Below, piece by piece: positions 1 to 64,000 of a stretch of 64,000 bases of DNA (position 1 is its first letter; the number at the start of each line of letters is the position of its first letter). Position numbers and translations under genes: made by a program. Source of the stretch: Polyangiaceae bacterium (lineage in GTDB: Bacteria > Myxococcota_A > Polyangia > Polyangiales > Polyangiaceae); assembly GCA_019637295.1 (NCBI GenBank), contig JAHBVX010000005.1, positions 372,001 to 436,000 of the forward strand, read 5' to 3'. The notes below the pieces were generated by a model. It was not told the origin of the DNA, made no database searches, and worked only from the letters and a program-made list of their open reading frames with translations.

Positions 1-284
1 GGCATGCCGACCTCGGAGGCGATGAGCTCCCCGAGCTCGGTCTGGCGCGCCGCGAGCGCGTCGGCCAGCGCGTCCAGCGCATCCGCGCGGGTCGCGACGG
101 ACTCGGCCATCCAACCGTCGAACGCCGCCCGCGCGTGGGTAACGGCGCGCTCGGCGTCAGCCGTCGTGCCCGCGGGGACCCGACCCAGGACCGCCTCGGT
201 CGACGCATCGACCACGTCGAAGTGCCCACTTCCGCTGGAAGGGACCCACGCTCCGCCCAGATAGTGCTCGGTGTACTCGCGCAT
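1..284 (-). CDS. aldehyde dehydrogenase family protein, N-terminal part (gene continues beyond window start)
   Basis: The minus strand reads an open frame from ATG at 284 down to base 1 without a stop, giving the first 94 residues of a protein that begins MREYTEHYLGGAWVPSSG. This beginning, followed by FDVVDASTEAVLGRVPAGT and then AVTHARAAFDGW, is the classic N-terminal beta-arm and first helix of NAD(P)-dependent aldehyde dehydrogenases, which oxidise aldehydes to carboxylates in the cytoplasm. The catalytic Cys/Glu region lies outside the window, so substrate class cannot be judged. It lies 55 bp downstream of the nucleoside transporter on the same strand, so co-transcription is possible. 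No in-frame start was seen further upstream. Confidence 0.85.
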   Translation of the reverse strand, partial: MREYTEHYLGGAWVPSSGSGHFDVVDASTEAVLGRVPAGTTADAERAVTHARAAFDGWMAESVATRADALDALADALAARQTELGELIASEVGM

Positions 285-339
285 GGGCTCGGTGATTGTC
301 CGGCGCGGCCGGCGGGTCAAGCGGCGCCGAGCGGCTCGC

Positions 340-1671
340 TCAGAGCAACGCGCCGGCCACGCAGGCGGTCATGAAGGCCGCCAGACTTCCGCCGATCATG
401 GTCCGAAGTCCGAGACCAGCGAACTCCCGCATGCGCTCCGGGGCGATGCCCCCGAGGCCGCCGAGCTGGATCCCGATGCTGGCGAAGTTGGCGAAGCCGC
501 ACAACGCGTAGCTGGTGATGATGGCCGAACGCTCGCTCAGCACGGGCGTGGCGGACGCCATCAGCTCGCCCAAGTGGATGTAGGCGATGAACTCGGTGAG
601 CACGATCTTCTCGCCCAGCAGCCCGCCGACGATGGCAGCCTCGGACCAGGGGATGCCCATGGCGAAGGCCAGCGGCGAGAACAGCCAGCCGAGCACGCGG
701 GACAGGCTGAGGGGAGCGCCGGCGAAGGGCACAAACCCGAGCGTAAAGTCCGCGAGCGCGACCAGTCCAACGAACGCAATCAACATCGCGGCCACGTTGA
801 TGGCGAGCTTGGCGCCGTCCGTCGCGCCGTTGGCGGCGGCTTCGAGCACGTTGCTGGCGGTGGGCTGTCGTACGAGTTCGACGCCGGCGGCGGTCTCGCT
901 CTGTGCCGTCTCGGGCACCATCAGCTTGCTGATGGCGAGGGAGGCGGGCGCCGAGAGGATGGATGCGGTCACCAGATGGCCCGCGATCCCGGGGATGTCC
1001 TTGAGGAACCCGACGTACGCGGCCATCACGCCGCCCGCGACGGTGGCGAACCCGCCGGTCATCACGGCGCTGACCTCCGAGCGGGTCATGCGCGCGACGT
1101 AGGGGCGCACCACCAGCGGCGCCTCGGTCTGCCCGACGAAGATGTTGGCCGCCGCGCTCAGGCTCTCTGAACCACTGGTGCCCAAGGTGCGCTGCATCAC
1201 CCAGGCGATGGCCCAGACGACGCGCTGCATGATGCCCAGGTGGTACAGGATGGACATCAAGCTCGAGAAGAACACGATCGTCGGCAGGATCCAGAAGGCG
1301 AACGTCTTGACTGGCGGCGAGATGCGTCCAACGAACGTCACGGGTTGCCCCTGTGTGTCGAGGATCTGATGGGCCTCCACGCTCTGGAACACGAAACCCG
1401 CCCCCGCCTCCGAGAACGACAAGAGTCGCCGCACACCCTGATCCACCACGTCGAAGAACACTCGCTGCAGCGTGGGGTTGAGGATCAACAGGCCAAGCCC
1501 GAGTTGGAGCGCGACGCCCCAAACCACGGGCCGCCACCGCACGAGGCGACGCTGTTCGCTCAGCAGCCAGGCGAGCAGCAGCATCACCAGCAGTCCGAGC
1601 GCGGACGAGCCGCGATCGGCCCAGGTCGCGCTAGCGGCGCCGGAGGCAGCGACGGTCGTAGCCAACATCAT
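340..1671 (-). CDS. concentrative nucleoside transporter (CNT/NupC family)
   Basis: A 443-residue polytopic inner-membrane protein. The motif order GQTEAPLVVRPY, then GGFATVAGGVMAAYVGF, LVTASILSAPASLAISK and EKIVLTEFIAY is that of the CNT family, which carries nucleosides in with H+ or Na+. The last motif corresponds to the family NEFVAY box with T replacing N. Roughly nine to ten hydrophobic segments are visible and the length is normal. The 5' end reads GTG-ATG-ATG-TTG; the first ATG (1671) was chosen because a GGGGAG ribosome-binding sequence lies about 8 bp upstream. The gene sits 23 bp downstream of the ChaN-like gene on the same strand, and the aldehyde dehydrogenase follows it. Confidence 0.9.
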   Translation of the reverse strand: MMLATTVAASGAASATWADRGSSALGLLVMLLLAWLLSEQRRLVRWRPVVWGVALQLGLGLLILNPTLQRVFFDVVDQGVRRLLSFSEAGAGFVFQSVEAHQILDTQGQPVTFVGRISPPVKTFAFWILPTIVFFSSLMSILYHLGIMQRVVWAIAWVMQRTLGTSGSESLSAAANIFVGQTEAPLVVRPYVARMTRSEVSAVMTGGFATVAGGVMAAYVGFLKDIPGIAGHLVTASILSAPASLAISKLMVPETAQSETAAGVELVRQPTASNVLEAAANGATDGAKLAINVAAMLIAFVGLVALADFTLGFVPFAGAPLSLSRVLGWLFSPLAFAMGIPWSEAAIVGGLLGEKIVLTEFIAYIHLGELMASATPVLSERSAIITSYALCGFANFASIGIQLGGLGGIAPERMREFAGLGLRTMIGGSLAAFMTACVAGALL

Positions 1672-1694
1672 CACTCGGCTCCCCGCCTCGCGGT

Positions 1695-2672
1695 TCAGTC
1701 CGTCACGAGCACGACGCCATAGTCGAAGCCCGCGAGCTCGGGCAACGGATCGGCCTCGCGCGACGCGATCACCGCGCGGACGCCGATGGCGCGGGCGCCG
1801 CCTCGCCGCGCGATGCGCGTGGGGATGGCGCCGCTTCGGCAGTGGCCATTGCCCGCGATCACGACGATCTGACGCGCGGGCTCACGGACCGCGAGCCAGC
1901 TCGCCGCCGCCTGCGCCATGGTCTCGTCCCAGGTCACCTGAGCCGCGTACAGGTTGTCCGGATCGCCGTGACCCGGGTGATGCTTCATCGTGCCGCGGAA
2001 CCACTCCTTGTGCTCCGCGTCGTCGAGGTCGAGCTCGGGCAGGCGCGCGCGTTCGCTCTCGCTCAGCCCATCGAGGCCACCGCGGGCGATCTTCCGAGTC
2101 AGCTCCCGCGGCGCGTTGAGCGCGATCAGCTCCGCGCCGCCCCGGCGCGAGCGTTCCAGCAACGGTCGGTAGAGATTGAATGGGTAGCCCCAGCGCTCGT
2201 GCCACTCGCTGCGCTCGATCAGCTCTTCATCGTCAATCTCGTCGTTCGACCAGGCACTGAGCACATGCTGATGGGGTCGACCGAACATCTCGAAGCCGAC
2301 GGCTAGCTGCCGCCCGGTGCTGCGGGCCACCGTGAACAACCCGTCGAGCACGGCGAGCTGCGCGTAGTGATCGTGTGGGTTGTCGTGACGCTCCCCGAGA
2401 CAGATGGCGTCCGCGTCGGAGAGTCGCTCGACGAGCTCGCGCGCTTCGAGCTGGACGCCGCCCTGCACCTCGACGCCGATGAACGGCATGGCCGCGCGCA
2501 ACACCGTGTCGGGCGGGACCTCGCGGGGACGACGAGCCGGCTCCTCGGTCGGATCCGTCGGCCCGCTCCGGGTAGGCGCGCCCGCCGGCGACCGGGCGCC
2601 CCCGCACCCGACGGACGCCGCGGCCAGCCCGAGGGCGAGCCAGAGGCCTCGGGAGCCGAGCTCGGTACGCAT
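1695..2672 (-). CDS. ChaN-like haem/iron-binding lipoprotein
   Basis: A 325-residue lipoprotein of the ChaN / DUF399 family. After the start MRTELGSRGLW a hydrophobic stretch ends in a lipobox ending SVGC. Family landmarks are ICLGERHDNPHDH near residue 90, VGFEMF, YPFNLYRPLLE and the C-terminal IVVIAGNGHCR, which carry the conserved His and Glu residues implicated in haem binding in ChaN. The product is expected on the outer or inner membrane facing the periplasm. The longer frame extends to 2747 but the ATG at 2672 places the signal peptide correctly. The gene is divergent from the molybdopterin oxidoreductase at 2799. Family assignment is firm, the ligand is inferred. Confidence 0.85.
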   Translation of the reverse strand: MRTELGSRGLWLALGLAAASVGCGGARSPAGAPTRSGPTDPTEEPARRPREVPPDTVLRAAMPFIGVEVQGGVQLEARELVERLSDADAICLGERHDNPHDHYAQLAVLDGLFTVARSTGRQLAVGFEMFGRPHQHVLSAWSNDEIDDEELIERSEWHERWGYPFNLYRPLLERSRRGGAELIALNAPRELTRKIARGGLDGLSESERARLPELDLDDAEHKEWFRGTMKHHPGHGDPDNLYAAQVTWDETMAQAAASWLAVREPARQIVVIAGNGHCRSGAIPTRIARRGGARAIGVRAVIASREADPLPELAGFDYGVVLVTD

Positions 2673-2798
2673 CGTGCGAACTTCTACATCAGCGCCCGCC
2701 TCCCGGCGACAACACTTGCCCCGGATTCCGGTCCGTCCGCCCGGCACGCTCGTAACCCAGCCGCCCCCGGCCGCGTACGAGACCGAGGAGATCGAGCC

Positions 2799-3509
2799 AT
2801 GAACGACCCCGACGACCCAACCCTCGAGCAGCTGATGGCCCGCCGCCGCTTCATCCGCACGGCGGCCGCCGGCACGGTGGTGAGCGCGCTGGGCGCGAGC
2901 TGGCTGCTCTCGGACGCGCTGACGGGTGAGGCCCGCGCCGCGACTCGCGCGGACGGCCGGCCGCGCCTACCCCCGGGCCAGCGTGCCCTGGCCCGGCTCA
3001 AGCCGATGGGTGGAGACGCGGGCGACCCGAGCCCCGGTGGCTTTCGCCTTCGGGTCCACGGAGCCGTCGAGCGCCCCTTCACCTTGACCTTCCAGCAGCT
3101 GCTCGCGGAGTCGAACGTCACCCTGCCCCTCGACGTCCACTGCGTCACCGGCTGGAGCGTGCTCGGAGCGAGCTTCACCGGCCTCCGCCTCCGCGCGCTG
3201 CTCGAGCGGGCGGGGCTACGTCGTGAGGGCCGCTACGTGGTGTTCGAGGCTGCCCACGGCTACACGGCCAACGTCCCCCTCTCCTCGGCGCTCGCGCCGA
3301 GCGTGCTCGTCGCCCACCGCCTCGATGGACGCCCCCTGTCGCGCGCCCACGGTGCGCCCGTACGCGCCATCGTCCCGGATCTGTACTTCTGGAAGAGCGC
3401 CAAGTGGCTCACGGGCGTCCGCGTCGTCACTCGCGACGAGCCCGGGTACTGGGAGCGCCGCGGCTACCACAACCGCGCCGATCCCTGGAGAGAGGAGCGG
3501 CACGCTTGA
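2799..3509 (+). CDS. Tat-exported molybdopterin-dependent oxidoreductase (SUOX/MsrP fold)
   Basis: A 236-residue periplasmic enzyme. Residues 14-40 form a twin-arginine signal (RRRFIRTAAAG, then a hydrophobic core and an Ala-rich cleavage area). The mature domain contains LPLDVHCVTGWS, in which Cys115 is the expected molybdenum ligand of the sulfite-oxidase fold, and the C-terminal DLYFWKSAKWLTGV seen in this family. It is short, holding only the catalytic domain, like MsrP/YedY, so methionine-sulfoxide or related reductase activity is possible but not proven. A GAGGAG ribosome-binding site lies about 8 bp before ATG 2799. Its stop codon overlaps the start of the PepSY membrane gene, which is therefore its likely electron-transfer or anchoring partner. 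Confidence 0.85.
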   Translation: MNDPDDPTLEQLMARRRFIRTAAAGTVVSALGASWLLSDALTGEARAATRADGRPRLPPGQRALARLKPMGGDAGDPSPGGFRLRVHGAVERPFTLTFQQLLAESNVTLPLDVHCVTGWSVLGASFTGLRLRALLERAGLRREGRYVVFEAAHGYTANVPLSSALAPSVLVAHRLDGRPLSRAHGAPVRAIVPDLYFWKSAKWLTGVRVVTRDEPGYWERRGYHNRADPWREERHA

Positions 3510-4072
3510 GCCGAGCGCGTTCGCTGCGACCGTGGGTTCGCGCCCTGCACCGGGATGCGGGCTACTTCGTGGTGGGGCTGACGGTCATCTACGCCGTGAG
3601 CGGCCTGGCGGTGAATCACATCGCCGACTTCGACCCGAGCTTCTCGCAGCTCGAGAGGACCCATCAGCTGCCGCTCCCGCTCCCGGTGGATGACGACGCC
3701 GTCGCCGCTCTCGCGCAGCGCCACGCGGGGATCGAGGGGGCGCCCGAGGAGGTCCATCGCGCCGACGACTCGCAGCTCGACGTCGTCTTCGCCGAGCGGA
3801 CCCTGCACGTCGACACCCGCACCGGCGCGGTGCTCGAGCAGGGACAGTCCCCTCGCTTCTTCCTGCGCGTGGCCAACTGGCTGCACCTCAACCGCGGCAA
3901 GCGAGCCTGGACGTTCATCGCCGACGGCTACGCCATCTTGCTCCTGGGCCTGGCGCTGTCGGGACTGTTCATGCTCCCGGGGAGAAAAGGCCTGGGCGGC
4001 CGCGGCGCGGTGATCGCTGGACTCGGCGTCCTCGTTCCCGTCGTGTACGTGCTGTGGTCCGGCGGCCCCTGA
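3506..4072 (+). CDS. PepSY-associated membrane protein, probable redox partner of the upstream molybdoenzyme
   Basis: A 188-residue membrane protein. The likely start is TTG at 3506, which overlaps the preceding TGA by two bases and indicates translational coupling. It has an N-terminal membrane helix (YFVVGLTVIYAVSGLAV), a periplasmic PepSY-like domain of about 80 residues, then WLHLNRGKRAW and two C-terminal helices. The His residues in ALHRDAGYF, AVNHIAD and WLHLNRG resemble the haem-ligating positions of PepSY_TM proteins. Similar gene pairs with SUOX-type enzymes are known in proteobacteria, so a role passing electrons from the membrane to the periplasmic molybdenum enzyme is inferred. 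Confidence 0.75.
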   Translation: MSRARSLRPWVRALHRDAGYFVVGLTVIYAVSGLAVNHIADFDPSFSQLERTHQLPLPLPVDDDAVAALAQRHAGIEGAPEEVHRADDSQLDVVFAERTLHVDTRTGAVLEQGQSPRFFLRVANWLHLNRGKRAWTFIADGYAILLLGLALSGLFMLPGRKGLGGRGAVIAGLGVLVPVVYVLWSGGP

Positions 4073-4076
4073 GGCG

Positions 4077-5294
4077 TCACTCGAGCAGGCTGCGCGCGAT
4101 CTGGGAGACCTGGATCTCGTCCGTGCCGCCGTAGATCTGCAGCACCTTGGCGTCGCGGGCGAGTTGCTCCACGCGATACTCCGCCATGTAGCCGTTGCCC
4201 CCGAAGAGCTGCACCGCCTCGAGCGCGACTTCGCTGGCGGCCCCCGCGCAGTACAGTTTGCAGGCGGAAGCCTCGGCGAGCGACATCTTCTTGCCCTTGC
4301 GCGCCAGCTCGATCAGCCGGAACGCCAGGTTCTGGATGTTCATGCGCGCGACCTCCATCTTGGCGATCTTCAGCTGGATGAGCTGGAACTCGCCGATGGG
4401 TTTACCGAACTGCACCCGCGTCTTGGCGTAGTTGACGCACAGCTCGAGGCACTCCTCGACGATCCCGAGCGCCATCGCTACGACGCCGGTGCGCTCGGTC
4501 TTGAACGTGTCCTTCGCGCCGGTGCGATACGAGATCTCCTCCGTCTCGCCCAAGAGCCGCTCCCGCCCGACGCGGACGTCTTCCAAGAACAGCTCGCCGG
4601 TAGGCGAGGCGTGCAGCCCCATCTTTCGCAGCGGCTTGGACTGGGTCAGACCCGGCATGCCGCGGTCGAGGACGAAGGAAAGCACCTTGCGGACCTTGGG
4701 ATCGTTACCCTCGTCCAGCTTGCAGATGAACACGATGGTGTCCGCGTACGGACCGTTGGTGATGAAGGTCTTGTTGCCGTTCAAGAGGTACTCGTCGCCG
4801 TCGCGCCGCGCGGTGCTGGTCATCGCGCCGAAGGCGTCCGAGCCCGAGCCGGGCTCGGTGATGGCCCAAGCGCCAATGCGGTCCAAGGTGAGCAGCTCCC
4901 GCCCCCAGCGCTCCTTCTGCGCGCGCGTGCCGCGGCTCAGGATGGTCCCCGCGGTCAAGCCTGCGCTCACCCCCAGCGCGGTGACCATGCCTGGACTCAC
5001 GCGGGACAGCTCGATGATGGGGATCATCTGCATGGCCACCATGTCGCCACCCACGCCGTCGTCTTGCTCCGAGTCCGACGCGGGGCGGTCGGCGGCGGCG
5101 TCCTGCTCGAGGGCCTTGGCGAAGCGCATCTCCGCCAGCTCCTTCAAGCCGAAGGTCGCGAACATCTTACGCAGGACGTCGTAGGGGGGCAGCGTACCGT
5201 GCTCGAGCTCGTCGCGAAGGGGCGCGATCTCCTGCTGCACGAAGCGACGAAACGCCGAGAAGATTGCCTGATGCTGCTCGCTCCACTCGATCAC
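4077..5294 (-). CDS. acyl-CoA dehydrogenase
   Basis: A 405-residue FAD-dependent acyl-CoA dehydrogenase of beta-oxidation or branched-chain catabolism. Signatures are GAWAITEPGSGSDA (substrate/FAD loop), NGNKTFITNGPYADT, YAKTRVQFGKPIGEFQ, AVQLFGGNGY and LQIYGGTDEIQ. The position occupied by the catalytic Glu of medium-chain enzymes is Gly in YGGT, while a Glu is present in FKTERTGVVA, which is where isovaleryl- and long-chain enzymes carry their base. GTG at 5294 was chosen because GGAGGA lies 5 bp upstream and the family N-terminus aligns there; the open frame runs further but into unrelated sequence. The gene lies 59 bp downstream of the PilZ gene and converges with the PepSY gene. Confidence 0.92.
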   Translation of the reverse strand: MIEWSEQHQAIFSAFRRFVQQEIAPLRDELEHGTLPPYDVLRKMFATFGLKELAEMRFAKALEQDAAADRPASDSEQDDGVGGDMVAMQMIPIIELSRVSPGMVTALGVSAGLTAGTILSRGTRAQKERWGRELLTLDRIGAWAITEPGSGSDAFGAMTSTARRDGDEYLLNGNKTFITNGPYADTIVFICKLDEGNDPKVRKVLSFVLDRGMPGLTQSKPLRKMGLHASPTGELFLEDVRVGRERLLGETEEISYRTGAKDTFKTERTGVVAMALGIVEECLELCVNYAKTRVQFGKPIGEFQLIQLKIAKMEVARMNIQNLAFRLIELARKGKKMSLAEASACKLYCAGAASEVALEAVQLFGGNGYMAEYRVEQLARDAKVLQIYGGTDEIQVSQIARSLLE

Positions 5295-5329
5295 GGTGTC
5301 CTCCGGTTTCTGCTCTCGACGTGCCGACG

Positions 5330-5347
5330 GTCCGCAGGATCGCGGAC
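5330..5347 (-). other. small perfect hairpin between PilZ gene and acyl-CoA dehydrogenase gene
   Basis: GTCCGC and GCGGAC flank a 6-base loop within the 59-bp gap between two minus-strand genes. There is no T-run, so it may be an attenuating or RNA-stabilising structure or chance. Confidence 0.25.
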
Positions 5348-5353
5348 GACGAC

Positions 5354-7300
5354 TCAGGGGTCGAGCTTGATGGTCGTGACCGCGCGACACTTCACGTCCA
5401 CGGTCAGGCCTTCTCCGATCCACGATGGCGGCTCGCCCCGCCCGAGCCGCACGTAGCGCAGCCCACACTTGGAGACGTTGCGCGCGTTCGTCGTGCCGAC
5501 CTTGAAACCGGTCGCGTACACGTCCTCGCTGCGGCTCGACTCCACGATCAGATAGCCCAGGGTGGAGTTGAGGGAGGCGCCGTCGTCGCTGCCCTCCTGG
5601 CCCCCGTCCGCCGGGCCGACCGCCACCGCCGGGCCGGCCTCGGCAGCGGGGCTGGCGTCCGTCGCGGCGGCCGCGGAAGCCGCGTCGACGGGTGACGCCG
5701 CGGACGTGTCCGCGGGCGCGCTGGGCTCCCCCGCTGCGGAGGCTCGCGGGCCGACGGAGACGGGCAGCGGCGCGAGCGCGGGCCGCCCCGGCCCCATCCG
5801 CTCCCAGGCGAAGAGTCCCACCGCCAGCAGCGCGGCCAGACCGACGCCGATGGCTACCCACCGGCCCGCCGCTCCGGGCTCCTTCGCCCGGGGGATCGGC
5901 CGGGGGCTGGCGGCGGGCTCCGGCAGCGCGGGCTCGGCGCCGACGGTCACCGGTGCGGCCGGAGCGACCATCGCCTCGGGCGCCACCGGGCTGGGCGCGG
6001 GCGCCGCTGGCAAGGGCGGCGGCACGCTGCGGGGCCGGGTGCTGATGGGCGCAGCGAGGGCTTCGAGCTCGGGCTCCGGCTCGTCCGCCGGAGCTGTCAC
6101 GATGTCCGCCTCATCGAGGCGCTCCAGTCCGATTGCCGGTTCGATGATCTGCACCGGCGCCGGGCTCAGCGGCGTGAGCACCGGCGCGGGCCCCGGGACG
6201 CTGATGCGGGGCTCGTCGATCAGCGTCGCGTAGCCGTCCAGCCACTGCTCATGGCCATCGCCGAGCCCTGCGCCGAGCTCCACACCGAACCCGGGTGGCG
6301 CGGCCGCAGCGCTCGCCAGATCGAAGCCACGACGCCAAGCGACGCGACCACTGAGGCGCACCCGCCGCATGTTCCGCGGCGGCCGCAGCTCGAGCCAGAC
6401 TTCTTCGCGACTCGGCGGTAAGAGCGTGCGCACGAACAACCCGCCAGCGCTCACGTTGTAGCTGAAGCCGAGCTCGTCTTCGTCTTCGCCCGCGGCGCGA
6501 AACCACACCGTGGTGCCATACAGCACCCGTACGCTGCGGCGCGCGGCGCGATCGGCGCCGCTGCGCAGCTCGTTGGACGTGAACAGCACGCTCTCGGCAG
6601 GGAGCGCGGCCCCGAGCACCGCAACGCCAGAGACGTCAGCCAGCTCCGACCGAAGCTTCTCGATGTCCCGTCGCGGAGCCGTGATCACCCACACCGCCTC
6701 GCTGCCAAGCTTGCGCGCGTGCTCGATGGCCAGACGCGCCGAGGTCACCTCGGCGCTCAGCACGATCACCCCGACGTCCTTCTGCTGCGCGAAGTACTTG
6801 AGTGCTACGTCATCGAGGGCGTTCTTGACGTCATAGCCAGCGTTGGACAGCACCCGACCATAGACGTCGCAGCGGCTGCGGTCCTTGTCGCAGACGACCG
6901 CCTTCCCGCGCGACGCCACCGCTCCCACGGGGACGCCCGGCGGACGCGCCTTGAGTCGCGCCAGCAGCGCAGCGCCACGCTCGAGCGGGATCACGTCATC
7001 CGCGCCCATGGCGTACAGCTTCTCGACGAACACGTCGCCTGCATCTGCGGTGAGCGCGATGAGCGGCACGCCAGCGAGCGGCTTCTTGCCCCTGACCTTC
7101 TCGCACAGCTTCTCAGCGCGGGCGACCGTCGTGTCGAACGCCACCAGCGCGGGGTCGTTGCGCTCCAGCCACACGAGCGCACCGTCGGTCGTCTCTTCGT
7201 TGGCCAACTCGAGCTTCGAGGCCGTCGCCATGGCGCCGAGACTGCGCCGCCGATCCGAGTCCAGCTTGCCGAGCACGAGCAGATGCCGGAACCTCGCCAC
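5354..7300 (-). CDS. PilZ-domain protein with two receiver-like domains and a C-terminal membrane segment
   Basis: A 648-residue protein. Residues 1-110 and about 130-250 look like response-regulator folds but are degenerate. The first keeps an Asp (ALVAFDTTV) yet lacks the acidic pair, and the second has VIVLSAEV where the phosphoacceptor Asp should be. A PilZ domain follows at about 265-370, with RRSVRVLYG, NVSAGGLFVRT and the final GVEL strand, so cyclic-di-GMP binding is plausible. A long Pro/Ala/Glu-rich linker leads to a transmembrane helix near residue 500 (WVAIGVGLAALLAVGLFAW) and a roughly 100-residue tail with paired cysteines. This suggests a membrane-anchored signalling or gliding-related component. 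The exact partner is unknown. Confidence 0.75.
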   Translation of the reverse strand: MARFRHLLVLGKLDSDRRRSLGAMATASKLELANEETTDGALVWLERNDPALVAFDTTVARAEKLCEKVRGKKPLAGVPLIALTADAGDVFVEKLYAMGADDVIPLERGAALLARLKARPPGVPVGAVASRGKAVVCDKDRSRCDVYGRVLSNAGYDVKNALDDVALKYFAQQKDVGVIVLSAEVTSARLAIEHARKLGSEAVWVITAPRRDIEKLRSELADVSGVAVLGAALPAESVLFTSNELRSGADRAARRSVRVLYGTTVWFRAAGEDEDELGFSYNVSAGGLFVRTLLPPSREEVWLELRPPRNMRRVRLSGRVAWRRGFDLASAAAAPPGFGVELGAGLGDGHEQWLDGYATLIDEPRISVPGPAPVLTPLSPAPVQIIEPAIGLERLDEADIVTAPADEPEPELEALAAPISTRPRSVPPPLPAAPAPSPVAPEAMVAPAAPVTVGAEPALPEPAASPRPIPRAKEPGAAGRWVAIGVGLAALLAVGLFAWERMGPGRPALAPLPVSVGPRASAAGEPSAPADTSAASPVDAASAAAATDASPAAEAGPAVAVGPADGGQEGSDDGASLNSTLGYLIVESSRSEDVYATGFKVGTTNARNVSKCGLRYVRLGRGEPPSWIGEGLTVDVKCRAVTTIKLDP

Positions 7301-7389
7301 GGCGCCATGCTACCCACCATGCGTCGCGGCCTTCAACTCGAATGGCTGCGCGACGGCGTCGAAGACTCGCGCTTCGACGCCTGCACCGG

Positions 7390-7462
7390 AGCGGGAAAAG
7401 GGATTCGAACCCTCGACCCCAAGCTTGGGAAGCTTGTGCTCTACCAGCTGAGCTATTCCCGC
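7390..7462 (-). tRNA. tRNA-Gly (anticodon CCC)
   Basis: The minus strand folds into a full cloverleaf. The acceptor is GCGGGAA paired with TTCCCGC, the D arm is GCTC/GAGC, the anticodon arm CAAGC/GCTTG has loop TTCCCAA, the T arm is GAGGG with loop TTCGAAT, and the discriminator is U. CCA is not encoded. The CCC anticodon reads the GGG glycine codon. Confidence 0.95.
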
Positions 7463-7473
7463 GAGGCCTCGGC

Positions 7474-7501
7474 AGTGTACTGGCGGATACGTCCGCGTCA
7501 A
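7474..7501 (-). promoter_or_regulatory. probable sigma-70-type promoter of tRNA-Gly
   Basis: On the minus strand TTGACG (7501-7496) is followed after a 16-base spacer by TACACT (7479-7474), 11 bases before the tRNA 5' end. The boxes match the consensus at five and four of six positions and the distance to the mature tRNA is appropriate. Confidence 0.6.
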
Positions 7502-7581
7502 CGCCCTCGACCGGGACCACCCGCCACCGGCCAAGCTTGACCCGGCTCGGCGCTTTCGTTACACCCACGGGCAGGTTGATC

Positions 7582-7863
7582 GTGGCAAAGAGCGCGAGAG
7601 TCCATTCGGTCTGCGAGTGTCAGGCGTCGCTTGGCGCCGAGCTGGACGAACAGCAGCGTGTGCTGCGCGGCTGGGCCCGAGACCGGCGGCGGCGAACCCG
7701 GCTGTCGGCCCCCGCCCACAGCATCGGCTCGGAGCACCCGCGCTTCGACGTGGCCTGGTTCTGCCCCTACTGCGTGCGCAACACCCTGCGCTCGTTCGAC
7801 GGCTCGGCGCTCGCGTATCGTGAGACCGAGGGGGACGAAGCCGTGGCCGTAGCCGCTGGCTGA
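7582..7863 (+). CDS. small protein with a CxxC pair, function unknown
   Basis: A possible 93-residue protein starting at GTG 7582 (TTG 7576 is an alternative). The central part is Arg-rich, and the C-terminal half reads FDVAWFCPYCVRNTLRSFDG, in which CPYC could bind a metal. Another Cys pair (CEC) lies near the N-terminus, so a small zinc-ribbon-like fold is conceivable. I do not recognise the family. It stands between the tRNA-Gly promoter and a convergent small gene with a 9-bp gap. Codon usage is high-GC like its neighbours, which supports it being coding, but the start is uncertain. Confidence 0.5.
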   Translation: MAKSARVHSVCECQASLGAELDEQQRVLRGWARDRRRRTRLSAPAHSIGSEHPRFDVAWFCPYCVRNTLRSFDGSALAYRETEGDEAVAVAAG

Positions 7864-7872
7864 CGCCCGGCG

Positions 7873-8211
7873 TCAGGCGACGGCCAGTCGCACGCTGACG
7901 CAGCCCGAGGCCAAGCTCGCGAGCAGGGCTCGGGTGACCCTCGTCTTCTCGGGTGCACGCTCACGCTGCCGAAGCCACAGCGCCTGCTTGAGCGCGTCCT
8001 CCGCGTCCTGCCGTCGCCCCGCGCGCCAGGCTTGTACGGCGTAGAGCGTCCACAGCCGTGCGCTGCTGGACTCGCGACAGCAGGCCTCGTGCAACACCAG
8101 CATCGCCCGCCGGTGCTCGCCGCGCCGGCGGTGACGCCACGCGCGGCCGAGGAGGGTCTGTTCGGCTGGCGCGGGGTGGGAGGTGGGGCGGCGTCGCATG
8201 ACCGTGGGCAT
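7873..8211 (-). CDS. small helical (TPR-like) protein, function unknown
   Basis: A 112-residue, strongly basic protein from ATG 8211 (ATG 8199 also possible). The sequence AWRHRRRGEHRRAMLVLHEACC followed by LWTLYAVQAWRAGRRQDAEDALKQALWL looks like two helix-turn-helix units of tetratricopeptide type, which usually mediate protein contacts. No catalytic motif is visible. The reading frame stays open upstream to 8322, but that region lacks a plausible start. It converges with the small CxxC gene at 7863. Confidence 0.5.
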   Translation of the reverse strand: MPTVMRRRPTSHPAPAEQTLLGRAWRHRRRGEHRRAMLVLHEACCRESSSARLWTLYAVQAWRAGRRQDAEDALKQALWLRQRERAPEKTRVTRALLASLASGCVSVRLAVA

Positions 8212-8396
8212 TGTCACGAATGGGTGCGAATGGAAAAGTTTCTGCAACCCCTCGAAGCATGGGGCATGCCAGCGCGCCGCTACCGCGCCGAGTCGACAAC
8301 ATGCCCGGCGATCCACGCACATCTTCGGGCCGGGCCCGCCGGTCTGGGGCCGGAGGAGCGGAGCGAGGTGTGACAGCGTGATCCGGGCTCACCCGG

Positions 8397-9530
8397 TCAC
8401 AGGGACGCGCGGTAGAGTTCGAGCAGGTCGGCCCTGGTGCACGGCCTCGGGTTGTCGCGGTGGCAGGCGTCGTCCAGCGCCTTGTCGGCCAAAGTTCCCA
8501 ACGCGGACGCCGGGACGCCGGCGGCGCCCAGCCCACCCGGCAGCCCGACCCGGCTCCGCAGCGCGGCGGTCGCGCGCGCCGCGCCCCCGGGCACGGCGTC
8601 CGCGCCCAGCAGCAGCGCGACGTGCAGGACTCGCTCGAGGGCGCTGTGTTCGTTGAAATCGAGCACCGCCGGCAGGCACAGCGCATTGGCCAAGCCGTGA
8701 TGCAGGCCGAAGTCGCTCGACAGCGGGTGCGCCAGCGAGTGACAGGCGCCGAGGCCCTTCTGAAACGCCACCGCTCCCATCATGGCGGCCTTCATCAATG
8801 CGCCGCGCGCCTCGAGATCGCTGCCCTGCTCCACCGCGCGCGGCAAATGGCCCACGACCCGGTCGATCCCCGCGACGGCGATGGCATCCGCCATCGGGTG
8901 ATCGCCGAGCGCGAGGTAGGCCTCGATGCAGTGGGTGAGCGCGTCGAACCCCGTCGCGGCAGTGATCGCGGGCGGCATGCTCGCGGTGAGCGCCGGGTCC
9001 AGGATGGCTACCTTCGGCAGCATCACGGGGGCGAACACGACGGTCTTGCGTTGGGTGGACTTCACCGTGAGCACGGCTGCTCGCCCGACCTCGCTGCCGG
9101 TTCCGCTGGTCGTGGGCAGCGCGATCACCGGCGGCAGTTCGCGCGGCACGTACTGGCCTCCGCCCTGCGCGTCGTCGAGTTCTTCCCAGGATCTGGCGCT
9201 CCGCGTCCGAACGCCGACCAGCTTGGCCGCGTCGATGGGCGAGCCGCCGCCGACGGCGACCAGGCCGTCCGCACCGTGGGCCGCGTAGGCCTCGGCTCCA
9301 GCCTCGATCTCCGCTTCGGTGGGGTTGCTGCTGACGCCGTCGAACACGGCCGCCTCCACACCTGCCGCGGACAGCGCCGCGAGCACCGGCTCGAGCAGCC
9401 CCGCTCGACGCACCCCCGCGTCGGTCACCACCAGCGCCCGAGCAACGCCCAGCGCGCGCGCCTCGTCGCCGCTGCGGTCGACCTCGCCGACCCCGAACAC
9501 GATCTTCGTTGGAAAGCTCCAGATTGCCAT
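8397..9530 (-). CDS. iron-containing alcohol dehydrogenase (group III)
   Basis: A 377-residue NAD(P)-dependent dehydrogenase. The nucleotide site is VAVGGGSPIDAAKLVG near residue 95, followed by LPTTSGTGSEVG. The metal ligands are in the signatures GFDALTHCIEAYLA and KGLGACHSLAHPLSSDFGLHHG, where Asp and three His residues coordinate Fe2+. Length is typical. The ATG at 9530 overlaps the stop of the upstream glutamine-synthetase-family gene (TGATG), so the two are translationally coupled and probably act in one pathway, for example on an amino alcohol or its gamma-glutamyl derivative. The physiological substrate cannot be read from the sequence. Confidence 0.92.
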   Translation of the reverse strand: MAIWSFPTKIVFGVGEVDRSGDEARALGVARALVVTDAGVRRAGLLEPVLAALSAAGVEAAVFDGVSSNPTEAEIEAGAEAYAAHGADGLVAVGGGSPIDAAKLVGVRTRSARSWEELDDAQGGGQYVPRELPPVIALPTTSGTGSEVGRAAVLTVKSTQRKTVVFAPVMLPKVAILDPALTASMPPAITAATGFDALTHCIEAYLALGDHPMADAIAVAGIDRVVGHLPRAVEQGSDLEARGALMKAAMMGAVAFQKGLGACHSLAHPLSSDFGLHHGLANALCLPAVLDFNEHSALERVLHVALLLGADAVPGGAARATAALRSRVGLPGGLGAAGVPASALGTLADKALDDACHRDNPRPCTRADLLELYRASL

Positions 9531-10921
9531 CACACCACCTCGAAATAGCGTTCGAGCTCCCAGTGGGTCACCGCGCGGTCGAACGCCCGGACCTCCCAGT
9601 CGCGCGTGCGCGTGTAGTGATCCACGAACGCCGCGCCGAACAGCGCGCGAGCGGCCTTGCTCCGCGAGAGCAACTCGTTGGCCTCCGCCAGAGTGCGAGG
9701 GAGGCGGAGCGGGCCATCCGCGCCGGCATCGCCCTGGGTCTCTGGGGGTGCAGTCAGGCCCTTCTCGATGCCGTACAGGCCTGACGCCAGACAGGCGGCG
9801 ATGGCGAGGTACGGGTTGATGTCGGCGGCGGTCTGCCGGTACTCGATGCGCAGTCCGGTCGGGCTGCCCGGATCGATGACGCGAATCGCGCAGGTGCGAT
9901 TGTCGACACCCCAGGAGGCGACCAGCGGCGCCCACACCCCCGGCACGTAGCGTTTGTAGCTGTTGATGGTGGGCGAGTAGATCGCCGTCAGCTCCCGCAT
10001 CAGCGCCATCTGTCCGGCGATGTACTGGCGCAGCGTCTTGGACATCCCGCGCGCCCCCCGCGGGTCGAAGAACACGTTCTTGCCGCCCCGCCACAGCGAC
10101 TGATGCAAGTGCCCGCTGGCGCCAGGCAGGTTCTCGTTCCACTTGGCCATGAACGTGACGGCGAGCCCGTGACGATGGGCGATCTGCTTGATCGCCACCT
10201 TGAACAGCGCCGCCTTGTCCGCGGCGGCGAGCGGGTCATCGTGATGCAGGGCGGCTTCGTACACGCCGGGCCCCGTCTCGGTGTGCAAACCCTCGACGGG
10301 GATCCGGAAGTCCGCCAGCCCCTCCATCAGGTCGCGCATCAACTCCGAGTCTTGACCGGCCCGCACCCAGCTGTAGCCGAACATGCCCGGGTCGAGCGCC
10401 TCGAGCGCGCGGAAGCCCTTCTGGTGCAGCGTCTGGCGGGTCTCGCGAAAGAAGTAGAACTCGAACTCGGTGCCGAACCGCGCCTCGTAGCCGAGGGTCC
10501 GAGCACGCTCGACGATCCGGCGCAGCAGCGAGCGCGGACAGGCCGGGTGCGGCTCACCATCCGCGGCCCGGAACTCGCACAGCATGGCGATCACGCCCGG
10601 CTCCCAGGGGATCGGGCGCAGGGTGGTGGGATCGAGCACGGCGTGGGCGTCCGGGTAGCCGGTGTGCCAACCGGTGACGCGGGCGTTGTCGTACAGCATG
10701 TCGGCGACGTCCCAGCCGAAGATCACGTCGCAGAAGCCGAACCCCTTCGCCAGGGCCGACTCCAGCTTGTCCAGCGACACGTACTTGCCGCGCAGCACAC
10801 CGTCGACGTCGACGCCGCCGATCTTGGCCCGAGTGACGCCCTGCTCGCGCAAGCGCGCGACGAGGACTGCGCCGTCGCTGGCTGCGGTTCGTGGGCTCGT
10901 TCGACGTCGCTTGGCCGCCAT
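9530..10921 (-). CDS. glutamine synthetase family protein (gamma-glutamylpolyamine synthetase-like)
   Basis: A 463-residue ATP-dependent ligase of the glutamine synthetase fold. Motifs in order are GTEFEFYFF (metal-binding Glu), ETGPGVYEAAL, ASGHLHQSLW (ammonia/glutamate region), INSYKRYVPG, and GLRIEYRQTAADINPYLA. The N-terminal part with RGKYVSLDKLESAL and DVIFGWDVADMLYD is typical of PuuA/GlnA3-type enzymes that join glutamate to polyamines or other amines, not of housekeeping GlnA, and no adenylylation-site tyrosine motif was noticed. ATG 10921 was chosen because upstream residues are low-complexity. It is coupled to the iron alcohol dehydrogenase downstream; a response regulator gene lies 47 bp upstream on the same strand. 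Confidence 0.85.
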   Translation of the reverse strand: MAAKRRRTSPRTAASDGAVLVARLREQGVTRAKIGGVDVDGVLRGKYVSLDKLESALAKGFGFCDVIFGWDVADMLYDNARVTGWHTGYPDAHAVLDPTTLRPIPWEPGVIAMLCEFRAADGEPHPACPRSLLRRIVERARTLGYEARFGTEFEFYFFRETRQTLHQKGFRALEALDPGMFGYSWVRAGQDSELMRDLMEGLADFRIPVEGLHTETGPGVYEAALHHDDPLAAADKAALFKVAIKQIAHRHGLAVTFMAKWNENLPGASGHLHQSLWRGGKNVFFDPRGARGMSKTLRQYIAGQMALMRELTAIYSPTINSYKRYVPGVWAPLVASWGVDNRTCAIRVIDPGSPTGLRIEYRQTAADINPYLAIAACLASGLYGIEKGLTAPPETQGDAGADGPLRLPRTLAEANELLSRSKAARALFGAAFVDHYTRTRDWEVRAFDRAVTHWELERYFEVV

Positions 10922-10968
10922 GCGGCGTGAGTAGTCGAGCGCTTCGAGCGCCGCAACGCCCCCGGCGC

Positions 10969-11409
10969 TCAGCTCTTCAGCGCTTCGCCCAGCCGGCGCG
11001 CCATGACCTCGACCGAGTAGGGCTTGGCGACGTAGCCAATGACCGACGGGTGGCGTCGAATCTCGTCCGGCACGTCGTCTTCGCCGAGGCCGCTGGTCAC
11101 GAGCACGCGCACGGATTGGTGGCGCTGAGCGATGAACTCGAGCAACTGCGAGGGCGACTCGCCCGCGAGGTGGACGTCGAGCACGACGGCGTGGGTGGAG
11201 GCGTCGGACAGTGCCTTTCGTGCTCCAGCGAGGTTGGTCGTGGCGACCGCCTCGAAGCCGTGGCTCTCGAGCAGCTGCGCGGTGAGCGACGCGAGGCGAG
11301 CTTCGTCGTCGCACACGACGATGCGCCGTCGACCCTCTTCCGTTTGCTGTGTCTCGGCGGGCCGGTCACTCACCGCACCACGCACTCCTAGGCTTGCAAG
11401 GCTCCTCAT
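10969..11409 (-). CDS. single-domain response regulator (CheY-like receiver)
   Basis: A 146-residue protein with about 25 variable N-terminal residues and then one receiver domain. The acidic pair is in IVVCDDEARL, the phosphoacceptor Asp is in AVVLDVHLAGE, the conserved Thr/Ser is in VLVTSGL and the Lys is in YVAKPYS. There is no output domain, so it likely works through protein contacts or in a phosphorelay. It precedes the glutamine-synthetase-family gene in the same direction by 47 bp, so shared transcription is possible, and it follows the first kinase gene after 53 bp. Confidence 0.85.
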   Translation of the reverse strand: MRSLASLGVRGAVSDRPAETQQTEEGRRRIVVCDDEARLASLTAQLLESHGFEAVATTNLAGARKALSDASTHAVVLDVHLAGESPSQLLEFIAQRHQSVRVLVTSGLGEDDVPDEIRRHPSVIGYVAKPYSVEVMARRLGEALKS

Positions 11410-11462
11410 GGCCCCTCCGATGAGTGCATCCTAGCGGACTGGGCCCCCGAGCGCCACTCGCC

Positions 11463-13274
11463 TCACCCCCGAAGCTGTCGAATGACGGCCCACGCTACCG
11501 CTCCCAGACCGGAAACCAGTAGAAGACCGGCGATCCAGGTGGCTCTCAAGGACGCGATGGTCAACACCTCCCCCGCAGATCCGGCGTAGATCTGGTCGGT
11601 CAGCGTCAGGATGATGCTGACCGTGATCAGCGCGATCCCGGGGATGAGGCGGCGGATGAGGCTGGACTCTGGAGGGGAGAGCGCGCGTAGCTCGGCGTGT
11701 TCCGGCGGGGGCGCGGGCATCGACCAGCGCGGTGCGCTCAGCGGCTCGGGCCGCCCGGAGCCGCCATCCGAGGCTGGGCGAGTCGAGGACTCCCCGTTCC
11801 CCGGGCCAGCCGCAGGGTCGGCTGCGAACACGGCGGGGAAGGACGTGCCGCTCGCGTGCGCACCCAGGCGCACCGCCGGCGTTGCGCCGCTCGGGGTCCG
11901 ACCAGCCGCGATCAGGTTGGCTCCGCTCGGGGTGCGCCCCGGGTTGCCCACCGCGGCATAGGTGCCGCTAGTGCGAGCCGGTGCGCGCATGGAGGGCGCC
12001 TCTCCCGGCTGCAAGTCCAGCGCGAGATCCAGCGGCGGCGCGTCGTCCAGATCCAGCAGGGCCTGGTGGCTGGCCCCGGAGGCCGTGCGGGGGCGGGGCG
12101 CGGGGCTCGGCGCTGCGAGCTCGAGCTCGGGCACGATCGCCGCAGGAGTGCTCGCGACCGGCGCGGGGAGCGTAGGCGCCGAGGGCGTGGCCAGGGCGCG
12201 ATCGGGACGCAAGGGCGGACGCGAGGCGAGCTTCGCGGCGGGACCCACGTGCTCCTCGAGAGGGATGTGTCCGCCCTCCGCCCGATTGTCTCGGACGCGA
12301 TGCCCGCTCACCTCCGACACCTCCGCCCGCGCGCCCGCCGCAGCGACGAGCTCGTCCCAGAACTGACCCGCCTCGGCGTAGCGATTGCGTGGGTCGACGG
12401 CGAGTGCGCGCCGAAACACCTCCTCGACCGCGTCGGAGACGGCGATACCCTCGTTGCGTGGGGTTGGGCGGCGGTTCTCATCGAGCACCGTGCCCAACAT
12501 CGCGGCTTGATCGCCGTCGATGACGGTGCGAGCCACCATCAGCTCCACCACCGTCAGCGCCAGGCCCCAGACGTCCGTCCACGGACCCGTCTGACCGTAG
12601 CGCTTCGGAACCCACTGTTCGGGCGCACCGTACGCGGGCGTGAACGATGAGAACGCGCTGCCCGTCTGGCTCGCCCGCCCCGCGACCTGACTGGCCACGC
12701 TCTTCGCCTTGCCGATACCGAAGTCGAGGATCTTGACCACTTCCTCGCCGGCCATGTTCGCCACGAAGATGTTCTCGGGCTTCAGATCACGGTGCACGAC
12801 CGAGATGGGCCCCTCAGGACCCATGAAGTTGTGAGCCCGCTCCAGCGCACGCGCGACCGGGGTCAACATCCGGATCAGCTTCTTCAGCTGGAGCGGCGCT
12901 TGGCCCTGCGCTTTGCGGCGCTCCATGACGGAGTCGAGGGTCTCCCCCTCGAGCCACTCGAGGGCGATGAAGGGAACGAACGCGCCGGACTCGAGGGTGA
13001 CGGCGTCCACATGCAGCGGCCTGACCACCGCCGGAATACTCGCGGACAACCTGAACAGTAGCTCGGCTTCGGCTCGAAACTGCTCGAGGAAGTCGTCCTT
13101 GTGCGCCGCGCTCAGTTGCTGCGGGATCTTGAGACACTTGAGCGCAACGGGCGCGCGAAACCCGCCATGATAGGCGCGATACACGACCCCGAAGCCGCCC
13201 TCCGCGACGACGCGCTCGATCTGGTAGCTGCCCGCGATGACGCTACCGACGATTCCGAAGACATCCTCGACCAT
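11463..13274 (-). CDS. eukaryotic-like Ser/Thr protein kinase, membrane anchored
   Basis: A 603-residue kinase. The domain spans about 16-310 with glycine loop VAEGGFGVVYRA, Lys46 in PVALK, HRDLKPEN at 161-168 and DFG at 184-186, so all catalytic residues are present. A 250-residue Pro/Ala/Thr-rich linker carries repeats of GRTPSGA and similar. Two transmembrane segments close the protein (about 540-603), ending with a short Arg-rich tail. The first 15 residues (MVEDVFGIVGSVIAG) are nearly identical to those of the next kinase gene, and the two architectures match throughout, so they are tandem paralogues. The start ATG at 13274 is supported by this match. Confidence 0.93.
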   Translation of the reverse strand: MVEDVFGIVGSVIAGSYQIERVVAEGGFGVVYRAYHGGFRAPVALKCLKIPQQLSAAHKDDFLEQFRAEAELLFRLSASIPAVVRPLHVDAVTLESGAFVPFIALEWLEGETLDSVMERRKAQGQAPLQLKKLIRMLTPVARALERAHNFMGPEGPISVVHRDLKPENIFVANMAGEEVVKILDFGIGKAKSVASQVAGRASQTGSAFSSFTPAYGAPEQWVPKRYGQTGPWTDVWGLALTVVELMVARTVIDGDQAAMLGTVLDENRRPTPRNEGIAVSDAVEEVFRRALAVDPRNRYAEAGQFWDELVAAAGARAEVSEVSGHRVRDNRAEGGHIPLEEHVGPAAKLASRPPLRPDRALATPSAPTLPAPVASTPAAIVPELELAAPSPAPRPRTASGASHQALLDLDDAPPLDLALDLQPGEAPSMRAPARTSGTYAAVGNPGRTPSGANLIAAGRTPSGATPAVRLGAHASGTSFPAVFAADPAAGPGNGESSTRPASDGGSGRPEPLSAPRWSMPAPPPEHAELRALSPPESSLIRRLIPGIALITVSIILTLTDQIYAGSAGEVLTIASLRATWIAGLLLVSGLGAVAWAVIRQLRG

Positions 13275-13319
13275 GGCCCCAGCGCCCGGCGTGGGCGCGC
13301 TCCTTCAATGGGTTATCCC

Positions 13320-15113
13320 TCAGTTGTCCTTGGGGAGCAGGTGAAAAACGATCAGCCCCAGGCCGGCGACCAACAGGACGGCGGCGATCGGCGTGGCGGA
13401 CACCGGCCCGAGCGCGAGCGCCTGGCCGGTCTGCCCATGATACACGCGACCCGCCGCCCCGACGGAGATTGCCGCGATGACTAGCCCGATCCCGGTCGGG
13501 AACAACGGCAGCGGCCGCCGGGCCTGCTCTGGCTCGGACGCCATCACGCGAGGCTTGAGCACGTGCTGCGCTCGCGGCGAGGATGACGACGTCCGCTCGA
13601 GCTCGAGGCCCCGCCGCGGCCCGGCCGCCGGGGCCGGCTCCGGGGCGTCGAGCTGAAGGTTCAGGGCCGGGGACGGCGCGGGAGCGGCCTCCCGCACGAT
13701 GGGTTCCGGCAGCGGCGCGGGGAACTCCGGGGTCTCCGGCGCGAGCCGGCTCGCGGGCCGGGGTGGCGGCTCGGGCAAGGTGAAGTCGAACCCCACCTCC
13801 GGTGGCGAGTCGCCCTGACCCAGGTCCTGCGGAGGAATGCTCGGCAGCGATGCCTCTCGCCCGAACCCCGGAGCCTCGGGCGGGAGGCTCGGCAGGATGG
13901 CCTCGCCCCCCAGTCCGCCCGGCGGGATGCTCGGCAGCGCGGCCTCGAGGGGGCTCGGAGCATCGTCCAGGCCATCGTCCAGCGGTTCCGCGTCTCCGAA
14001 GGGATCGTCGATGCCCAGAGTCGCACGCGTCATACCCGCGGGTCGGATGACCCCCGGGGGTAGATGCGCGGGCGGAGCCTTGCCGGAGAGCCGCGGGGGC
14101 GGAGGTCGCGCGGCCTCGATGACCTCCTCTCGCGGTACGCTGCCGGCCTCGCGGCGAGCGTCCCGCGGGCGCGCGTCCCGCATGCCGAGGGCGGCGGTCA
14201 GCTCGTCCCAGAACTCGCCCGCGTCCCGCGGACGCTCGCGAGGATCGACCGCCAGAGCTCGCACGAAGACCTGCTCGACGGCGGAGTCGACGGCAATCCC
14301 CAGCGCCTTGGGGGTCGGACGGCGCGCCGGATCCAGCGCCAGGGCTCGGATCTCCATGGGCTCACCCTCCATCACGGCAGCGCCCTTGAGCGACTCCACC
14401 AAGGTCAGCGCCAGACCCCACACGTCCGTCCACGGTCCGACGTCCCCCAAGCGGTCCGGCGCCCACTGCTCCGGCGCGGCGAAGGCCGGCGTGAACCAGC
14501 TGGGCGCGCGCTGCCCCGCTTGGGGCTTGCCCACCACCTGGTTGGCGACGCTCTGCGCCTTGGAGACGCCAAAGTCCAAGATCTTCACGACCTCTTCGTC
14601 GCCGAGCCGGGCGATGAAGATGTTCTCCGGCTTGACGTCGCAGTGCACGATGGAGACGCTGCCCTGGTTGCCGTGAAAATCGTGAGCCTTGGCCAGCGCC
14701 TCCGCCACCGGCGTCAAGAGCCGCACGAGCTTCTTGATCGGCAGGGCGCCACCGCGGCGCTCGAGCATCACGTCGAGGGTCTCGCCCTCCAGCCACTCGA
14801 GGACCATGTAGGGAACGAAATTGCCGTCCGGCGTCGTGAGCGCGTCGATGTGCAGGGGACGCACTACCGTGGAGATGCTGGCCGAGAGCGCGAACAGCAG
14901 CTCGCCCTCCGCGCGGAACTGCGCCAAGAACCGCTTCTGCCGATCCGCCGAGAGCTTCTCCGGGAGCTTGAGGCACTTGAGCGCGACCGGCGCGTTGAAC
15001 CCCTGGTGCTGGGCCCGGTACACCACCGAGAATCCCCCCTCGGCTACGACCGCTTCGACGTGAAACGCTCCCGCGATGGAGCTACCCACGATGCCGAACA
15101 GATCCTCGACCAT
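13320..15113 (-). CDS. eukaryotic-like Ser/Thr protein kinase paralogue with HCD in place of HRD
   Basis: A 597-residue kinase of the same design as its downstream neighbour: glycine loop VAEGGFSVVYRA, Lys46, catalytic loop, DFG, long Pro-rich linker with repeated LPSIPP, and two C-terminal membrane segments. The catalytic loop reads VHCDVKPENIF, so the Arg of HRD is Cys (codon at 14640-14642). Lys46, the catalytic Asp159, Asn and DFG are kept, so activity is likely but activation-loop control probably differs, as in non-RD kinases. ATG 15113 was chosen because it aligns with the paralogue; a TTG at 15185 would overlap the divergent gene's promoter. The gap to that divergent gene is 75 bp. 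Confidence 0.92.
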   Translation of the reverse strand: MVEDLFGIVGSSIAGAFHVEAVVAEGGFSVVYRAQHQGFNAPVALKCLKLPEKLSADRQKRFLAQFRAEGELLFALSASISTVVRPLHIDALTTPDGNFVPYMVLEWLEGETLDVMLERRGGALPIKKLVRLLTPVAEALAKAHDFHGNQGSVSIVHCDVKPENIFIARLGDEEVVKILDFGVSKAQSVANQVVGKPQAGQRAPSWFTPAFAAPEQWAPDRLGDVGPWTDVWGLALTLVESLKGAAVMEGEPMEIRALALDPARRPTPKALGIAVDSAVEQVFVRALAVDPRERPRDAGEFWDELTAALGMRDARPRDARREAGSVPREEVIEAARPPPPRLSGKAPPAHLPPGVIRPAGMTRATLGIDDPFGDAEPLDDGLDDAPSPLEAALPSIPPGGLGGEAILPSLPPEAPGFGREASLPSIPPQDLGQGDSPPEVGFDFTLPEPPPRPASRLAPETPEFPAPLPEPIVREAAPAPSPALNLQLDAPEPAPAAGPRRGLELERTSSSSPRAQHVLKPRVMASEPEQARRPLPLFPTGIGLVIAAISVGAAGRVYHGQTGQALALGPVSATPIAAVLLVAGLGLIVFHLLPKDN

Positions 15114-15188
15114 GCTACGCCTTGTTAGCGCAGCTGCGCGCGCATCGGGTTTCTTTTTGATGGGCTCCGCGGTTTCCTCGGGCAAGCG

Positions 15189-15971
15189 ATGACACGGCCG
15201 CGGCTACGGGACGGCTTTCTGGCCATCGGCTTCGGCTTCCGCTTCTTGCTGCGCTCCCCGCGCACCTGGCCCTTCGCCCTGGTGCCGGCGGTGGTGTTCC
15301 TCACCCTGGCGTTGTCGACCACGGCGCTGAGCGTGTACGTCATCCGCCCTTGGCTCTCCGGCGCGGTCGGTCCCGCCACCGGAGTGGAGTGGGCCGGGAC
15401 CGTGGTCGGTTGGCTGGGGGCGGTGGCCGCGGGGCTCCTCGGCATGCTGCTGTCCCTCGCCATCACGCCCCCGTTGTCGGCGCCTGCTCTCGAGCACATC
15501 GTCGGCGAGGTGGAGCGGGAGCTGGGCGCGCCCGAGAGGCCGGCGCTGGGCTTCTGGACCGAGGTCTGGTTCGGCATCAAAGCGCAGGCCCTCGTCGCGT
15601 GTGTGGCTGGGCCGCTGCTCGCCCTGCTCTGGATCGTCAACTTCGCCTTCCCGCCGGCGCAGGTCGTCACCATTCCTCTGAAGCTGTTCGTCGCCGCGCT
15701 CGCGCTGTCCTGGAACCTGCTCGACTACCCGCTGACGCTGCACGGCTGGCCCATGCGGCGGCGACTGCGCTTGCTCTGGGACAACCTGCGTTCGGTGAGC
15801 GCGTTTGGGGCGCTGTTCGCGCTGCTGTTCTGGATCCCGTGTTTCCCCATACTGATGCTGCCGGTCGGCGTGGCCGCCGCTACCCGGCTGCTGTGTCAGC
15901 TCCGCGCCGCCGACGATCGCGCCAAGCAGCTCCCCGCGTCACGCGATGGCGATCCCAATTTGCTTTCGTAG
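15189..15971 (+). CDS. EI24/CysZ-like integral membrane protein
   Basis: A 260-residue protein with about five hydrophobic segments. The start GFLAIGFGFRFLLRSPRTWPFALVPA, the amphipathic stretch with LEHIVGEVERELG, and LSWNLLDYPLTLHGW followed by RRRLRLLWDNLRSVSAFG fit the EI24 domain (Pfam), which also includes the sulfate permease CysZ. The NLLDYPLTLHG segment resembles the family's conserved core. Transport of sulfate is possible, but no cys genes are nearby, so the substrate is unknown. It is divergent from the kinase pair, and its last 33 bases overlap the end of the convergent gene at 15939. Confidence 0.8.
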   Translation: MTRPRLRDGFLAIGFGFRFLLRSPRTWPFALVPAVVFLTLALSTTALSVYVIRPWLSGAVGPATGVEWAGTVVGWLGAVAAGLLGMLLSLAITPPLSAPALEHIVGEVERELGAPERPALGFWTEVWFGIKAQALVACVAGPLLALLWIVNFAFPPAQVVTIPLKLFVAALALSWNLLDYPLTLHGWPMRRRLRLLWDNLRSVSAFGALFALLFWIPCFPILMLPVGVAAATRLLCQLRAADDRAKQLPASRDGDPNLLS

Positions 15972-17426
15972 CTTGGCGTATCGCTCGCTGCAGGCGAAGC
16001 CGACGAGGTCCTTGAACAGTGGTCCGCCCGACCCCTCTTGCTCCTCGAGCAGCGCCTGAGCCACCACCAGGTCGTTCGCGAGCAGCAGGCCCGCGCGGCA
16101 CGCCGTCTTGTCTACGCTCTCGCTCCAGCGCATCAGGTTCGTTCGCCCACCCTCCTCGACGAAGCGCAGGAAGTAGCCCCGCAGCATGTCCTTCTGCTGA
16201 GGCTCGAGCAGCGGCTCCATGGCGCCCGCCATCGGGGAGACCCGACGCTTCATGTCCTCCGCGATGGGCAGCCCGGGGTTGCCGATCACGAGCGCCGCCA
16301 GGAACAGATCCTCCAAGTCTTGAACGGACGAGAACAGCGTCTTCAGGAAGTGATCGGCGCGATAGTAGGTCAGATGGCGCCCGACGAGGAAGGCGTGTTC
16401 GGGCTGGGTACGTCCGGACAACACGCGCCGGCCCACGACCGTGACGGGAGGCACCCCCGGGATGTGCTCGAAGCCCACGTCCCGATCCTTCTCCAGAAAG
16501 ATCGGCGGTACCGGCAGACCAAACATGGCTGCGCCCCAGGGTATGGCTCGGACCGCCGTGACGGTGGCCTGCGCCGGATCCTGTCGCAGCGCCGCGGCCG
16601 GCTGATGCAGCTGGCCATCGCGGCGCAGGGCGGTCACCCGCCCGAGCAGCACCGCTGGCGCCACCACGGCGAAGATCTGCCCGGTCAGTAGTTCCTGCTC
16701 CGGATGCATCAGCAGGTCGTGCCAGGCGTTGGCGCTCACGCTCGTCTTGGCGGCGATCAGCCCGGCCGTTTGCTGTGCTTCGAACGCGGCCCGCTCCTCG
16801 GGGCTGGCGGCGCCGAGGGCGACGAGCGCGGCGGCGCAGCACCAGGCGGCGTCGCGATCCCCCCGCGCTTGGTGAATGCGGTGGAGCGCGCGGACCGCCT
16901 CGGGGTTGAGCGGATCCCGGCGCACGCGGCGCCAGGCCTGCTCAGGGTCTTCCTGCGCGAGCTCACTGGTGGCCTCGAGATCACTGAGGTCCACCTCGAC
17001 GTTCACCTGCGCCTGGGCGCGACGCAGCTCCTCCTCGAGCTCCCGCACCCGGGCCTCGAGCCCCTCGATGCGCTTGAGCAGGAGTGTCCGCCCTGGATCG
17101 CCTGCGGCGTCCACCTGCAGCGGCGAGAGCGATTGCGGCGACTGCTCATAGTGCTCGACGATGCGAACCTTGTGATGGGCCTCGTAGGCGCTGACCATCG
17201 CCTGCTCGAGTCGAGCGAGGCGGCCGCGGTCCAGTCCCAGGTTGTCCGCCGCGCGCTCGAGGCGGGCGCGCTCGTCCTGAGTGATGACCCCGTCCTCCAG
17301 TGCTTCGGCGAAGATCGACTCGTACTGCTCCTCGAGCGGTCCGAGCCCGAAGCCCCCCGACACCTCGCCGGCCACGAAGCCGGCGTCCAGCTGAAAACCA
17401 CCCTGTACTGAAACCGGCTGAGCCAT
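15939..17426 (-). CDS. myxobacterial conserved protein with EF/TerB-like N-terminus, function unknown
   Basis: A 495-residue cytoplasmic-looking protein. Residues 30-75 (YESIFAEALEDGVITQDERARLERAADNLGL) resemble the acidic helical segments of TerB-like domains. A coiled coil lies at about 110-145 (LLKRIEGLEARVRELEEELRRAQ), then TPR-like helices (DPEQAWRRVRRDPLNPEAVRALHRIHQARGD), and finally a roughly 280-residue C-terminal domain with FLVGRHLTYYRADHFL. The last domain is seen in TPR proteins of myxobacteria as far as I recall, but no enzyme motif (for instance HExxH) is visible. Its 3' end overlaps the convergent EI24-like gene by 33 bp. Confidence 0.7.
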   Translation of the reverse strand: MAQPVSVQGGFQLDAGFVAGEVSGGFGLGPLEEQYESIFAEALEDGVITQDERARLERAADNLGLDRGRLARLEQAMVSAYEAHHKVRIVEHYEQSPQSLSPLQVDAAGDPGRTLLLKRIEGLEARVRELEEELRRAQAQVNVEVDLSDLEATSELAQEDPEQAWRRVRRDPLNPEAVRALHRIHQARGDRDAAWCCAAALVALGAASPEERAAFEAQQTAGLIAAKTSVSANAWHDLLMHPEQELLTGQIFAVVAPAVLLGRVTALRRDGQLHQPAAALRQDPAQATVTAVRAIPWGAAMFGLPVPPIFLEKDRDVGFEHIPGVPPVTVVGRRVLSGRTQPEHAFLVGRHLTYYRADHFLKTLFSSVQDLEDLFLAALVIGNPGLPIAEDMKRRVSPMAGAMEPLLEPQQKDMLRGYFLRFVEEGGRTNLMRWSESVDKTACRAGLLLANDLVVAQALLEEQEGSGGPLFKDLVGFACSERYAKLRKQIGIAIA

Positions 17427-17567
17427 CCTACATCATCCTCCACGGGGCGTCGGGACTGTCTCCCGGATGCGGCCCGCCATCAACCCCCGCGCTGCTCGAG
17501 GGAGTGCACGCGAGCGCCCCGAACGTGCTAGAACGTGGGTGTTCTCGCACTCGAAGGGAAACCGCGC

Positions 17568-18836
17568 ATGTCTCGACGCCTTGTGGCTTGTGGTTTTGGA
17601 GGACTGGGCTTGCTGGTTGCGGTCGCCTGCGGCGACGACGCCTCCGTGGGCGGCACCGGCGGTGCCGGCGCGGCGTCGGGCACCGGCGCGGGCAGCGGCA
17701 CGGGTGGCAGCGGCGCTGGCAGCGGCGCTGGCGCTGGCGTGGGCGGCGGCATCCAGTTCGACTCCGGCACCGGCGGGATAACCGGCGACAGCGGCTGCGC
17801 GTCCGTCACGGAGGTTGGGGAGCTCAAGCCCGCCAACCTGCTGTTCGTGATCGACCGCAGCGGCAGCATGAACTGCAATCTGCCCTCGGACGGGCAGTCC
17901 TCGGCGTCCTGCGAGGTCGCCCCCGTGCCGATCGACGTCAGCAAGCCCACCAAGTGGCAGCTCACCCGGGACGCGCTGAAGGCCGCGGTCGACGACCTTC
18001 AGCTCTCGGGCAACGTGAGCGCCGGCATGGTGGCGTTCCCGAAGTCCGACTCGGACTGCGCGGTGGAGCAGACCCCGAACGTGCTCGTCGGCGCGCTCGA
18101 CGCGACGAAGAACGCGGAGCTCAAGGGCTTCCTCGATTTCGTGACGCCCAAGGGGTCCACGCCGCTCGCCGGTGCGACCATCCTGTCCTACGCGTACCTC
18201 TATCAGCAGCTGCAGCAGGCGAGCCTCCCGGGCAACACCTTCGTCGTCCTCCTGTCGGACGGCTTCGAGAGCTGCAAGCCCGCCGAGCTCGACAAGCTGC
18301 TGCAGCAGGACGTGCCCAACGCCTACAACCTGCTCGGCATCCGCACGTTCGTGATCGGCGTTCCGGGCAGCGAGAACGCGCGGGCGTTGCTGTCGTCCAT
18401 CGCCACCGCCGGTGGGACGGCGCCAGCGACCTGCACCCTGCCCTCGCCTCCGTCGTCCTGGCAGAGCTGCTCTTCGGCGACTCCACCCGCGGCGTGCCCG
18501 CAGGGCGACTGTCACTTCGACATGACCACATCGTCCAACTTCAGTCAGGATCTGAAGGCCGCCCTCGAGACCATCAGCGGCGCGGTGCTCTCGTGTGAGG
18601 TGGACGTGCCCGCGGCGCCTCCCGGCAAGAAGATCGATTTCGATCAGGTGGGCGTGAACCTGAACAGCAGCCCGGTCACCAAGGACCAGAGCGTGCCCTG
18701 CGATCAGGGCGCCAACGGCTGGCAGTTCACCTCCGACAAGTCCAAGATCTTGCTCTGTGGCACCGCCTGCGATCAGGCCAAGCAGCCCAACGCGAAGCTC
18801 GAGGTCGTGCTCGGGTGTTTGCAGGACGTGCGCTGA
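17568..18836 (+). CDS. von Willebrand factor A domain lipoprotein
   Basis: A 422-residue surface or periplasmic lipoprotein. The start MSRRLVACGFGGLGLLVAVACG supplies a signal with lipobox ending VAC. A Gly/Ser/Ala/Thr linker follows (about 25-65). The VWA domain begins with ANLLFVIDRSGSMNC, an intact MIDAS DxSxS metal site, and continues with TPLAGATILS (the MIDAS Thr) and VVLLSDGFESC. About twelve cysteines suggest disulfides. This type of lipoprotein is frequent in Polyangiales and likely binds protein ligands. ATG 17568 was chosen over an earlier in-frame codon because it starts the signal peptide and has AAGGG upstream. Its end overlaps the next gene's start by 22 bp. Confidence 0.88.
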   Translation: MSRRLVACGFGGLGLLVAVACGDDASVGGTGGAGAASGTGAGSGTGGSGAGSGAGAGVGGGIQFDSGTGGITGDSGCASVTEVGELKPANLLFVIDRSGSMNCNLPSDGQSSASCEVAPVPIDVSKPTKWQLTRDALKAAVDDLQLSGNVSAGMVAFPKSDSDCAVEQTPNVLVGALDATKNAELKGFLDFVTPKGSTPLAGATILSYAYLYQQLQQASLPGNTFVVLLSDGFESCKPAELDKLLQQDVPNAYNLLGIRTFVIGVPGSENARALLSSIATAGGTAPATCTLPSPPSSWQSCSSATPPAACPQGDCHFDMTTSSNFSQDLKAALETISGAVLSCEVDVPAAPPGKKIDFDQVGVNLNSSPVTKDQSVPCDQGANGWQFTSDKSKILLCGTACDQAKQPNAKLEVVLGCLQDVR

Positions 18837-19891
18837 ACCCGAGCCGGCCGATCCTGCACGGAGCGCTCGCCGCCCTGGGCTGCGCTCCGTGCCCGCCGCC
18901 CACCACCCCGTCGACCCGCCCTGCGCCCGCGGTGGTGGCGGAGGCGTCGACCTCCTCGAGCGCGCCAGCGCCGCTCACGCCCCTGACGAGCCCGGCAGCG
19001 ACGTCGGAACCCTCGCCCCAGGCTCCTGCTCCTGCGCTGGCCCCGGAGCGCGTGACGATGGAGCCACCCGCGTCGCCCTTCTCGCCCTCGCGACCGGCAG
19101 GGCCCGTTCACGCCTCCACGCACGACGAGCAGGTCGCGCGCTGGAACGTCGGCGGGTCGAGCGCAGCCGAGCACGTCTCGAATCGCTCGAGCTATCATCC
19201 CGCGCCGCGCATCCGCGTCGACGCGCGCATCTTGTCGGGCAAAGCCAGGGCGCGGGGACTCACCGACGCCTCCCTCCTCGGCCGGGCGCGTAGCCACGGC
19301 TACTGGCCTTATCGACTCTGTTTCGAGAGCGGCCTGCAGGACGACCAGCGCCTCTCGGGCAAGACCACGCTGCGGCTCGGGCTCGACGCGCGCGGGCGGG
19401 TGCGTCAGGCGCGGCTGACGAAGACGACCCTCGCGGATCGGAGCGTGGCGGAGTGCGTGGCCGACAAGGCGCGCGGGCTCCGGGTCCCGCCGCCGGCGCG
19501 GAGCATCGACGTCGAGCTCACCGTCGAGCTGTGGCCCGGGGACGCGCCCGTCGTCCTGACCCGAGCTCCACGGGGGCAGCTCGCGCCCTCACGCGAGGGC
19601 GTCGACTGGCAGCGGCTCGCGAGCAGCACCGAGCCCCTGCGCGAAGCGGTGCTCGCGTGCTTGGCGCCCGCGGTCGCTCGCGATCCGAAGCTGTGGGGAC
19701 GCGTCGCGGTGCTCGTCGACTTCGACGCGAGCGGTCGCGTCACTACTGCCCGCGAGCACGAGACGCGGTTCCCCGACGCGGACGCCACGCGCTGCGTGGT
19801 GGAGACCTTCGCCCAGGCCGACTACCGAGAACACGTCTCTGTCGCCACGGCGGTGGTCCTCGCGCTGCGCTTGCACCCGGAGCCTGAGTGA
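18815..19891 (+). CDS. exported protein with two AgmX/PglI (TonB-like) C-terminal domains
   Basis: A 358-residue protein starting at GTG 18815 inside the end of the VWA gene. A short signal with HGALAALGCAPC suggests a lipoprotein. Residues 30-110 are Pro/Ala/Ser-rich and disordered. Two related domains follow: the first with YRLCFESGLQ, TTLRLGLDARGRVRQARLTK and VAECVADKARGLRVPPP, the second with VLACLAPAV, GRVAVLVDFDASGRVTTARE and ATRCVVETFAQADY. Each has the paired Cys and strand pattern of the AgmX/PglI C-terminal domain, which is related to TonB. Myxobacterial AgmX is linked to gliding, but the role here is inferred only from family. The stop overlaps the fxsA start. Confidence 0.75.
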   Translation: MFAGRALNPSRPILHGALAALGCAPCPPPTTPSTRPAPAVVAEASTSSSAPAPLTPLTSPAATSEPSPQAPAPALAPERVTMEPPASPFSPSRPAGPVHASTHDEQVARWNVGGSSAAEHVSNRSSYHPAPRIRVDARILSGKARARGLTDASLLGRARSHGYWPYRLCFESGLQDDQRLSGKTTLRLGLDARGRVRQARLTKTTLADRSVAECVADKARGLRVPPPARSIDVELTVELWPGDAPVVLTRAPRGQLAPSREGVDWQRLASSTEPLREAVLACLAPAVARDPKLWGRVAVLVDFDASGRVTTAREHETRFPDADATRCVVETFAQADYREHVSVATAVVLALRLHPEPE

Positions 19892-20391
19892 CCCAGCCGC
19901 CTCGCGCCGGCGGACGGGTGTTGTCGTGGGTGGTGCTGCTGTTCGTCACCGTCCCATTGCTCGAGCTGTATCTGCTCTTGCTGGTCGGCAGGCTGATCGG
20001 ATTCTGGCCGACCGTCGCCGTCACGCTGCTCACGGGCGTCATCGGCGGTACCCTCGCCAAGCGCGAGGGGCTGCTGGTGTACCGCCAGTGGAGGCGCGCC
20101 CTCGACGAGCTCCGCCCACCCGAGACCGGCATCATCGAGGGGCTCTTGGTCCTCGTCGGCGGAGCGCTCTTGCTCACGCCCGGCGTGCTCACCGACATCG
20201 CTGGCCTACTGCTGATGTTTCGTCCGACGCGGCGACGGCTCGCTGCGCGACTGCGCGCCGCCATCACCGCGCGCTTCGACGTGGTCACGCTCACGGACGT
20301 GCAGCACAGCAGCGGTGACGGCGCCATCGACACGACGGGCACGAGCGTGTCCGACGTCGACGCCCAGCTCGGACCTCGCGACGAGCCGTGA
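19888..20391 (+). CDS. fxsA: FxsA family membrane protein
   Basis: A 167-residue inner-membrane protein. It shows the FxsA pattern: VPLLELYLLLLVGRLIGFWPT, the conserved TLLTGVIGGTLAKREGL, then IIEGLLVLVGGALLLTPGVLTD and LLMFRPTRR. FxsA of E. coli relieves phage T7 exclusion by F plasmid when overproduced, and the normal role is unclear. Four hydrophobic segments are visible and the C-terminal 40 residues are polar. GTG 19888 overlaps the preceding TGA, so VWA lipoprotein, AgmX-like gene and fxsA form one coupled operon. A strong hairpin terminator follows at 20411. Confidence 0.88.
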   Translation: MTQPPRAGGRVLSWVVLLFVTVPLLELYLLLLVGRLIGFWPTVAVTLLTGVIGGTLAKREGLLVYRQWRRALDELRPPETGIIEGLLVLVGGALLLTPGVLTDIAGLLLMFRPTRRRLAARLRAAITARFDVVTLTDVQHSSGDGAIDTTGTSVSDVDAQLGPRDEP

Positions 20392-20410
20392 CTCGCCACA
20401 AAATGACGAC

Positions 20411-20436
20411 GGCCCGCTCGACGCATCGAGCGGGCC
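20411..20436. terminator. strong hairpin terminator between convergent genes
   Basis: GGCCCGCTCGA and TCGAGCGGGCC form a perfect 11-bp stem with a 4-base loop. On the minus strand the stem is followed by GTCGTCATTTTG, so it best terminates the minus-strand lipoprotein gene, and it may also stop the fxsA transcript. Confidence 0.8.
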
Positions 20437-20461
20437 TGTCGCGAACCGGTCGAGCCTGGGC

Positions 20462-21631
20462 TCAGTCGGTGCCGGCGTCGGACGGGGCGCCGCCGCTACC
20501 AGCGCTGCCGCCCGAACCAGCGGTGCCGCCGGTGCCACCGGTGCCACCCGTGCCACCCGTGCCGCCGGTGCCCGTGCAGGACGGGATACCCGGCTCCGTG
20601 CCGCCGTCCGGCAGCGTCGTGCCGGTCGGGACGCAGCTGCCCGCGCGCTGGAAGTTGGTCAGGATGGTGGTGTCCGCGGAGCAGATGAAGCCCGAGGCGC
20701 AGTCCTGGTTGCAGTCGCACAGGATGTTGCAGGCGCCCACATCACCAGCCGCCGCTTGGGGCAGGCCGGGGATGGAGAACGTCAGGATGCAGGCCGCGTC
20801 CGCCTTGGTGCCCGGGCCGCCCCAGTTGCACTGTCCGGGGATGCCGCCGAGCACGCAGGTCTGGCTGCAGAAGCGGTCGTCCGCGCTGGCGCCGCCGACG
20901 ATGGCGATGCACAAGCCCGACGCACACTCGCTCGGCTGGCCCGTGGGCTGGGTCTGGCAGCTGTCACCCAGATCCTTGCCGGTGGGCTTGGTGCTGGCGC
21001 AGAAGCCCGACTCGGGGTTGCAGAACAGACCCGAGCCGCACTCACTGTCCACGCCGCAGCGCGGAACGCAGGCGTTGAACAGATCGCCACACTGGCCGTT
21101 GCTCTTGCAAAACTGGCCGGAGGGGCACGGCGCGGCCTCGCTGCAGGCGCCCTTGTCTTCGCTGCGGATGAGCACGCTACAGCCCACGTCCGTGCGACCC
21201 TGACACTTCGAGGGGCCGAAGGGGCTGCCGTAGGTGCAACCCTGGAAGCAGAAGCCGCTGAGGCACTCCGCGCCCGCCTGGATGGAGGTGCAGTCAGCCT
21301 GCGCCGTGCAGCTCTGGGAGCAGTAGCCCTTGGCCGGACCCTCGCCGTCCACCTGCCCGCCCGAAGCGGTCAGGCAGGTCAGCCCGCCGCACTCGGCGTC
21401 GCTGGCGCAAGCTCGCCCGAGGGTGCTCGTCGCCGGGCCGCCGCCGGTGCCGCCGCCGCCCGTGGCGCCGACGCCGCCCGTGGCGCCGAAGCCGCCACCG
21501 GTGCCGCCCGTCACCAGGCCACCACCCGAGCCGCCGCCGCCCTTACTGTCGTCGCTGCTGCAGGCAAACGTGGAACCGCCGAGCGAGAAGCCCAGCACAC
21601 TCAAACCCAACCAAGGTAGTAGCTTTCTCAT
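20462..21631 (-). CDS. Cys-rich lipoprotein with Gly/Thr repeat ends
   Basis: A 389-residue exported protein. MRKLLPWLGLSVLGF leads to a lipobox ending TFAC, then a Gly/Thr-rich linker. The core holds more than 30 Cys in short modules such as GRACASDAECGGLTC, KGYCSQSCTAQADC, CPSGQFCKSNGQC, CGVDSECGSGLFC and FICSADTT. These are like the small disulfide modules of many myxobacterial surface lipoproteins (DSL/EGF-like spacing). The C-terminus is a GGTGGT repeat. Probably cell-surface; binding partner unknown. The start is ATG 21631, with GAGG about 7 bp upstream; an upstream in-frame TTG is less likely. Confidence 0.82.
   Translation of the reverse strand: MRKLLPWLGLSVLGFSLGGSTFACSSDDSKGGGGSGGGLVTGGTGGGFGATGGVGATGGGGTGGGPATSTLGRACASDAECGGLTCLTASGGQVDGEGPAKGYCSQSCTAQADCTSIQAGAECLSGFCFQGCTYGSPFGPSKCQGRTDVGCSVLIRSEDKGACSEAAPCPSGQFCKSNGQCGDLFNACVPRCGVDSECGSGLFCNPESGFCASTKPTGKDLGDSCQTQPTGQPSECASGLCIAIVGGASADDRFCSQTCVLGGIPGQCNWGGPGTKADAACILTFSIPGLPQAAAGDVGACNILCDCNQDCASGFICSADTTILTNFQRAGSCVPTGTTLPDGGTEPGIPSCTGTGGTGGTGGTGGTGGTAGSGGSAGSGGAPSDAGTD
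20522..20572. repeat. 9-bp tandem repeat encoding a Gly-Gly-Thr tract
   Basis: Five and a half copies of a unit like GGTGCCACC (plus strand) lie inside the lipoprotein gene and encode the repeated GGT tripeptide near its C-terminus. Copy number may vary between strains by slippage. Confidence 0.8.
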
Positions 21632-21831
21632 GATCGTCCTCAAGCCTCCTCAAACCGAATCGCGCCGCGGCACTTAGCACGGGCCAAGCCGTCCACCAAG
21701 ACTTACTTGGAGATCCGCGGCGCGCAATGCAGGATCGCCACGTGGCGCGCGCGCTGCAGCCGCGACCTCGGCGAGCCGACGGGCAAGCAGCGGATACTAC
21801 ACGGTATTGCCCCGCGGCCGGCGCGCTCTGC

Positions 21832-22761
21832 TCAATCTCCGGGCGCGGGCTTCCAGCCCTCCGGCAGCGGGGTGTGGGGTTGCCCCGGCGCGGCAGGCTC
21901 GGTGTGGACGACGACGTCCTTGACCTCCCCGAGGTCGTGCTGGATGGCTTCGATCACCCAGTGGGTGACCTGGTGGGCCTGCACCACGTCGAGGTGCGGC
22001 GCGATCTGAATGTGCAGATCGACATGGATCGCGCCGGGCGTGCCGCGCGTGCGGATCTTGTGCGCGCCCGCGACGGCTGGCACGCGCAGCGCTGCCGCCT
22101 CGATCAACGCGGGATCAAGCCGCGCGCTGTCCGCGAGGTACCCCAGGTTCCGTTTGAGCACGCCGACACCGGCCCAGGCGATGAAGCCCGACACGCCGAG
22201 CGCCGCGACCCAGTCGAGCCACGCGGCGCCGAGCAGCACGCCGATGACGCTGGCGAGCACGCCGAGGGTGACCAGCGCATCCGAGCGCGTGTGCTCGGCG
22301 TCGCTCTCCAGCATCGAGCTCTTCAGGCGAACGGCCTCGCGCGCTTCGTAGCGCGCGACGGCCAAGTTCACCGCGAGCGTACCCAGCAAGACGACGAACG
22401 CCACCGGACTCAGCAGCGTGGGCTGCGCCTCCCCGAACATTCGTGACCACGCCCCGCGGCCCACGTCGACGGCCAGCGCGAGCAGACTCAAGCCAACCAA
22501 GCCGGCGGCCATGGCCTCGATCTTCTCGTGACCGTACGGATGGTCCGAGTCCGCGGGGCGACTCGCCAGCGCGACGCCCACCAAGCCGACGACGTTGTTG
22601 CTGGAGTCGGTCAGCGAGTGGAAACCGTCGGCGCGGATCGCGAGCGAGCCGGCGTACGCGCCATACGCGATCTTGGCCAAGGCCACCGCGAGGTTCAGGC
22701 CCAGGGTGAGCCACAGCACGCGGCGGACGCCGCGGGCGCGATCGACGGGGAGCGCTGTCAT
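21832..22761 (-). CDS. cation diffusion facilitator (Zn/Co/Fe efflux family)
   Basis: A 309-residue antiporter with six predicted membrane helices and a cytoplasmic C-terminal ferredoxin-like domain. Metal site residues appear as ADGFHSLTD in helix 2 (ligand Asp and Asp/His) and ESDAEHTRSDALVT in helix 5 (HxxxD). SDHPYGHEKIE is the family loop after helix 2. The C-terminal domain contains GAIHVDLHIQIAPHLDVVQAHQV with His residues typical of metal sensing. Substrate is most likely Zn2+, Co2+, Mn2+ or Fe2+. ATG 22761 was chosen since the earlier frame (to 22914) encodes a basic stretch unlike the family. Divergent from the small lipoprotein gene at 22933. Confidence 0.92.
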   Translation of the reverse strand: MTALPVDRARGVRRVLWLTLGLNLAVALAKIAYGAYAGSLAIRADGFHSLTDSSNNVVGLVGVALASRPADSDHPYGHEKIEAMAAGLVGLSLLALAVDVGRGAWSRMFGEAQPTLLSPVAFVVLLGTLAVNLAVARYEAREAVRLKSSMLESDAEHTRSDALVTLGVLASVIGVLLGAAWLDWVAALGVSGFIAWAGVGVLKRNLGYLADSARLDPALIEAAALRVPAVAGAHKIRTRGTPGAIHVDLHIQIAPHLDVVQAHQVTHWVIEAIQHDLGEVKDVVVHTEPAAPGQPHTPLPEGWKPAPGD

Positions 22762-22932
22762 GACCTCGAACCGCTGGGCCGCGAGCTTGCGTGGACTCGA
22801 CGCGGACGGCAACCGCCGTCGCTCGCCACGCAAAGGCTGCGGGTCAGCGCGGCGTGCAGCCGTAAATTGCGTGGCGGGACGCTGCGTGAACGCGGATTTC
22901 GGCTCGGCACACAACGTGCTGCTGAAGCAGCC

Positions 22933-23334
22933 ATGTCTCGCCGACTGTCCTGGGTGCTCGCCCTACCATTGCTCTGGAGCTGCGGCCCGCCGATCCTGCC
23001 GCCCCCGTTGCCGGCCGAGTCGGCCGCGGGTGAGACGCGGACCGTGGACGGCGAGATCCTAGGCGTGGATCGGCAAGCGCCCTCCGCTCGGTTGAGCGAG
23101 CAGGTTCGCCTCGTCGTCACCCCGGGTAAGGAGTCCCCGGTCGAGATCTGGCTCGCGCCCGCCTGGTACCTCGAGGAGCGAGGCCTCACGGTCTCCCCCA
23201 AGCAACGCATCCGCGTGGAGGGGCGTCAGCAAGCAGGGCAGAGCGGCGGCATCGAAGCGCAGCGGGTTCGCTTGGGAGATCGGGTCTTCGAGCTGCGCGA
23301 CGCCGCGGGGCGCCCGCTGTGGAACGAACGCTGA
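22933..23334 (+). CDS. small lipoprotein, function unknown
   Basis: A 133-residue protein. MSRRLSWVLALPLLWSCG is a lipoprotein signal with Cys as the modified residue, followed by a Pro-rich spacer. The remaining 100 residues alternate in a beta-strand pattern (DGEILGVDRQ, QVRLVVTPGKE, QRIRVEGRQ, AQRVRLGDRVFELRD), which looks like a small OB- or SH3-like barrel. I do not recognise a named family. The gene stands alone, divergent from the cation efflux gene, and is followed by a good terminator. Confidence 0.75.
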   Translation: MSRRLSWVLALPLLWSCGPPILPPPLPAESAAGETRTVDGEILGVDRQAPSARLSEQVRLVVTPGKESPVEIWLAPAWYLEERGLTVSPKQRIRVEGRQQAGQSGGIEAQRVRLGDRVFELRDAAGRPLWNER

Positions 23335-23344
23335 GCTCGACTCG

Positions 23345-23375
23345 AGAGCTGTCGAACAATCGACGGCTCTTTCAT
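23345..23375 (+). terminator. rho-independent terminator after small lipoprotein gene
   Basis: AGAGCTGTCGA and TCGACGGCTCT form an 11-bp stem (one G-U) around the loop ACAA, followed by TTTCATTCTT, 11 bp after the stop codon. Confidence 0.8.
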
Positions 23376-23403
23376 TCTTCCACCGGGGAGGCACGCGCCT
23401 CCC

Positions 23404-23434
23404 CCGCCCCGCCGAAGTTGATTCGTCGGGGCGG
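23404..23434. other. long GC-rich hairpin between convergent genes
   Basis: CCGCCCCGCCGAA pairs with TTCGTCGGGGCGG over 13 positions with one mismatch around a 5-base loop. It may act as the terminator for the minus-strand acetyl-CoA hydrolase gene, although there is no T-run. Confidence 0.5.
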
Positions 23435-23489
23435 AGCCCCACGCGGGCCGGCTCCGCCAGCGCGAACTGGGTCAATTCCTGACAGCCCT

Positions 23490-25361
23490 TCAGGCGGGCT
23501 GCTCGGCGAAGGTCATCACCACATGGTAGACGCCCGCCTCGAGCTCCGCGCGGACCCGCAGGCCGCTGCGATGAAACACGCCGAGCATTGCCCCATTGGT
23601 CGCCAGCACGTCCGCTGAGAAACCGGCGAGCCCGCGCTGGCGCGCGATCTCGGCCATGCGACGCATGAGCAGCGTACCGAGCCCCTTGCGCTGCCAGTCG
23701 TCGCGTACGACGAACGCAATGTCCGCCAGGTGCGTGGCCGGATCCACGTCGTAGCGGGCGAGCGCGACGATCTCGGTCGGCTCCGAGCCGCCGAGGACGA
23801 CGAGCGCCATGTTGTTCTCGTAGTCCAGATCCACGAGCAGCTGCATCTCCTCGCTGGGGTGCGAGCGCTTGTGCTGCAAGAATCGCGAGTAGGTGCTCTC
23901 GTCGCTCAGTCGATAGAACAGGTCCTGCAGCTCCTCTTGATCCGCAGCCCGTAGTGGTCGCACGAGCACGGCCACGTCCCCCACGGTCTCGGTGCGCTCT
24001 TCTTCCCAGGGATACACCGCACGGGTCATGCGCTGGTCCGGGAACACGTAGCGCCGCTGCTTCGCGGCCGCCAGCAGCTCCGCGCGGAACGACGGATGCG
24101 CGATCTCGATCAGCGCCGTGGCGCGTTGCCGGATGTTCTTGCCCCACAGATCGGCCACCCCGAACTCGGTCACCACGTAGCGCACGTCGCCCCGACTGGT
24201 GACCACTCCGGCGCCGGCCTCGAGCGTCGCCGCGACGCGACTGACCGTGCCCTGCTTGGCCGTCGAGGGCAGCGCGATGATCGACTTCCCACCCCGACTG
24301 CGCGCCGCGCCACGGATGAAATCGACCTGACCGCCGATGCCGGAGAAGAATCTCCCGCCCACCGTGTCGGCCGCCACCTGCCCGGTCAGGTCCACCGCCA
24401 GCGCGCTGTTGATGCTCATCATCAACTCGTGCCGGGCGATCACGAACGGATCGTTCGTGAAGTCGCTCGCGCGCATCTCGATCGCCGGGTTGTCGTCGAT
24501 CCACTCGTACAGCCGCCGGGTACCCATCGCGAAGGACGTCACGATCTTGCCGGGCAAGAGCGACTTGCGCCGGCCCGTCACCACGCCCGCCTCCACCAGA
24601 TCGATCACGCTGTCGGACAGCATCTCGGTGTGGACGCCGAGATCCCGACGCCCGAGCAAGGCCTCGGTCACCGCGTGGGGGATGCGCCCGATCCCCGTCT
24701 GCAGCGTGGCGCCGTCCGGGATGAGCGTGGCGACGTGCCGTCCGATCTCCCGACACACGTCGTCGAGCGGCTCGACGGACAGCTCCGGCAGGGCCCGCTC
24801 CACCGGCACGAGCGCCGCGATGCGATCGACGTGCAGGAAGGAGTCCCCGAGCGTACGCGGCATGGACGGGTTGACCTCCGCGATGACCAGCTCCGCCGAA
24901 TCCACCGCGGCGCGGACGACGTCGACGCTGACGCCGAGGCTGACGAAGCCGTGCTCGTCCGGCGGGCTGACCTGCACCAGCACCGCGTCGATGCGCACGC
25001 GGCGCGACTGAATCAGCGCCGGGATCTCCGACAGAAACACCGGCATGAAGTCGGCGCGCCCGGCCTGCACCGCCTCGCGCACGTTCTCTCCAATGAAGAA
25101 GGCGGTGTGGCGAAAGCGGTGCTCGAGCCCGGGGGCCACGTAGGGAGCGGGGCCCAGCGTGAGCAAGTGGACGATCTCGTTGTCCGCCAGGTGGTCCCCG
25201 TGGGTGACCAGCGCGGCCACGAGCGAGCTCGGCTCGCCCGCGCCGGATCCAACCAAGATCCGGCGACCGCGCCCGATCAAGGCGATGGCTTCGCCCGCGC
25301 TGCGGATCTTGTCGGTGAAGCGGACGTCGAGCGCCGCTCTCAGAGTGCGACCGGAGCGCAT
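23490..25361 (-). CDS. acetyl-CoA hydrolase/transferase fused to GNAT acetyltransferase
   Basis: A 623-residue two-domain protein. Residues 1-430 are a CoA-transferase family I acetyl-CoA hydrolase/transferase (4-hydroxybutyrate CoA-transferase type), with VLVQVSPPDEHGFVSLGVS, GIGGQVDFIRGA and the catalytic Glu in YVVTEFGVADLWGKN. Residues about 455-623 are a GNAT domain, with the acetyl-CoA loop in VRDDWQRKGLGTLLMRRM. The N-terminal part interconverts acyl-CoA and acetate, and the GNAT part could acetylate a protein or small molecule in response to acetyl-CoA. It lies 4 bp downstream of the universal stress protein gene, so the two form an operon. Confidence 0.9.
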   Translation of the reverse strand: MRSGRTLRAALDVRFTDKIRSAGEAIALIGRGRRILVGSGAGEPSSLVAALVTHGDHLADNEIVHLLTLGPAPYVAPGLEHRFRHTAFFIGENVREAVQAGRADFMPVFLSEIPALIQSRRVRIDAVLVQVSPPDEHGFVSLGVSVDVVRAAVDSAELVIAEVNPSMPRTLGDSFLHVDRIAALVPVERALPELSVEPLDDVCREIGRHVATLIPDGATLQTGIGRIPHAVTEALLGRRDLGVHTEMLSDSVIDLVEAGVVTGRRKSLLPGKIVTSFAMGTRRLYEWIDDNPAIEMRASDFTNDPFVIARHELMMSINSALAVDLTGQVAADTVGGRFFSGIGGQVDFIRGAARSRGGKSIIALPSTAKQGTVSRVAATLEAGAGVVTSRGDVRYVVTEFGVADLWGKNIRQRATALIEIAHPSFRAELLAAAKQRRYVFPDQRMTRAVYPWEEERTETVGDVAVLVRPLRAADQEELQDLFYRLSDESTYSRFLQHKRSHPSEEMQLLVDLDYENNMALVVLGGSEPTEIVALARYDVDPATHLADIAFVVRDDWQRKGLGTLLMRRMAEIARQRGLAGFSADVLATNGAMLGVFHRSGLRVRAELEAGVYHVVMTFAEQPA

Positions 25362-25365
25362 CGCC

Positions 25366-26028
25366 TCACTTCGTCTGCGGCTGGTTCATGCTCGGAGCGG
25401 GCCTGCTGTTGCGATCCAGGTAGTGGTAGGTGTGCCGCCGGCCATGGCGCACCTGGTGCTCGGCGCACCACAGCTCCTGGCCGCCAGAGGTGCGACGCGC
25501 CTCGGCGCAGTCCGGACACGGTGGCTCGATCTCCGGCACGGCGCCCTGGTGCTTGGGGCGAACGACGAGCACCGGGCAGGGAGCCAGGCGCACGACGCCT
25601 TCGGCGACGGAGCCGAGCAGGAGCCGGCGAATGCCGCGACGACCGTGGGTCCCGACGACCACGAGCTCGGCGTCGAGGTCCGCGGCGAGCTGAGCGGTCT
25701 CCTCGGCGGGGGCGTCCAGACGCAGGTGTGTGACGGCGCGCTCGAACACCGGCAGCCCGGCCCCCTCGCGTGACTTCAGGAACGCCTCGAGCCGCTCCTC
25801 GACGTGCGCGCGCAGCTTCTGGGACGCCTCCTCCATGCTGAGGGTCTCGATCTCGCCGTCCGCCTCCAGATGGACCATCGGACCGTATCCGCGCGCCACG
25901 TGGATGACGTGCAGCTCGCCCTTGGGCTGATCGCTCGTGAGCGCGAAGGCGCGGTCGAGGGCGGCATTGCCGGTGGTCGAGAAGTCGACGCCGACGACGA
26001 CGATGTATGGAGAGTGAGTTTCGGACAT
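25366..26028 (-). CDS. universal stress protein with C-terminal Cys/His extension
   Basis: A 220-residue protein. Residues 8-155 are a UspA domain (YIVVVGVDFSTTGNAAL at the start, and the ATP-binding GTHGRRGIRRLLLGSVAEG, a G-2x-G-9x-GS pattern). The last 60 residues are unusual: CPDCAEARRTSGGQELWCAEH followed by RHGRRHTYHYLDR, a possible zinc-binding CxxC...CxxH unit. The start ATG 26028 has AAGGAG 6 bp upstream. The gene is first in a minus-strand operon with the acetyl-CoA hydrolase/GNAT fusion and is divergent from the hemerythrin gene. Usp proteins commonly respond to energy or oxygen stress, which fits this neighbourhood. Confidence 0.88.
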   Translation of the reverse strand: MSETHSPYIVVVGVDFSTTGNAALDRAFALTSDQPKGELHVIHVARGYGPMVHLEADGEIETLSMEEASQKLRAHVEERLEAFLKSREGAGLPVFERAVTHLRLDAPAEETAQLAADLDAELVVVGTHGRRGIRRLLLGSVAEGVVRLAPCPVLVVRPKHQGAVPEIEPPCPDCAEARRTSGGQELWCAEHQVRHGRRHTYHYLDRNSRPAPSMNQPQTK

Positions 26029-26100
26029 GGGGTGCTCCTTGCCGCGGGGGGCCGCGCGCAACTGCTGCACGCGGCATGCCAGCCGAGCTAACGCCGCTCT

Positions 26101-26112
26101 GCAAGAAATTGC
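26101..26112. promoter_or_regulatory. GCAA-N4-TTGC dyad in the usp/hemerythrin divergent region
   Basis: A perfect 4-4-4 inverted repeat (GCAA, GAAA, TTGC) lies 73 bp upstream of the usp start. A related GCGCAATTC lies at 26132-26140. Similar TTGCG elements occur upstream of the NtrC-type regulator (38006-38039). It is a candidate protein-binding site only. Confidence 0.3.
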
Positions 26113-26238
26113 GGAGTCAGCCCGGGGCTTCGCGCAATTCGTGCCGCCTCGGCCGGTTCGACGCAGACGCTGCGCCGGCCCGACCCAGGGCCGGCGCTTT
26201 CCCGACGCGGCCCGCTTCGTGCATGCTCGACCAGGCCG

Positions 26239-26784
26239 ATGCACCCCGTCGACGTCCTTCAGCAAGAGCACGACTTCATCGAGCGGCTGTGCGCCGTCTT
26301 GTCCAAGCTCGTGGAGGCGGCCCGTCGTAAGGAGCCCGTCTCTCGCGAGGCGCTGGAGCGCATCATCGCTCTCTTTCGCGAACGCGTGGATCTCGTCCAT
26401 CACGAGAAGGAGGAGACCGTACTCTTCGACGAGCTCGGGCGGGCCGGCGTCAACTGGACGTCGGACGCCATGACCCGCATTCGGACCGAGCACCAGCAGG
26501 AGCGCTATCTCATCCGCTCGCTACGTCACAGCGCGCTGCAGCAGGAGGAGTGGACGGAGAGCGATCGTCAGAGCTTCGTCAGCATCGGCGCCGAGCTGTT
26601 GGAGCTACAGCACCGTCACCTCGAACAAGAGCAGGCTCACCTGTTTCCCCTCGCCCGCGATCGCCTGCCCGCGGGACGGGTTGACGCAGTCCTGCTGGAC
26701 TTCGAGAAGCTCGAGCGCCAAGGGATGGACTGCGCCGTGGCCGCGAGCACCCTCGAGGCGCTCGAGCGGCAGTACCTCAGCTGA
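26239..26784 (+). CDS. hemerythrin HHE-domain protein
   Basis: A 181-residue, mostly helical cytoplasmic protein. Di-iron ligands are visible as VLQQEHDFIERL (His10), LVHHEKEETVLFDEL (His and Glu), RIRTEHQQERYL and LELQHRHLEQEQAHLFPL (HxxxE). Such proteins bind O2, NO or iron and act in oxygen sensing, storage or repair. ATG 26239 is the only good start. The gene is divergent from the usp operon and its last 8 bases overlap the convergent P-type ATPase gene. Its place between a stress protein, an ATPase and the cbb3 oxidase supports a role at low oxygen. Confidence 0.9.
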   Translation: MHPVDVLQQEHDFIERLCAVLSKLVEAARRKEPVSREALERIIALFRERVDLVHHEKEETVLFDELGRAGVNWTSDAMTRIRTEHQQERYLIRSLRHSALQQEEWTESDRQSFVSIGAELLELQHRHLEQEQAHLFPLARDRLPAGRVDAVLLDFEKLERQGMDCAVAASTLEALERQYLS

Positions 26785-29593
26785 GCGGGCGGTTCGGGGC
26801 GCGGGACCAGCGCGCGATCAGCTTGTGCAGCTCGCCCACGACCCACACGCTCGCAGAGATGCCCAGCAGTGCCGACGCCAGCCCCGCCGTCAGCGGCACG
26901 GTGCCGAACACGCCGCCAAGTCCGGGCATGTACACGGCGAGCGCCTGCAACCCGAGGGCGACCCCGAACGCGGCGAGCAAGCGGCCGTTGCCGAAGAACC
27001 CGAGCCGGAACACGGAGTCGTCGCGGCTGCGGGCGCTCAACGCGTGAAACAGTGGGGCGATCGCGAGCACGCTGAACGCTGCCGTGCGCGCGAGCGGCAA
27101 ATGCGCTCCTGTCGCTGCGCCTCCAAAGTACACGAACGCTCCAATCCCGAGCAGTCCGATCACCGTTCCGTAGGCGAGTATGTATCCCACCTCCCCGCGC
27201 GATACGAGCGCAGCATCCCGCCGCCGTGGGGGGTTGCTCATGGGATCCGAAGCGCTCGGCTCCATGCCCAGAGCCAGCGCCGGGAGCCCGTTCGTGATCA
27301 GGTTGATCCACAGGATCTGCGTGGGCGTGAGCAGCGCCGGCCAGCCCAGCAGCGCGCCCACCAAGACCGCGAGTACGAGGCCCCAGTTTACCGCGAACAG
27401 GAACACGACGAACCGCTTGATGTTCGCGTACACCGCCCGCCCCTCGGCTATGGCGGCCACGATGGTCGCGTAGTTGTCGTCGAGCAAGACCATGTCGGCG
27501 GCCTCGCGGGTCACGTCCGTTCCCCCCCGCCCCATCGCCACCCCGATGTTGGACGCCTTGATGGCAGGTGCGTCGTTGACGCCGTCCCCCGTCATCGCCA
27601 CCACGTGCCCGCGCGCCTGCAGCGCCTCGATCAGCGCCAGCTTGTGCTCCGCCGTGGCGCGCGCGACGACCACCACCTCGCTGGCCACCGCCTGCAGGCG
27701 CTCGCGCGAGCTCTGTTCGATGTCGGCGCCCGTGAGCAGGGCGCTCGGGTGGGCGCCCGCCGGGGCGGACACGATCCCGAGCTCGGCCGCGATGGCCGAG
27801 GCAGTGCGCGGGTGATCGCCCGTGATCATGATGGTCCGGACGCCCGCGCGTGCGGCGGTCGCGATCGCGTCGCGCACCTCGGGGCGCGGCGGGTCGGCCA
27901 GTCCGACCAGGCCCAGCAGCGTCATGTCGCGCTCGAACTCCTCGATCAGTCCCGCCCGGCTACGCGACGAGGGGGGCTCATCGTCGGACCGGGCGCGCAC
28001 GCGCCGGGCCACGCTGAGCACACGAAGCCCCCGATCACCCCAGCTACCGATCAGGCGCTCGCACGAGGCGCGGTCGTCGTCGTTGATGGTCCGAACCCGA
28101 CCCGACAGCTCGACCAACTCGGAGCAGTGCTCGAGCACGCGCTCGGCGGCCCCGTGAGTGAACGCGAACACCTGGCCATCTCGCTCGGCGATCACGCTGG
28201 CGCGCCCCCGCTCGCGCTCGAACGGCAGTGCTCTGAGCACCCGGAAGCGGTCGCTCGCGCGCTCGCCTTCGGGCCGGGCCCGCGCGTGCAGTCCGAGGAG
28301 CGCGGCGTCCGTCGGATCCCCGCTCACCACGCCATCCTGCAGGGTGGCCGCAGGCGCGAACCCCAGCCCTTCGATCAGCGCGGACAGGCCATCGCCTTCT
28401 GCGCCCTCGTGGCGCCCGCCAGCGTCGTCCAGGATCTCGAGCTCCTGCTGCTGTCGCACCGACAGCTCCGCGCCATCGAGGGCCAGGCGGCGCACCTCCA
28501 TCGAGTTCTGCGTGAGCGTCCCGGTCTTGTCCGTGCACACCACGTCCGCGCTCCCCAGCGTCTCGACCGCCGAGAGGCGGCGGACCAGCGCGTTGCGACC
28601 CGCCATGCGCTGTACTCCCAGCGCCAAGACGATGGTCGTGATCGCCGGCAGCCCCTCGGGGATGGCCGCCACCGCCAGGCTCACCGCGGTGAGCAACCAC
28701 TCGCCCAAGGGCGCGGTCTTGCGCCAGATACCGATGAGCAACACCAGACCCGCGAGCACCGACGCGCCGACCACCACCCAGGTGCTGAAGCGCCGCAGGC
28801 TGATCTGCAGGGGGGTGTCGGGAGAGTCCACCTGGCCGAGCAACGTCGCGATGCGTCCGAGCTCCGTCTCCCCGGCGGTGCCCACGACCAGCGCGCGCGC
28901 CTTGCCGCGCACCACGTGGGTTCCGAGGAAGACCATGTTGCGGCGGTCGGCGAGCGCCGTCTGATCCTCGAGCTCGACCACCTCCTTGTCGGTCGGCGCG
29001 CTCTCGCCAGTCAGCGCAGCCTCGGTCGTGACCAGATCGTGGCTCTCGACCAGGCGCGCATCCGCCGCGACTCGGTCTCCCTCCTCGAGCAGCAGCAGGT
29101 CCCCGGGCACCAGCGTGCGTGCCGCGACGCGAAGCGTGGTGCCCGCGCGCACCACGCGGGCCTCGGGCGCGCCCAGCGCCCGCAGGGCGGTCAGCGCCGC
29201 TTCGGCCTTCCTCTCCTGCACGAAGCCCACGGTCGCGTTGAGCACGACGATGATCCCGATGGCGATCGCGTCGCCGTAGCGCTCGAGCATGCTCGCCCCG
29301 TCGCCCTCGAGCTGAGCTAGCGCCACCGCGATCGCGGCGGCTACCATCAGCGCGATCACCGCCACGTCGTTGAACTGACTGAGCATCACGCGCCACACGG
29401 GCCGCGGCGGCGCGCGCTGCAGCTCGTTCGCGCCCACCTCCGCCAGCCGCTCAGCCGCCCGGGCCGCGTCCAGGCCGCGCTCGGCATCGGAGCCAAGGCG
29501 CTCCAAGAGCACCCCCAGCGCCTCCGCGTGCGGTCGCGCGGCTCGCACCCTGTGCGCGTCATTGGAGGATGAACGCATGGTTTTCGCTTTCAC
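26777..29593 (-). CDS. P2A-type cation-transporting ATPase (Ca2+/other cation)
   Basis: A 938-residue P-type ATPase with an N-terminal cation ATPase domain, membrane helices, phosphorylation motif CTDKTGTLTQNS, nucleotide-binding domain, MITGDHPRTA and TGDGVNDAPAIKASNIGVAMG hinge. The M4 motif VAAIPEGLPAITTIV is that of Ca2+ (P2A) pumps. In M6 the sequence reads WINLITNGLPALALG, so the usual Asp of TDG is Asn, which may alter ion selectivity. Ten transmembrane segments are expected. The start is either GTG 29593 or ATG 29578. Divergent from the oxidase operon with a 113-bp shared promoter region. Related CtpF of Mycobacterium is hypoxia-induced, so the context suggests co-regulation. Confidence 0.9.
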   Translation of the reverse strand: MKAKTMRSSSNDAHRVRAARPHAEALGVLLERLGSDAERGLDAARAAERLAEVGANELQRAPPRPVWRVMLSQFNDVAVIALMVAAAIAVALAQLEGDGASMLERYGDAIAIGIIVVLNATVGFVQERKAEAALTALRALGAPEARVVRAGTTLRVAARTLVPGDLLLLEEGDRVAADARLVESHDLVTTEAALTGESAPTDKEVVELEDQTALADRRNMVFLGTHVVRGKARALVVGTAGETELGRIATLLGQVDSPDTPLQISLRRFSTWVVVGASVLAGLVLLIGIWRKTAPLGEWLLTAVSLAVAAIPEGLPAITTIVLALGVQRMAGRNALVRRLSAVETLGSADVVCTDKTGTLTQNSMEVRRLALDGAELSVRQQQELEILDDAGGRHEGAEGDGLSALIEGLGFAPAATLQDGVVSGDPTDAALLGLHARARPEGERASDRFRVLRALPFERERGRASVIAERDGQVFAFTHGAAERVLEHCSELVELSGRVRTINDDDRASCERLIGSWGDRGLRVLSVARRVRARSDDEPPSSRSRAGLIEEFERDMTLLGLVGLADPPRPEVRDAIATAARAGVRTIMITGDHPRTASAIAAELGIVSAPAGAHPSALLTGADIEQSSRERLQAVASEVVVVARATAEHKLALIEALQARGHVVAMTGDGVNDAPAIKASNIGVAMGRGGTDVTREAADMVLLDDNYATIVAAIAEGRAVYANIKRFVVFLFAVNWGLVLAVLVGALLGWPALLTPTQILWINLITNGLPALALGMEPSASDPMSNPPRRRDAALVSRGEVGYILAYGTVIGLLGIGAFVYFGGAATGAHLPLARTAAFSVLAIAPLFHALSARSRDDSVFRLGFFGNGRLLAAFGVALGLQALAVYMPGLGGVFGTVPLTAGLASALLGISASVWVVGELHKLIARWSRAPNRPLS

Positions 29594-29660
29594 GCGCGCT
29601 CGGGAGCGACAACTTGGCCGATGACCTCAATCACTTGCAAGCGGCACGCACGATCCCACG

Positions 29661-29674
29661 GTGACTTCGGTCAA
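29661..29674. promoter_or_regulatory. FNR/DNR-family type palindrome upstream of the cbb3 operon and P2A ATPase
   Basis: GTGAC-TTCG-GTCAA is one base away from the perfect TTGAC-N4-GTCAA box recognised by DNR/NNR-like members of the CRP/FNR family. It lies 33 bp before the ccoNO start and 68-83 bp before the ATPase start, in the shared divergent region. This would fit oxygen- or NO-dependent control. No regulator gene of this family is in the window. Confidence 0.5.
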
Positions 29675-29683
29675 GAGCCATCA

Positions 29684-29697
29684 GGCATGCTTCTTGC
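29684..29697 (+). promoter_or_regulatory. weak sigma-54-like element before ccoNO
   Basis: AGGCAT-N5-TTGC keeps the invariant GG and GC with exact 10-base spacing. Transcription would begin at about 29709, which would leave only the ATG at 29713 usable, so the site is doubtful although a sigma-54 activator is encoded at the end of the gene cluster. Confidence 0.25.
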
Positions 29698-29706
29698 CAT
29701 GCGGCG

Positions 29707-31959
29707 ATGCCGATGTCTGCCCGCGCAGAGAAGTTCACCTACGACGACGCCATCGTCCGCAAGTTCGCCTTCGCCACCATCATCTGGGGACTCGTCGCCA
29801 CCCTCGCGGGGCTGTGGGTCGCGTTGATCATGGTGGTCCCCGCGCTGTCCTTCGGGCAGCCCTGGCTCACCTTCGGCCGCTTGCGGCCGCTGCACACCAA
29901 CGCCGCCATCTTCGCCTTCGCCGGCAACGCCGTGTTCGCGGCGGTGTACTACTCGACCCAGCGCCTGCTCAAGACGCGCATGTTCAGCGATGGCCTGAGC
30001 AAGTTCCACTTCTGGGGCTGGCAGGCCATCATCGTGGCCGCCGCCATAACTCTGCCGCTCGGCATCACTCAGAGCAAGGAGTACGCGGAGCTCGAGTGGC
30101 CCATCGACATCGCCATCGCCGTCGTCTGGGTCGCCTTCGCGATCAACTTCTTCGGCGCCATCGCCAAGCGGCGCGAACGACACCTGTATGTGGCGATCTG
30201 GTTCTACATCGCGACCGTCATCACCGTCGCCATCCTGCACATCTTCAACAACCTGGTCGTGCCCGCGGGGCTGTTCAAGAGCTACCCCATCTACGCGGGG
30301 GTGCAGGATGCCTTCATGCAGTGGTGGTATGGCCACAACGCCGTCGCGTTCTTCCTCACCACGCCCTTCCTCGGCTTGATGTACTACTTCTTGCCGAAAG
30401 CCGCGGGGCGACCGGTGTTCTCCTACCGGCTGTCCATCCTGCACTTCTGGTCCCTGGTGTTCCTGTACATCTGGGCCGGGCCGCACCACCTGCACTACAC
30501 CGCACTGCCCGAGTGGGCCTCCACCCTGGGCATGCTGTTCTCGGTGATGCTCTGGATGCCGTCCTGGGGCGGGATGATCAACGGCCTGCTCACCCTGCGC
30601 GGCGCCTGGAACCGCGTGAGCCAGGATCCGGTCCTCAAGTTCTTCGTCGTCGGCATCACGTTCTACGGCATGGCCACCTTCGAAGGGCCGCTGCTGAGCA
30701 TCAAGAGCGTCAACGCCCTGAGCCACTACACGGACTGGACGATCGCCCACGTGCACTCCGGCGCGCTCGGCTGGAACGGGTTCATGACCTTCGGCATGCT
30801 CTACTGGCTCGCGCCGAAGCTGTTTCAGACCCAGCTGTGGTCCAAGAAGCTGGCCGAGATCCACTTCTGGATCGGCACCCTCGGGATCCTGTTCTACATC
30901 GTCGCCATCTACGCCGCGGGCGTGACCCAGGGGCTGATGTGGCGAGCCTTCGACGAGACGGGACGGCTGGCCTACCCGGACTTCGTCGAGACCGTCGTGC
31001 GCATCATCCCGATGTACTGGGTCCGGGTCTTCGGCGGCTCCCTGTTCGTCGCCGGCGTCGTCCTGTGCCTGGTCAATCTGCTCATGACCTGGAAGCACCG
31101 ACCGAAGACCTACGAGGAGCCGGTCCACGAGGCGCCGCCGCTCGGCGCCTACGCCGGCACGGATCCGAAGCCGACCGTCCCGGCCCACCCGACGATGGTG
31201 AGCTTCGCCTACCAGCTGCGCTACTTCATCGACGCGGCCTGGCACCGGGTTTGGGAGCGTAGGCCGCTGAAGTTGTCCGTCTGGGTCGCGGTCTCGGTCG
31301 TCGTCGCGTCCCTGTTCGAGATCATTCCGACGTTCCTGATCCGCTCCAACGTGCCGACCATCTCCACGGTCGAGCCCTACACGCCCCTCGAGCTCGCAGG
31401 TCGGGACATCTACGTCGCCGAGGGTTGCTACAACTGCCACTCGCAGATGGTGCGCCCGATCCGCTCGGAGACGGAGCGCTACGGGGAGTACAGCAAGCCC
31501 GGCGAGTTCGTGTACGACCATCCCTTCCAGTGGGGCTCGCGCCGGATTGGGCCGGATCTGCACCGCGTGGGCGGCAAGTATCCCCACCTTTGGCACCTGC
31601 GCCACATGGACGACCCCGCCAGCACCACCCAGGGTTCGCTCATGCCCCCCTACCCCTGGCTCGCCCAGACCGAACTGGACTTCGCCAGCATCCAGCCCCG
31701 CGTCGACGCCATGGCGATGCTGGGCGTCCCCTACGGCAAGGACGTGCTCGCGGGCCAGGCGGAGCAGACCGCGCGCGCCCAGGCCAGCCAGATCGCCACG
31801 GAGCTCCAACAGCAGGGCGGACCCGCTGGTCTCGAGAGCAAGCAGATCATCGCGCTCATCGCCTACCTGCAGCGGCTCGGGACGGACATCAAGCGAGCGC
31901 CGCCCGCAGAGCGCAACCCCGAGCTCACGGCGCAGAGCCAGCCCGCGGGAGGACAGTGA
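29707..31959 (+). CDS. ccoNO: cbb3-type cytochrome c oxidase, fused CcoN-CcoO subunits
   Basis: A 750-residue fusion. Residues 1-490 are CcoN (twelve membrane helices, haem b/b3-CuB site) with RLRPLHTNAAIFAFAGN, YGHNAVAFFLTTPFLG, IWAGPHHLHYTALPEW and DWTIAHVHSGALGWNGF giving the conserved histidines. A linker leads to CcoO from about 515, with one membrane helix and a haem c site CYNCH at 574-578 followed by SQMVRPIRSE. A Met in GSLMPPYPWL is the likely distal ligand. The enzyme reduces O2 with high affinity and pumps protons. Usually the two subunits are separate genes. ATG 29707 or 29713 may be used. It heads the operon ccoNO-Q-P-G-H-safE-I-S. Confidence 0.95.
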   Translation: MPMSARAEKFTYDDAIVRKFAFATIIWGLVATLAGLWVALIMVVPALSFGQPWLTFGRLRPLHTNAAIFAFAGNAVFAAVYYSTQRLLKTRMFSDGLSKFHFWGWQAIIVAAAITLPLGITQSKEYAELEWPIDIAIAVVWVAFAINFFGAIAKRRERHLYVAIWFYIATVITVAILHIFNNLVVPAGLFKSYPIYAGVQDAFMQWWYGHNAVAFFLTTPFLGLMYYFLPKAAGRPVFSYRLSILHFWSLVFLYIWAGPHHLHYTALPEWASTLGMLFSVMLWMPSWGGMINGLLTLRGAWNRVSQDPVLKFFVVGITFYGMATFEGPLLSIKSVNALSHYTDWTIAHVHSGALGWNGFMTFGMLYWLAPKLFQTQLWSKKLAEIHFWIGTLGILFYIVAIYAAGVTQGLMWRAFDETGRLAYPDFVETVVRIIPMYWVRVFGGSLFVAGVVLCLVNLLMTWKHRPKTYEEPVHEAPPLGAYAGTDPKPTVPAHPTMVSFAYQLRYFIDAAWHRVWERRPLKLSVWVAVSVVVASLFEIIPTFLIRSNVPTISTVEPYTPLELAGRDIYVAEGCYNCHSQMVRPIRSETERYGEYSKPGEFVYDHPFQWGSRRIGPDLHRVGGKYPHLWHLRHMDDPASTTQGSLMPPYPWLAQTELDFASIQPRVDAMAMLGVPYGKDVLAGQAEQTARAQASQIATELQQQGGPAGLESKQIIALIAYLQRLGTDIKRAPPAERNPELTAQSQPAGGQ

Positions 31960-31960
31960 C

Positions 31961-32155
31961 ATGAAGCTGTCGGACGTCATGAGCGCGATGCGCCTGGAGA
32001 CCTACGCAGAGATCGCGATGGTGCTGTTCATGCTGGCCTTCGCCGGCGTCGTGTACCAACTGCTGCGCCGCCGGAATGTCGCCGAGTTCGAGCACGCGCG
32101 TCAGCTCCCGCTGAGCGAGGACCTCGCACCCACCCCGCTGTCCGAGGAGAAGTGA
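31961..32155 (+). CDS. ccoQ: CcoQ-like small subunit of cbb3 oxidase
   Basis: A 64-residue single-span membrane protein (IAMVLFMLAFAGVVYQLLRRRN) with an acidic C-terminal tail. It starts directly after the ccoNO stop (one base apart) and its TGA lies 2 bases before the ccoP ATG. Position and size are exactly those of CcoQ/FixQ, which stabilises the cbb3 complex and helps keep CcoP associated. Confidence 0.88.
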   Translation: MKLSDVMSAMRLETYAEIAMVLFMLAFAGVVYQLLRRRNVAEFEHARQLPLSEDLAPTPLSEEK

Positions 32156-32157
32156 GC

Positions 32158-32763
32158 ATGGCCCACACTGAAGAGCCCCAGTCCAGCGATCCCTCCGGCG
32201 AGCACGAAGCGCCCCTCGGCGACCACGTCTACGACGGCATCCAGGAGTACGACAACCCGCTGCCGCGCTGGTGGACGGCGATCTTCTGGGCCACCTTCGT
32301 GTTCTCCATTGGCTACTTCTTCCACTACCACTTGAGTGGCAATGGCCAGAGCGTGGCGCAGGGCTACGCCGTCGACCGCCGCGCCGCCGACGAGACGCGT
32401 GCAAGAGAGGCGCTTACCCAGAACGTCACGGAGGAGCTCTTGGCGTCGCTGCTGACCAACAGCGCCGCGGTGGACAAGGGCAAGGAGACCTTCATCGGCA
32501 AGTGCGCCGTGTGTCACGGCCAGAAGGGCGAGGGTCTCATCGGCCCCAACCTCACCGACGCCCACTTCATCCACGGCAGCGGCAAGATGATGGACCTGTA
32601 CGACGTCACCTCGAACGGAGTGGACGCCAAGGGCATGCCGGCCTGGTCCAAGCAGCTCGGCCCCGAGGAGCTGCGCTCGGTGGTCGCGTTCGTAGGCACG
32701 CTGCGTCACACCAACCTGCCGGGCAAGGCCCCAGAAGGCGCGGAGCATCCTCCGAGTCAGTGA
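32158..32763 (+). CDS. ccoP: CcoP-like subunit of cbb3 oxidase with a single haem c site
   Basis: A 201-residue membrane-anchored cytochrome c. The start DHVYDGIQEYDNPLPRWWTAIFWATFVF is the CcoP N-terminal pattern with one membrane helix. Only one haem site, CAVCHG at residues 116-120, is present, with the distal Met probably in GMPAWSKQL. Standard CcoP carries two CxxCH motifs and is about 300 residues, so this is a shortened mono-haem form. It passes electrons from soluble or membrane cytochromes to CcoO. ATG 32158 follows ccoQ immediately. Confidence 0.9.
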   Translation: MAHTEEPQSSDPSGEHEAPLGDHVYDGIQEYDNPLPRWWTAIFWATFVFSIGYFFHYHLSGNGQSVAQGYAVDRRAADETRAREALTQNVTEELLASLLTNSAAVDKGKETFIGKCAVCHGQKGEGLIGPNLTDAHFIHGSGKMMDLYDVTSNGVDAKGMPAWSKQLGPEELRSVVAFVGTLRHTNLPGKAPEGAEHPPSQ

Positions 32764-32772
32764 GTGATCGCC

Positions 32773-34149
32773 ATGTCGTCTGGGCCATTGCTCCCCGCGC
32801 CCGAGCGGGTCCTTCCGACGCTGAACGCGGACGGGACCCGGCGCAGGATTCGGCCCAGGCTGTACCCGGGGCGCTACTACCGCGCGCGGCTGCTGACGGC
32901 TTGGGCGCTGATCGCGCTGTTCGTCGCCATCCCCTTCATCCACCTGAACGGCAAGCCGCTCATCTTGCTCGACGTGCCCGCGCGCGAGTTCACGCTCTTC
33001 GGTCGGACCTTCCTCGCCACGGATGGCGTGCTGCTCATGCTGCTCATGATCAGCATCTTCCTGGGCATCATCTGGCTGACGGCGCTCGTGGGGCGCGCCT
33101 GGTGTGGCTGGGGCTGCCCCCAGACCGTGTACATGGAGTACGTCTTTCGTCCCGTCGAGCGCCTGATTGAAGGAGACCGCAGCGAGCAGCTCAAGCTGGA
33201 CGAGCGGGGCCCGAACCTCAGGCGACTGCTGAAGTATCCAGTATTCGCCGTGCTGTCGGTGCTCGTGGCGAACGTCTTCCTCGCGTACTTCGTGGGTGTC
33301 GCCGCCTTGTGGCAGTGGGTGAGGCAGTCGCCCTTCGAACACCCCACGCCGTTTCTGGTGATGGCGGTCACCGCGGGGCTGGTGATGTTCGACTTCGCCT
33401 ACTTCCGCGAGCAGATGTGCACGGTCATCTGTCCCTATGCACGCCTCCAGTCCGTGCTGCTGGATCGTCGCTCCTTGGTGGTGGGCTACGACGCCCGGCG
33501 CGGCGAGCCTCGCAGCCACGGCAAGCCGACCGCGGAAAGCGGGGACTGCATCGACTGCAAAGCCTGCGTGGTGGCCTGCCCCACGGGCATCGACATCCGG
33601 GAGGGCCTTCAGCTCGAATGCATCGCCTGCACCCAGTGCGTGGACGCATGCGACTCGATCATGGACCGGATCGACAAGCCGCGCGGGCTCATCCGCTACG
33701 GGTCCCAGCAGTCGCTGGAAGAAGGTAAGCAGGTGGGGCTCTTGCGCGCCCGGGTGCTCTTGTACCCGGCATTGATCGCCGTGTTCGTCAGCGCGCTGGT
33801 CGTGGTCGGAGCCAGGCAAGCCAGCGCCGACGTGACCGTGCTGCGCGGCATTGGCGCGCCCTACGTCGAGCAGCCGGACGGCGTCCGCAACCAGCTACGC
33901 GTCAAGATCGAGAACAGGAGCGGCCAGGCGCGGGACTACCGCATCGAGCTGCTGAACGCGCCAGACCTCCAGCTGATCGCCCCCGAGATCCCGCTCCCGG
34001 TCGCGCACGGCACACACCGAACGACCACCGTCTTCGTGCTCGCACCGCGCACCAGCTTCGCGGGAGGGAAGCGCACCGTCAGGCTGCGCGTGTCCGACGG
34101 CTCGGGCCTCGAGCACGAGCAGGAATACCAATTGCTAGGACCGTACTGA
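32773..34149 (+). CDS. ccoG: CcoG-like cbb3 oxidase assembly protein (4Fe-4S)
   Basis: A 458-residue membrane protein with about five helices, FVAIPFIHLNGKPLILLD, WLTALVGRAWCGWGCPQTVYMEYVFRPVE, two [4Fe-4S] clusters (CIDCKACVVACP and CIACTQCVDACD) and a C-terminal immunoglobulin-like domain (after about residue 340). CcoG family proteins reduce or deliver copper for oxidase assembly. The ATG at 32773 was used; a GTG at 32764 directly after the ccoP stop is an equally possible start. The gene is fourth in the operon. Confidence 0.93.
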   Translation: MSSGPLLPAPERVLPTLNADGTRRRIRPRLYPGRYYRARLLTAWALIALFVAIPFIHLNGKPLILLDVPAREFTLFGRTFLATDGVLLMLLMISIFLGIIWLTALVGRAWCGWGCPQTVYMEYVFRPVERLIEGDRSEQLKLDERGPNLRRLLKYPVFAVLSVLVANVFLAYFVGVAALWQWVRQSPFEHPTPFLVMAVTAGLVMFDFAYFREQMCTVICPYARLQSVLLDRRSLVVGYDARRGEPRSHGKPTAESGDCIDCKACVVACPTGIDIREGLQLECIACTQCVDACDSIMDRIDKPRGLIRYGSQQSLEEGKQVGLLRARVLLYPALIAVFVSALVVVGARQASADVTVLRGIGAPYVEQPDGVRNQLRVKIENRSGQARDYRIELLNAPDLQLIAPEIPLPVAHGTHRTTTVFVLAPRTSFAGGKRTVRLRVSDGSGLEHEQEYQLLGPY

Positions 34150-34151
34150 CC

Positions 34152-34649
34152 ATGAACCCCACTCCCCCGCCCTCCGCCGGCATCTGGCCCTACGTTCCGG
34201 TCGCGCTGATCGCGACCATGTTGCTCGGTCTGGGGACGCTGGCCCGCATCGCCGTCGACGATCCCCATTTTGCGCTCGAGCGTGACTACTACCAGAAGGC
34301 CGTGAACTGGGACCGCACCCGCGCCGAGCAGCGCGCGAGCGAGAGTCTGGGCTGGACGGCCGAGCTCGAGGTGCGCGCCGAACACGGCCGCGTCGCCTTG
34401 ACGCTGACCTTGCTGGACGCAGCCGGACTACCGCTTCGCGGCGCGAACGTCGAGGTCGAGGCGTTCCCCAACGCGTTCGCGACGGAGATCGCGTCCCTGC
34501 GCCTGGAGCAGAGCCCCGACGGGCGCTATCGCGCCTCGCTCCCGCGCTCGCACGCCGGGCTGTGGGAGTTCCGATTCAGCGCGCGTCGCGCCGGCGAGAG
34601 CTTCGTCAAGACGCTCCGGGCCGACGTGTCGGGTGGAGGCGCCACGTGA
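34152..34649 (+). CDS. ccoH: FixH/CcoH-like cbb3 oxidase assembly protein
   Basis: A 165-residue protein with one N-terminal membrane helix (VPVALIATMLLGLGTLARIAV), the family motif ALERDYYQKAVNWDRTRAEQ just after it, and a periplasmic beta-rich domain (VALTLTLLDAAGLPLRGANVEV). FixH/CcoH helps assemble and stabilise the cbb3 complex together with the copper pump. The start is 2 bases after the ccoG stop and the end overlaps the next gene, consistent with translational coupling. Confidence 0.88.
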   Translation: MNPTPPPSAGIWPYVPVALIATMLLGLGTLARIAVDDPHFALERDYYQKAVNWDRTRAEQRASESLGWTAELEVRAEHGRVALTLTLLDAAGLPLRGANVEVEAFPNAFATEIASLRLEQSPDGRYRASLPRSHAGLWEFRFSARRAGESFVKTLRADVSGGGAT

Positions 34650-35404
34650 GCCTCACGCTGCTCGGCGCCGTGTTGGTCATGAGCTTGCTGGGCAGCGTGC
34701 ACTGCGTGGGCATGTGCGGCGGCTTCGTCGCGTTCTACGCTGGCGAAGACACGAGCCAGAGCGCGTGGCGAGCGCACGCGGGTTACCACGCCGCGCGCCT
34801 GGTCAGCTACGTCAGCGTCGGCGCCGCCGCGGGCGCGCTCGGGAGCGCCGTCGACGCAGCGGGCAGCGCGTTTGGTCTCGCTCGCGGCGCGGCGCTGATC
34901 GCGGGGCTGACGATGGTCGGCTGGGCGCTGGTGCTGCTGGGCCGGGAGCTGGGGCTCCGCTTGCCTGCCGGCAACCTGGGCACGAAGCTGGGCGAACTGG
35001 CGACGGCCACGCTCACGCCCCTGGCTCGAAAGCCTCCGGTGCTGCGAGCGTCGCTCTTGGGGCTGGCCTCCACCCTGCTGCCCTGCGGCTTCTTGTATGC
35101 ATTCTACGTCACCGCCGCCGGCACCGGCAGCGCGCTCGGAGGAGCCACGGTGATGGCCGTCTTCTGGCTGGGCACGGTGCCGCTGCTGCTCGGCCTGGGC
35201 GCGGGCACGGCCCGCCTCGCGCGCTCCGCTCGTCGCCACGTGCCGGTGCTCGGCGCGCTCTTGCTCTTGTCGGTGGGCCTCTTGCAGGTGCTCGGCCGAC
35301 TGAGCGTCCCAGCCAGCGCCATGGGGACCATCGGCTCCGCGCTCGAGGCCAGCCCGACGACGGACGCCACCCCACCCTGCCATCGCACGGAGGCGCCACC
35401 GTGA
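34646..35404 (+). CDS. SafE/TauE-like membrane protein of the cbb3 biogenesis cluster
   Basis: A 252-residue inner-membrane protein with about six helices. The start LGAVLVMSLLGSVHCVGMCGGFVAFY and the later STLLPCGFLYAFYVTAAGTGSALGG are typical of the cytochrome-biogenesis-type SafE family often found between ccoH and ccoI. The paired Cys in HCVGMC and the LPCG motif recall copper- or thiol-handling membrane proteins. A role in copper supply to the oxidase is inferred from location. GTG 34646 overlaps the previous stop and the stop overlaps the following GTG. Confidence 0.8.
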   Translation: MSLTLLGAVLVMSLLGSVHCVGMCGGFVAFYAGEDTSQSAWRAHAGYHAARLVSYVSVGAAAGALGSAVDAAGSAFGLARGAALIAGLTMVGWALVLLGRELGLRLPAGNLGTKLGELATATLTPLARKPPVLRASLLGLASTLLPCGFLYAFYVTAAGTGSALGGATVMAVFWLGTVPLLLGLGAGTARLARSARRHVPVLGALLLLSVGLLQVLGRLSVPASAMGTIGSALEASPTTDATPPCHRTEAPP

Positions 35405-37854
35405 GCGACGCCGCGCTCTCGCTGGCGGCGCTCGACGCTTCCCGGGCCGAGGTCTCCTGCGCGCATTGCGCGCTGCCGGTTCCGCCTGGACTGCGGGTCG
35501 CGGGCGCCGGAGAGCAATACTGCTGCGACGGCTGTCGCACCGTGCGCGCCATCCTGACCTCCGCCGGACTCGGGCGCTACTACCATCACCGCGAGCTGGC
35601 AGCGGTGGACCCACTGCCAGTCCGACCCGTCGCCAAGAGCTACGAGGAACTGGACCACGACACCTTCCTCCGCGCGCACTGCACGGCGGCTCCGGGCGGC
35701 GCGATGTCGGTCGAACTCCTGCTCGAGAACCTGCACTGCCCGGCGTGTGTCTGGCTGCTCGAGCGACTGCGCCGCATCGATCCGGGCGTGCTCGAGTCCA
35801 CGGCCAACCTCACGTCTGGCAGCGTCCACTTGGTGTGGGACCCAGCTCGGACTCGGCTCTCGGCCATCGCCCGCACGCTGGCCTCGCTCGGTTATCCGCC
35901 CCACGCTCGGGTCCAGGCGGAGCGCGCACGGCTGAGGGCGCGCGAGGATCGCGCGCTGCTCTCGAAGATCGCGGTCGCTGGCGCTGCGACGGGCAACGTC
36001 ATGTTGCTCGCTTTCGCGCTCTACAGCGGGGCCGATCAGCAGTGGGCCGAGTACTTCCGCTGGCTGTCGCTGCTGATCGCGACGCCAGCGGTGTTCTGGG
36101 CGGGCTCGTCGTTCTTCCGCGGCGCGCTGTCTGCCTGGCGCGTGCGTGCGCCGCACATGGACCTGCCGGTCAGCATCGGCATCTTCACGGGCTGGGCCTG
36201 GGGCGCCGTGAACACGGCGCGAGGCAGCGGCGAGATCTATTTCGACTCGATCACCGCCATCGTGTTCCTGCTGCTGGTCGGTCGCTACCTCGAGCGTAGG
36301 CAGACGCACCGAGCCGAGGGGGCGCGCGAGCTGATGGCGGCGCTCGTGCCGAGCGTCGCCAGGCTCGTGGAAGGCGACGCCGTGCGCGAGGTGCCGCAGG
36401 ACACGGTCGAGGCGGGCGCGCTGCTCGAGGTCCGAGCCGGGGATCACCTCCCCGCCGACGCGATCGTGGAGCACGGCGAGTCGAGCATCGACGTCTCGTT
36501 GCTCACCGGGGAGGCCAAGCCCGTCGACGTGGGCCCCGGCAGCGTGGTTCATGCGGGCTGCATCAACGTCACGGGCCTGCTCCGGGTACGCGCGACCGAG
36601 ACCGGCCGAGCGACGCGGCTCGGACAGCTGGTCAGTCGCCTGGAGGAGGCCTCCAAGAAGCGCGCGCACATCCAGCGCATCGCCGATCGCGTCGCGGGGC
36701 GCTTCGTCGTGGCAGTGCTGGGCCTCGCCGCGCTGACCGTGCTCGGGTATTCGTTCTTCGCTCCCAGCCGCGGACTGGAGAACGCGATCGCGCTGCTCGT
36801 GGTCACCTGCCCCTGCGCCCTGGGGCTCGCGACGCCCCTGGCGGTCAGCTCCGCGCTCGCGCAGGCGGCGCGGGCGGGCCTGCTGCTGAAGAGCGGCGAG
36901 ACCCTCGAACGCCTGGCAACGCGGGGCTTGGTCGTATTCGACAAGACCGGTACCCTGACGACCGGCAAGCTGGAGGTCGCCGAGCTGGTCGGCGACCCGG
37001 AGGCCCTGCGCTTGGCCGCCTCGGTGGAGCGGCACAGCGCGCACGCCGTCGCCCGCGCGCTGCTCGCCGAGCAGGCGTCGCGCGGGGGCCCGCTCGCTGA
37101 GCTCGACGAGTTTCGTCACGTCCCGGGCCGCGGCGTCGAAGGGCGGGTGGATGGACACCGGGTTCGCGTCGGGTCCCAGGCCTGGCTCGAGCGCACCGGC
37201 GCGCCGTTTCCGGCTGAGCTCGCCGCCGCGCTCGAGCGCGCCGTGAGCCGCGGGGACTCGGCCGTCGCCGTCGAGGTCGACGCTGCGGTGACGGCCGTCG
37301 TCACGTTGACGGACCAGCTGCGCCTCGGCGCCAGCGAGGTGCTGCGAGAGCTCCGCGCTCGAGGCCACCAGCTCGCGCTGCTCTCCGGAGACCATCCCGA
37401 GACCGTGCGGCAGCTCGCCGCGCGCCTCGAAGTGGAGTTCGATGATGTCGTGGGCGGCGCGACGCCGGAGGCCAAGCTCGCTTACATCGAGGAGCACGCG
37501 AAGCGGGGCGCCGTCGTCATGGTTGGCGACGGAGTGAATGACGCCGCCGCGCTCGTGGCCGCTGGTGTCGGCGTCGCGATGCACGGCGGCGCGGAGGCCA
37601 GCCTGGGTGCAGCCGACGCCTACGTCGCTCGGCCCGAGCTCCACGCCCTTGGCGAGCTCTTCGCAGGGGCGCGCCGCACCCTCACGGTGATCCGACGCAA
37701 CATGGCCCTGTCGTTGGTATACAACCTGGTGTGTGCGACGCTGGCGATTGCCGGCGCGATCTCACCGCTGCTCGCCGCCATCCTCATGCCGCTGTCCTCC
37801 CTCACCGTCGTCACCAGCTCGTACCGGTCGCGGACCTTTGGAGCCCGGCCATGA
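35401..37854 (+). CDS. ccoI: CcoI/FixI-type Cu+-translocating P-type ATPase
   Basis: An 817-residue P1B ATPase. The N-terminus has a zinc-ribbon-like CAHCALPVPPG...YCCDGC unit, then a heavy-metal-associated domain with LHCPACVWLLERL. It has the metal motif TCPCALGLATP, phosphorylation site VFDKTGTLTTGK and the hinge MVGDGVNDAAALVAAGVGVAM. FixI/CcoI exports or delivers copper needed for CuB insertion in cbb3 oxidase. GTG 35401 overlaps the SafE-like stop by three bases and the ccoS ATG follows inside the last codons, so translation is coupled. Length is typical. Confidence 0.95.
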   Translation: MSDAALSLAALDASRAEVSCAHCALPVPPGLRVAGAGEQYCCDGCRTVRAILTSAGLGRYYHHRELAAVDPLPVRPVAKSYEELDHDTFLRAHCTAAPGGAMSVELLLENLHCPACVWLLERLRRIDPGVLESTANLTSGSVHLVWDPARTRLSAIARTLASLGYPPHARVQAERARLRAREDRALLSKIAVAGAATGNVMLLAFALYSGADQQWAEYFRWLSLLIATPAVFWAGSSFFRGALSAWRVRAPHMDLPVSIGIFTGWAWGAVNTARGSGEIYFDSITAIVFLLLVGRYLERRQTHRAEGARELMAALVPSVARLVEGDAVREVPQDTVEAGALLEVRAGDHLPADAIVEHGESSIDVSLLTGEAKPVDVGPGSVVHAGCINVTGLLRVRATETGRATRLGQLVSRLEEASKKRAHIQRIADRVAGRFVVAVLGLAALTVLGYSFFAPSRGLENAIALLVVTCPCALGLATPLAVSSALAQAARAGLLLKSGETLERLATRGLVVFDKTGTLTTGKLEVAELVGDPEALRLAASVERHSAHAVARALLAEQASRGGPLAELDEFRHVPGRGVEGRVDGHRVRVGSQAWLERTGAPFPAELAAALERAVSRGDSAVAVEVDAAVTAVVTLTDQLRLGASEVLRELRARGHQLALLSGDHPETVRQLAARLEVEFDDVVGGATPEAKLAYIEEHAKRGAVVMVGDGVNDAAALVAAGVGVAMHGGAEASLGAADAYVARPELHALGELFAGARRTLTVIRRNMALSLVYNLVCATLAIAGAISPLLAAILMPLSSLTVVTSSYRSRTFGARP

Positions 37855-37991
37855 GCGCCCTGTACGTCGTGCTGCCTCTGGCCCTGCTGCTCGTCGGCGC
37901 TGCGGTCGGCGCGTTCGTGTGGGCCAACCGCCGCGGTCAGTTCGACGACCTCGAGACGCCCGCCGCGCGGATCCTTCACGAGGACGACTGA
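37851..37991 (+). CDS. ccoS: CcoS-like cbb3 oxidase assembly protein
   Basis: A 46-residue protein with one membrane helix (LYVVLPLALLLVGAAVGAFVWA) and the polar tail ANRRGQFDDLETPAARILHEDD; the GQFDDLETP motif is the hallmark of CcoS/FixS. CcoS is required for cofactor insertion into the oxidase. The ATG overlaps the ccoI stop by 4 bases. It is the last gene of the cco operon. Confidence 0.93.
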   Translation: MSALYVVLPLALLLVGAAVGAFVWANRRGQFDDLETPAARILHEDD

Positions 37992-38026
37992 TCCTGGCGC
38001 AGCATTTGCGACCCGTAAACACCGTT

Positions 38027-38039
38027 GCGCAATTTGCGC
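38027..38039. promoter_or_regulatory. GCGCAA-T-TTGCGC inverted repeat upstream of the NtrC-type regulator
   Basis: A perfect 6-1-6 dyad lies 106 bp before the GTG of the regulator gene and 36 bp after ccoS. TTGCG occurs twice more nearby (38006-38010, 38025-38029). It could be an operator or upstream activator site for the regulator, possibly autoregulatory. No experimental support. Confidence 0.4.
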
Positions 38040-38144
38040 GTCTACGGTGACGACAGACCACCGATTTTCGGGTAAACCCAGGGTAAGGCACGGGGCCTGC
38101 ATAGGGGCAATCGCGCACAGCATGCGCACGCCGAGGAGCTCACC

Positions 38145-39548
38145 GTGGGAAAAGGCAGCGTTCTGGTCATCGATGACGAACCCAATGCGCGGACCGCGTT
38201 GGCAGAAATCCTGAAGGAAGAGGGGTACACGGTCGAGACGGCAGCGGATGGCTTCAAGGGGCTGTCGCGCTTCGACGAGTTCGGTCCGGATCTCGTGCTG
38301 ACGGATCTGAAGATGCCGGGGATGGACGGCGTCGAGCTGCTGCGCAAGCTGCGCGAGCGTGGCACCGCCACGCCGGTCGTGCTGATGACGGCGTTCGGCG
38401 CCGTCGAAACCGCAGTCTCGGCCATGCGCGAGGGAGCCGACGACTACCTCACCAAGCCGCTGAACACCGACGAGCTCGTGCTCGTGATCGATCGCTGCCT
38501 GGACCGCATGAAGCTGCGACGCGAAGCCCAGAGCCTGAAGGCGCAGCTCAACGAGCGCTACCGATTCGACAACATCGTCGGGACCTCCGCCGAAATGCAG
38601 GAGGTGTTCAAGTCGGTCGCGCAGGTCGCGCCGAGTCGAGCCACCGTGCTCTTGACCGGAGAGAGCGGGACCGGCAAGGAACTGGTGGCCGCCGCCATTC
38701 ACCACCGCTCGACCCGGCGCGAGGGGCCCTTCGTGAAGCTGCACTGCGCAGCGCTGGCCGAGACGCTGCTCGAGAGCGAGCTGTTCGGCCACGAGCGTGG
38801 CGCCTTCACCGGCGCCGATCGGCGACGCGAGGGGCGCTTCGAGCAGGCCAACGGCGGGACGCTGTTCCTCGACGAGATCGGGGAGATCAGCCCATCCACC
38901 CAGGTCAAGCTGCTCCGGGTGCTGCAGGAGCGCGAGTTCGAGCGCGTGGGCGGCAACCAGACACTCTCGGTGGACGTGCGCGTGATTGCGGCGACGAATC
39001 GGGATCTCCGGCAACTGGCCAGCGAGGGCCGCTTCCGAGAGGACCTCTACTACCGCCTGAACGTGATCAACGTTCACCTGCCCGCGCTGCGCAAGCGCCC
39101 GAGCGACGTTCCCGCGCTGGCAATGCATTTCTTGCAGCGCTTCGCCAAGGAGAACGACAAGCGTGTCACCCGCTTCACGGACGCCGCCCTCGCGATCCTG
39201 GTCGCGCACACGTGGCCCGGGAACGTGCGCGAACTGGAGAACGTGATCGAGCGAGCCGTCGTCCTGGCGGAGGAGGAAGCGGTCGACGCCCACCACCTGC
39301 CCCGGGAGATCGCCCAAACGGACGCCCACGATGCAGCGCCGCGCATTCCCGGCGCGACCATGTCCGACATCGAGCGCTTCGCCATACTGCGTACCCTGGA
39401 GGCCCACGGGGGCTCCACCAGTCGCGCCGCGGAGACGCTGGGCATCAGCGTGCGCAAGATCCAGTACAAGCTGCACGAGTACGGAGAGGCACCCAAGAGT
39501 CAGGTGCCCGCCGTCCGGCGCGAGCGCTCGGACAAGGCTCAGGTCTGA
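38145..39548 (+). CDS. sigma-54-dependent NtrC-family response regulator
   Basis: A 467-residue protein with three domains. The receiver (1-120) has DDEP at 10-13, phosphoacceptor Asp54 in [12 protein letters not shown] and KPLN. The AAA+ domain (about 145-380) has Walker A GESGTGKE, the sigma-54 contact GAFTGAD, Walker [10 protein letters not shown] and the arginine region. The C-terminal Fis-type helix-turn-helix reads [24 protein letters not shown]. It activates transcription from sigma-54 promoters when phosphorylated, but no cognate histidine kinase is nearby. GTG 38145 has GAGGAG 6 bp upstream. The gene lies 153 bp after ccoS and is followed 8 bp later by a stress protein gene. Confidence 0.93.
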
Positions 39549-39556
39549 GAGCGACC

Positions 39557-40003
39557 ATGACCCCCTTCCGCAAGATCCTGGTCGCGGTGGACTTCTCCGA
39601 CTGCTCGAGGCGAGCCCTCGCGCTGGCCGCCGAGTTGGCGCGCGCGCCCGAGACGGAGCTGTTCGTGCTTCACGTGTGGAAGCCACCGGAGTTCGCCGGA
39701 GCCGACCTCTTGGTGCTCGCCCACGCATCCGGCGTCAGCATCGGACAGCACGGGAAGCAGCAGGCCGAGGTGGAGCTCTCCCACTTTCTCGAGCGCGCCG
39801 GCCTCGAGCAGGCGGCGCGAGACGTGAAGATCGGAGACCCACGCCAGCTGATCGTGGAGCTGGCCGAGAGCGGCGGCTTCGACCTGGTGGTGCTGGGCAC
39901 CCACGGTCGGGCCGGCCGAGAGCGGCTCTTCGCTGGAAGCGTCGCCGAGGCGGTCGTGCGTCGTTGCTCGGTCCCCGTGCTGACCGTGCGCACGCGAGAG
40001 TGA
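39557..40003 (+). CDS. universal stress protein UspA family
   Basis: A 148-residue single UspA domain. The start FRKILVAVDFSDCSRRALALA and the ATP-binding loop GTHGRAGRERLFAGSVAEAVV (G-2x-G-9x-GS) are clear, followed by the final strand VPVLTV. It probably forms dimers and may bind ATP. The ATG is 8 bp after the regulator stop, so the two likely share a transcript. The stop codon directly abuts the stop of the convergent Cys-rich lipoprotein gene, with no room for a terminator between them. Confidence 0.92.
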   Translation: MTPFRKILVAVDFSDCSRRALALAAELARAPETELFVLHVWKPPEFAGADLLVLAHASGVSIGQHGKQQAEVELSHFLERAGLEQAARDVKIGDPRQLIVELAESGGFDLVVLGTHGRAGRERLFAGSVAEAVVRRCSVPVLTVRTRE

Positions 40004-40804
40004 TCAGCAGCCGCAGCTCGGGCAGGTCTGGCAAGGGAACCACTGGCAGCTCGAGCCGCAGAACTGCCACTTTCCGCTGCCGCAGCACTGCCAGCTGGTG
40101 CCGGCCTTGTACTCGCACGCGTTGCCGCTCTTGAGTTGACAGGCGCTCCAAGCGCAGCTGTTGGTGCAGACTCGATGCGAGCAGCCATCGCAGTTGCCCG
40201 GCTGCGTCGTCCCGGGCTGACACGCGCCCTGTCCGAGGCAGGTGCTCCAGGCTCCCCAACCGCACGTGCTGCTGCAGGTCCGAGTCTGAGTCCCGCAGTT
40301 GCCGCAGGGCTGCGACTGCTGCTGTCCCGGCGTGCAGCTGCCGGCCGCGCTGCAGGTTCCCCAAGTCCCCCAGGTGCAGCTGCTCGTGCATTGCCGGGTC
40401 TGAGTACCGCCGCAGGCTCCGCAGCCCTGGGACTGCTGTTGGCCCGCGCTGCAGACGCCCTCGTTCACGCATACCGGCGCACCCCACTGGCCGCTGGAGT
40501 CGCACAGCTGCTCGCTCTGCCCGCAGGCCCCGCACGGCCCAAGCGTTTGCGTCTGGCCCGGCGAACAGGCGGCCAGGGTGCCCCCCGCCCCGGGGCTGCC
40601 GCCGATTGCCACGCTTCCGCTCGAGCCGCCGGCGCCCGGGTCGCCACCGCTGCCCGGGGCCCAGCCCCCGGCGCCGGCCGTGATCACCGACGCCCCGTCC
40701 GCGTCGTCCCCCGCGTCGCGCGCCTCCTCGTCCTCGAGGCCGAAGGCGCAGCCGGTCGCGAGCCAGGCGACCACCCCCCACGCGACGAGCCAGACGCGCT
40801 TCAC
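40004..40804 (-). CDS. Cys-rich lipoprotein with thrombospondin-like repeats
   Basis: A 266-residue lipoprotein. MKRVWLVAWGVVAWLATGC is the signal and lipobox; an acidic then Gly/Ser-rich linker reaches about residue 75. Three to four repeats of about 32 residues follow with the pattern CxxGxCxxGQQQxQxCGxCGxQxRxC...WGxWxxC (for example SCTPGQQQSQPCGNCGTQTR), resembling a reduced TSP1 repeat. The tail is Cys/Trp-rich (WQCCGSGKWQFCGSSCQW). Such repeats usually make disulfide-bonded adhesive or binding surfaces. Function is unknown. The gene converges with the stress protein gene. Confidence 0.8.
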   Translation of the reverse strand: MKRVWLVAWGVVAWLATGCAFGLEDEEARDAGDDADGASVITAGAGGWAPGSGGDPGAGGSSGSVAIGGSPGAGGTLAACSPGQTQTLGPCGACGQSEQLCDSSGQWGAPVCVNEGVCSAGQQQSQGCGACGGTQTRQCTSSCTWGTWGTCSAAGSCTPGQQQSQPCGNCGTQTRTCSSTCGWGAWSTCLGQGACQPGTTQPGNCDGCSHRVCTNSCAWSACQLKSGNACEYKAGTSWQCCGSGKWQFCGSSCQWFPCQTCPSCGC

Positions 40805-40856
40805 GCGCCTAGTGTAGCAGGTGCGACCCTCGGCGGGGGTCCCCGAGCACGAGCGC

Positions 40857-40885
40857 TGGACAAGCGGGCTCGCTCGGCCTACCTA
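40857..40885 (+). promoter_or_regulatory. possible sigma-70-type promoter of tRNA-Lys
   Basis: TGGACA (five of six consensus bases) is followed after exactly 17 bases by TACCTA, and the tRNA begins 10 bases later. The -10 match is weak. Confidence 0.4.
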
Positions 40886-40895
40886 GTCGCCGCTC

Positions 40896-40970
40896 GGGTC
40901 GATAGCTCAGCCTGGTTAGAGCTGCGGATTTTTAATCCGTCGGTCCTGGGTTCGAATCCCAGTCGACCCA
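40896..40970 (+). tRNA. tRNA-Lys (anticodon UUU)
   Basis: A full cloverleaf is present: acceptor GGGTCGA with TCGACCC, D arm GCTC/GAGC, anticodon arm GCGGA/TCCGT with loop TTTTTAA giving anticodon UUU, T arm CTGGG/CCCAG with loop TTCGAAT, and discriminator A. CCA is not encoded. Confidence 0.96.
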
Positions 40971-40985
40971 CTGCCGCCGCAGCGG

Positions 40986-41216
40986 TCACCGCGCCCGCGG
41001 CTCGGCCGGTGCGCGCTCCGTCTGGCTGCCGCCGGGGCCACCCCCGTAGGTGCCGCTGCTCTCGGCGGGGCCGTCCAGCGGCTGAACCTGCCCGTACTGC
41101 TCCTGGTCGAACTGGTCGTTGGCGTCCGGGCTGCGACTGCCACCTTGGCGCCCGCCGCAGGCGGCGAGGGAACACAAGACGCAGGTGAGGATCAGGATAC
41201 GAGGGTGACTGGCCAT
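40986..41216 (-). CDS. small lipoprotein, function unknown
   Basis: A 76-residue protein starting MASHPRILILTCVLCSLAACG, a clean lipoprotein signal with a lipobox ending AAC. The mature 55 residues are polar and Gly/Ser/Gln-rich with no recognisable fold. GAGGGGAG is placed 5 bp before the ATG, which strongly supports expression. The gene ends 15 bp from the tRNA-Lys on the opposite strand. It may be a short-lived surface peptide or a remnant; function is not known. Confidence 0.65.
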   Translation of the reverse strand: MASHPRILILTCVLCSLAACGGRQGGSRSPDANDQFDQEQYGQVQPLDGPAESSGTYGGGPGGSQTERAPAEPRAR

Positions 41217-41318
41217 CGCGCTCCCCTCTGCAACCTCGATGCCGGGCTCTGCCTGGCTCAGCGGTGGACGTTCTCGGGCTGCGCGTGAACCAACGGCCAC
41301 GGCCGGCGTGCCCCCGAG

Positions 41319-42578
41319 TCACGCCTGGGGTCGGAGCTTGGCCAGCAGCGGCCCCACTTCCTTCTTGAGCTCGCCCTCCTTGCCGGAGCCGATCGCGGTG
41401 CCCGCCGAGAACAGAGCGAAGCTGACGTACTCGTGCAGCATCTGCTTCAGGATGTTCTCCGGATCCGACCCGCTCGCGACGATCACGACGTTGTCGGCGA
41501 CCACCTTGGCGTCGAGCACACCCTCTTCGCTCGGCCCGGCTCCTCGGAACAGCATTTCATAGACCCCCGCCCCCACCGCGAAGGAGGCCAAGGACGAGCG
41601 CAGCGCTTGTCCCTTGTCCACCCGGTCGGCGTAGGTGTGGATGACGCGAAGCGCGCTGTTGGCCAGGGTGACGAGCCCCGCCGGCCCGCCCGTGGCGCGC
41701 GGCGGGTGGATCGTGACGTGCTTGGATTGGACCAGCGCGTACAGATCCTTGGTGGTTCCGAACTCGCCCTTGCCGTTGACGCGTCCGATGTCCTCCACGC
41801 TGGCCTTGCCGTCGATCGCGTCGTAGGTCTTGGCGAACTCCGCTGGCGGCGGCGCTGCACCCTCGTTCTTGACCGGCACGTAGTCGGGCGCCGGCACCTT
41901 CTGGCGAAAGTAGCGCATCTCGTCCATGCGCGTGACGCCGTCCATCAACAGCGCGTTGACGCTCACCGTGTGGCGCGAGACCAGCCGATCGTCGTCGAAG
42001 CCCTCCAGGAAGTAGAACGCACCGTCACTGACGCCGATGGTCGCAGCGAACACGTCTTCGACCTGCCGTCCGATGTACTGATAGAGCTTCTCGTGGGTGA
42101 GCGCGCCCACCTCCGCGGCCGCTTCGCCGAAGCGCATGCCCCAGTTCATCTTCTCGACGATCTCGTCGAGTTGCTCACGACTGATCGCACCATAGCGATA
42201 GAGCACCATGCCCAGCCGCTCTTCGTCACAGGTGGTGTGCACACCCACGACGTTGCCCTGGTCGAAATAGATCGCCCGCGTGTGCGCGGTGTCCGCCACG
42301 ATCAACTCGCCCCGCCACCCGGCCTGGCCGAGCAGCGCCAGGACGTCACAGATGGCGCCCGGCGTCGTCAGCTCACCCGCCAGCCGAACCACCCGGCCAT
42401 CCACCGCGTCTCGCGTACCGTCCTCGCCGGTCAGCCGCAGAAACACGACGTGCGGCGGCGAGGGCATCATGCGGAAGGCGCCTTCACGCGCGCGCATGCC
42501 TTGGCTAGCCCGGACACCAATGGGGTGCGCGACGCCTTTCGAGTCGATGCGAATCAGCTCGTCGCGGCTGCTCTTCAT
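41319..42578 (-). CDS. DUF4388 (PATAN-like) domain protein
   Basis: A 419-residue protein. Residues about 60-215 match the DUF4388 pattern: VVRLAGELTTPGAICDVLALLGQAGWRGEL, AIYFDQGNVVGVHTTCDEERLG, LYRYGAISREQLDEIVEK and a second strand set with FAATIGVSDGAFYFLEGF. These domains are widespread in myxobacteria and are linked to signalling and the control of motility or cell polarity. The C-terminal half is helical (FAKTYDAIDGKASVEDIGRV and beyond). No enzymatic motif was noticed. It lies 128 bp downstream of dnaE in the same direction. Confidence 0.82.
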   Translation of the reverse strand: MKSSRDELIRIDSKGVAHPIGVRASQGMRAREGAFRMMPSPPHVVFLRLTGEDGTRDAVDGRVVRLAGELTTPGAICDVLALLGQAGWRGELIVADTAHTRAIYFDQGNVVGVHTTCDEERLGMVLYRYGAISREQLDEIVEKMNWGMRFGEAAAEVGALTHEKLYQYIGRQVEDVFAATIGVSDGAFYFLEGFDDDRLVSRHTVSVNALLMDGVTRMDEMRYFRQKVPAPDYVPVKNEGAAPPPAEFAKTYDAIDGKASVEDIGRVNGKGEFGTTKDLYALVQSKHVTIHPPRATGGPAGLVTLANSALRVIHTYADRVDKGQALRSSLASFAVGAGVYEMLFRGAGPSEEGVLDAKVVADNVVIVASGSDPENILKQMLHEYVSFALFSAGTAIGSGKEGELKKEVGPLLAKLRPQA

Positions 42579-42706
42579 GGGCTACTCGGGGGACGGTAGG
42601 GATCATTGACGAGAACGGCTCGGTCTGCCAAGGACTCGGCAGACTTTCCTCGGCACCGAGCGTGATCTCGGCCCGGATCCGGCGGCACGATCGGGCCCCG
42701 GCTCGC

Positions 42707-46270
<3,564 letters not shown>

Positions 46271-46366
46271 GGCCCAGCCTTACCACCGAGCGAACGCGAC
46301 GGGTGCTGTCACACACTCACCTACATGGTTACCTCCACCAGATCGGAGCGATACACACGGTCTCGG

Positions 46367-46394
46367 TTGCCAAAGAGGAGTTTCCGGCTAGGAT
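46367..46394 (+). promoter_or_regulatory. possible sigma-70-type promoter of exported lipoprotein gene
   Basis: TTGCCA is followed after a 16-base spacer by TAGGAT, 61 bp before the ATG at 46456. The boxes match five and four of the six consensus positions. Confidence 0.4.
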
Positions 46395-46455
46395 GCCGAG
46401 CGATTGCTGGCCGAGCTCGCTGGCGCCCGGGGCTCGTTCCCCAAGGAGGATTTCA

Positions 46456-47532
46456 ATGCTTCGACGTCTTGCTCTTGTGAGTGTGTGTTTTGGATCCCTG
46501 GCCCTCGCGCCCGCCTGCGGCAGCGACGATGGCGGGGGCAAAGGCGGCGATGGCGGCGGCGGCAACACCGGCCCCGGCCTGCAGCCCCCCGCGCCGCCCG
46601 ACACCGGCAACCCGGGCACCGGCACCACGCCCACGGTGCTCGCGGCGAGCAAGCTGTTCCTGGGCGAGACGGACCGCAGCGGAAACGCCAGCAGCTCGGC
46701 CTGGAAGAGCTTCGGCTTCGACCTCGATGGGCTGAAGAGCACCAAGACCAGCACCAACCACTGCAAGCTGCCCGCGAACACGCCTCCCTCCAACAAGGAA
46801 GACGGCGACAACGGCATCGACAACAGCTTCGGGCGCAACATCCTGCCCATCCTGAAGTCCTTCGTCACCGCGCCCAGCGAAGAGGTGAACGGCGCCATCG
46901 CCGAGGGCAGCTTCACCATCATGCTCAAGATGGACAACCTCGACTCGGAGGCCAACCAGACGCAGGTCTCGGCGTCGCTCTATGGCGGCGCGGATCTCGG
47001 CGCCGCGCCCAAGTGGGATGGAACCGACGCATGGCCGGTGTTCCCCGAGCTGCTCAACGGCGGGAACATCAACGACCCGAAGGTCAAGTTCCCGAACAGC
47101 TACGTCACCGGCGGCACCTGGGTCAGCGGCAGCAAGGGCGTCGTGGATCTGTCCGTCAGCATCGGCGGGCAGAGCATCTCGTTGATCATTCAGAACGCCT
47201 ACGTCGTGCTCGACGTCACCGGCACGGGCAGCACGGCCAAGGGCAAGAACGGCATCATCGCGGGCGTGATCAAGACCACGCAGCTCGTGACCGAGATCGA
47301 GAAGGTCGCCGGCCAGCTCACGGACGGCCAGCTGTGTCCCGGCAACCCGACCCTCGACGGCGCGCTCGCGTCCATCAAGGCCGCCAGCGACATCATGGCT
47401 GACGGCACGAACGGCAGCTCGGGAGTCGAGTGCGACGCCATCAGCATCGGCATCGGGTTCGACTCGGAGGCGGTGGTGCTCGGTCCGGTCGCCGACCCCT
47501 CGGAGCCCGGCGTCGATCCCTGCGCGCCCTGA
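46456..47532 (+). CDS. exported lipoprotein of unknown function
   Basis: A 358-residue protein with signal MLRRLALVSVCFGSLALAPACG and a Gly/Pro-rich linker to about residue 50. The mature part is rich in Ser, Thr, Gly and Asn with many short beta strands (SFTIMLKMDNLDS, VVDLSVSIGGQSISLIIQNAYVVLD), and a few Cys. The sequence resembles other Polyangiales outer-surface lipoproteins with beta-sandwich repeats, but I cannot name the family. AAGGAGGA stands 5 bp before the ATG, and a terminator follows at 47552. The gene is divergent from dnaE. Confidence 0.8.
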   Translation: MLRRLALVSVCFGSLALAPACGSDDGGGKGGDGGGGNTGPGLQPPAPPDTGNPGTGTTPTVLAASKLFLGETDRSGNASSSAWKSFGFDLDGLKSTKTSTNHCKLPANTPPSNKEDGDNGIDNSFGRNILPILKSFVTAPSEEVNGAIAEGSFTIMLKMDNLDSEANQTQVSASLYGGADLGAAPKWDGTDAWPVFPELLNGGNINDPKVKFPNSYVTGGTWVSGSKGVVDLSVSIGGQSISLIIQNAYVVLDVTGTGSTAKGKNGIIAGVIKTTQLVTEIEKVAGQLTDGQLCPGNPTLDGALASIKAASDIMADGTNGSSGVECDAISIGIGFDSEAVVLGPVADPSEPGVDPCAP

Positions 47533-47551
47533 CCGCAGGTCGGGGGGGTCG

Positions 47552-47588
47552 ACTCGAGCCGGAGCCCGCTCCGGCTCGAGTTCATTTT
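47552..47588 (+). terminator. strong terminator after exported lipoprotein gene
   Basis: ACTCGAGCCGGAGC pairs perfectly with GCTCCGGCTCGAGT over 14 bp around a 2-base loop, followed by TCATTTT. Confidence 0.85.
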
Positions 47589-47590
47589 GG

Positions 47591-47627
47591 GGTACGGGAG
47601 GAAGGCCCGGGCCCCCGGGCCCGTACC
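47591..47627. other. composite hairpin with an exposed GGAGGAA bulge
   Basis: GGTACG (47591-47596) pairs with CGTACC (47622-47627) and encloses a second perfect hairpin, GGCCCGGG/CCCGGGCC with a 2-base loop, leaving GGAGGAA (47597-47603) unpaired. It sits 3 bp after the terminator and 159 bp before the OmpA-family ATG. It might be a second terminator or a leader RNA structure. Confidence 0.5.
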
Positions 47628-47658
47628 ACTCGACCAGGCGGATCGGATTGATTACTTC

Positions 47659-47675
47659 GGACGGCTGGGCCGTCC
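47659..47675. other. second leader hairpin before OmpA-family gene
   Basis: GGACGGC and GCCGTCC form a perfect 7-bp stem with a 3-base loop 112 bp before the OmpA-family ATG. Confidence 0.4.
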
Positions 47676-47786
47676 ATGTTGCTGGGCTGGCCAGCGGCCC
47701 TTGCCTTTCGCTGTGGAATTGGACTACCGCTTTCGGGCCGGATGGCGACTCGCGCTGAGCGCCCGCCCGCCGAGGAGGATCAGAAC

Positions 47787-48407
47787 ATGGTCAATAAGAG
47801 TGCTTGGTTCGTGGTTTTGAGTGTCGCCCTAGTCGGTCCGGCGCTCGCAGGTTGCACCGTTCACGCGGCCGCCGGAGGAGCCGCCCAGGGTGGCGCTGAA
47901 CCCCCGCCGCCTGCGCCAGAGCCCACGCCCGCTCCCGCTCCCACCACGGAGCCCGCCCCCGCGCCGACCCAGACCAGCACGGCGGTCGTCGAGGGTGGCA
48001 ACATCAAGATCCCGGGCAACATCGTGTTCGACCACAACAAGTCCACCCTCAAGGAGGGCGAGGGCAGCGAGAAGGTGCTCGAGCAGCTCAAGCTCTTCCT
48101 CGTGGAGAATCCCCGCGTCACCAAGCTGCGGGTGGAGGGACATACCGACAACGTCGGCAAGGCCGCCGACAACATCAAGCTCAGCGGCGAGCGCGCGCTG
48201 ACCATCAAGAAGTGGCTCGTGGACAACGGCATCCCCAAGGAGCGCGTCATCGCGGTGGGCTTCGGCATGGATCGCCCGATTGCCGACAACGCCACGGATG
48301 CCGGCAAGGCGCAGAACCGCCGGACGGAGTTCAAGATCGCCGAGCTGAGCGGCAAGAAGTATCTGAACCAGCCCGTCGACGGCAACGGCAAGGTCTTCGA
48401 CTACTGA
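47787..48407 (+). CDS. OmpA-family peptidoglycan-binding lipoprotein (Pal-like)
   Basis: A 206-residue outer-membrane lipoprotein. MVNKSAWFVVLSVALVGPALAGC is the signal with lipobox LAGC, followed by a Pro/Ala/Thr linker (about 30-65). The OmpA C-terminal domain then reads NIVFDHNKSTLKEG, LRVEGHTDNVGKAADN, LSGERALTIKKWLVDNGI and NRRTEFKIAEL. The Asp and Arg residues for diaminopimelate binding are in place. It likely anchors the outer membrane to the cell wall. GAGGAGGA stands 8 bp before the ATG. Its leader DNA is unusually structured, and a terminator follows at 48426. Confidence 0.9.
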   Translation: MVNKSAWFVVLSVALVGPALAGCTVHAAAGGAAQGGAEPPPPAPEPTPAPAPTTEPAPAPTQTSTAVVEGGNIKIPGNIVFDHNKSTLKEGEGSEKVLEQLKLFLVENPRVTKLRVEGHTDNVGKAADNIKLSGERALTIKKWLVDNGIPKERVIAVGFGMDRPIADNATDAGKAQNRRTEFKIAELSGKKYLNQPVDGNGKVFDY

Positions 48408-48425
48408 GCGAAGGCAGGGCCGATC

Positions 48426-48462
48426 AAGAGCCGGGCCAGGGAGGCCCGGCTCTTGGCTTTTT
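48426..48462 (+). terminator. terminator after OmpA-family gene
   Basis: AAGAGCCGGGCC pairs with GGCCCGGCTCTT over 12 bp around AGGGA, then GGCTTTTTG. It lies 19 bp after the stop codon. Confidence 0.88.
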
Positions 48463-48522
48463 GTGGCCGCGACTCCGGCGCATTACCTGCGGCCAGGGCT
48501 CGAAAATAGTATAGGGCACTGC

Positions 48523-49017
48523 GTGATACCACGGCTCTCCCTCGCTCTCGCCGCCGCAGCCCTGCTGTCGTGCAGCCGCGAAGCGCCCGATCTGCGGGCG
48601 TGGCAGCCCAGCGACCACGACCACACCGAGAACCCTGGACAGAATCAGGTCGCGCCCGGAAGCGACGCCGGCGCGCCGTCCATGGCGCGCATGCTCGGCG
48701 TCGACGAAGTGGTGCTCACGACCTGGCGCGCGCAGTGCGTCACCTGCCACGGGGTGATCGGCCAGGGGGATGGGCCGCAGGGCGGCGTCACCGGCGCGCG
48801 GAGCTTCGGCGACGGCGCGTGGCAGGCGTCGCTCAGCGACGAACAGCTGAGTCGCTCCATCCGCGAGGGCAAGGGCGCCATGCCGTCGTTCGCCGCGCTG
48901 CCGGAGAGCACCGTCGCCGGACTCGTCAAGCTCGTCCGCCGCATGGGGCCGGCGAACGCCGTGACGGCGCCAACGCCGAACGGCGACGCGGCACCCGCCA
49001 GCGACGCGACGCCGTGA
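48523..49017 (+). CDS. c-type cytochrome lipoprotein (mono-haem)
   Basis: A 164-residue protein, probably starting at GTG 48523 with VIPRLSLALAAAALLSCS as the lipoprotein signal (Cys about 15). The haem site CVTCHG (from residue 72) is followed by GQGDGPQGG and a probable distal Met in GKGAMPSFAAL, so the fold is a class I cytochrome c. It likely carries electrons at the membrane surface. No ribosome-binding site is evident, so it may be translated from a near-leaderless message. The stop overlaps the next gene's start. Confidence 0.8.
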   Translation: MIPRLSLALAAAALLSCSREAPDLRAWQPSDHDHTENPGQNQVAPGSDAGAPSMARMLGVDEVVLTTWRAQCVTCHGVIGQGDGPQGGVTGARSFGDGAWQASLSDEQLSRSIREGKGAMPSFAALPESTVAGLVKLVRRMGPANAVTAPTPNGDAAPASDATP

Positions 49018-49385
49018 GCGCCGCGCCGTCGCGGCGCCGCTTGCTGGGCAAGCTGCTGCTCGTCGCCGGGCTCGGGCTGGCCGCGGCCCTGGGCCTGCCC
49101 GAGCTTCCGCGCGAGCAGCCCCTGATCTTCGACCTGCGGGGCGACCACGAGCTGGTTTGGCTCCGCGTGGAGCTGAGCCGTGAGGGACACCCACAGCCCG
49201 CCCGCGGCTTCGAGCTGCCCCTGCGCGGCACCCGGCAGCGGCTGAGGCACGTGGTGGAGCTGCCGCACGGTCGCTACCGCGTGACGGCGCTCGTGCGCGA
49301 CGAGCGAGGACGAGAGACGAGCGTGTCCCGGCTTGTTAGTCTACAAGGCGACGAAATCACCTTGCGCCTGAACGCAGAACCATGA
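49014..49385 (+). CDS. small membrane-anchored protein, function unknown
   Basis: A 123-residue protein starting at GTG 49014, which overlaps the cytochrome stop. Residues 9-32 (LLGKLLLVAGLGLAAALGL) form a membrane helix or signal; the rest is a predicted beta-rich domain (FDLRGDHELVWLRVELSREG, GRYRVTALVRDERGRETSVSRLV). I do not recognise it. It is coupled to both neighbours, because its TGA overlaps the next ATG, so it may help the cytochrome or sense the state of the envelope. Confidence 0.7.
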   Translation: MSAAPSRRRLLGKLLLVAGLGLAAALGLPELPREQPLIFDLRGDHELVWLRVELSREGHPQPARGFELPLRGTRQRLRHVVELPHGRYRVTALVRDERGRETSVSRLVSLQGDEITLRLNAEP

Positions 49386-50734
49386 CCTCCGCACCGAACG
49401 AGCTGCATACGCGCGCCGCAACCGAGCCTGACGGCGCGGTCAGCGAGCTGGTGCTGGTCGTGGTCAGTGGCAAAGCTCGCGGGCAGCGTCACCGTCTCGG
49501 GCAGCGAGTGACCATCGGGAAGGCTCCCGACAACGACGTGGTGCTCCCGGACGACACGGTCTCGCGCCACCACTGCGTGCTGGAGCGAGGCGCGGGTGGC
49601 GTGGCCGTTCGAGATCTCGACTCGACCAACGCTACTCGCGTCGCCGGCACCAAGGTGCGCGAGGCGACCATCAGTCCCGGCGCCTCGCTGCGCGTCGGTG
49701 ACGTCGAGCTGATCCTACGTACCGAACCCAACCGCGCGCAGATCCTGCCCAGCGAGCACGACACGTTCGGTGAGGCCATCGGGCCCAGCCTGGCCATGCG
49801 CACCGTGTTCGGCCTGCTCGAGCACATCGCGGGCACGGAAGCCCCGGTGCTGCTCGAGGGTGAGACGGGCACCGGCAAGGACGTGCTGGCCCGCTCGATC
49901 CACGTCCAGAGCCCGCGTTCGAGCCAGCCCTTCGTTGTGGTGGACTGCGGCGCCGTCAGCTACAACCTGCTCGAGAGCGAGCTGTTCGGCCACGAGCGAG
50001 GCGCGTTCACCGGAGCGGTATCGACTCGCATCGGCGCGTTCGAAGCCGCCCGGGGCGGCACGGTGTTCTTGGACGAGGTCGGCGAGCTCCCCCTCGACGT
50101 GCAGCCGAAGCTGCTGCGCGTGCTCGAGAGCGGCGAGTTTCGGCGGGTTGGCGGCAACCGGGTTCAGCGCGCCGAAGCGCGGATCATCGCCGCCACCAAG
50201 CGCAACCTGAGGGGCGAGGTGGAGCGCGGAAAGTTTCGGGAAGACCTGTACTTTCGCTTGGCCGTCGTCCCGGTCACGGTGCCACCCCTGAGGAGCCGGC
50301 GCGAGGAAGTGCCGGCGCTCGTCGCGCACTTCCTGACCGCCGCCGCCAAGCGGGATCCGCGAGCGGCCAGCGTGACGTTGAGCCGGGACACCCTCGCGGC
50401 GTTGTCCGCCCACGATTGGCCCGGCAACGTCCGCGAGCTCCGCAACGTGCTCGATCGCGCCTTGTACGTGGCCACGGCCAGCGGGCAAGCGGAGCTGAGG
50501 CTCGTGGATCTGCCCGTCACCGCGGCTGCCAGCCAGACCAACCTGGGCGACTTCGCGCCGGACAAGAGCTACCGCGAGACGCGCAGCGAGTTCGAGGCGG
50601 AGTTCGAGCGGGCGTACGTGACCTGGCTACTCGACCGCCACGACGGCAACGTGAGCGCCGCCGCGCGCGAGGCCCGGATGGACCGCAAGCATCTCTCGGA
50701 TCTGGCGCGCAAGCACGGCCACAAGCGCGGCTGA
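49382..50734 (+). CDS. FHA-domain sigma-54-dependent transcription activator
   Basis: A 450-residue regulator. The N-terminal FHA domain (about 30-115) has [23 protein letters not shown] and [13 protein letters not shown], the phosphothreonine-binding loops. The AAA+ domain has [15 protein letters not shown] and [12 protein letters not shown], and the Fis-like helix-turn-helix at the end reads [25 protein letters not shown]. It lacks a receiver, so it is probably switched by Ser/Thr phosphorylation through the FHA domain, a common myxobacterial design. Kinases are encoded at 11463-15113 but there is no direct link. The ATG overlaps the upstream stop, so it shares the cytochrome operon. Confidence 0.94.
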
Positions 50735-50739
50735 CGCCG

Positions 50740-51996
50740 TCAGAACGTACCGTTGAAGTTGAGCCCGAGGATCAGCGCGAAGGTGTCGTCTGGTTTCTCG
50801 CCCGCCAGCGTGAAGTCCTCGAGGAAGGTGTTGACCAGATCCACGCTCGCGCTGGCGCTGCTGCTGAGGAACATGCCGAGGTTGCGAGCTCCCTTCGCAC
50901 CCTGCCAGTGACCCAACACTCGTCCGCCGATCATCGCGCTCTTGAGGGGGGACAGCTCGCGATCTCCGCTCCAGTACTGACCCCGCGGCCCGTAGAACGG
51001 CTCGCCGCCGGTGTAGTCGTCGCTCCAGAACAGCGCGCCGGTCTGCGAGTAGAGCCGCCCGCGGATCAGCACGCGGAGCCAAGACGACATGTGACGCTCG
51101 GCGTCGAGCTGATAGGTCTGCCCCAGGATGTCCCAGGTGTCCCGGTAGCCGCGACCGCTGAGCCCGAACGCAGTGCGCAGCTCGCGCACGTAGTACTTGA
51201 GGCGAATCGCGGCGGCGGTGCGCGCTCGATTCTCCGGGTGGTGCTCCTGCGCGATCTGTCCGGTGGGACCGATCACCACCCCGCGGTACGGGTTACCCTG
51301 GAAGCCGTTGATCAGCTGGAACGTCGTGGTCAGCTGCGTGGTGAACACGGGCGTCCACGCCTGCGTCCAGGATGCCTGAAAGTTGTTGATGTCGATGTCG
51401 AGGGCTTGGCGCGCAGCGCTGCTGGTGAAACATCCGTCCGAGGTGTCCAGAGACTGGCGCAGGGTGGGGTCCCGACTCTCGGGATACGCCACGTTACAGA
51501 CCTGGTCGAAGCCGCGCGCATAGGCGAGATCGATCTGGGTGTTGCGCTGGAAGAAGTCCGTGCCGGTGGAGACGCTGAACCCGTGGGAGCGATAGTCCTC
51601 CTCGCGACCATAGGTGTAGCCGGCGGACAGGCGAGTGTTCCTGCGGGTCAACGTGAAGCCTCCGCCGGCGATGTGACGGAGGTCCTTCACGGACGCCTGC
51701 GAGATGATGTCTGGCGTGGACAGGGGCCCCGCCTTGACCGGCTCGCTGGCCCCGCTGACGATGTCCGCCTCGTAGCGCCCGGTAACCGTCAGCCAGTCGG
51801 AAGGCATCACCGACAGACTGAGCGCTGGGTTGATCACCGTCATTTGGCTGCCCTTGGACGACGGCTCGTGAAAGAGCGTGTTCCTGAGGTTCACCTCGGC
51901 GACCTGCGCACGAGCGGGGGCTGGCCAGAGCACGAGACCGGCCAGCAGCGGCTGCGCGAGGACGCGCGCCCAGCGGGGGGGAACGGACCGAACCAT
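50740..51996 (-). CDS. DUF3570 outer-membrane protein
   Basis: A 418-residue exported protein with signal MVRSVPPRWARVLAQPLLAGLVLWPAPARA. The rest is made of alternating beta strands (TVTGRYEADIVSG, TRLSAGYTYGREEDYRSHGF, AAAIRLKYYVRELRTAFGLSGRGY, RVLIRGRLYSQTGALFWSDDY), and it ends in an aromatic residue (NFNGTF), so it likely forms a beta-barrel in the outer membrane. It matches the DUF3570 family, which is commonly paired with DUF4266 proteins. ATG 51996 overlaps the DUF4266 stop (TGATG), so the two are coupled. Confidence 0.82.
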   Translation of the reverse strand: MVRSVPPRWARVLAQPLLAGLVLWPAPARAQVAEVNLRNTLFHEPSSKGSQMTVINPALSLSVMPSDWLTVTGRYEADIVSGASEPVKAGPLSTPDIISQASVKDLRHIAGGGFTLTRRNTRLSAGYTYGREEDYRSHGFSVSTGTDFFQRNTQIDLAYARGFDQVCNVAYPESRDPTLRQSLDTSDGCFTSSAARQALDIDINNFQASWTQAWTPVFTTQLTTTFQLINGFQGNPYRGVVIGPTGQIAQEHHPENRARTAAAIRLKYYVRELRTAFGLSGRGYRDTWDILGQTYQLDAERHMSSWLRVLIRGRLYSQTGALFWSDDYTGGEPFYGPRGQYWSGDRELSPLKSAMIGGRVLGHWQGAKGARNLGMFLSSSASASVDLVNTFLEDFTLAGEKPDDTFALILGLNFNGTF

Positions 51997-52217
51997 CAGT
52001 TGCAGCCGCAGCCTCCGCCTTCGACCGAGCCGCCGCCGAACGACCCCTCGCGATTCTCGAGCACGTGCTGCAGCGCCGCTTCGTCCGCCGGCTCGGAGTC
52101 GAACCGCATCGTCGGATCCGCGAGAAAGGAGCGCTGCTCCGGCCGGACCGTGACGCAGCCGGACGCCACGCCGAGCGCGAGCGCGAAGGTCAGGGCCAAG
52201 TGGGTCGCAAGTCGCAT
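51996..52217 (-). CDS. DUF4266 small Cys-rich lipoprotein
   Basis: A 73-residue lipoprotein: signal MRLATHLALTFALALGVASGC, then VTVRPEQRSFLADPTMRFDS, which is the family core (an xxYLADPIM-like motif), and a Gly-rich C-terminus ending GGGCGCN. The terminal Cys pair and Asn are the family hallmark. It always appears next to DUF3570 in my experience of the family, and does so here with a 1-base overlap. Function is unknown. ATG 52217 has GAGG 6 bp upstream. Confidence 0.85.
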   Translation of the reverse strand: MRLATHLALTFALALGVASGCVTVRPEQRSFLADPTMRFDSEPADEAALQHVLENREGSFGGGSVEGGGCGCN

Positions 52218-52230
52218 GGTGTCCTCGTGA

Positions 52231-52995
52231 TCAGAAGTAGGCGCCGAGCCCACCGTAGTAGGTCTGGGCGTTGCGATAGGTGTCCTCGGTGAAGATGACG
52301 GTGTTGTTGGCCTCGAGCCGGAGCAAGATGCGGAGCCGAAGGGACACGAGCAGGCCGCCGCCGGCACGCGCGTGAAAGTAGTCTTGAGTCTGGCGCACGA
52401 ACTCGTCGTTGGGTACGTCGCGAAGTCCACCGCCGCCGAGGTGGAAGAACGGCGCTATCGCCCAGTCGGGGGCGAAGTTGAGCGTCCCTCCGAGGCCGTA
52501 CACGATGCGCCGCCCCTCGCGCTCGAGCGCGAGGCCAGCGTACGGCTCGAGCGCAATCGCCGGTGCGAGCACGAGCGCGGGGCGGATCTCGACGTAGCCG
52601 TCGCGGTCGATGACCCCGCCCATGAGCGCGAACCCACCGCGAGCCTCTTGCAGCGCCGGCGGCGCGAAGAACCCGGGCCGCGCCGCACCTTCGGGCGCGT
52701 CGGGACCGGCCCCGACGGGCTCGATGGTGTCGCCGAGCAGCCAACCCACCCGGCCGTCCGGGAGCACGACCTTGAGCCAGAATCCGCTGCCCTCCCGGCC
52801 TTGGATCAAGAGCGTCTCGCCGCGGCGAGCTCGATAGATGACCCGATGCGAGACGCCGGGGCCCGAACGCAGCGCGGTCTCCGCCACGATCACGCGAGCG
52901 TAGGCGTCGATTTCCTCCTCCTCCGGGGCCGCGAACGAGCCGTGGGCCCAACACAGCAGCGCGGCACAAACCAGCGAAGCGAGGACGGATTTCAT
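52231..52995 (-). CDS. SH3-domain exported beta protein
   Basis: A 254-residue protein with signal MKSVLASLVCAALLCWAHGSFAAP. Residues 30-90 are a bacterial SH3 domain (VIVAETALRSGPGVSHRVIYRARRGE, KVVLPDGRVGWLLGDTIE), likely for contact with peptidoglycan. The C-terminal half looks like a small outer-membrane barrel (FALMGGVIDRDGYVEIRPALVLAP, PYAGLALEREGRRIVYGLGG) and ends in YF. ATG 52995 overlaps the upstream stop (ATGA) and the end lies 13 bp before DUF4266, so it belongs to the same operon. Confidence 0.8.
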   Translation of the reverse strand: MKSVLASLVCAALLCWAHGSFAAPEEEEIDAYARVIVAETALRSGPGVSHRVIYRARRGETLLIQGREGSGFWLKVVLPDGRVGWLLGDTIEPVGAGPDAPEGAARPGFFAPPALQEARGGFALMGGVIDRDGYVEIRPALVLAPAIALEPYAGLALEREGRRIVYGLGGTLNFAPDWAIAPFFHLGGGGLRDVPNDEFVRQTQDYFHARAGGGLLVSLRLRILLRLEANNTVIFTEDTYRNAQTYYGGLGAYF

Positions 52996-53471
52996 TGGGT
53001 CGAGAATTGCGTGGCCCATTGACGGATCAGGTCGGCCTCGGGGCTGTTGGCGGCAAAGATCGCTCGCGGGTGCGCCTGCGTCCCGATGGGTCGATTGAGC
53101 AAGGCCGCCAGGGCCGGATCGATCTGCATGCGGGATTGCGCCGTCTGGTAGTTCGAGCGCGCGGCGGGCGGCGGCGAGACCCCCGGCACCAGCGAGCCAC
53201 CGCAGCTATCGGCGACGAGCGGCGAGTAGTCTCGCATGCGAAAGCTCGTCACGTTGAAATGGCAGCCGTTCGCAGCGTCTCCTTTGCTGGGATCGCCCGG
53301 ACCGCAACGTTGAGCGAACAGCATCGGCTCGACTCGACAGTAATAGAAGTTCTCGTCGTACACGGCCTCCGCGATGTTGAAATCGCTGCCCGGATCGACG
53401 GTCGTGCAGGCTAGACACACGACGAGACCGGCCGTGGGCAGGCCGCGCAACCAAGAAATCACGAAGCGCAC
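52992..53471 (-). CDS. cytochrome-like lipoprotein with expanded C-X13-CH motif
   Basis: A 159-residue protein, probably starting at GTG 53471 (GTG 53462 also possible). The signal ends VVCLAC, giving a lipoprotein. The pattern NFYYCRVEPMLFAQRC then GPGDPSKGDAANGCHFN is that of myxobacterial cytochrome c-like proteins, but the two Cys of the haem site (Cys56 and Cys70, followed by His71) are 13 residues apart instead of two. It could be an expanded haem-c site, a disulfide loop, or a non-haem relic. It is the first gene of the four-gene operon. Confidence 0.7.
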   Translation of the reverse strand: MRFVISWLRGLPTAGLVVCLACTTVDPGSDFNIAEAVYDENFYYCRVEPMLFAQRCGPGDPSKGDAANGCHFNVTSFRMRDYSPLVADSCGGSLVPGVSPPPAARSNYQTAQSRMQIDPALAALLNRPIGTQAHPRAIFAANSPEADLIRQWATQFSTQ

Positions 53472-53686
53472 GCTAACAAACTCGAGACGGAACCGTAAGC
53501 CGGCGTGAGTGGGGGTGTGACTCCTACCCACCTAAATTGCGCCAGCGCACCCGAGGACGCTTGTGTGCCTGGCTCGTGACGGCTAACAGTTGGCCCGCCG
53601 CAGGGGAGTATCTTACCTTCACCTACACCGACTTGCTTCACTCTTTTCACTTCCGACCGCCCCCTCCCCGAAGCCGGAGCCCCTCG

Positions 53687-53863
53687 ATGAAGCTGAGCCC
53701 CTGGTACCTCACCCTGCTCCTGCCCCTGCCCTGGGTCGTCACCGGAAGCGCAGTGGGCGCACAAGTCGCCGTCATCGGCGTGACCCTAGGCATCTTCTTC
53801 GGCACGCTGTCGCTGCGCAAACCCCTCCCGGGCGACGCTGGCACCAGCCACTCGGGCAGCTGA
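53687..53863 (+). CDS. small membrane protein, function unknown
   Basis: A possible 58-residue protein with two hydrophobic segments (YLTLLLPLPWVVTG and AQVAVIGVTLGIFFGTLSL) separated by Ala/Gly. There is no recognised family. A purine-rich AAGCCGGAG is 8 bp upstream of the ATG. It is divergent from the cytochrome-like lipoprotein operon, with 215 bp between them, and is followed after 69 bp by the TIGR04552 gene. Small membrane proteins are easily called by chance in GC-rich DNA, so confidence is moderate. Confidence 0.5.
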   Translation: MKLSPWYLTLLLPLPWVVTGSAVGAQVAVIGVTLGIFFGTLSLRKPLPGDAGTSHSGS

Positions 53864-53932
53864 CCGAGCCGAGGCTGCGGCGCGGCGTCAAAGCGCTTCG
53901 ACTCACGGCCGGGGTCGTGGATACTCGCTGTC

Positions 53933-55051
53933 GTGCCTCCGTCGATCCCGCGGCCCGACTCGCAGCCCCCCCGCTCGGGGCGTCGCTCGAGCGTGGCGCC
54001 CCACCCCCCGCTGAAGACCATCCACGAGCTGAGCCTTCACGACGTCGAGGCGCTGCGGCTGATCCTGCGCGGCAGCTCGGTGATCGACTGGCATCGCCTC
54101 AACTTCCCGGACGAGCGCCGCGCCGTCGAGTTCGTCAAGAACCACGAGCTCGATCTGGATCGGGACCGGGCGTACCTCGATCACGTCAAGCGGGAGGCCA
54201 TCCTGTACCTGAGGCGAAACTTTGCCTTCGCCATCCCCAAGCCCGTGGAGCGAGCGAGCATGCTCGAGTTGCTCATGATGGCAGCCGGCAAGGGGCACCG
54301 GCAGCTGTGCGCTTGTACGATCTTGAAGACGATTCACATCATCAACCACATGGCAGGTCGGGAGCTGCTCTTCCGACTTCCGATCAGTGATCGCGACCTG
54401 TTCCACTTCGTCGAGGAGAAGGTGTATCGCGTGGTCGGCACCATGCTGAGCGAAGGCTTTCCGATCACGGAGTTCGTCGGCGGACGCAAGAACCTGGACT
54501 CGACCTACACCAAGCTGCTGTCCAAACCCGAGTCCACGGCCGCCGCGCTCTACGACAAGCTACGATTTCGCATCGTCACCCGCTCTCGCGAACACCTGTT
54601 GCCCGTCCTCGCCTACCTGACGGAGCAGCTGTTCCCGTTCAACTACGTGGTCCCCAAGCAGAGCACCAACACCATCTTCCACTTTCGAAGCTTCTGCGAG
54701 AGTCACCCGCACCTGCGCGCGCTGGTCGATCAGCTGCAGGGGGAGTTCGACGACGCGCTGACCCCGGGCGACAATCGCTTCAGCGCCCCGAGCTACCGGG
54801 TCATCCACTTCGTCACGGACGTCCCCCTGCGCGTTCCGCCCCATTTGATGGATCAGGCGCCCTCCGGGTCGGAGTCCCTCGGCCCCATCGTCTACATGCT
54901 CTGCGAGTTCCAGCTGCTCGACGCCGAGAGCGAAGCCGCCAACGAGGCAAGCGACGCCAGCCACGAGGCCTACAAGGAGCGCCAGCGAGCGGCGGTCGCC
55001 CGCCGCCTCCGGGTCGGGGCGAGGGGTCGGGAATCGCGGCGCAAGCCCTGA
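53933..55051 (+). CDS. TIGR04552 family protein (RelA/SpoT-nucleotidyltransferase-like)
   Basis: A 372-residue cytoplasmic protein, GTG start. The body is helical and then mixed. YDKLRFRIVTRSREHLLPVLAYL followed by APSYRVIHFVTDVPL and VYMLCEFQLLDAESE recalls the (p)ppGpp synthetase/nucleotidyltransferase strand order, although I cannot confirm the catalytic residues. The family is conserved in myxobacteria and has been listed as TIGR04552. Substrate and role are unknown. It is followed after 40 bp by DUF507. Confidence 0.75.
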   Translation: MPPSIPRPDSQPPRSGRRSSVAPHPPLKTIHELSLHDVEALRLILRGSSVIDWHRLNFPDERRAVEFVKNHELDLDRDRAYLDHVKREAILYLRRNFAFAIPKPVERASMLELLMMAAGKGHRQLCACTILKTIHIINHMAGRELLFRLPISDRDLFHFVEEKVYRVVGTMLSEGFPITEFVGGRKNLDSTYTKLLSKPESTAAALYDKLRFRIVTRSREHLLPVLAYLTEQLFPFNYVVPKQSTNTIFHFRSFCESHPHLRALVDQLQGEFDDALTPGDNRFSAPSYRVIHFVTDVPLRVPPHLMDQAPSGSESLGPIVYMLCEFQLLDAESEAANEASDASHEAYKERQRAAVARRLRVGARGRESRRKP

Positions 55052-55091
55052 CGCTTGCCGTGGCCGCAGCGAAACGGTAAGGCACCCGGCC

Positions 55092-55601
55092 ATGCGGCTG
55101 TTCAGCGCCAAGGTCCCCGGGATCGCTTCGGAGATGGTCGAGTTGCTCACGACCGATGGGGCCATCGAGTGCGAAGACCGGTCGGAGGTGGTTCGCGACG
55201 TGGAGGCCGTGCTGCAACAGTACGTGCGGGACGAGCAAGAAGTGAGCGACAAGGCGCGAGATCTGCTCGCGGCGCGCGGCCTGCCGCACACGGATCTCGG
55301 CAAGATGCGCCGCCTGGTCGCGGACCAGCGAAAGCTGAAGATCGGCGACGACGCCATCGACTACCTGCTCGACCAACTGGTCGAAATGCTGATGCACTCG
55401 ACCAACGTCGCGGAGGTGTTCGTCGAGGACTGGGAGCTGCGCAAGCGCATGCGCGACCCGCTGCGCAAGCAGGCCAGCGAGGAAGAGAGCCTGCAGGAGG
55501 AGGTGCGCGGTCGCCTCAAGCACGTCGAGGAGGGCTCCGCGCTGTGGGAGATCGAGTACCGGCGCATGATGGAGGACATCAAGCGCCGCAAGGGCCTGTG
55601 A
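55092..55601 (+). CDS. DUF507 family protein
   Basis: A 169-residue acidic helical protein. MRLFSAKVPGIASEMVELLTTDGAIE, then RDVEAVLQQYVRDEQEVSDKARD, RRLVADQRKLKIGDDAIDYLLDQLVEMLMHS and FVEDWELRKRMRDPLRKQ are the family's conserved blocks. It forms a coiled-coil-like protein of unknown function. The end overlaps the start of the epimerase by 4 bases, so the genes are coupled. Confidence 0.85.
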   Translation: MRLFSAKVPGIASEMVELLTTDGAIECEDRSEVVRDVEAVLQQYVRDEQEVSDKARDLLAARGLPHTDLGKMRRLVADQRKLKIGDDAIDYLLDQLVEMLMHSTNVAEVFVEDWELRKRMRDPLRKQASEEESLQEEVRGRLKHVEEGSALWEIEYRRMMEDIKRRKGL

Positions 55602-56569
55602 GTTCGGCCGTGGCTCGCTACCTCGTGACTGGGGGCGCCGGGTTCATCGGCTCGAACCTAGTCTCTGCGCTCGTCGGTCGGGGTCAGCGCGTGCGCGTCG
55701 TGGACGACTGCTCCACCGGCACCTGGGACCACCTCGCGGGGCTCGACGCCGACCAACTCGAGCTTCAGGCCGGGGACATTCGTGACGCGGCGCTCATGCG
55801 GCGAGCCTGCGCCGGGGTGGAGGTCGTGTTCCACCACGCTGCGCTCGGCTCGGTCCCGCTCAGCATCGAGGACCCCGTGCGCGCCGACTCGGTGAACGTG
55901 GGCGGTACGGTGACCGTGCTCGACGCCGCCCGCGGCGCCGGGGTGCGACGGGTGGTCTTCGCGGCTTCCAGCGCCGCTTATGGGGATGAACCGTCGCTAC
56001 CCAAGCACGAAGGGTCGCCCGTCGTACCCCTGTCCCCCTACGCCGTGAGCAAGGTCGCGGCCGAGGCGTACGCTCGAGTGTTCTCGACCCTGTACGGTCT
56101 GGACACGGTCTGCCTGCGCTACTTCAACGTGTTTGGCAAGCACCAGCGGCCCGACGGCGCGTACGCCGCGGCCATCCCCAAGTTCTTGTGGGCCGCGTTG
56201 ACGGGGCGGGCGCTGACCGTGTTCGGCGACGGCAGCGCGACGCGCGACTTCTGCCACGTCGACAACGTGGTCGACGCCAACCTGCGTGCCGCGGAGTCCC
56301 CGGAGCGCTTCGAGGGCGAGGTCATCAACATCGCGACCGGCGAGCGCACGAGCCTGCTCGAGCTGATCGGCGCCATCTCGGAGTTGCTAGGGCGCCGGGT
56401 CGAGGTGGCGCACGCCCCGGAGCGCGCGGGAGACGTGCCCCACTCGGTGGCGGACGTGAGCCGCGCGCGCCAGCGTCTCGGCTATGACCCAAAGACCACC
56501 CTGCGCCAGGGTTTGCCCCAGACCCTGGACTACCTCAGAGCGCTGGCGGCCTCCCGCGAGGCCACATGA
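55598..56569 (+). CDS. NAD-dependent sugar epimerase/dehydratase (UDP-GlcNAc 4-epimerase-like)
   Basis: A 323-residue short-chain dehydrogenase/reductase (extended). The NAD site is YLVTGGAGFIGSNL, followed by VVFHHAALGSVPLSIEDP, the catalytic Ser in FAASSAAYGD and the YxxxK pair in PLSPYAVSKVAAE. RYFNVFGKHQRPDGAYAAAIPKF and TRDFCHVDNVVDAN suit a UDP-sugar 4-epimerase such as WbpP. It probably supplies sugars for surface polysaccharide. GTG 55598 overlaps the DUF507 stop; the stop overlaps the yicC start. Confidence 0.9.
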   Translation: MSSAVARYLVTGGAGFIGSNLVSALVGRGQRVRVVDDCSTGTWDHLAGLDADQLELQAGDIRDAALMRRACAGVEVVFHHAALGSVPLSIEDPVRADSVNVGGTVTVLDAARGAGVRRVVFAASSAAYGDEPSLPKHEGSPVVPLSPYAVSKVAAEAYARVFSTLYGLDTVCLRYFNVFGKHQRPDGAYAAAIPKFLWAALTGRALTVFGDGSATRDFCHVDNVVDANLRAAESPERFEGEVINIATGERTSLLELIGAISELLGRRVEVAHAPERAGDVPHSVADVSRARQRLGYDPKTTLRQGLPQTLDYLRALAASREAT

Positions 56570-57438
56570 AGAGCATGACCGGCTTCGGGGCGGGTGACGC
56601 GGCCCTGGGCACGGGCCGCGTGGTCGTCGAGATCCGCTCCCTCAACCACCGTTACCTGGACGTGCGTGTCCGGGTGCCGCCCGAGCTGCTGGAGCACGCC
56701 GTGTTCGTCGAGCAGCTGGCCCGCGGCAGCCTGGACCGCGGGCGCTACGACCTGGGGGTCCGACTCGAGGGCAACGTCCTGCCTCCCCCCCGCCTCAGCC
56801 GGGAGCGGATCGCCGCCCTTTACGCCGACCTGGTCGCGCTGGCGAGCGAGCTGTCCCCGGGCGCAGCCGTGTCGATCGAGTCCCTCCTGGGCCTGCCCGA
56901 GATGTTCGAGAGTCGGGGTCTGGCGGAGCCCGAGGCGGTGCGCTCCAGCCTGGCAGCCGCGATCGCGGCTGCGCGCGCTGCGCTGGATGTGATGCGCTCG
57001 GACGAGGGGGCGGCGTTGGCCCGGGACCTGAGGTCGCGCGTCGCCCTGGCCCGCGCGACCATCTCGCGCATGGAGCAGAGCGCGCCCGCCCTAGTGGACG
57101 CCCAACGACGGCGCTTGCGCGCGCGCATCGAGCGCCTGCTCGACGGTCAGGGCATCGAGGCCGACCCGGGTCGCCTCGAGACGGAGATCGCGCTGCTCTC
57201 CGAGCGCAGCGACGTCAGCGAGGAGCTGGTCCGGCTCGCGAGCCACCTGGACCAGTTCGAGGCGCTGCTCGAGATGCCCGAGGCCGTGGGAAGACGGCTG
57301 GACTTCCTGCTCCAGGAGATTGGTCGTGAGATCAACACCCTGGGCAGCAAGAGCCAGGACGCCGAGGTCGCGCACATCGTCGTCGAGCTCAAGGCCGAGA
57401 TCGAACGCATACGGGAGCAGGTGCAGAATGTCGAATGA
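56566..57438 (+). CDS. yicC: YicC family endoribonuclease-like protein
   Basis: A 290-residue protein: MKSMTGFGAG, VEIRSLNHRYLDVRVRVPPEL, and the C-terminal LETEIALLSERSDVSEELVRLASHLDQF and LDFLLQEIGREINTLGSKSQD are the YicC N and DUF1732 signatures. YicC proteins act as an endoribonuclease of small RNAs in E. coli. In many bacteria the gene precedes gmk, and here it overlaps it by 11 bases, which supports the assignment. Confidence 0.93.
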   Translation: MKSMTGFGAGDAALGTGRVVVEIRSLNHRYLDVRVRVPPELLEHAVFVEQLARGSLDRGRYDLGVRLEGNVLPPPRLSRERIAALYADLVALASELSPGAAVSIESLLGLPEMFESRGLAEPEAVRSSLAAAIAAARAALDVMRSDEGAALARDLRSRVALARATISRMEQSAPALVDAQRRRLRARIERLLDGQGIEADPGRLETEIALLSERSDVSEELVRLASHLDQFEALLEMPEAVGRRLDFLLQEIGREINTLGSKSQDAEVAHIVVELKAEIERIREQVQNVE

Positions 57439-58060
57439 CGGGCCGCTTCTCATCATCATTTCCTCACCAAGCGGCGCCGGAAAGACGACGCTGACCACGC
57501 GGCTGCGCGAGCGCGTCGCCAACCTGCGCTTCTCGGTCAGCCACACCACGCGGCGGGCACGCCCGAGTGAGCAAGACGGCCGGGAGTATCACTTCGTCAG
57601 CCGCGAGACCTTCGAACGACTGATCCAGCTCGACGAGTTTCTGGAGTACGCCGAGGTACATGGCAACCTGTACGGGACGAGCCGGCGCGAAGTGGAGACG
57701 GCCAAGGACGCGCGCGGGCTCATCTTCGACATCGACCACCAGGGAGCCCGGCAGATCAAGAGCGTGTATCCAGAGGCGGTCAGCGTGTTCATCTTGCCCC
57801 CGAGCATGTCCGTGCTCGAACAGAGACTGCGCGGCCGGGCCAGCGAGGACGAAGCCACCGTGCAACGCCGCTTCGCGGCCGCCAAGCTCGAGATCGGGCA
57901 CTACGGGCAGTTCGACTACCTGCTGGTGAACGACGACCTCGAGGACGCGACCGTGCGGCTCGTCAGCATCTTCCGCGCCGAGGAGTGCCGCCGCCAGCGG
58001 ATGGCGCGTCCCGCCGAGGGGTTGCTCGCCGAGGGTCGCGCGCCCGGTCGCACGCCTTGA
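57428..58060 (+). CDS. gmk: guanylate kinase
   Basis: A 210-residue enzyme that phosphorylates GMP to GDP. The P-loop is ISSPSGAGKTTLTTRL, followed by SVSHTTRRARPSEQDGREYHFV, FLEYAEVHGNLYGTSRREVE and GLIFDIDHQGARQIK, with the lid RLRGRASEDEATVQRR. Normal length. ATG 57428 lies within the yicC 3' end, overlapping by 11 bases, as in other genomes. Confidence 0.96.
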   Translation: MSNDGPLLIIISSPSGAGKTTLTTRLRERVANLRFSVSHTTRRARPSEQDGREYHFVSRETFERLIQLDEFLEYAEVHGNLYGTSRREVETAKDARGLIFDIDHQGARQIKSVYPEAVSVFILPPSMSVLEQRLRGRASEDEATVQRRFAAAKLEIGHYGQFDYLLVNDDLEDATVRLVSIFRAEECRRQRMARPAEGLLAEGRAPGRTP

Positions 58061-58095
58061 TCTTCGCCGGCCGCCGGTCTACTGCCGCCTGCGCC

Positions 58096-58965
58096 ATGGC
58101 GAACGTGCTCGGTGTGATGGGTGGCAGCGGGATCTACGATCTCCCACAGCTCGAGGACGTGCAGCGCCTCGACGTCGACACGCCCTTCGGTCGACCGAGC
58201 GGACCCATCGTCTCCGCGCGTCACGGAGAAACGAGGCTGCTGTTCCTGCCTCGGCACGGCGCCGGACACCGGCTGTCGCCTTCCAACATCGATTATCGCG
58301 CGAACGTCGCCGCCATGAAGCTGTGCGGAGCGACTCACCTGGTGAGTCTCTCCGCGGTGGGCAGCATGAGGGAGGACATCGCCCCAGGCGAGGTCGTGAT
58401 CGTGGACCAGTACCTCGACTTCACGAAGCAACGGGCCTCCACCTTCTTCGATGACGGCATCGTCGCGCACGTCGGGTTCGGCGATCCGGTGTGTCCGCTG
58501 CTCGCCCGCGAGTTGGTCGCTGCGGCGAAGCGCGCCGGCGCCACCGTGCACGACGGCGGCACCTACGTCTGCATCGAGGGGCCGCAGTTCTCCACCCGCG
58601 CGGAGAGCCGGTTCTATCGCAGTCTCGGCGTGAGCGTGATCGGCATGACGGCCATGCCGGAGGCGAAGCTGGCGCGCGAGGCCGAGCTGCCCTACGCGAC
58701 GGTCGCCCTGGTCACCGACTACGACTGCTGGCACGAGACCGCCGAGTCCGTGTCGGTGCACAACGTGCTCGCGGTGCTGCGCAGCAACGCCGACCAAGCG
58801 CAGCGCATCGTGCTCGAGCTCAGTCAATCCCTGCCGGACGCGACGCACAGCCCGGCCCACCGCGCCCTCGCCTCCGCGCTGATCACCGCGCCCGAGGCGC
58901 TCGGCGCCGAGGTCCGGTCGCGCCTGGGTTTCTTGATCTCCCCTCACCTATCCGAGCACTCATGA
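58096..58965 (+). CDS. mtnP: S-methyl-5'-thioadenosine phosphorylase
   Basis: A 289-residue cytosolic trimeric phosphorylase. MANVLGVMGGSGIYDLP gives the phosphate-binding GGSG, RHGAGHRLSPSNIDYRANV and LVSLSAVGSMREDI hold phosphate and base contacts, and IEGPQFSTRAESRFYR and VIGMTAMPEAKLARE are conserved. It converts methylthioadenosine and phosphate to adenine and methylthioribose 1-phosphate in methionine salvage. The ATG of the PfkB gene overlaps its stop (ATGA). Confidence 0.94.
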   Translation: MANVLGVMGGSGIYDLPQLEDVQRLDVDTPFGRPSGPIVSARHGETRLLFLPRHGAGHRLSPSNIDYRANVAAMKLCGATHLVSLSAVGSMREDIAPGEVVIVDQYLDFTKQRASTFFDDGIVAHVGFGDPVCPLLARELVAAAKRAGATVHDGGTYVCIEGPQFSTRAESRFYRSLGVSVIGMTAMPEAKLAREAELPYATVALVTDYDCWHETAESVSVHNVLAVLRSNADQAQRIVLELSQSLPDATHSPAHRALASALITAPEALGAEVRSRLGFLISPHLSEHS

Positions 58966-59882
58966 CCAAATCGAATCCTTCCGTCCTGATCGTGGGCTCG
59001 ATGGCCTTCGACGATCTGGAGCTACCCACCGAGAGCGCGCGCGACGTCATCGGCGGCTCCGCGACCTATGCCGCGCTCGCGACCTGCCTGTTCGCACCCG
59101 TCCGCGTCGTGGCGGTGGTCGGCACGGACTTCCCGGAGTCGGCGGTGACCGCGCTCTCGGATCGGGGCGTGGACACCAGCGGAATCGAGCGAGCAGAGGG
59201 CAAGACGTTTCGCTGGGCCGGACGCTACGCGAAGAACCTGGCGAGTCGCACCACCCTGGACACCCAACTGAACGTGTTCGCGGACTTCCGCCCCAAGCTG
59301 CCGGAGAGCTATCGCAGCTCCGACTTCTTGCTGCTCGGCAACATCCACCCGAGCCTTCAGCTCGAGGTGCTCGACAACGTGCCAAACCCACGTTTCGTCG
59401 CGGCGGACACCATGAACTTCTGGATCGAGCGCGAGCGTCCGCTGCTGGTCGAGCTGCTGCGTCGCATCGACTCACTGGTGATCAACGACGAGGAACTGCG
59501 TGAGCTGGGTGAGGACCACAACATCCGTCGCGCCGCTGCGCGGGTGCGTGCGCTGGGACCCAAGCGCTTGATCGTCAAGCGCGGCGAGTATGGCGCCATG
59601 CTGTTCGACGATCATGGCATCTTCTTCGCCCCCGCCTACCCCCTCGAGGAGGAGATCGATCCGACCGGCGCCGGGGACACCTTCGCCGGCGCGCTGGTGG
59701 GCTTTCTGGCGCAGCAGACCGAGATCGACGACTCCAGCGTCCGCCGGGGCCTGATGGTCGCAGCGACCGTCGCGTCCTTCTGCGTGGAAGGGGTCGGGAC
59801 CCAGCGGGTGGCGACCCTGACCCGCGCGGACGTGGCGGCGCGCCTCGACACGCTGCGAACCTTGGTGCATTTTGGAGGCTGA
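58962..59882 (+). CDS. PfkB-family sugar/nucleoside kinase
   Basis: A 306-residue kinase of the ribokinase fold. The N-terminal VLIVGSMAFDDLEL, the glycine motif VIGGSATYAALATCLF, and DPTGAGDTFAGALVGFL with the catalytic Asp are present; the anion hole is in GAGD. Substrate could be adenosine, ribose or another sugar, and a role in nucleoside salvage is suggested by the coupled methylthioadenosine phosphorylase. Its stop is 25 bp before the next gene. Confidence 0.9.
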   Translation: MTKSNPSVLIVGSMAFDDLELPTESARDVIGGSATYAALATCLFAPVRVVAVVGTDFPESAVTALSDRGVDTSGIERAEGKTFRWAGRYAKNLASRTTLDTQLNVFADFRPKLPESYRSSDFLLLGNIHPSLQLEVLDNVPNPRFVAADTMNFWIERERPLLVELLRRIDSLVINDEELRELGEDHNIRRAAARVRALGPKRLIVKRGEYGAMLFDDHGIFFAPAYPLEEEIDPTGAGDTFAGALVGFLAQQTEIDDSSVRRGLMVAATVASFCVEGVGTQRVATLTRADVAARLDTLRTLVHFGG

Positions 59883-59907
59883 CGGCAGCGCGGCGAGGAG
59901 GAGTGCC

Positions 59908-60933
59908 ATGACGATGAACCTGCGAGTGTCGGCTCTGTTGACGGCTATCGTCGTGGCGTCCGCCGGCTGCGGCGAAGACGACCCCGGTGGGGGTAAGGCG
60001 GGGAGCGGCGGGGGCAGCAGCGGCAGCTGCAAGCCAAGCGCGGAGAGTTGCTACGTGGCGGGGGCCGAGGGCCCCGGGAACGAGTGCATGGCGAAGGCCG
60101 ATTTCAGCGGCAGCGCCGTGGCGCAGCTGCGCGTCGCGTCACACCAGGTCAAGAGCCCCACGACCCTGGCCGCGCCGTTCATGCAGAACGCCATCATCAC
60201 CAAGAAGAGCGCGCTGTTCGAGCCGACCTGCAACCTGGACGGCACCGGGCAGTTCAACCTGCTGCTCACGGTGGACAGCGGTGCCTCCACGCTCACCCTC
60301 GCCGGGGGAGTGCCCCAAGCGCTGCTGGGACCGGCGACGGCAGGTACCTGCTACGCGCGCCTCGACGCCGGCGGGGGCATCGTCGTCGAGCCCGTGACGG
60401 CGCCGATGACTCTGGGCTCGGACGGTCAGTTCACGGCCACCTTCGGCTCGTTCGTGCTGCCGATCTACCTGGAAGACTCCGCTGACGCCGAGAAGGCGGT
60501 GCTCATGCCGCTGCACGAGATGACCGTCACCGGGAAGCTCAGCGCCGACCACAACTGCATCGGCCGCTACGCCCACGAGCGAGGCAACCCGAGCCAGTCC
60601 TGCCAACCCGGGGAGGGTCAGTTCGCCTGGGAGCCCGCCGGGCGCTACGAGGGCTACATCACCGTGACCGAGGCCGACGAGGTCTTCGTGCACTCGCTCG
60701 GGCAGACGCTGTGCGTGGTCCTCACGGGAGATCCGACGCTGTGGAAGGGCCCCAAGCCAGACCTGAACTGCAAGACCAGCCAGGGGTTCGTGGACAACGG
60801 CGGCCTGCCCAAAGGCGACTGGTGCTCGACCACCAACAGCGCCGGTGGCTGCCAGGACAGCTGGCGACTGGTCATCGACTACGCCGCCCAGGCCATCCAG
60901 ATCGGTGGCGAGTACGGCAGCGGCTGCAGCTAG
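59908..60933 (+). CDS. exported lipoprotein of unknown function
   Basis: A 341-residue protein with signal MTMNLRVSALLTAIVVASAGCG and a Gly/Ser-rich spacer. The mature part has beta-strand character (FNLLLTVDSGASTLTLAGG, TATFGSFVLPIYLED, YEGYITVTEADEVFVHSLG) and about 10 Cys that may pair. I do not recognise a family. GAGGAGG stands 6 bp before the ATG. The gene may share a transcript with the PfkB kinase. The next gene begins 141 bp later. Confidence 0.8.
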   Translation: MTMNLRVSALLTAIVVASAGCGEDDPGGGKAGSGGGSSGSCKPSAESCYVAGAEGPGNECMAKADFSGSAVAQLRVASHQVKSPTTLAAPFMQNAIITKKSALFEPTCNLDGTGQFNLLLTVDSGASTLTLAGGVPQALLGPATAGTCYARLDAGGGIVVEPVTAPMTLGSDGQFTATFGSFVLPIYLEDSADAEKAVLMPLHEMTVTGKLSADHNCIGRYAHERGNPSQSCQPGEGQFAWEPAGRYEGYITVTEADEVFVHSLGQTLCVVLTGDPTLWKGPKPDLNCKTSQGFVDNGGLPKGDWCSTTNSAGGCQDSWRLVIDYAAQAIQIGGEYGSGCS

Positions 60934-61074
60934 CTTCGCCCACCTGAACCTACAGAGTGGGACAACATGCCGCCCGCGTCGCAGGTCGCGCGCGCGTCGG
61001 GGCCGCTTTCGCGCTAGGCTTTGCGGGCCGTTGCGCGGGCTTCGCGTGCGGCGTCTTTGCCGCGGGAGAACCTC

Positions 61075-64000
61075 ATGCCGGGTTGGCTCAAGCACCTCTG
61101 TTTCATTCTCTTCTTGGTCGTGTTCGCCGGATGTGCGGGCAGCTGTTCGAGTTGTTCGGGCTGCGGGATGACCCCGCTGCCGGGCGGGTTCCCATCCGAA
61201 GACCGGATCGAGAACATCGGAGCGGTGCGCCTCACCGACTCGGGTCTCAAGTTCATCGGCGACAACATCGGCAACCTCGCCCCGAGTCTGCTCGGCGACA
61301 GCGCCCAAGGTAACGCTGGCGTGGTCACCTTCGAGATCCCGAAGAGCACCAACAACATCGCCCTGGGCCTGAGCGCCACCATCTGCCCCAACAACCCCAA
61401 CCCGAACGCCACGCCATACCCGGAGTGCATCGTCGAGGCCGATCTGGGCAAGGCCAACCTCACGGTAGGCACCAAGGCGCCCCACAACATCACCGTAACC
61501 GGGACCCTGGCGGTGCGGATCCGCAAGCTGCCGGTCCAGGTCACGCTGCTGGGCACGCAAGACGTGGTGCTCACCAACAATGCGTCCTGCTCCAACCGCG
61601 ACTGGGCGAACATCCCCGTGAACGTGGACGTCTCCCTCGAAGCGGACGACGATCCGAACCACGCCTCGCGCATCGGCTACACTCGGGTGCGCATCCTCGC
61701 GGTCACGATCAACCAGAACGCGCTCGAGGACTCGATCGGGTTCTGCGGCAACTTCGGCGCCACGGTGCTCAACTTCCTCAAGGGCTTCGTGCTCGGCTCG
61801 GTCACCGGCGGCCTGACCGACACGCTCGTCGAGACGATCGAGGAGCAGCTGTGCACCTCCGAGGACCCCACCGCGGGCGTGACCTGCCCGACGGGCACCT
61901 ACCCGGACACCTCCGGCGTGTGCCGCTACTGCAACCCGAACGGCAACGGCCAGTGCCCCTCGAGCGCGGAGTGCGTCTCGATGGCGCTCGGCGCGGACGG
62001 CAACATCAACCTGTCGAGCGCGCTGAGCGGGATCTCCCCTGGGGCCAAGGGTGGCTTCGACTTCCTGGCGGCCTTGGGCGGCGCGGGCCTGCGGGACGAC
62101 AACTCCGGGCACTCCTGGGGCGATCTGAACCCGATCAACAGCGGGGCCACCATCGGCATGATGGGCGGCGCCGAGCCCAAGCCCATCTCGCAGTGCGTTC
62201 CCCTCGCCAACGTCGAGAAGCCCACGGGCCTGCTGATCCCGGACGAGCTGCTGGCCAACACGGTCCCTGGCTGGACGGGGGACGGTCCGCACATCGGCTT
62301 CGGGCTCGCCGAGCGTTATCTGAACTACACCCTGGCGGCGACGTACAACTCCGGCGCGCTATGCATCGGCGTCGGCTCGAGCGTGTTCGGCTCGCTCCTC
62401 AACAGCGACACGATCGGGCTGCTCGTCCCGTCGTTCAAGGATCTGGCGCGGCAGCGGACTGCCGCGCCCCTGGCGCTGATCCTCCGGCCCCAAGAGCCTC
62501 CGTCCGCGAAGGTCGGCAACGGCACGGACATCGCGACGGATCCGACGCTCGAGATCACGCTCAACAAGCTGGGCATCGACTTCTACGTCTGGAGCAACGA
62601 TCGCTACATCCGCGGCTTCACGGCGACCTTCGACGTCGTCGCCCCAGTGAACCTGGACGTGACGAGCGAGGGGCTCGCGCCGGTCATCGACGCGGTTCAG
62701 ATCAACAACCCGGTGCTGAGCAACGCGCCGCTCCTGCGCGAAGACGAAGCGGCGGCGGCCAAGTCGCTGGCAGGCATCCTCTCGAGCCAGATTGGCTCGG
62801 CGCTCGGCGGGGCCATCAGCCCCATCGACCTCAACTCCGCGCTCGGCGGTCTCGGCCTGACGTTGGACATCCCCCCGTCGGTGCAAGGCCAGGGCAGCCC
62901 CGGCATCCGCAAGCTGGAGAAGGGCGCGGACCGCTACCTGGGCATCTTCGCCGCGTTCGGCACCGCCGCGCCGCAGCCCAAGGTGATCGCCCCGGTCGAG
63001 GTCGAGACCTTGGCCGAGGTCTCGGACAAGCGCGTCTCGCTCGAGGGCCTCGTGCTCACCACGATCACGGACGAGAACCGCCCGGTGGTCGATCTCCGAC
63101 TCTCGAGCCCGCAGGACAGCGGCGCCAAGCCCGTCGAGTACCAGTATCGAGTCAACGGCGGCCTGTGGCACCCGTGGACGTTCGACCGCAACGTGTCGGT
63201 GCGTACCCCGGATCTCTCACTGCAGGCCAAGCATCGCATCGAGGTGCGTGGACGCGTCGCCGGCCAGCCCGAGACCATGGACCGAAGCCCGGCCCAGCTC
63301 GAGGTGCGCATCGACAAGACAGCCCCATTCCTGGACGTCTCGAAGCGCGCCCGCGGCGGGAAGCTCGACCTCCACGTGCGTGACACGGTGTCCGACACGC
63401 ACGCCGTCCGTGTTCGCGTCGCGCTCGACGACCAGCCCTTCGGGGAGTGGCGCCCGGCGACCGAGCTCGCCTCGCTGTCGGTCGGCGACGCCAAGACGGT
63501 GAAGGTCGAGGCCGTCGACGAGGAGGGCAACGTCGGCACCGTCACACAGGCCATCATACGCGGCAAAGAAGACGCCACCCTGGCGGGAGACTCGGGCTGC
63601 GACTGCGGCGTCGTGGGCACGGGCGGTCGCTCCACGCTCCGCTTCGGCTTCCCTGCCCTGCTCGCGCTCGGTCTGGCGCTGTGGCTGCGCCGCCGGCGAA
63701 CGGACAAACCCGCGGCGCCGTCCCGCCGTGGGCGGTCGCCCGCTCGACGCGCGCGCGTGCTCGGCAGCTTCGCCATGATGGCGGTCGCGTCGTCCTGGTC
63801 GGGCTGCTCGTGCGGGAGCGACGACGAGGCCAAGAAGACCGGCAAGCCCGCGGGCGCCTGCCCGGACGGAGACGAGTGCGAGGTGCTGGAGCCCGGCCTC
63901 GTGGGCGCTTACGCCTCGGCCGCCGCCGCGGGGGACGGCACCCTCTGGGTAGCTGCGTACAACGACCATGGCTACGGCATCGCGCCGAGCTACGAAGAGA
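61075..64000 (+). CDS. large surface lipoprotein with internal MYXO-CTERM-like segment, truncated by window end
   Basis: An open frame of at least 975 codons from ATG 61075 to the window edge. It starts MPGWLKHLCFILFLVVFAGC, a lipoprotein signal, followed by a Cys-rich SCSSCSGCG. Beta-rich domains occupy about 40-830 (EVETLAEVSDKRVSLEGLVL and Ig-like RVRVALDDQPFGEWRPA). At residues 842-870 is CDCGVVGTGGRSTLRFGF, then ALLALGLALWLRRRR, which looks like the C-terminal sorting segment of myxobacteria, but the frame continues and a second signal-like SFAMMAVASSWSGCSCG follows near 895. No stop was found across this joint. The rest begins a repeat-like domain. Confidence 0.8.
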   Translation, partial: MPGWLKHLCFILFLVVFAGCAGSCSSCSGCGMTPLPGGFPSEDRIENIGAVRLTDSGLKFIGDNIGNLAPSLLGDSAQGNAGVVTFEIPKSTNNIALGLSATICPNNPNPNATPYPECIVEADLGKANLTVGTKAPHNITVTGTLAVRIRKLPVQVTLLGTQDVVLTNNASCSNRDWANIPVNVDVSLEADDDPNHASRIGYTRVRILAVTINQNALEDSIGFCGNFGATVLNFLKGFVLGSVTGGLTDTLVETIEEQLCTSEDPTAGVTCPTGTYPDTSGVCRYCNPNGNGQCPSSAECVSMALGADGNINLSSALSGISPGAKGGFDFLAALGGAGLRDDNSGHSWGDLNPINSGATIGMMGGAEPKPISQCVPLANVEKPTGLLIPDELLANTVPGWTGDGPHIGFGLAERYLNYTLAATYNSGALCIGVGSSVFGSLLNSDTIGLLVPSFKDLARQRTAAPLALILRPQEPPSAKVGNGTDIATDPTLEITLNKLGIDFYVWSNDRYIRGFTATFDVVAPVNLDVTSEGLAPVIDAVQINNPVLSNAPLLREDEAAAAKSLAGILSSQIGSALGGAISPIDLNSALGGLGLTLDIPPSVQGQGSPGIRKLEKGADRYLGIFAAFGTAAPQPKVIAPVEVETLAEVSDKRVSLEGLVLTTITDENRPVVDLRLSSPQDSGAKPVEYQYRVNGGLWHPWTFDRNVSVRTPDLSLQAKHRIEVRGRVAGQPETMDRSPAQLEVRIDKTAPFLDVSKRARGGKLDLHVRDTVSDTHAVRVRVALDDQPFGEWRPATELASLSVGDAKTVKVEAVDEEGNVGTVTQAIIRGKEDATLAGDSGCDCGVVGTGGRSTLRFGFPALLALGLALWLRRRRTDKPAAPSRRGRSPARRARVLGSFAMMAVASSWSGCSCGSDDEAKKTGKPAGACPDGDECEVLEPGLVGAYASAAAAGDGTLWVAAYNDHGYGIAPSYEE

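Follow-up and report, generated by a model that had tools for sequence, protein, structure and literature searches.

A MYXO-CTERM tag running into an internal lipoprotein signal joins two domains in a single reading frame kept across Myxococcota

A gene of a Polyangiaceae bacterium probably encodes a poly-lipoprotein precursor, from which an internal hairpin would be excised by a myxosortase and signal peptidase II (LspA). The gene begins in the window analyzed here, a DNA stretch of 64,000 nucleotides (G000:C21:372001-436000 in the source genome). A preliminary description of this DNA had reported a MYXO-CTERM-like segment in the middle of a protein, an open frame running through it and a second lipoprotein-like signal ending in WSGCSCG, and all three were recovered. 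The frame starts with an ATG at 61075 and is open up to position 64000; reading the same contig further showed that it continues and ends 1277 bases past the window, so that the whole gene (L002:1075-5277) has 1400 codons and encodes a single protein of 1400 residues. From N- to C-terminus this protein contains a lipobox, a tandem-TULIP (BPI-like) module, FN3-like domains, the MYXO-CTERM, a basic linker, a second helix with its lipobox, and a beta-propeller (Table 1). The part upstream of the hairpin (domain 1) comprises about 800 residues and the downstream part (domain 2) about 470. The N-terminal lipobox FAG/C (Cys20, 61132-61134) had been overlooked before.

Table 1. Features of the fused gene and its surroundings in the window. 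Slashes precede the lipobox cysteine; domain and signal assignments are predictions.
Feature	Position	Strand	Basis or remark
Upstream lipoprotein gene, MTMNLRVSALLTAIVVASAGC...	59908..60933	+	Homologue upstream in 47/77 loci
Fused open reading frame, first 975 of 1400 codons	61075..64000	+	Open-frame reading; stop past the window at G000:C21:437275-437277
N-terminal lipoprotein signal, MPGWLKHLCFILFLVVFAG/C, FAG/C, Cys20 (codon 61132-61134)	61075..61134	+	Sequence, conservation
Tandem TULIP module, BPI/LBP/CETP-like, model residues 15-601	61207..62967	+	AlphaFold2, Foldseek, VIA-align
Two FN3-like beta-sandwich domains, model residues 611-802	62995..63570	+	Predicted model, structure alignment
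MYXO-CTERM: GDSGCDCG, hydrophobic helix, RRRR; Cys842 (63598-63600), Cys844 (second Cys), RRRR 872-875 (63688-63699)	63586..63699	+	TIGR03901 positions 1-33 of 34; conservation
Basic linker, predicted cytoplasmic	63700..63744	+	Orthologue linker lengths, pN/pS
Internal type II signal, RRARVLGSFAMMAVASSWSG/C, WSG/CSCG, Cys911 (63805-63807)	63745..63807	+	Conservation, pN/pS
Start of domain 2, beta-propeller (PLL-lectin/sialidase-like kind), runs past the window	63865..64000	+	Orthologue model

The preliminary description had left two explanations for this arrangement, either a natural fusion that yields two surface lipoproteins on processing, or a frameshift or missing stop joining two genes. 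A search with the whole protein against the source genome and 58 relatives gave 25 relatives (36-68% identity) in which a single uninterrupted frame matches almost the entire query, and eight further order-level relatives have two matching segments within one open frame. A second homologue search on named genome contigs yielded 77 loci, mostly from Polyangiaceae (Sorangium, Polyangium, Minicystis, Labilithrix) and Sandaracinaceae, with finished chromosomes among them. Both domains lie in one frame at 66 of these loci, including the complete genomes of Sorangium cellulosum and Minicystis rosea; most of the others run off contig ends. More distant orthologues with an equal hairpin come from other families, some of them outside the class (L234, L241, L243, L244, L247). 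An assembly error, frameshift or missing stop would be the default assumption if only a single genome were at hand, and frames in DNA of high G+C content easily remain open, but the join occurs in dozens of independently assembled genomes. Because it is conserved as one open frame in so many relatives, such an artefact has practically no chance of being the explanation and is excluded. A stop directly after RRRR, which the preliminary description had named as the sign of an artefact, is present only in two orthologues nested among fused proteins and in homologues that consist of domain 1 alone. The fusion half of the first explanation thus holds, and its processing half is considered below as a model.

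Conservation is concentrated on the residues at which processing would take place. Cys20, Cys842, Cys844 and Cys911 are invariant across 24 diverse orthologues (32-67% identity). In a larger set consisting of 66 fused relatives and this protein (n=67), Cys842 is present in all sequences, Cys844 and Cys911 in 66 each and Arg873 in 64, and Cys20 is found in 58 of the 61 that are ungapped there. Position 910, directly before Cys911, is always a residue allowed by a lipobox (G in 63, A in three and S in one of the 67). The remaining hairpin positions are less conserved than the domains (0.37-0.47 versus 0.53-0.56). The distance from the Arg tail to the cysteine varies between 18 and 59 residues among orthologues and the frame is always kept. 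Comparison of close pairs gave a pN/pS of 0.61 (95% CI 0.49-0.74) for the linker, indicating purifying selection, and of 0.37 (95% CI 0.26-0.50) for the second signal, on which purifying selection is stronger; the domains have values of 0.32-0.34. The second lipobox also carries a CxC (residues 911-913, 63805-63813; Cys913 in 63/66) that mirrors the CxC of the MYXO-CTERM.

The internal tag has the invariant cysteine, the helix and the Arg-rich tail of the MYXO-CTERM family, with positions 1-33 of the 34 in TIGR03901 aligned. TIGR03901 matches 18 of the 24 orthologues at E<=0.1 (best 7.6e-7); the score in this protein, 16.6-17.3 bits and 14.6 bits in the genome search, lies below the cut-off of 20, which counts against the processing model. 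Its placement departs from the family, since 525 residues follow the tag. The second site has the basic n-region, hydrophobic core, small residue and cysteine of a type II signal, and is internal in the fused proteins and N-terminal in the two split orthologues. The source genome encodes a myxosortase of the MrtC type (NF040594, 288.3 bits versus a cut-off of 195, G000:C9:21317-21601), one LspA, and four Lgt-family loci (C1:1022363, C22:317791, C21:496284 and C19:230581), the extra copies of which are candidates for lipidating MYXO-CTERM cysteines. According to the published model, as outlined in PMC11980579, myxosortase cuts on the distal side of the MYXO-CTERM cysteine, which is lipidated, perhaps through Lgt; for TraA of Myxococcus xanthus the same source describes that cleavage of the MYXO-CTERM by myxosortase needs the conserved cysteines.

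Natural fissions of the gene fall into the hairpin. Two orthologues (L047 and L033) are split, both within the hairpin loop, with the first ORF stopping just past the Arg tail and the second opening with its own lipoprotein signal. In L047 the first ORF ends with GWRRRSSRRDARTKAVK, the second starts with MNARTCLVGALALTLAGVANPG/CSCG and the two overlap in TGATG; in L033 the first ends with LRRKPKQETSVAKSSNGKRGDA, the second starts at a GTG with VNRTKLFLFSVASFAGVFQG/CDCG and the overlap is GTGA. In a phylogenetic tree L033 and L047 are placed separately and nested among fused proteins (group support 0.988 for L033 and 1.0 for L047), and the fused state is therefore older than the split here. Taken singly, each split may be a sequencing error in a MAG, but both occur at the same place and both yield well-formed starts. 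In addition, five homologues that contain domain 1 only (L044, L045, L179, L203, L206) stop directly past the Arg tail. Thus an ordinary MYXO-CTERM end corresponds to the first hairpin half in these split and domain-1-only proteins, and an ordinary lipoprotein signal to the second half in the split orthologues.

To determine how often tag and lipobox occur together, we used the survey of the source genome with TIGR03901, which is unbiased because that model contains no lipobox. About 80 MYXO-CTERM matches were found, nearly all with a stop codon no more than about 50 residues away. Only four are truly internal (an 18-residue partial match at C23:340001 was left uncounted), and in all four, which belong to unrelated proteins, a lipobox follows directly. 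Besides the protein described here these are proteins on C4 and C12 and a fusion of 1346 aa on C20 (L089:5598-9635, minus strand), in which a VanY carboxypeptidase domain is followed by a MYXO-CTERM, a lipobox, an Amidase_2 domain and a second MYXO-CTERM-like end. One chain would thereby possibly give rise to two peptidoglycan hydrolases, the second of which ends in another MYXO-CTERM-like tail. With the 300-residue amidase part as query, the amidase half was often found in relatives as a separate gene that opens with a lipoprotein signal of its own (L260, L261, L264, L265), whereas genome G014 has the VanY/amidase fusion with a hairpin of the same kind. In this case the fused state looks derived. 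Unrelated proteins with a hairpin of the same build also include the lipase L215, the FG-GAP protein L213, L238, in which a metallopeptidase-like part is attached to a small protein, and L239, L253 and L254; these matches to our hairpin model are no unbiased census, since examples of this kind were among those used to build it. Kept across Myxococcota and recurring in unrelated proteins, the join has the look of an excised linker in a bacterial polyprotein, not of a sequencing error. We lean towards the view that Myxococcota reuse this hairpin as a relay of sorting tag and lipobox, by which a single polyprotein would comprise two or more surface lipoproteins; any MYXO-CTERM domain could be combined with any lipoprotein, two different intramembrane proteases would excise the hairpin and the products would strictly be made together.

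Since Pfam searches with both halves gave no convincing domain and sequence searches against the PDB nothing useful, the fold assignments are taken from predicted models. The AlphaFold2 model of domain 1 (mean pLDDT 87.8) contains two predicted TULIP barrels in a boomerang. Its best Foldseek match is BPI (1bp1, E 3.1e-14), and VIA-align gave Z scores of 17.2 for BPI (433 residues), 14.5 for LBP and 14.4 for CETP, with unrelated rows at or below 9.4. For domain 2 the orthologue L132 was modelled (mean pLDDT 94.7); the domain is predicted to form a beta-propeller, closest to lectins of the PLL type (PLL4, Z 29.7 over 299 residues with 11% identity). These assignments describe the folds of models and imply no function; it is a reasonable guess that domain 1 would handle lipids in the envelope and that its partner, domain 2, supplied in equal amount, would bind glycans or be sialidase-like. 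Domain 1 resembles the tandem-TULIP lipid-transfer proteins BPI, LBP and CETP in its predicted fold; unlike these, it belongs to a bacterial and, as predicted, lipid-anchored protein. The passage of PMC6791001 on earlier bacterial TULIP families lists only P47, OrfX2 and YceB. Downstream of the fused gene, past the window, a predicted membrane protein is encoded (L002:5700-6830), which is located nearby in 42 of the 77 loci on either strand.

From these features, we propose the following course of topology, lipidation, cleavage and surface location. Sec would export domain 1, with its BPI-like lipid-binding fold, behind the N-terminal lipoprotein signal, until the MYXO-CTERM helix, inserted from out to in, halts export, so that the Arg tail stays cytoplasmic. 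The basic linker would remain inside, and together with it the second hydrophobic stretch, running from in to out, would loop back into the translocon as a hairpin and export domain 2. Both domains would in this way come to lie on the same side, matching what each half would do alone. Lgt-type enzymes would lipidate the cysteines, and the chain would be cut by myxosortase (here MrtC) on the distal side of the MYXO-CTERM cysteine and by LspA just ahead of the second lipobox cysteine. A hairpin of about 65 residues would be discarded and two lipid-anchored proteins would be freed in a 1:1 ratio. We found no established case in which LspA acts on a signal located away from the N-terminus, which counts against this processing. 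Left uncut, the hairpin would also make topological sense as an anchor of two helices.

The leading rival makes this anchor permanent: the hairpin would hold the protein in the inner membrane by two helices, with both domains periplasmic and no cut. We regard this as unlikely. Two hydrophobic stretches and a basic loop suit a stable hairpin and some of the linkers are long, but a plain anchor needs no cysteines, whereas Cys842, Cys844 and Cys911 and the G, A or S at position 910 are conserved in an otherwise variable region, and the split orthologues and stand-alone halves bear both signals at true protein ends. The equal conservation of both cysteines also makes it improbable that only one site is used, for instance with domain 2 freed by signal peptidase II and the hairpin left on domain 1, or with domain 1 freed by myxosortase and domain 2 anchored via the second helix. 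Such use is conceivable insofar as either site could function alone, and the lipo-invert tail of NCBIfam (NF058595) is a comparable hairpin that lacks the first of the cysteines.

Two genes could also share the frame, with translation of domain 2 mostly initiating inside it, upstream of the second signal. A GTG (Val895) is located ahead of this signal in our protein and two lineages have separate overlapping genes; however, 29 of the 60 fused orthologues scored have no ATG, GTG or TTG in the required stretch, nine have an ATG, and a strong Shine-Dalgarno match is present in one. The start or ribosome-binding site that the preliminary description had considered here is therefore not conserved. 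The linker itself is moreover under purifying selection and its length changes preserve the frame. We consider this reading very improbable, and rejected an internal translation start. Excision of the hairpin by both proteases remains our preferred reading.

To our knowledge, it is rare in bacteria for a cellular polyprotein to be cleaved into separate proteins of the surface. The second products of such fusions have probably been missed throughout Myxococcota, because signal predictors do not look for internal lipoprotein signals. The fused system allows a clean test of myxosortase action in the middle of a protein, of the enzyme responsible for lipidating the MYXO-CTERM cysteine, and of signal peptidase II on a substrate that is not N-terminal; the natural split versions are ready-made controls.

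The relay of MYXO-CTERM and lipobox, its conservation and its recurrence are new as far as we found, and we did not find them described in the literature; a literature search on lipo-invert or an internal lipobox returned no papers. Already known are internal sorting tags in three systems and a hairpin with a lipobox, named lipo-invert by NCBI. The latter, the putative C-terminal anchoring domain NF058595, is the nearest named relative and likewise consists of helix, Arg cluster, helix and lipobox cysteine near the protein end. As an identity for our hairpin it was rejected (15.8 bits versus a cut-off of 37), and among the 24 orthologues three show a weak match at E<=0.1. A clear lipo-invert tail (TM-RRRR-TM-SC-Gly-rich) was observed in another Myxococcota family (L209, G178:C151); this example (53 bits) has no Cys motif before the first helix and only a short tail after the hairpin.

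Sorting tags that function away from the C-terminus are the mid-protein LPXTG (Navarre and Schneewind, 1994) and the non-terminal tripartite segment of an ArtA substrate (Abdul Halim, 2017), both as cited in PMC11980579. They depend on other enzymes and, going by that account, no lipoprotein signal is known to follow them. MXAN_5598, for which in-place processing after a gene fusion is proposed in PMC11980579, shares an internal MYXO-CTERM with our protein; it differs in continuing with an outer-membrane barrel and an OmpA domain, and the passages on it mention neither a lipobox nor a general module. There is also a likeness in parts to the MYXO-CTERM/myxosortase system itself (TIGR03901; MrtX of Myxococcus xanthus, MrtC NF040594): the tripartite tag with invariant cysteine, helix and Arg tail is the same, the genome encodes MrtC and the orthologues match the family model, whereas here the tag stands mid-protein and leads into a second export signal.
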